From positions 1-12,665 of the forward strand of contig WQXW01000021.1 in the NCBI GenBank assembly GCA_009781575.1: 12,665 bases of DNA, in the 5' to 3' direction. Origin of the DNA: Solirubrobacterales bacterium. Its GTDB lineage: Bacteria > Actinomycetota > Thermoleophilia > Solirubrobacterales > Solirubrobacteraceae. The notes beneath the pieces are model-generated. The model was not told where the DNA came from. It searched no databases and saw nothing but the letters and a program-made list of their open reading frames with translations. Numbering within the stretch: position 1 is the first letter of the stretch; every line of letters begins with the position of its first letter. A program made the position numbers and the translations under genes. This document shows positions 1 to 12,665 of this stretch, one piece after another.

Positions 1-620
1 AGCGTGTCGGGGTAGGCCTGGGGGGGGCGCTCGTCGGTGAACACCACGCGCGCGAGGTACTCGAGGTTGACCTGGTGCACGATCCCGGTCTCGGGGGGCA
101 CGACGGAGAAGCGGTCGAAGGCGGTCTGGCCCCAGCGCAGGAAGGCGTAGCGCTCGCGGTTGCGTTGGAACTCGCGCTCGGCGTTGATGGCGAACGCGTC
201 GCGCGAGCCGAACGCGTCGACCTGCACCGAGTGGTCGATCACGAGCTCGGCGGGCACGAGGGGATTGATCTTGGCGGGATCGCCGCCCATGGCGGCGATC
301 GCGTCGCGCATCGCGGCGAGATCCACCACGGCGGGCACGCCGGTGAAGTCCTGCATGAGCACGCGCGCGGGGGAGAACGCGATCTCCGTGTGGGGCTCGG
401 CTTTGGCGTCCCAGCGCGCGAGCGCTTCGACATCGGAGGCGTGCACGGCGCCGTTGCCCTCGTTGCGCAACAGGTTCTCCAGCAGCACCTTCAGCGAGAA
501 GGGCAGGCGAGCCACGTCGAAGCGATCCTGGAGGCGGTCGAGCCGGAAGATCTCCCACTCGCGGCCACCGGCCGTGAGCACGTCCTTTGCGCCAAAGCTG
601 TTGGGGCTGGCCTGCGACAT
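1..620 (-). CDS. acnA: Aconitate hydratase AcnA, N-terminal part (cut by window edge)
   Basis: Aconitase interconverts citrate and isocitrate through cis-aconitate in the cytoplasmic TCA cycle, using a [4Fe-4S] cluster. The 206 visible residues match the AcnA/IRP1-type N-terminus: [11 protein letters not shown] near residue 43, then [20 protein letters not shown], then [14 protein letters not shown], and near the edge [20 protein letters not shown]. The window ends just before the LVGTDSHTTM region expected next, so the cluster cysteines lie outside. The ATG at 620 is preceded by GGAGGT (626-631 on the reverse strand) five bases upstream, which fixes the start. The family is usually about 900 residues, so roughly a quarter is seen. 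No TANNNT promoter stands out upstream. The identification is secure from family knowledge. Confidence 0.96.
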
Positions 621-949
621 GGGCGACCTCCGCTCTCGGTTGTGGGCTCTGAGGGGAGTCTCGCAGAGCTTGGCCGGCGGCCCTGGCAGGGCGGGCGCGG
701 TCGGGCAGGCGCAGTCGGAGCGGCCCGCGGCCCTCTGGGGCGGGTGGCGCACGCGAGCTGGGGGCGGAGGCCCTCCCGTCGGCCCACCGCCCCCGGCTCG
801 CGCGCGCCACCCCTGCTTGCGCGTGCCCTCCCCTCTCGCTGGCCGCGCGCGGGGGCGCGGCGGCGAGCCAGCTGAGCGGCGCCCTTGGGGAGCGTGGGGA
901 GCGCCGCGGCGCGGCCCGGCTGGGGGCGCGCGCTCAGATCGTGATGCGC
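621..949. other. Gene-free GC-rich spacer between acnA start and the secreted-protein gene end
   Basis: No credible coding sequence lies here; the open frames are low-complexity Ala/Arg/Pro/Gly shadows. The acnA ribosome binding site sits at 626-631. Two structures are visible. At 838-872 a strong hairpin pairs GCTGGC (838-843) with GCCAGC (867-872), with a second nested pairing of CCGCGC with GCGCGG. At 901-912 there is a perfect 12-base palindrome, GCGCCGCGGCGC, just beyond the 3' end of the reverse-strand secreted-protein gene. Either could slow RNA polymerase, but neither has a T tract, so I do not call a terminator. I see no clear acnA promoter hexamers. Confidence 0.5.
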
Positions 950-3916
950 TCAGTGGTGGTGCTTGGGCGCGGCCTTGGAGTGTCCGAACACGATGGTCCC
1001 ATGGGCGGCGAGCGCTTTGCCGTGGCTCGGGGCGAGGGCCAGGCTGAGGCGGATGCTCAAGCGATGGTGGCGAGCCAGAGCGCGCACGCCGGCGCGGGTG
1101 AGCTTCAGGGTCAGCGTCTTGGTGGCGGCGTTCTTGAAGCGGACGTGACCGGTGGTGAGGTCGTGGCCGCGCACGGTCAGCCGTCCGGCCTGGGGGACTT
1201 TCAGGGTGAGTGTGACGGAGTGGCCGTGGACCCTGTAGCGCACGAGCCCGAAGCGGGGGGCGCGCTGCGCGGCGGAGCAGCCGGTGGGGTGGATGACGGT
1301 GTTCTGGTTGATCACGGCGCCGTTCTGGGCGGTGATCTTGGTGGGCATGAGCAGCCGGCCGGCGCAGAGGTTGCCCTCGGCGGTGAGTGCGGAGTGCGAC
1401 CCGGCGGGCAGGTTGACTTCGACGCTGGACACCGGCACGTCGGGGAGCGTGGCGAAGTTGGTGGTGGTGATCCCGTTGACGATGTTGGTGGTGCCGACCA
1501 GGATCACTTCGACGCCGTTGGCGCCGCGCAGGATCAGGTCGAGGTCGGGGAAGGCGGCGTTGCCGTGGGAGACCAGGTAGGCGGGACCGGTCATCTTGCC
1601 GGGGAGCACCGGGGTGGTGACCGAGGCGGATCCCACCAACGAGCCGGCCGGGCAGGAGGCGGGGTTGGCTTCGAAGGTGGTGGAGCGACAGGCCTGCTGG
1701 AGCGTGGTGAGCCGCGAGGGCAGGATCTTGGGCAGCGTGACCAGGAGCGACGCGATGTTGGCCTCGTGCGCGGGCGCGGTGATCTTGGTGGAGAACGAGA
1801 CGCCGTTGGTCCTCGAGGAGTGCGCGGAGACCGACGAGGAGAAGGTGGGCTTGAACGGCAGCGAGGAGCAGCCGGTGACCTGGAATGGCGTGGAGAGCGT
1901 GAGTACCGCGCTTTCGGCGGTGGCGGGCGTGAAGCCGTTCAGGGTCGAGTCGGTGGCGAACGCGGAGCAGTTGGTGGGGTTGAAGAGATAGGAGCCGCGG
2001 TTGACCGAGACGGTGACGGAGCGCAGGCGCACCGGCACGCCGCCGACCACGGTGGGCAGTGAGGGCGCGGTCACGGTGACGTCGGCGGTGTGCTTGTCGA
2101 CTTCGATCTTCTCGCGGGTGACGATCGTGCCGTAGTTGAACGGCCCGACTTTCTCGGCGGGCACCGCGATCGAGAGCCCGTAGGGCGCGCCGGCGTAGGG
2201 GCCGGTGAGGTAGACGGTGCCGGTGAGCGGGTAGGGGTCGCCGGAGCCGAGCGTGACCGTGGTGGTGCCGATCGCGGAGGCGGCGGGACAGCTGCCCTGG
2301 GCGGCCTGCGGTTCTTCACACAGAGGCACGCCGGCGATCACCGCGAGCAGGCCCTTGGGCAGCGCGACTTTGACCTGCGAGAGGTACTGCTGGCCTTCGG
2401 CGCGGGTGAGACTGAAGGTGTAGGAGGAGTAGGCGCCGGCGGTGGCGGGGGAAACCTGCGTGGACTGCGCGAGCGAGAAGGGCAGCGGCTTGGAGCAGGC
2501 AGCGCCTTTGCCGTTGGAGTCGACCGCGAAGGCGCTGGCCGGCGTGGCGGCGGCGGCGCCGGTGTACGGCGAGAGCGCGGTCGCGGTGGTCGCGGTGCCG
2601 CAAGCCAGCGGGTTGGCCAGCGGAGCCTTGCTTCCGCCGTTGAAGTGCATGGAGAATTCGCTGAACGGCTGCTGGGGCAGATCGGCGAAGGTGGCGGTCA
2701 GCCGCCCGGTGCTCGGATCGGCCTTGACCCTGCCTTCCAGCCGCGTGGAGACGCCGTAGCGCGCGGACTCGGCGTCGACGAAGATGCGGTACTCCTGCCC
2801 GGAGGCGGGATCGGTGGAGAGGGGCGCGCCGAGATAGACGTTGCCCTTCAGCGAGCCGGCGGGGAGCGTGGGAACTTCGATGTCGACCGTGCCGAGCTGC
2901 GAGGCGGCGGGGCAGGAGACGGGCGTGGTGGTGCCGATCCCGATCTGCGCGTCGGTGCAGGCCTGTAGGCCGTTGGCGGAGGAGGGGTTGAGCGTGAGCC
3001 CTTCGGGCAGGGTTACCACGGCCGTGCGCACGGTGGAGGAGTCGATCGCGCTGGGGCTCGGGTTCTGCGGCACGCTCACGTTGACCCCGAGGCCGTCGGG
3101 CTGATCGGACTGGGTCGTGCTCGGAGTGACCCCAAGGGACGGCGCGAACGGGACCGACGAGCAGCCGCTCACCCCAACGGGCGTGTGGGTGTCGGTTTCG
3201 GAGACTTCGCCTTCGTAGGATTCCACCCGCAGATGCGAGGTGGTCGTGGACGAGCATTCGCTGGGCAGCGTGAGGAAGCCCGTGCCGGCGGTGCCGAAGA
3301 AGATGAGCTTTGACTTCAGCAGGGGAACGGCGGCTGAGACGTTGTGGATTTCGAAGTACTCGTGGTAGTCGGTGTTCCAGCTCACGTGCCCCACCAGGAA
3401 GATGTGTTCGTTGATGAGCGGCGGTACGAAGACGTGGATACCGAACTCGAGTGGGAGGCCTTCGGGCTGTTCCAAGTTGAAGACCGCGGCGGGTATGGTC
3501 ACATCGGTTGGTGGGATGGCGACCGTCAGCTGATTTTCGCCGATCTGGGTGCTCGCCGAGCATGTGTCTGCTTCGAATTCGGCAACCTTGCAATGCGGTA
3601 GCGCCTCGGGGTTGGCGGCCAGTCCAGGCGGGACGTCGACGCGCACGTTCTTGACGCGGCCGATCGGCACCTTCAGGCCAGGGAGCGGTTCTTCGGACTT
3701 GAATTCGAAGCCAGTGATGCCAAACGGCGGGTGCCCGGATGCCTGGGTATAGAACTGGCCGTGCGGGCTGGAGTATTCGCAGGTCTGCACGTTGCAGGTG
3801 CCCGCTTCGAACCCCTTTTCTTCGACGCCGAACCCGGCGCCCAAGGAGGCGGCGGGCAGGGCCAGGAAGCCGGCGGCAGCCAGCGCGAGCACGGACAAGC
3901 GAACGGGGACCCTCAT
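950..3916 (-). CDS. Large secreted repeat protein, 988 aa
   Basis: Product of unknown function, predicted to be exported. The N-terminus [20 protein letters not shown] followed by [10 protein letters not shown] is a typical Sec signal peptide with cleavage near residues 24-28. The mature part is beta-rich and repetitive. A motif of the form SCPAxSxxG(T/S)xxV recurs near residues 119, 335, 543 and 755, each in a segment resembling VTLPxGLxxxP...C...LxGxVYL. A second motif, GCSS(V/L)PFxP, occurs near 251 and 682. Residues about 890-980 form a Lys/Arg/His-rich, cysteine-poor beta domain like the terminal domains of other actinobacterial surface proteins, ending in KHHH. Paired cysteines suggest disulfides outside the cell. 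I chose the ATG at 3916 because GGAAGG lies seven bases upstream; a TTG three bases earlier is possible. No LPXTG or membrane anchor is seen. I recognise the architecture as common in Solirubrobacterales, but it has no assigned function. Confidence 0.88.
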
Positions 3917-4114
3917 CAAAAAACCTTCCTCCGGGAACCTTCAGTCTGGGTGGTAGGCGCTATTTACCCGATCTTCACATTTCGGTAGCAACCGCCCCCT
4001 AGAACCCACGTGAACGCTCGTGGTTGCGGTTGCGGGTGCAATGATGTTGAGGATGGTCGACCTGGCGTACGAGCGGCCCGGGCCACCCGGCGGGGGCCGG
4101 TGGGGAGGACGGGC

Positions 4115-5035
4115 ATGAGCGAGGACTGGCCGGCGGTGGACTACGCGGGGTGGCGGGACACGTGCGACACGGTGCACGCGCACACGCAGGTGCTGGGCAA
4201 GCTGGCGGCGGCGCTGGCGGCGCCGGAGCCCCAGTTGCAGCACGCGGCGCTGCGCGTGACGGCGCGCGGGTGGGAGACGGCGGCGCTGCCGGCGCCGGAC
4301 GGCTCGGGCGCGCTGGTGGTGGGGCTGGACCTGCGCGCGCACGAGGCGTTCGTGGAGCACAGCGACGGCCGCGGGAGGCGGCTGGCGCTGACGCCGCACC
4401 GCGCGGTGGGCGAGGTGACGAGCGAGCTGCTGAGCGACGTGGGCTCGCTGGTGGGGGCGGTGCAGATCAACCCCACCCCGCAGGAGGTGTGGTGGAGCGA
4501 GCCGCTGACGGAGGATCGCAGGCACGACACCTACGACCCGGAGGCGGTGGAGGCGTACCACGGGGCGGCCACGCGCGCGGCGCTGGCGCTGGCGGCGTTC
4601 CGCGCGCCCTACCGCGGGCGCGCGACCCCGGTGAACGCGTGGTGGGGCTCGTTCGACCTGGCGGTGAACCTCTTCTCGGGACGGCCGGCGGAGCCGCCGT
4701 CGGAGGACTTCATCATGCGCAACGCGATGGACGCGCAGGAGGTGGCGGTGGGCTGGTGGCCGGGCGACCCGCGCTACGAAAAGGCGGCGTTCTACGTGTA
4801 CGCGCACCCGGCGCCGGAGGGGTTCGCGGAGGTGGAGCTGGCGCCGGCGGCGGCGCGCTGGGAGGGCGAGCTGGGCGAGTTCGTGCTCGACTGGGAGGAC
4901 GTGCGCGCGAGCCCCGACCCGCAGGGAGCGGTGCTGGAGTTCGCGCGCTCGGGCTTCCGCCACTCGTGCGTGGTGGCGGATTGGGACCCGGCGCTGTCGG
5001 CGAGCGCGGAAGCGTGGCCGCCGCCGGTGCGCTGA
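4115..5035 (+). CDS. DUF5996 family protein
   Basis: A cytoplasmic protein of unknown function, 306 residues. It follows the DUF5996 plan by recognition: N-terminal WPAVDYAGWRDTCDTVHAHT with QVLGK, then ALRVTARGWETAALP near 45-59, THDTYDP-like RHDTYDPEAVEAYHG near 137-150, the signature WWGSFDLAVNLFSGRP at 176-191, GWWPGDPRYEKAAFYVYAHP near 213-232 and GELGEFVLDWEDVR near 251-264. It has no signal peptide or membrane segment. The frame is open from 4010, but the ATG at 4115 has GGAGG seven bases upstream and starts exactly at the conserved region, so I use it. It stands alone: the previous gene is divergent and the ATPase follows after about 150 bases with its own promoter signals. No catalytic residues are established for the family. 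Confidence 0.85.
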   Translation: MSEDWPAVDYAGWRDTCDTVHAHTQVLGKLAAALAAPEPQLQHAALRVTARGWETAALPAPDGSGALVVGLDLRAHEAFVEHSDGRGRRLALTPHRAVGEVTSELLSDVGSLVGAVQINPTPQEVWWSEPLTEDRRHDTYDPEAVEAYHGAATRAALALAAFRAPYRGRATPVNAWWGSFDLAVNLFSGRPAEPPSEDFIMRNAMDAQEVAVGWWPGDPRYEKAAFYVYAHPAPEGFAEVELAPAAARWEGELGEFVLDWEDVRASPDPQGAVLEFARSGFRHSCVVADWDPALSASAEAWPPPVR

Positions 5036-5139
5036 GCGCGCGCGCGGACGGGCGCGCGGCGGACGGGCGCAAGCGCCAGGCGAGGAGAGCGGCCGAGCGC
5101 GACGGATGAGCGCGCGCGGACGTCCAGCGCAGAGCCCGA

Positions 5140-5158
5140 GGTGATATAACTCCTCACC
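5140..5158 (+). promoter_or_regulatory. Operator-like inverted repeat with embedded -10, copy 1
   Basis: GGTGA (5140-5144) and TCACC (5154-5158) form an inverted repeat with a 9-base spacer. The spacer begins with TATAAC (5145-5150), a good -10 hexamer. The same 19-base layout recurs at 5186-5204 ahead of the ATPase gene. The local sequence is much richer in A+T than its surroundings. A regulator bound here would occlude RNA polymerase. Role inferred. Confidence 0.5.
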
Positions 5159-5175
5159 ACCAGGGGTCATAAACC

Positions 5176-5191
5176 ATCACCAAACGGTGAT
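5176..5191 (+). promoter_or_regulatory. Inverted repeat ATCACC-aaac-GGTGAT
   Basis: A perfect 6-base inverted repeat with a 4-base centre. It shares its right arm with the second 19-base operator, so the half-site GGTGAT/ATCACC occurs in alternating orientation three times between 5176 and 5204. It may be an extra binding arrangement for the same dimeric regulator or a hairpin at the mRNA start. Function inferred. Confidence 0.4.
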
Positions 5192-5204
5192 ACGATACAT
5201 CACC
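5186..5204 (+). promoter_or_regulatory. Operator-like inverted repeat with embedded -10, copy 2
   Basis: GGTGA (5186-5190) and TCACC (5200-5204) flank a 9-base spacer beginning with TACGAT (5191-5196), which fits the actinobacterial TANNNT -10. The repeat ends immediately before TTG 5205, the preferred ATPase start, so a transcript from this -10 would be leaderless or nearly so. The layout is identical to copy 1, 46 bases upstream. I see no good -35. Confidence 0.5.
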
Positions 5205-6311
5205 TTGGCCAGCCCATTCGTCTACGAGGAGCCCGTCGCGGCCGAGGCGCTGGCGGACCGCGACTCAGAGCTCGGCTTGCTGACCGATCGTGCGCTGGAC
5301 AGCCGCAACAGCCGTGTTGAGGGCGCGCGAAGGTATGGCAAGACCTCGCTGCTGCGGGCGGTGCTCACCACGGTGGAGAGGGCCGGCGCGATCCCCATCG
5401 AGGTGGGCTTCCTGGGATGCGTGAGCGCTGCGGACGTGGCGGAGCGCATCGAGCGCGCCTACCGCGCTCAGCTCAACACGAGGCTGCAGCGCTGGTTCGA
5501 TGGGCTGGTGCGCACGCTGAACCCCACGATCAGCGCCGCGCCGGGCGGGGTTGGACTGTCGTCGCAACCGCGGTTGAACGCTCCAGGACTGCTGGACCGC
5601 CTCGCCCTGCCGCGCCGCGTCCACGAACGCACGGGCCGCCTCTGCGTGGTGGCCTTCGACGAGTTCCAGGAGGTGGTGCGAATCGACGCCGCGCTGCCGG
5701 GTGTGTTCCGCTCGGAGCTCGAGAGTCACGGCAAGGCGGCGGCGTATGTCTTCTCGGGCTCGCATCCCGGGCTCGTGAGGGAGCTGTTCAGCGACCGGCG
5801 CCACGCGTTCTTTGCCCAGGCCGCGCCGATCACGCTCGGCCCGCTGCCGCCCGACGAGCTGGCGGAGTACATCGTGGAGCGGTTCCGCGCGGGTATGCGT
5901 GACCCGGGCGAGGCGCTGGGCCCGCTGCTGGACACGGCGGAAGGACATGCCCAGCGCGCGATGCTGCTGGCGCACCATCTGTACGAGCGAGTGGGGGCCG
6001 GCGAGAGCGGCGACATCGAGAGCTGGGTCGACACCCTCCAAGCCGCTCGCCTGGAGGCGCAGAGCGAGATCCAGATCCTGTGGGATTCCTGCACCTCGCT
6101 CGAGCGCAGGACACTCAAGGTGATCGCGCAGCGCACCGTCGCGCTCGGCGGGAGGGAGGCAGGCACGCGCTATGGGCTGCCCAAGGGAGGCTCCACCCGC
6201 GAGACCGTGGAGCGGCTCTTCGCGGGCGGGCATCTCGTCGAGGACAGCTCCAGACGTACGGGCTGGAGAATTGTCGATCCTCTGCTCGCGTGCTGGCTGC
6301 GCGAGGGGTGA
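5205..6311 (+). CDS. AAA/STAND-type ATP-binding protein (COG1672-like)
   Basis: P-loop ATPase of the archaeal-type ATPase group, 368 residues; substrate unknown. Walker A is G40-ARRY-GKT(47) in VEGARRYGKTSLL, Walker B is LCVVAFDEFQEV with D152 and E153, and the sensor-like strand is YVFSGSHPGLVREL near 181-195. LGPLPPDELAEYI and a helical lid follow. Residues about 295-365 look like a winged helix, from SLERRTLKVIAQ to WRIVDPLLACWL. No signal peptide or membrane segment is seen. The frame is open from GTG 5187, but that GTG lies inside the 19-base inverted repeat and has no Shine-Dalgarno. TTG 5205 starts at MASPFVYEEPV, where homologues usually begin, so I prefer it. Family members are often single genes linked to stress, mobile elements or toxin-like roles. 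The upstream twin operators suggest tight control, perhaps by its own C-terminal winged helix. Length is full and no key residue is missing. Confidence 0.85.
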   Translation: MASPFVYEEPVAAEALADRDSELGLLTDRALDSRNSRVEGARRYGKTSLLRAVLTTVERAGAIPIEVGFLGCVSAADVAERIERAYRAQLNTRLQRWFDGLVRTLNPTISAAPGGVGLSSQPRLNAPGLLDRLALPRRVHERTGRLCVVAFDEFQEVVRIDAALPGVFRSELESHGKAAAYVFSGSHPGLVRELFSDRRHAFFAQAAPITLGPLPPDELAEYIVERFRAGMRDPGEALGPLLDTAEGHAQRAMLLAHHLYERVGAGESGDIESWVDTLQAARLEAQSEIQILWDSCTSLERRTLKVIAQRTVALGGREAGTRYGLPKGGSTRETVERLFAGGHLVEDSSRRTGWRIVDPLLACWLREG

Positions 6312-6368
6312 GAGCACTCCCCACACCACGCGCGGGGCGATCGCGCTCTCCTCCAGCGTGTTACCTCG

Positions 6369-6445
6369 AACACGCCTGTCGCAGGCGCCGTTGGTGGATT
6401 CAAAAAGAGAATTCGTTCCGCGCGGAACGAATCCAAAAAAACAAA
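6369..6445. repeat. Dispersed palindromic repeat, copy 1
   Basis: This 77-base segment aligns without gaps to 11173-11249, with about 13 mismatches in the first 72 positions by eye. Its core is a perfect 22-base palindrome at 6411-6432 centred on CCGCGCGG, followed by an A-rich stretch (CCAAAAAAACAAAG). The left part holds CCTGTC and CCGTTGG, shared by both copies. The A run follows the hairpin on the forward strand, so it is not a standard terminator in that direction. It lies 57 bases after the ATPase stop. It could be a REP- or MITE-like element or a protein-binding dyad. Confidence 0.75.
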
Positions 6446-6469
6446 GGGTGCAGCTCTCCTCGAGGGACG
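6446..6469 (+). repeat. 24-base inverted repeat, left arm
   Basis: This 24-base segment (starting GGGTGCAGCTCTCC, ending GAGGGACG) is matched at 22 of 24 positions by the reverse complement of 6819-6842. Read in the opposite direction, both arms can encode RPSRRAAP, so this may be a shared remnant of an Arg-rich linker from two copies of one gene family lying in opposite orientation. Each arm directly abuts a CCAAAAA-type A-rich tail. Confidence 0.55.
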
Positions 6470-6475
6470 AGGATT

Positions 6476-6497
6476 CCGCTTTCTCGAGCGGTTTTTT
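6476..6497 (+). terminator. Candidate intrinsic terminator
   Basis: CCGCT (6476-6480), a 6-base loop and AGCGG (6487-6491) form a short stem followed at once by six T (6492-6497). A second small hairpin, CCTCG-aggga-CGAGG, lies just before it at 6458-6472. It is 165 bases after the ATPase stop on the same strand, so it may end that transcript. The stem is short, and it overlaps the proposed relic on the other strand. Confidence 0.4.
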
Positions 6498-6535
6498 GAG
6501 CGGCGTGTGGTGTCCGATGCGGCTTCGAGCAGCGC

Positions 6536-6580
6536 TTTGACCCGCGCCAGCGCCTCTCGAGTCCCCCGAGCGGGGTCAAA
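6536..6580. other. Nested inverted repeat
   Basis: TTTGACCC (6536-6543) pairs with GGGTCAAA (6573-6580), and inside it CTCG (6556-6559) pairs with CGAG (6567-6570). It would fold as a 45-base hairpin. It lies within the proposed reverse-strand relic and coincides with its frameshift, so it may be incidental. Confidence 0.3.
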
Positions 6581-6699
6581 CGGTCCTCGAGCTGCGCGCG
6601 ATGGGCTTCGATCCTAGGGATCACACACATGTTCAATCGGGGTGGGAGCGGCGCGATCGACGGCTCGCCCGGCGAGCGTGGGGGATTTGTTTTTGGTTT

Positions 6700-6726
6700 C
6701 CACACTGATCAAGCCGATCAAAGTGG
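6700..6726. promoter_or_regulatory. Operator-like 27-base dyad
   Basis: The sequence reads CCAC-ac-TGATC-aagcc-GATCA-aa-GTGG: two nested inverted-repeat arms separated by symmetric 2-base mismatches, with a 5-base centre. The layout fits a dimeric DNA-binding protein. No intact gene starts next to it, so it may be left over from a lost gene. Function inferred from symmetry only. Confidence 0.35.
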
Positions 6727-6818
6727 CGAGTGCAAATGAACACCCGGCCCCCTCCGCCGCCTCCACAGCCTGCGGTCGTACAAGTCATACCGTTGGCGTC
6801 TGAGTTGTGCTCCGGTTG

Positions 6819-6842
6819 CGTCCCTCCAGGAGAGCCGCACCC
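6819..6842 (-). repeat. 24-base inverted repeat, right arm
   Basis: Partner of 6446-6469 in opposite orientation, 22 of 24 positions identical by eye. It is followed on the forward strand by the A-rich tail at 6841-6866. Confidence 0.55.
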
Positions 6843-6866
6843 AAAAACAAAACACAAAACGCCCGG
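6841..6866 (+). repeat. A-rich tail shared with the palindromic repeat
   Basis: This stretch (CCAAAAACAAAACAC then AAAACGCCCGG) matches 11237-11263 with one A inserted or deleted and two substitutions. In the second location it directly follows the 26-base palindrome; here the palindrome is missing. A shorter relative lies in reverse orientation at 6683-6698. It suggests partial or rearranged copies of one element. Confidence 0.5.
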
Positions 6867-6924
6867 AGCTGGACCGGCACCGCCGGAGCGGGCGCCTGCC
6901 CCCGGGCGGGGCGATTGCCCCGGT

Positions 6925-6990
6925 GTCGTACGGGTGGAGGCCCAGGGGGAGATCCGGGTCCCGTGGGATTCCTGCGCCTCGCTCGAGCGC
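6925..6990 (+). pseudogene. Fragment of an ATPase gene related to the one at 5205
   Basis: Over 66 bases this matches 6042-6107 inside the ATPase gene, 54 of 66 positions by my count. The reading frame is kept: EIRVPWDSCASLER here against EIQILWDSCTSLER there, 14 of 22 residues identical over the full stretch. Most changes at codon level fit divergence under coding constraint rather than a recent tandem copy. Similarity stops on both sides, and the fragment ends four bases before the stop codon of the reverse-strand winged-helix gene. I read it as the remnant of a second family member once present here. Confidence 0.5.
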
Positions 6991-6993
6991 GCG

Positions 6994-7248
6994 CTACAGA
7001 TCGAGTTGATGCATGTGCTCGGCGGCGAGCGAGAGGTGCACCATCTCTCCATCGAGGTGCACCAGCCCGGCGTGGTGCAGTGTGGCGAGCGCGTCGACGA
7101 CCTCCACCGCGGGACCGCCGATCGCGCGGTGGATCTCCGCGCGCGACCATGCGCCGCGCCGGTGCTCGTAGAGCAGCAGGCCCAGGACCGCCTCCTGGGC
7201 CGCGCGTTCCCTCTGGCCCGGCGACTCCTCTCGCTGCTCCTCGCCCAT
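6994..7248 (-). CDS. Small winged-helix domain protein, 84 aa
   Basis: A compact protein with a predicted winged helix-turn-helix across residues about 16-72: AAQEAVLGLLLYEHR, WSRAEIHRAIGGPAVEVVDA and LATLHHAGLVHLDGEMVHLS, with the wing near GLVHLDGEMVHL. A short charged N-terminus precedes it. It probably binds DNA or acts as a small regulator; the target is unknown. Start is ATG 7248 with an AAGGGGG tract about nine bases upstream. It lies 152 bases downstream of dcd on the same strand, so it could share that transcript, but the gap leaves room for its own promoter. I recognise similar small proteins in Solirubrobacterales without an assigned function. Confidence 0.65.
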   Translation of the reverse strand: MGEEQREESPGQRERAAQEAVLGLLLYEHRRGAWSRAEIHRAIGGPAVEVVDALATLHHAGLVHLDGEMVHLSLAAEHMHQLDL

Positions 7249-7250
7249 GT

Positions 7251-7331
7251 GTGAGAACCCCCTTCATCCGCGGCACCCCCGCGGTGGGCAAACTCGCTCG
7301 ACAGATCGCTCGTCCCCTCGATCTACCAGCG
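7251..7331 (+). pseudogene. Possible relic of a P-loop kinase N-terminus
   Basis: From GTG 7251 the forward frame reads VRTPFIRGTPAVGKLARQI then ARPLDLP. This closely follows the start of small nucleotide or shikimate-type kinases (MRTIFITGTPGVGKTTLARxLAxRLDLP), but two residues, including the S/T after the P-loop lysine, are missing. After about residue 27 no similarity is seen. There is no ribosome binding site. I infer a decayed gene start; chance similarity is possible. Confidence 0.3.
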
Positions 7332-7400
7332 CGGACGGCGGAATTTGCGCGATTTCCAGCAGCGATCGGCCCGCGCGCGCTCAACCTGGCGCGCACGCGA

Positions 7401-8588
7401 TCACGCGGCGCGCGAGCCGGCCGGCTCGGTGAAGTGCTTGGAGAGGGTGGTGCGCTGGCCCTGGTAGTTGGAGCCGGCCTGCGCGCCGTAGAGCTTGTCG
7501 GGCACCTCGAGCATGCGCTCGAAGGCGAGCTTTGAGATCGGCTGGCGGTGCTCGACCATGAAGGGCACGTCGCGCGCGCGCACCTCGAGCGCGGCGCGCG
7601 AGCCGCGCTGGCGCCCGTGGGGGTCGTAGCCGAAGCCGGGGTCGAAGAAGCCGGCGTAGTGGGTGCGCAGCTCGCCGGCGGTGGGATCGTAGGCCATCAT
7701 CTCGGCGGCGTAGCGCGGCGGCACGCACACGCCCTCGGAGGAGAGGAGCAGATAGAAGACCTCGGGATCGAGCACGATACGGTGGCCGGGCTCGGGGTGG
7801 ACGGGCTCCCAGTAGTCCCGCCAGCGGTAGTGGGCGTGGCGGGCCATGTCGAGGCGGTTGGAGTTGCGCTTGGCGCGGTAGCCGACCACGCGGTTGTGGG
7901 GTCCGGAGAGGTCGACGCTCAAAAACAGGCCGTCGGCGATCGCGAGCTCGGAGGTGGGCAGCGCGCGGTCGTCGACATAGAGCAGGGGCGACTCGTGGTG
8001 GATGCGCGCGAGCTCGCGGTCGGACACCCGCGGGTCGCCGGAGACGAGGCGCAGCTGGTTGAGGCTGAGCAGCGGCTCGACGCGCACGGCAAACGAGCGG
8101 GGCACGACCTCGAGGTACAGCCGGCCGCGGTAGCCGGGCGTGATCTCGTCGAAGCGGTGGTTGTGGTCGGTGATCACGCGCGTGAACACGTCGAGCCGCC
8201 CGGTGGAGCTCTTGGGGTTGGCCTTGGCGCGCACGTGGGCGGGCAGCGCGAGCTCCTCCAGCAGCGGGATCAGGTAGGGCCGGTCGCGCTCGAGCGTGGC
8301 GCCGTCGCGCAGGTCGATCTGGTCGATGGCCAGATCGTGGACGCGATCCATCACCGGCGTGCGCGCGGTGGGCAGGAAGGAGCAGCGCAGCGCCCAGGCG
8401 GTGTGGGCGAGGCGCAGGTCGATCGAGGCGGGCTGAATGTGCTCGGGCCGGATGCGGTAGTCGCCGGAGGAGATCCACCCCTCCTGCACCGCGCGCCACA
8501 GCCCCTGGCTGGGCAGCACCCCGCAGGGCGGCGCGGCGGAGGGCGTGGGGACGGGGATGTCGGTTGTGGTGGGGGCGGGCCCGGTCAC
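7401..8588 (-). CDS. dcd: dCTP deaminase, two-domain (DCD) type
   Basis: Deaminates dCTP to dUTP, feeding dTMP synthesis; cytoplasmic. At 395 residues it is the long type with two dCTP-deaminase-like halves, unlike the roughly 190-residue E. coli Dcd. Visible motifs are IQPASIDLRL (51-60), ANPKSSTGRLDVFTRVITD (123-141), the active-site strand GRLYLEVVPRSF with Glu160, and LSLNQLRLVSG. The second half holds ELRTHYAGFFDPGFG (306-320), AALEVRARDVPFMVEHRQP and ISKLAFERM. The family is typically about 360-370 residues, so the first 22, Pro/Thr-rich, may be an extension. GTG 8588 is the best start; GTG 8519 is an alternative. Neither has a good Shine-Dalgarno. The start abuts the divergent AbiEi-like gene within a CACGTG. 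Identification is strong from the motifs. Confidence 0.92.
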   Translation of the reverse strand: MTGPAPTTTDIPVPTPSAAPPCGVLPSQGLWRAVQEGWISSGDYRIRPEHIQPASIDLRLAHTAWALRCSFLPTARTPVMDRVHDLAIDQIDLRDGATLERDRPYLIPLLEELALPAHVRAKANPKSSTGRLDVFTRVITDHNHRFDEITPGYRGRLYLEVVPRSFAVRVEPLLSLNQLRLVSGDPRVSDRELARIHHESPLLYVDDRALPTSELAIADGLFLSVDLSGPHNRVVGYRAKRNSNRLDMARHAHYRWRDYWEPVHPEPGHRIVLDPEVFYLLLSSEGVCVPPRYAAEMMAYDPTAGELRTHYAGFFDPGFGYDPHGRQRGSRAALEVRARDVPFMVEHRQPISKLAFERMLEVPDKLYGAQAGSNYQGQRTTLSKHFTEPAGSRAA

Positions 8589-9284
8589 GTGGCTGCGGAG
8601 GGTCGAGGTCAGGGAAGCTTGCCAAACGGGCCGCGGCCCGGACAGCCAGCCGCCAGAGTCGCTCGCTGGCTGCTGCTCCACCACGAGCGAACCTTTTCCG
8701 TGGGCGAGCTCGCCGAAGAGGTCGGGCTCAACGCGGCCGCGACATCGAGGATCGTGCAAGCGCTGAAGGAGGATGCGTTCGTACGCGTGGCAAGCTCCCC
8801 TGAGAACCGCCGCAAGCGCGTGGTCCACCTGGAGCGCCCCATCGAGATGTTAGGTGCGTGGCTCCCGCTGTGGGCGCGCCGCCGCATGGACCGGCGCCAC
8901 TGGGATATCGGGGCACGTGACGCGGAGGAGGCCATGGGGCTCCTCCGCGATGCCTGGAAGGAGGTGCCCGGCGGCTGGGCCATCGGCGGGCTCGCGGGCG
9001 CGGCGATGATCCGGCGCGCGGTCGAACCGGCGGAGGTGCTCGTGTGGGCGGGCACCGAGGCGACAGCGCGGCTGACAGACCTGCTACAGCCGCTGAGCGC
9101 CCGGCCCGCACCCGGCAACGTGCGCGTGTGGCTGGCCCCCGATCCCTGGACCCTCGGCCTCAGCGCGTTGCGCGAGGGCCTCCCGGTCGCTGACCTCGCG
9201 CAACTCTGGCTGGACTGCTCCTCAGAAGGAGAGCGGGCGCTGGAGGCCGCCGATGCGGTCGCCAACGCGGCTGGCTGGCTCTGA
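8589..9284 (+). CDS. AbiEi-like winged-helix protein
   Basis: Predicted DNA-binding protein, 231 residues. Residues 22-79 form a winged helix: AARVARWLLLHHERTFSVGE, LAEEVGLNAAATSRIVQALK and the wing RVASSPENRRKRVVHL. Residues about 129-228 (GWAIGGLAGAAMIRRAVEP, VRVWLAPDPWTLG, LREGLPVADLAQLWLDC, ERALEAADAVANAAGWL) resemble the C-terminal part of AbiEi-type antitoxin or regulator proteins of type IV systems. That assignment is by recognition and only moderately sure. In AbiE systems this protein represses its operon and counters the nucleotidyltransferase AbiEii; no AbiEii follows directly, but a different small nucleotidyltransferase gene begins 241 bases later. GTG 8589 abuts the divergent dcd start; TTG 8619, after AGGGAAGC, is an alternative giving 221 residues. 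Confidence 0.65.
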   Translation: MAAEGRGQGSLPNGPRPGQPAARVARWLLLHHERTFSVGELAEEVGLNAAATSRIVQALKEDAFVRVASSPENRRKRVVHLERPIEMLGAWLPLWARRRMDRRHWDIGARDAEEAMGLLRDAWKEVPGGWAIGGLAGAAMIRRAVEPAEVLVWAGTEATARLTDLLQPLSARPAPGNVRVWLAPDPWTLGLSALREGLPVADLAQLWLDCSSEGERALEAADAVANAAGWL

Positions 9285-9418
9285 TACCTGAACGGACTTC
9301 ATCGTTGGCGGCTTGGGCCGAGTGCAGGCGGTCGGACAGCGCGCACGTGCGCCCGTCGCCAGACCTGCGGCGTTCTCCACATCGCGCCCCATCGGCACCG
9401 CGCGGCGCATACCGAAGA

Positions 9419-9444
9419 GGTGCGCCGGCTGGAGTGCGCGCACC
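9419..9444. other. Hairpin in the AbiEi-like to DUF6932 spacer
   Basis: GGTGCGC (9419-9425) and GCGCACC (9438-9444) form a 7-base stem with a 12-base loop. No T tract follows. It may help separate the two transcription units. The rest of the 9285-9525 spacer shows only a 12-base palindrome GCGCACGTGCGC at 9341-9352 and no credible gene. Confidence 0.35.
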
Positions 9445-9509
9445 CCGCCGATCGCCCAAAAGCCCTGCTCAGATGCCACTTCTCGGTCCGGAGTCTCCGT
9501 CCCAACCCA

Positions 9510-9525
9510 ACGATATCGTGGTGTT
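9510..9525 (+). promoter_or_regulatory. Palindromic -10 region of the NTase-XRE module
   Basis: ACGATATCGT (9510-9519) is a perfect 10-base palindrome inside a wider imperfect dyad from 9504 to 9525. It contains TATCGT (9514-9519), a TANNNT -10, six bases before ATG 9526. A transcript would then start at or next to the ATG. A bound XRE dimer would block the promoter, as in autoregulated antitoxin operons. The operator role is inferred. Confidence 0.45.
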
Positions 9526-9966
9526 ATGATCCCAGAGTTCGATGAGCACGGCAACCTCCCGCCGGGCATTCACCACGCCACTTGGAACGAGATCGTGACT
9601 CGCTACGCGACCAGCACTCACCGACGAGATCGGCTTGACGGGGTTCTCGACGCGCTGCGCTCGCTGAAGGCTGCCGGTTGCGCCACCGTCTACCTGGACG
9701 GCAGCTTCGTCACGAGTAAGGACCATCCCGACGACTTCGACGCCTGCTGGGAGTCGGCCGGTGTTGTTCCCAGTCGGCTCGACCCCGAGTTGCGGGAGTT
9801 CAGCGATGAGCGCGCCGCCCAGAAGGCTCGGTACGGCGGCGAGATCTTCCCCGCCCAATGGTCAGCACATCCCGATGGCACAACGTTTCTTGACTACTTT
9901 CAATACGACAACGCGACCAACCGGCCGAAGGGCATCGTCGCGGTCGACCTGGCGAGACTCCCGTGA
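9526..9966 (+). CDS. DUF6932-like minimal nucleotidyltransferase
   Basis: A 146-residue protein with the polymerase-beta-type nucleotidyltransferase signature: YLDGSFVTSKDHPDDFDACW holds Gly59-Ser60, a 9-residue gap, then Asp70-Phe-Asp72. Asp141 in GIVAVDLARLP could be the third carboxylate. The N-terminus IPEFDEHGNLPPGIHHATWN and the phrase AAQKARYGGEIFPAQW are features I recognise from DUF6932 proteins. It could transfer a nucleotide to RNA, protein or a small molecule; the target is unknown. The stop overlaps the XRE gene start by 4 bases (GTGA), so the two are cotranslated. Small NTases paired with a DNA-binding partner are often toxins, for example in MNT-HEPN and AbiE systems, and that is my inference here. 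No Shine-Dalgarno precedes ATG 9526; the promoter appears leaderless. All motif residues are intact. Confidence 0.75.
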   Translation: MIPEFDEHGNLPPGIHHATWNEIVTRYATSTHRRDRLDGVLDALRSLKAAGCATVYLDGSFVTSKDHPDDFDACWESAGVVPSRLDPELREFSDERAAQKARYGGEIFPAQWSAHPDGTTFLDYFQYDNATNRPKGIVAVDLARLP

Positions 9967-10412
9967 TCACCAATCAGCGCGAATATCGCATCACGAAGAG
10001 TTGGATGGCCCGCTTCGAGAAGGAGCTGATCGCCAACGAGACACGCGAGCTCGGGCCCCGCGAAGACCCGGGCATGAGGAAGGTGGTGCACGACGCGATC
10101 GCCAGCCAGATCGAGACGTTGCGTCACGAAATCGACCATTACGAGAGGCTGCGCGACGGACACATCACCAGCCGTGAGCTGACGTCTCTGCACGAGCTGC
10201 CAACCGCCCTGATCGAAGCCCGCATCGCGGCCAGGCTCACCCATCGCCAGCTCGCCGACCGAGTTGGCGTCGCCGAACAGCAGGTTCAGCGTTGGGAGGC
10301 CAACAAGTACAGCGGCGTCGGGCTCGACCGGCTACAGAGCATCGCCGACGCACTCGGCGTGCGGATCCGCGAGACGATCACGTACACCAGCGCGGCGTTG
10401 GAAGTCGGCTAG
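9963..10412 (+). CDS. XRE-family regulator, likely antitoxin partner
   Basis: A 149-residue protein with an N-terminal helical region (about residues 12-65, with IETLRHEIDHYERLRDG as a probable coiled coil) and a C-terminal XRE/Cro-type helix-turn-helix at 82-134: ALIEARIAARLTHRQLADRV, GVAEQQVQRWEAN and LDRLQSIADALGV. The N-terminal EYRITKSWMARFEKEL resembles many antitoxin-like XRE proteins. Its GTG start overlaps the DUF6932 stop in GTGA, which implies translational coupling and fixed stoichiometry. It is probably the repressor of its own operon, binding the palindrome before ATG 9526, and may neutralise the nucleotidyltransferase. The order, effector first and DNA-binder second, is like HigBA. 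The stop shares CTAG 10409-10412 with the convergent gene. Confidence 0.82.
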   Translation: MITNQREYRITKSWMARFEKELIANETRELGPREDPGMRKVVHDAIASQIETLRHEIDHYERLRDGHITSRELTSLHELPTALIEARIAARLTHRQLADRVGVAEQQVQRWEANKYSGVGLDRLQSIADALGVRIRETITYTSAALEVG

Positions 10413-11059
10413 TAACCGTATCCCGGCGTGGAGCTTTCCGGCTGGCTGCTGCCGGAGCTGCCAGAGCTGCCGCCGCCGCCCGAGCTGCTGCCGCCGCCCG
10501 AGCTGCCGCCGCCGCCGGATTCACCACCACCGCCGGATTTGCCGGCCGACCCGGAGTGCGTGGATCCGCCCTCGGTCACCACGTGCCACGTGCCGCCGAA
10601 GGTTTTGAGCCCCTGGCCGTTGGCCTGGCCTTTGGCGGAGTCGCCTTTGAAGGTGTACAGGGGCATCCCCGCGAGCGTGACCTGGAACTTGTTGGGGCCG
10701 CGGCGCAGGGTCCCCAGTTTGCCCTTCACGCCGGGGCCCGCGTGGAGCTTGGCCTTGGCGGACCTGACCGTGAGCGGGGGCCAGAAATTCAGGCATTCGG
10801 CGCTCTTGCACAACAGGTGGCCGGCAGTCTCGGGGCTCAGCGCATAGAGCGTGCGGCCCTGGGAGTTGACCGCGACCTTCTCTTTGAGCTTGCCGTTGGA
10901 GGCGGTGGAGACAATGGAGGACCCGCCGGCGGCGAGCGCCATGGCCGCCACCATCCCGCCCACCGCCGCGGCGCTGCACACTGTGGCCGCCAGCGCGAGT
11001 GTGGTGCGCAGGGGCCGCCCCGCCGGGACGGGACGGTGCTTGTGCTCGCCGATGCTCAT
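10409..11059 (-). CDS. Secreted COG4315 (PF03640-type) repeat protein
   Basis: An exported protein of 216 residues and unknown function. A basic N-terminus (MSIGEHKHRPVPAGRPLRTT) precedes a hydrophobic stretch at about 18-43, a signal peptide or signal anchor. Two repeats of the secreted-repeat family follow: residues 57-98, VNSQGRTLYALSPETAG with CKSAECLNFWPPL, and 109-163, VTLAGMPLYTFKGDSAKGQ with GLKTFGGTWHVV. The two cysteines of CKSAEC are usual in the family. The last 50 residues are a Gly/Ser tail ending in TPGYGY. The frame is open further upstream, but ATG 11059 has AAAGGGG six bases before it. The stop lies in the CTAG shared with the XRE gene, leaving no room for a terminator between them. 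No lipobox is evident. Confidence 0.85.
   Translation of the reverse strand: MSIGEHKHRPVPAGRPLRTTLALAATVCSAAAVGGMVAAMALAAGGSSIVSTASNGKLKEKVAVNSQGRTLYALSPETAGHLLCKSAECLNFWPPLTVRSAKAKLHAGPGVKGKLGTLRRGPNKFQVTLAGMPLYTFKGDSAKGQANGQGLKTFGGTWHVVTEGGSTHSGSAGKSGGGGESGGGGSSGGGSSSGGGGSSGSSGSSQPESSTPGYGY
10445..10543 (-). repeat. GC-rich triplet repeat coding a Gly/Ser tail
   Basis: Imperfect repeats of GAGCTGCCGCCGCCG and GCCGCCGCC type encode the SGGGG/SSGGG tail of the COG4315 protein on the reverse strand. Such tracts often vary in length between strains by slippage; the in-frame triplets would lengthen or shorten the tail without breaking the gene. Confidence 0.65.
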
Positions 11060-11172
11060 CGAAGACCCCTTTGTGCTGTTTATGGCTTTCCCTCCAAGAC
11101 ACCACTCGGCCGAGAACCTTCCGGGCGCCCGGTTCGAGCCGCCGCGTCGGCGGAAGCCTGGCGCGCACTCGG

Positions 11173-11249
11173 AACACACCTGTCTGAGGCTCCGTTGGGG
11201 GAATTGTTTTGAGGATTCGTTCCGCGCGGAACGAATCCAAAAAACAAAA
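11173..11249. repeat. Dispersed palindromic repeat, copy 2
   Basis: Ungapped match to 6369-6445. Here the core is a perfect 26-base palindrome at 11213-11238 centred on CCGCGCGG, followed by AAAAAACAAAACACG. GTTTTG just before the core can pair with CAAAAC after it, extending the stem with bulges. In the part that differs most from copy 1, a T run replaces an A run while the palindrome arms are kept. This favours selection on the dyad over simple drift. Confidence 0.75.
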
Positions 11250-11345
11250 CACGAAACGGCCGGCTCCCACGAGTGAGCCATCCCGAGCCATCCCAAGCGC
11301 TGCGTAGTGTCGACCCACCGGATGCATTCGAACGCGCTCGACTCC

Positions 11346-11382
11346 TTGCTGGAGCCTCGCCGACGACGCTACCCTGTCCTCG
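11346..11382 (+). promoter_or_regulatory. Putative leaderless promoter of the Uma2 gene
   Basis: TTGCTG (11346-11351) and TACCCT (11370-11375, TANNNT) are 18 bases apart, and the hexamer ends seven bases before ATG 11383. No Shine-Dalgarno is present. The transcript would start at or near the ATG. Prediction by eye only. Confidence 0.4.
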
Positions 11383-11901
11383 ATGAGAACCCTGCTGCCC
11401 GACCCGGCACCGGCCGAGGTGCAGGCACTGCTCGAGCGCCGCAGACGCCTCGGCCAGGATCGCAAAGACGAGGTGTGGGAGGGGGTGTACCACGTGGTTC
11501 CGGCGCCCTCCCACAGACATGCGGCGGCGGGCGCGCAGGTGAAGCGGCTGCTCGCCCCGCCTGCCGCCGTGGCGGGGCTGGTTGTGACTGACGAGTTCAA
11601 CCTCGGCAACTCCCAGCACGACTTTCGCGTGCCCGACGGCGGCCTTCACCGCCCCGGCGCCGCCGAAATGTGGCACCCGACCGCCGCGTTGGTCGTGGAG
11701 ATCGTCTCGCCCGACGAGGAGCCCTGGGAGAAGCTTCCGTTCTATGCGACCCACGAGGTGGACGAGATCGTGATCGTCGATCCCGATCGACGCAGCGTGA
11801 AGTGGATTGCGCTGAAAGATGGCGAATATCGGCCGATCGAGCGAAGCGGTCTGATCGAGCTGGGGCCGGCTGCGCTCGAGCAGATGATCGACTGGCCGTA
11901 G
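11383..11901 (+). CDS. Uma2 family (DUF820) PD-(D/E)XK protein
   Basis: A 172-residue member of the Uma2/DUF820 family with a restriction-endonuclease fold. The N-terminal segment RKDEVWEGVYHVVPAPSHRH (27-46) matches the usual entry strand and helix. The active-site residues are intact: Asp85 in FRVPDGGLHRP, Glu106 in ALVVEIVSPDEEPWEKLPFY and Lys117 in the same stretch. EVDEIVIVDPDRRSVKWIAL follows, as is usual. Family members are presumed nucleases of unknown role, abundant in cyanobacteria and actinobacteria and often present as many solitary paralogues. It is a single gene here, with no methylase or antitoxin beside it. The ATG at 11383 follows a -10-like hexamer with no ribosome binding site. 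Full length. Confidence 0.88.
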   Translation: MRTLLPDPAPAEVQALLERRRRLGQDRKDEVWEGVYHVVPAPSHRHAAAGAQVKRLLAPPAAVAGLVVTDEFNLGNSQHDFRVPDGGLHRPGAAEMWHPTAALVVEIVSPDEEPWEKLPFYATHEVDEIVIVDPDRRSVKWIALKDGEYRPIERSGLIELGPAALEQMIDWP

Positions 11902-11926
11902 CGGAGGTCTCCGGGGAAGGTCGCGG

Positions 11927-11951
11927 AGCACGAGCGGCCCGCGGTCGTGCT
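11927..11951 (+). terminator. Possible terminator hairpin after Uma2
   Basis: AGCACGA (11927-11933) and TCGTGCT (11945-11951) form a perfect 7-base stem with an 11-base GC-rich loop, 25 bases after the Uma2 stop. There is no T run, as is common for terminator-like hairpins in high-GC actinobacteria. The call rests on position and pairing only. Confidence 0.35.
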
Positions 11952-12047
11952 GGACCACCCCGCCGGCGTAGGGCAGCGGGTCGGGTGGATGCAGCGGTGG
12001 GGCAGGTTGTTACGATGCGGTGAACTTCTGTTGCGCGCCACCGGGGC

Positions 12048-12076
12048 TTGCCTCAGGGTCGAGCATGCTGCATACT
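12048..12076 (+). promoter_or_regulatory. Candidate promoter for the winged-helix gene
   Basis: TTGCCT (12048-12053) and CATACT (12071-12076) are separated by 17 bases, each matching the sigma-70 consensus at four of six positions. It lies about 40 bases upstream of GTG 12116, leaving space for the Shine-Dalgarno GGGAGAGG at 12105-12112. Confidence 0.35.
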
Positions 12077-12115
12077 GCGTGGCGGCCCGAGGAAGGGAGA
12101 GCCGAGGGAGAGGCC

Positions 12116-12589
12116 GTGAGTGCGCCCGTAGCAGAACAGGTACGCAGCACCCTGGAAGCACGCCTGCGCGAGCTCGAGCCCGCGGCGGCGGAGTTTGAGC
12201 AGCTGCGCAGGGTGTTGGCTGCATTCGATGACCCCCCGCGCTTCGGGGCGGCGGTGCGGACAACGGCGGCGACGCACGCGCCCGACACGGCCGGCGACGG
12301 CGGGAGCGCGAGCGTGACCACGCTGCCGGTCACCGTGCGCCGGGGCAGCAAACGGGGCCGCGACGGCCGCGCGCCGCAGGGAGCGAACAAGCAGCGCATC
12401 CTCGCGGTGATCGCCGAGCACCCCGGGATCGCGCCCTCCCAGGTCGCGGCGTTGACCGGCCTGAGACGCCCGCTGGTGGCGTCGACGATCAGCCGTTTGA
12501 AGCGCGCGGGCGAGCTGCAGGACCACGGCGACGGCGTCAGCCTGCCGGCCGGGCGCGCGCCGCTCGCGGCCCTGCCGGCCAGCCCCTGA
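12116..12589 (+). CDS. Coiled coil plus winged-helix regulator-like protein
   Basis: A predicted DNA-binding protein of 157 residues. Residues 5-37 (QVRSTLEARLRELEPAAAEF, then EQLRRVLAAFD) form an amphipathic coiled coil. A flexible Thr/Gly/Arg-rich linker runs to about 90 (RRGSKRGRDGRAPQGANKQR). A winged helix occupies 92-142: QRILAVIAEHPGIAPSQVAA, LTGLRRPLVASTISRLKRAG. The fold suggests MarR-like DNA binding, with dimerisation through the coil. Target unknown. The frame is open from 12020, but GTG 12116 follows a GGGAGAGG tract and begins where family members usually do; ATG 12065 is an alternative. The proposed relic at 6455-6630 shares the coil and linker plan. No operon partner is visible downstream in the window. 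Confidence 0.68.
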   Translation: MSAPVAEQVRSTLEARLRELEPAAAEFEQLRRVLAAFDDPPRFGAAVRTTAATHAPDTAGDGGSASVTTLPVTVRRGSKRGRDGRAPQGANKQRILAVIAEHPGIAPSQVAALTGLRRPLVASTISRLKRAGELQDHGDGVSLPAGRAPLAALPASP

Positions 12590-12665
12590 GCGACCCATCG
12601 CGCAAGTGCGGCGGAGCGGGCGCCGCAGGCCGGGAGAGGTTGGCCACTGCGCGACGCCCGCCGGC

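Follow-up and report, generated by a model that had tools for sequence, protein, structure and literature searches.

Tandem palindromes over the predicted promoter of a Solirubrobacterales AAA+ ATPase gene: a probable operator for the gene's own product

The window analysed here, a stretch of 12,665 nt from a Solirubrobacterales contig, carries an array of three palindromic units directly ahead of a gene for an AAA+ ATPase. The letters of such arrays follow a residue in the ATPase's predicted DNA-reading helix, from which we predict that this protein binds the array and likely switches off its own gene. We consider it probable that the array is the gene's own operator, with the ATPase binding through a predicted winged helix, one protomer per half-site, and likely covering the -10 element and repressing the gene. 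Judged from sequence, the locus shows two attributes of an autoregulated operator, namely operator-like sites over the gene's own predicted promoter and a predicted DNA-binding domain to match them.

The first-pass annotation had described two 19-bp units of like layout, GGTGA-N9-TCACC, lying 46 bases apart, and both are present (units 1 and 3 in Table 1). They are the sole matches to the pattern within the window, where shuffled sequences average 0.03 matches and none of 200 shuffles reaches two; the bare pattern is not rare in the assembly, occurring in 16 places versus 2 for the reversed control pattern. A further unit, absent from that annotation, lies in exact 23-bp register between the outer two and keeps its right half-site, which makes this an array of three units in which all but one of the six half-sites can be recognised. 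In order come GGTGATATAACTCCTCACC, GGGGTCATAAACCATCACC and GGTGATACGATACATCACC, with four bases between neighbours, followed directly by TTG (5205-5207), so that the second of the two described units does end, at 5204, at the start codon. Half-sites alternate in orientation and, as measured on the sequence, their centres are 12 and 11 bp apart, or about one per helical turn. The array score of this upstream stretch was reached by none of 300 dinucleotide shuffles. The -10-like hexamers already pointed out (TATAAC in unit 1 and TACGAT at 5191-5196) and the inverted pairing ATCACC-AAAC-GGTGAT (5176-5191) are likewise in place; the latter is the sole exact occurrence in the assembly, which is 73% complete, and 11 other places match it with one mismatch. 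The earlier observation of paired units is correct, but incomplete, since the array has three units.

Table 1. Features of the array, the ATPase gene and other parts of the window
Feature	Position	Strand	Remarks
DUF5996 protein	4010-5035	+	E 4.9e-83; directly upstream of the array
Array unit 1, GGTGATATAACTCCTCACC	5140-5158	+	Arms of 5 bp, perfect
-10-like TATAAC in unit 1	5145-5150	+	Without family support as a second promoter
Array unit 2, GGGGTCATAAACCATCACC	5163-5181	+	Left arm degenerate, right half-site intact; 23-bp register
Array unit 3, GGTGATACGATACATCACC	5186-5204	+	6-bp arms; adjoins the start codon
Predicted extended -10, TGATACGAT (TG-N-TANNNT)	5188-5196	+	Inside unit 3; from sequence and a position favoured in homologues
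AAA+ ATPase gene, 368 aa	5205-6311	+	TTG start; Walker A ARRYGKTS, Walker B VAFDEFQ
Predicted C-terminal winged helix, residues 298-356	6096-6272	+	AlphaFold model, mean pLDDT 93.5
Predicted recognition helix, residues 329-340	6189-6224	+	Model and translation; covariation
Palindrome (G)ATTCGTTCCGCGCGGAACGAAT(C), then A-run	6411-6432
Palindrome (G)ATTCGTTCCGCGCGGAACGAAT(C), then A-run	11214-11237
ATPase-like stretch, 26 residues	6913-6990		15 identities to ATPase residues 276-301
HTH_3 protein	9963-10409
Uma2-type putative endonuclease gene	11383-11901		E 2.8e-12
MarR-like protein	12020-12586

The TTG at 5205 is supported as the start codon over the GTG at 5187 of the mechanical ORF list because close relatives share the same start in a full-length alignment (TTG in L041; ATG in L108, L110, L111 and L114; GTG in L109 and L113); starts of more distant relatives are up to four codons off. 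From the predicted extended -10 TGATACGAT, a transcript is expected to begin about 7 nt downstream, near 5203-5205, and would be leaderless. Promoter positions were counted in 76 of the 86 array-bearing genes, those with an assignable start, 10 being left out. TANNNT occurs at -22 to -13 in 52 of the 76, not counting 20 genes with the hexamer at -12, which falls outside that bin, and the extended form TG-N-TANNNT in 35, as against 0 to 5 genes in each of seven further ten-base bins. A unit, either observed or next in register, contains the whole hexamer in 44 of the 52, and Shine-Dalgarno-like motifs precede only 2 of the 76 genes. The transcript is thus predicted to start with the start codon or a few bases ahead of it, and the tendency of the extended -10 to sit in the start-proximal unit, together with the near absence of Shine-Dalgarno motifs, fits leaderless transcription. 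The proposal of an operator overlapping a likely leaderless promoter thus gains support from the homologues, whereas the companion proposal of two promoters does not, because the family has no concentration of -10 elements at the distance of the upstream TATAAC: the extended form occurs in 1 of 76 genes at -72 to -63 and in none at -62 to -53, where TANNNT itself occurs in 8. A scan of 4900-5400 for sigma-70 -35/-10 promoters gave no match. Each unit is self-complementary, as would be required of RNA hairpins in a 5' leader, but we hold this explanation to be highly improbable, since the promoter position puts the units upstream of the transcript start or ending at it, the window is without any Rfam match, and the recognition-helix covariation described below points to the reading of DNA.

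The ATPase is distributed patchily. In the order it occurs in 87 of 232 genomes, in the class in 102 of 399 and in the phylum in 35 of 396, and a scan of genome contigs located homologues in other phyla and in archaea as well. To the loci already given were added 60 regions from among the homologue matches, and the upstream sequences were cut from 174 to 167 by dropping those below 60 bits, short or N-bearing ones, and near-duplicates; proteins shorter than 300 aa were likewise left out before counting. In 114 actinomycetotal upstreams, 5-mer repeats at a lag of 23 number 279 versus 13.4 expected from dinucleotide shuffles, and there is a surplus of inverted pairs of span 14 to 19 as well. In 53 homologues of other phyla, it is the lag of 14 that stands out (181 repeats versus 11.5 expected). 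Per gene, ATPase upstreams have 2.45 repeats at lag 23 versus 0.19 for 325 other ORFs of the same loci, and 3.42 at lag 14 versus 0.64 for other ORFs of those loci, while random segments of the same loci give a lag-23 total that averages 28 and is at most 100 over 20 draws. Classified gene by gene, 52 of 163 have a period of 22-24 bp, 36 one of 14-15 bp, and 75 neither. A model of two or three tandem palindromes (span 18-20, period 22-24) fits 86 of 113 genes versus 1.1% of 452 shuffles, leaving 27 of the 113 below the array threshold; the close relatives L041 and L113 are passed over by the automatic array criterion, though palindromes are visible in both. The 14-bp tandem arrays, seen upstream of ATPase homologues in L093, L091, L078, L095, L074, L052 and L055, are a second geometry of the same arrangement and come from Bacteroidota, Omnitrophica, Desulfobacterota and archaea.

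The letters of the half-sites vary widely: GGTGATA in the window, elsewhere GGTGCTA, GGTACGG, TGCTCTA, GGTTCAG, GGTATGC and others. The expectation that GGTGA-N9-TCACC itself would be conserved ahead of homologues did not hold, as among the 30 loci L011-L040 the letters occur only in the window's own (L011). Exact-letter conservation was accordingly dropped as a criterion in favour of layout statistics; a test on letters would wrongly refute the idea, because what homologues keep is the layout, while their letters vary along with the protein. What was noticed at a single promoter in this way proves to be shared by much of the ATPase family.

Within the protein, residues R42, G45, K46, D152 and E153 of the Walker A and B motifs are invariant in 94 sequences. 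Its fold matches SSO1545-type AAA+ ATPases along the full length and combines the AAA+ and winged-helix parts of Orc1/Cdc6 initiators. In Pfam the window protein matches only AAA_16, below the cut-off, and the gathering score of the SSO1545-type family (ATPase_2, PF01637) was passed, among four relatives scanned, by L136 (34.5 versus 33.2 bits). NCBIfam gave no match for the window ATPase, and the PADLOC models of known anti-phage defence systems gave none for it at E 0.1, with weak matches only for three relatives (best 1.7e-4); COG1672 is a label carried over from the first-pass annotation. A family profile over residues 298-351 has a weak match to the operon repressor AdcR (E 0.005). The gene product is best read as an orphan Orc1/SSO1545-fold AAA+ ATPase.

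The sequences of arrays and proteins taken together indicate that residue 333, which lies within the predicted recognition helix, co-evolves with half-site base 7. The base is C in 19 of 22 genes with Arg or Lys at 333 versus 7 of 63 with other residues (Fisher 1.7e-10), and in 7 of 10 versus 1 of 29 when one gene is taken per 60%-identity cluster. Under two strengths of phylogeny-aware permutation (68 genes), column 333 ranks first of 359. A test of correlated evolution, on a tree built without the winged helix, gives a likelihood-ratio statistic (LRT) of 29.6 for Arg/Lys333 and C7, the next best of 101 columns reaching 8.3; the Pagel-type null models fitted poorly at first (columns 63, 280, 58 and 316 among others) and were refitted from several starts, for 24 columns and then for all 101. 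Further pairs were tested post hoc, namely Tyr/Gln333 with A6 (12 of 13 versus 6 of 72; LRT 30.7), Lys/Arg327 with G2 (64 of 66 versus 6 of 20; LRT 23.5), Tyr/His/Asp/Gly/Gln333 with G7 (LRT 12.7) and Val/Ile/Thr333 with A7 (LRT 8.8). Among 77 genes outside the array set, some of which had been looked at earlier, at least three GCGT/ACGC words occur upstream in 8 of 16 with Arg333 versus 5 of 61 without it.

It should be noted that several scans do not favour residue 333. Those are the column scans without phylogeny control on 68 and 70 genes (for the second set sequences below 30% identity were dropped, which kept 85, 70 of them with an array), and the scans restricted to 40 and 35 representatives of clusters, in which the pair of K327 and base 2 ranks first and is the only one to come near the global null, equalling its 95% level or falling just short of it. 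A close-pair test, with 20 columns listed per cut-off, leaves 333 out at all three cut-offs, and K327, G328, T331 and A319 of the same domain are listed at one or more. We read these scans as confounded by relatedness or underpowered, yet they count against the reading. The rule linking residue 333 to base 7 was also worded after the close-pair column list, and the window protein has Glu at this position (codon 6201-6203), so its own residue-base pair is no test of the rule. With these reservations, the suggestion that the ATPase itself reads the sites through its C-terminal winged helix now appears likely, as a residue of the predicted recognition helix tracks a base of the half-site. Residues A201, F203, R251 and A252 (in segments of about 198-205 and 250-252; window 5796-5819 and 5952-5960) also score high in the scans without phylogeny control, and these could mark a further contact with DNA, made by the AAA+ part, or reflect relatedness only.

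The sites also appear to be private to their genes. For the one array type tested, in two genomes (G165 and G419), the array core (28 bp with 15 specified bases) occurs with zero mismatch only at the ATPase promoter, and matches elsewhere with two or three mismatches are no commoner than those of the reversed control. The five ATPase paralogues of genome G567 have five different half-sites. Half-site similarity follows that of the protein (Mantel r 0.23, 0 of 2000 permutations), with 5.2 of 7 bases shared in pairs of at least 70% identity and 3.1 of 7, the chance level, at 35-40%. These patterns bear on the possibility that the array is bound by some other regulator of the host, which would control the ATPase gene. 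HTH regulators typically act at palindromic operators, the window encodes an HTH_3 and a MarR-like protein (Table 1), and the sites of same-genome paralogues are slightly more alike than those of cross-genome pairs. Such a regulator is nevertheless improbable, given that paralogues of one genome still have different arrays, that the tested array is intact at its own promoter only, that no regulator gene is conserved beside the ATPase in the flanks examined, and that half-site letters track a residue inside the ATPase.

No neighbouring family (ORFs of at least 80 aa) recurs in more than 4 of 86 loci, in flanks with a median of about 1 kb and of at least 1 kb on both sides in 40 of the 86, where a partner shorter than 80 aa would escape. 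No neighbours are common to the window and its close relatives L041, L042, L044, L109-L112 and L114, and in the same flanks no conserved adjacent partner points to a two-gene module of the toxin-antitoxin type. ATPase relatives are absent from 50,697 phage records at E 1e-5, a scan of viral contigs with two patterns confirmed none, and on plasmids there are distant relatives only (at most 26% identity), on 6 of 72,556. Were the array an iteron-like or origin-like site from which the Orc1-like ATPase starts replication or partition of a resident element, autoregulation would be a side effect. The lack of conserved neighbour genes in the flanks examined, the near absence of relatives from the phage, viral and plasmid sequences searched, and the finding that in most genes examined the units overlie the predicted promoter and the start codon make this an improbable explanation.

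Under the self-bound operator, the ATPase would attach to the array through its C-terminal winged helix, with a protomer on each half-site, and the spacing of 11-12 bp would line the protomers up along the same side of the helix in a cooperative oligomer. Bound protomers would then cover the -10 of the predicted leaderless promoter and the start codon and so would likely lower transcription, and ATP or a ligand may switch array binding. A site over the -10 and at the start codon blocks polymerase rather than recruiting it, and the start-proximal unit covers the predicted -10 and adjoins the start codon; both points speak against the ATPase binding the array and activating its own gene. We regard such activation as unlikely, even with the precedent of STAND-type regulators at their targets: the mycobacterial IniR, an AAA+ signal-transduction ATPase and DNA-binding regulator, activates the iniBAC promoter on binding to it, and it has been compared with SSO1545 (PMC5760070). 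The separate regulator, the origin-like site and activation are each less supported than the self-bound operator, which is the most likely reading.

A broader generalisation can be put forward, whose chances we judge to be evenly balanced. It holds that stand-alone Orc1-like AAA+ ATPases form a large class scattered over bacteria and archaea, and that each member has a private tandem-palindrome address on its own promoter, which its own winged helix reads through a simple code (Arg/Lys333 to C7, Tyr/Gln333 to A6, Lys/Arg327 to G2). Divergence would be so fast that paralogues in the same cell are orthogonal, and a multimer on a single site would make gene, sensor and target one switch.

Several other features of the locus were observed. 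The palindrome (G)ATTCGTTCCGCGCGGAACGAAT(C), followed by an A-run and present twice in the window, occurs with at most one mismatch in 213 places of the whole 2.25 Mb assembly versus 0 for the control; it is dispersed genome-wide and is possibly a common terminator or REP-like element. The ATPase-like stretch downstream of the gene sits inside a 76% DNA repeat of 6025-6107 and is likely, on these similarities, a remnant of a second ATPase copy. In L041, the closest relative, the ATPase gene (966-2069, + strand) lies between a tRNA-Leu gene and genes for tRNA-Leu and tRNA-Trp (772-855, 2073-2156 and 2314-2389), all on the strand opposite the ATPase. The DUF5996 and Uma2-type genes of the window are given in Table 1.

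In NLR/STAND immune receptors, the winged helix belongs to a switch for oligomerisation; unlike in these, the winged helix of the ATPase has a predicted recognition helix that co-varies with DNA. Among the nearest known counterparts are the archaeal AAA+ ATPases SSO1545 (PDB 2fna) and PABY2304 (PDB 2qen), whose depositions describe the former as a hypothetical protein and the latter as a Walker-type ATPase. In the open-licence literature, searched by title and start of abstract and with the SSO1545 structure paper outside that scope, we found no such DNA array or target for either protein, and a search of the same kind found no such arrays in any system. Archaeal Orc1/Cdc6 initiators (1w5t, 2v1u, 2qby) share with the ATPase an AAA+ part followed by a C-terminal winged helix, and DNA-bound structures of them exist; they differ in that the ATPase's site overlaps its own predicted promoter and has letters that change from gene to gene. 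Rx1 and Orc1 are treated in PMC4599002. IniR differs from the ATPase in its length of 818 aa, in its middle domain, which is MalT-like, and its DNA-binding domain, which is LuxR-like, and in activating another operon. Repression by a protein of its own operon at promoter repeats is reported for plasmid RepA, where autorepression is specific and several orthogonal copies can coexist per genome (PMC4492784), and for the AbiEi antitoxin, which autoregulates at inverted repeats (PMC7319586). Both belong to other protein families and to multi-gene operons, whereas no conserved partner was found for the ATPase gene in the flanks examined.

Structures of the SSO1545 fold have been solved since 2006-2008, and the array, its geometry and the candidate residue-base code provide this fold with a testable DNA target and function. 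If the reading is true, the many natural ATPase-array pairs would be a test bed for changes in winged-helix specificity and a source of orthogonal self-regulating switches. Self-regulation at tandem palindromes is known as a kind; the novelty would lie in finding it in an Orc1-fold ATPase that stands alone, has an array private to it and quick to change, and follows a code that can be read.
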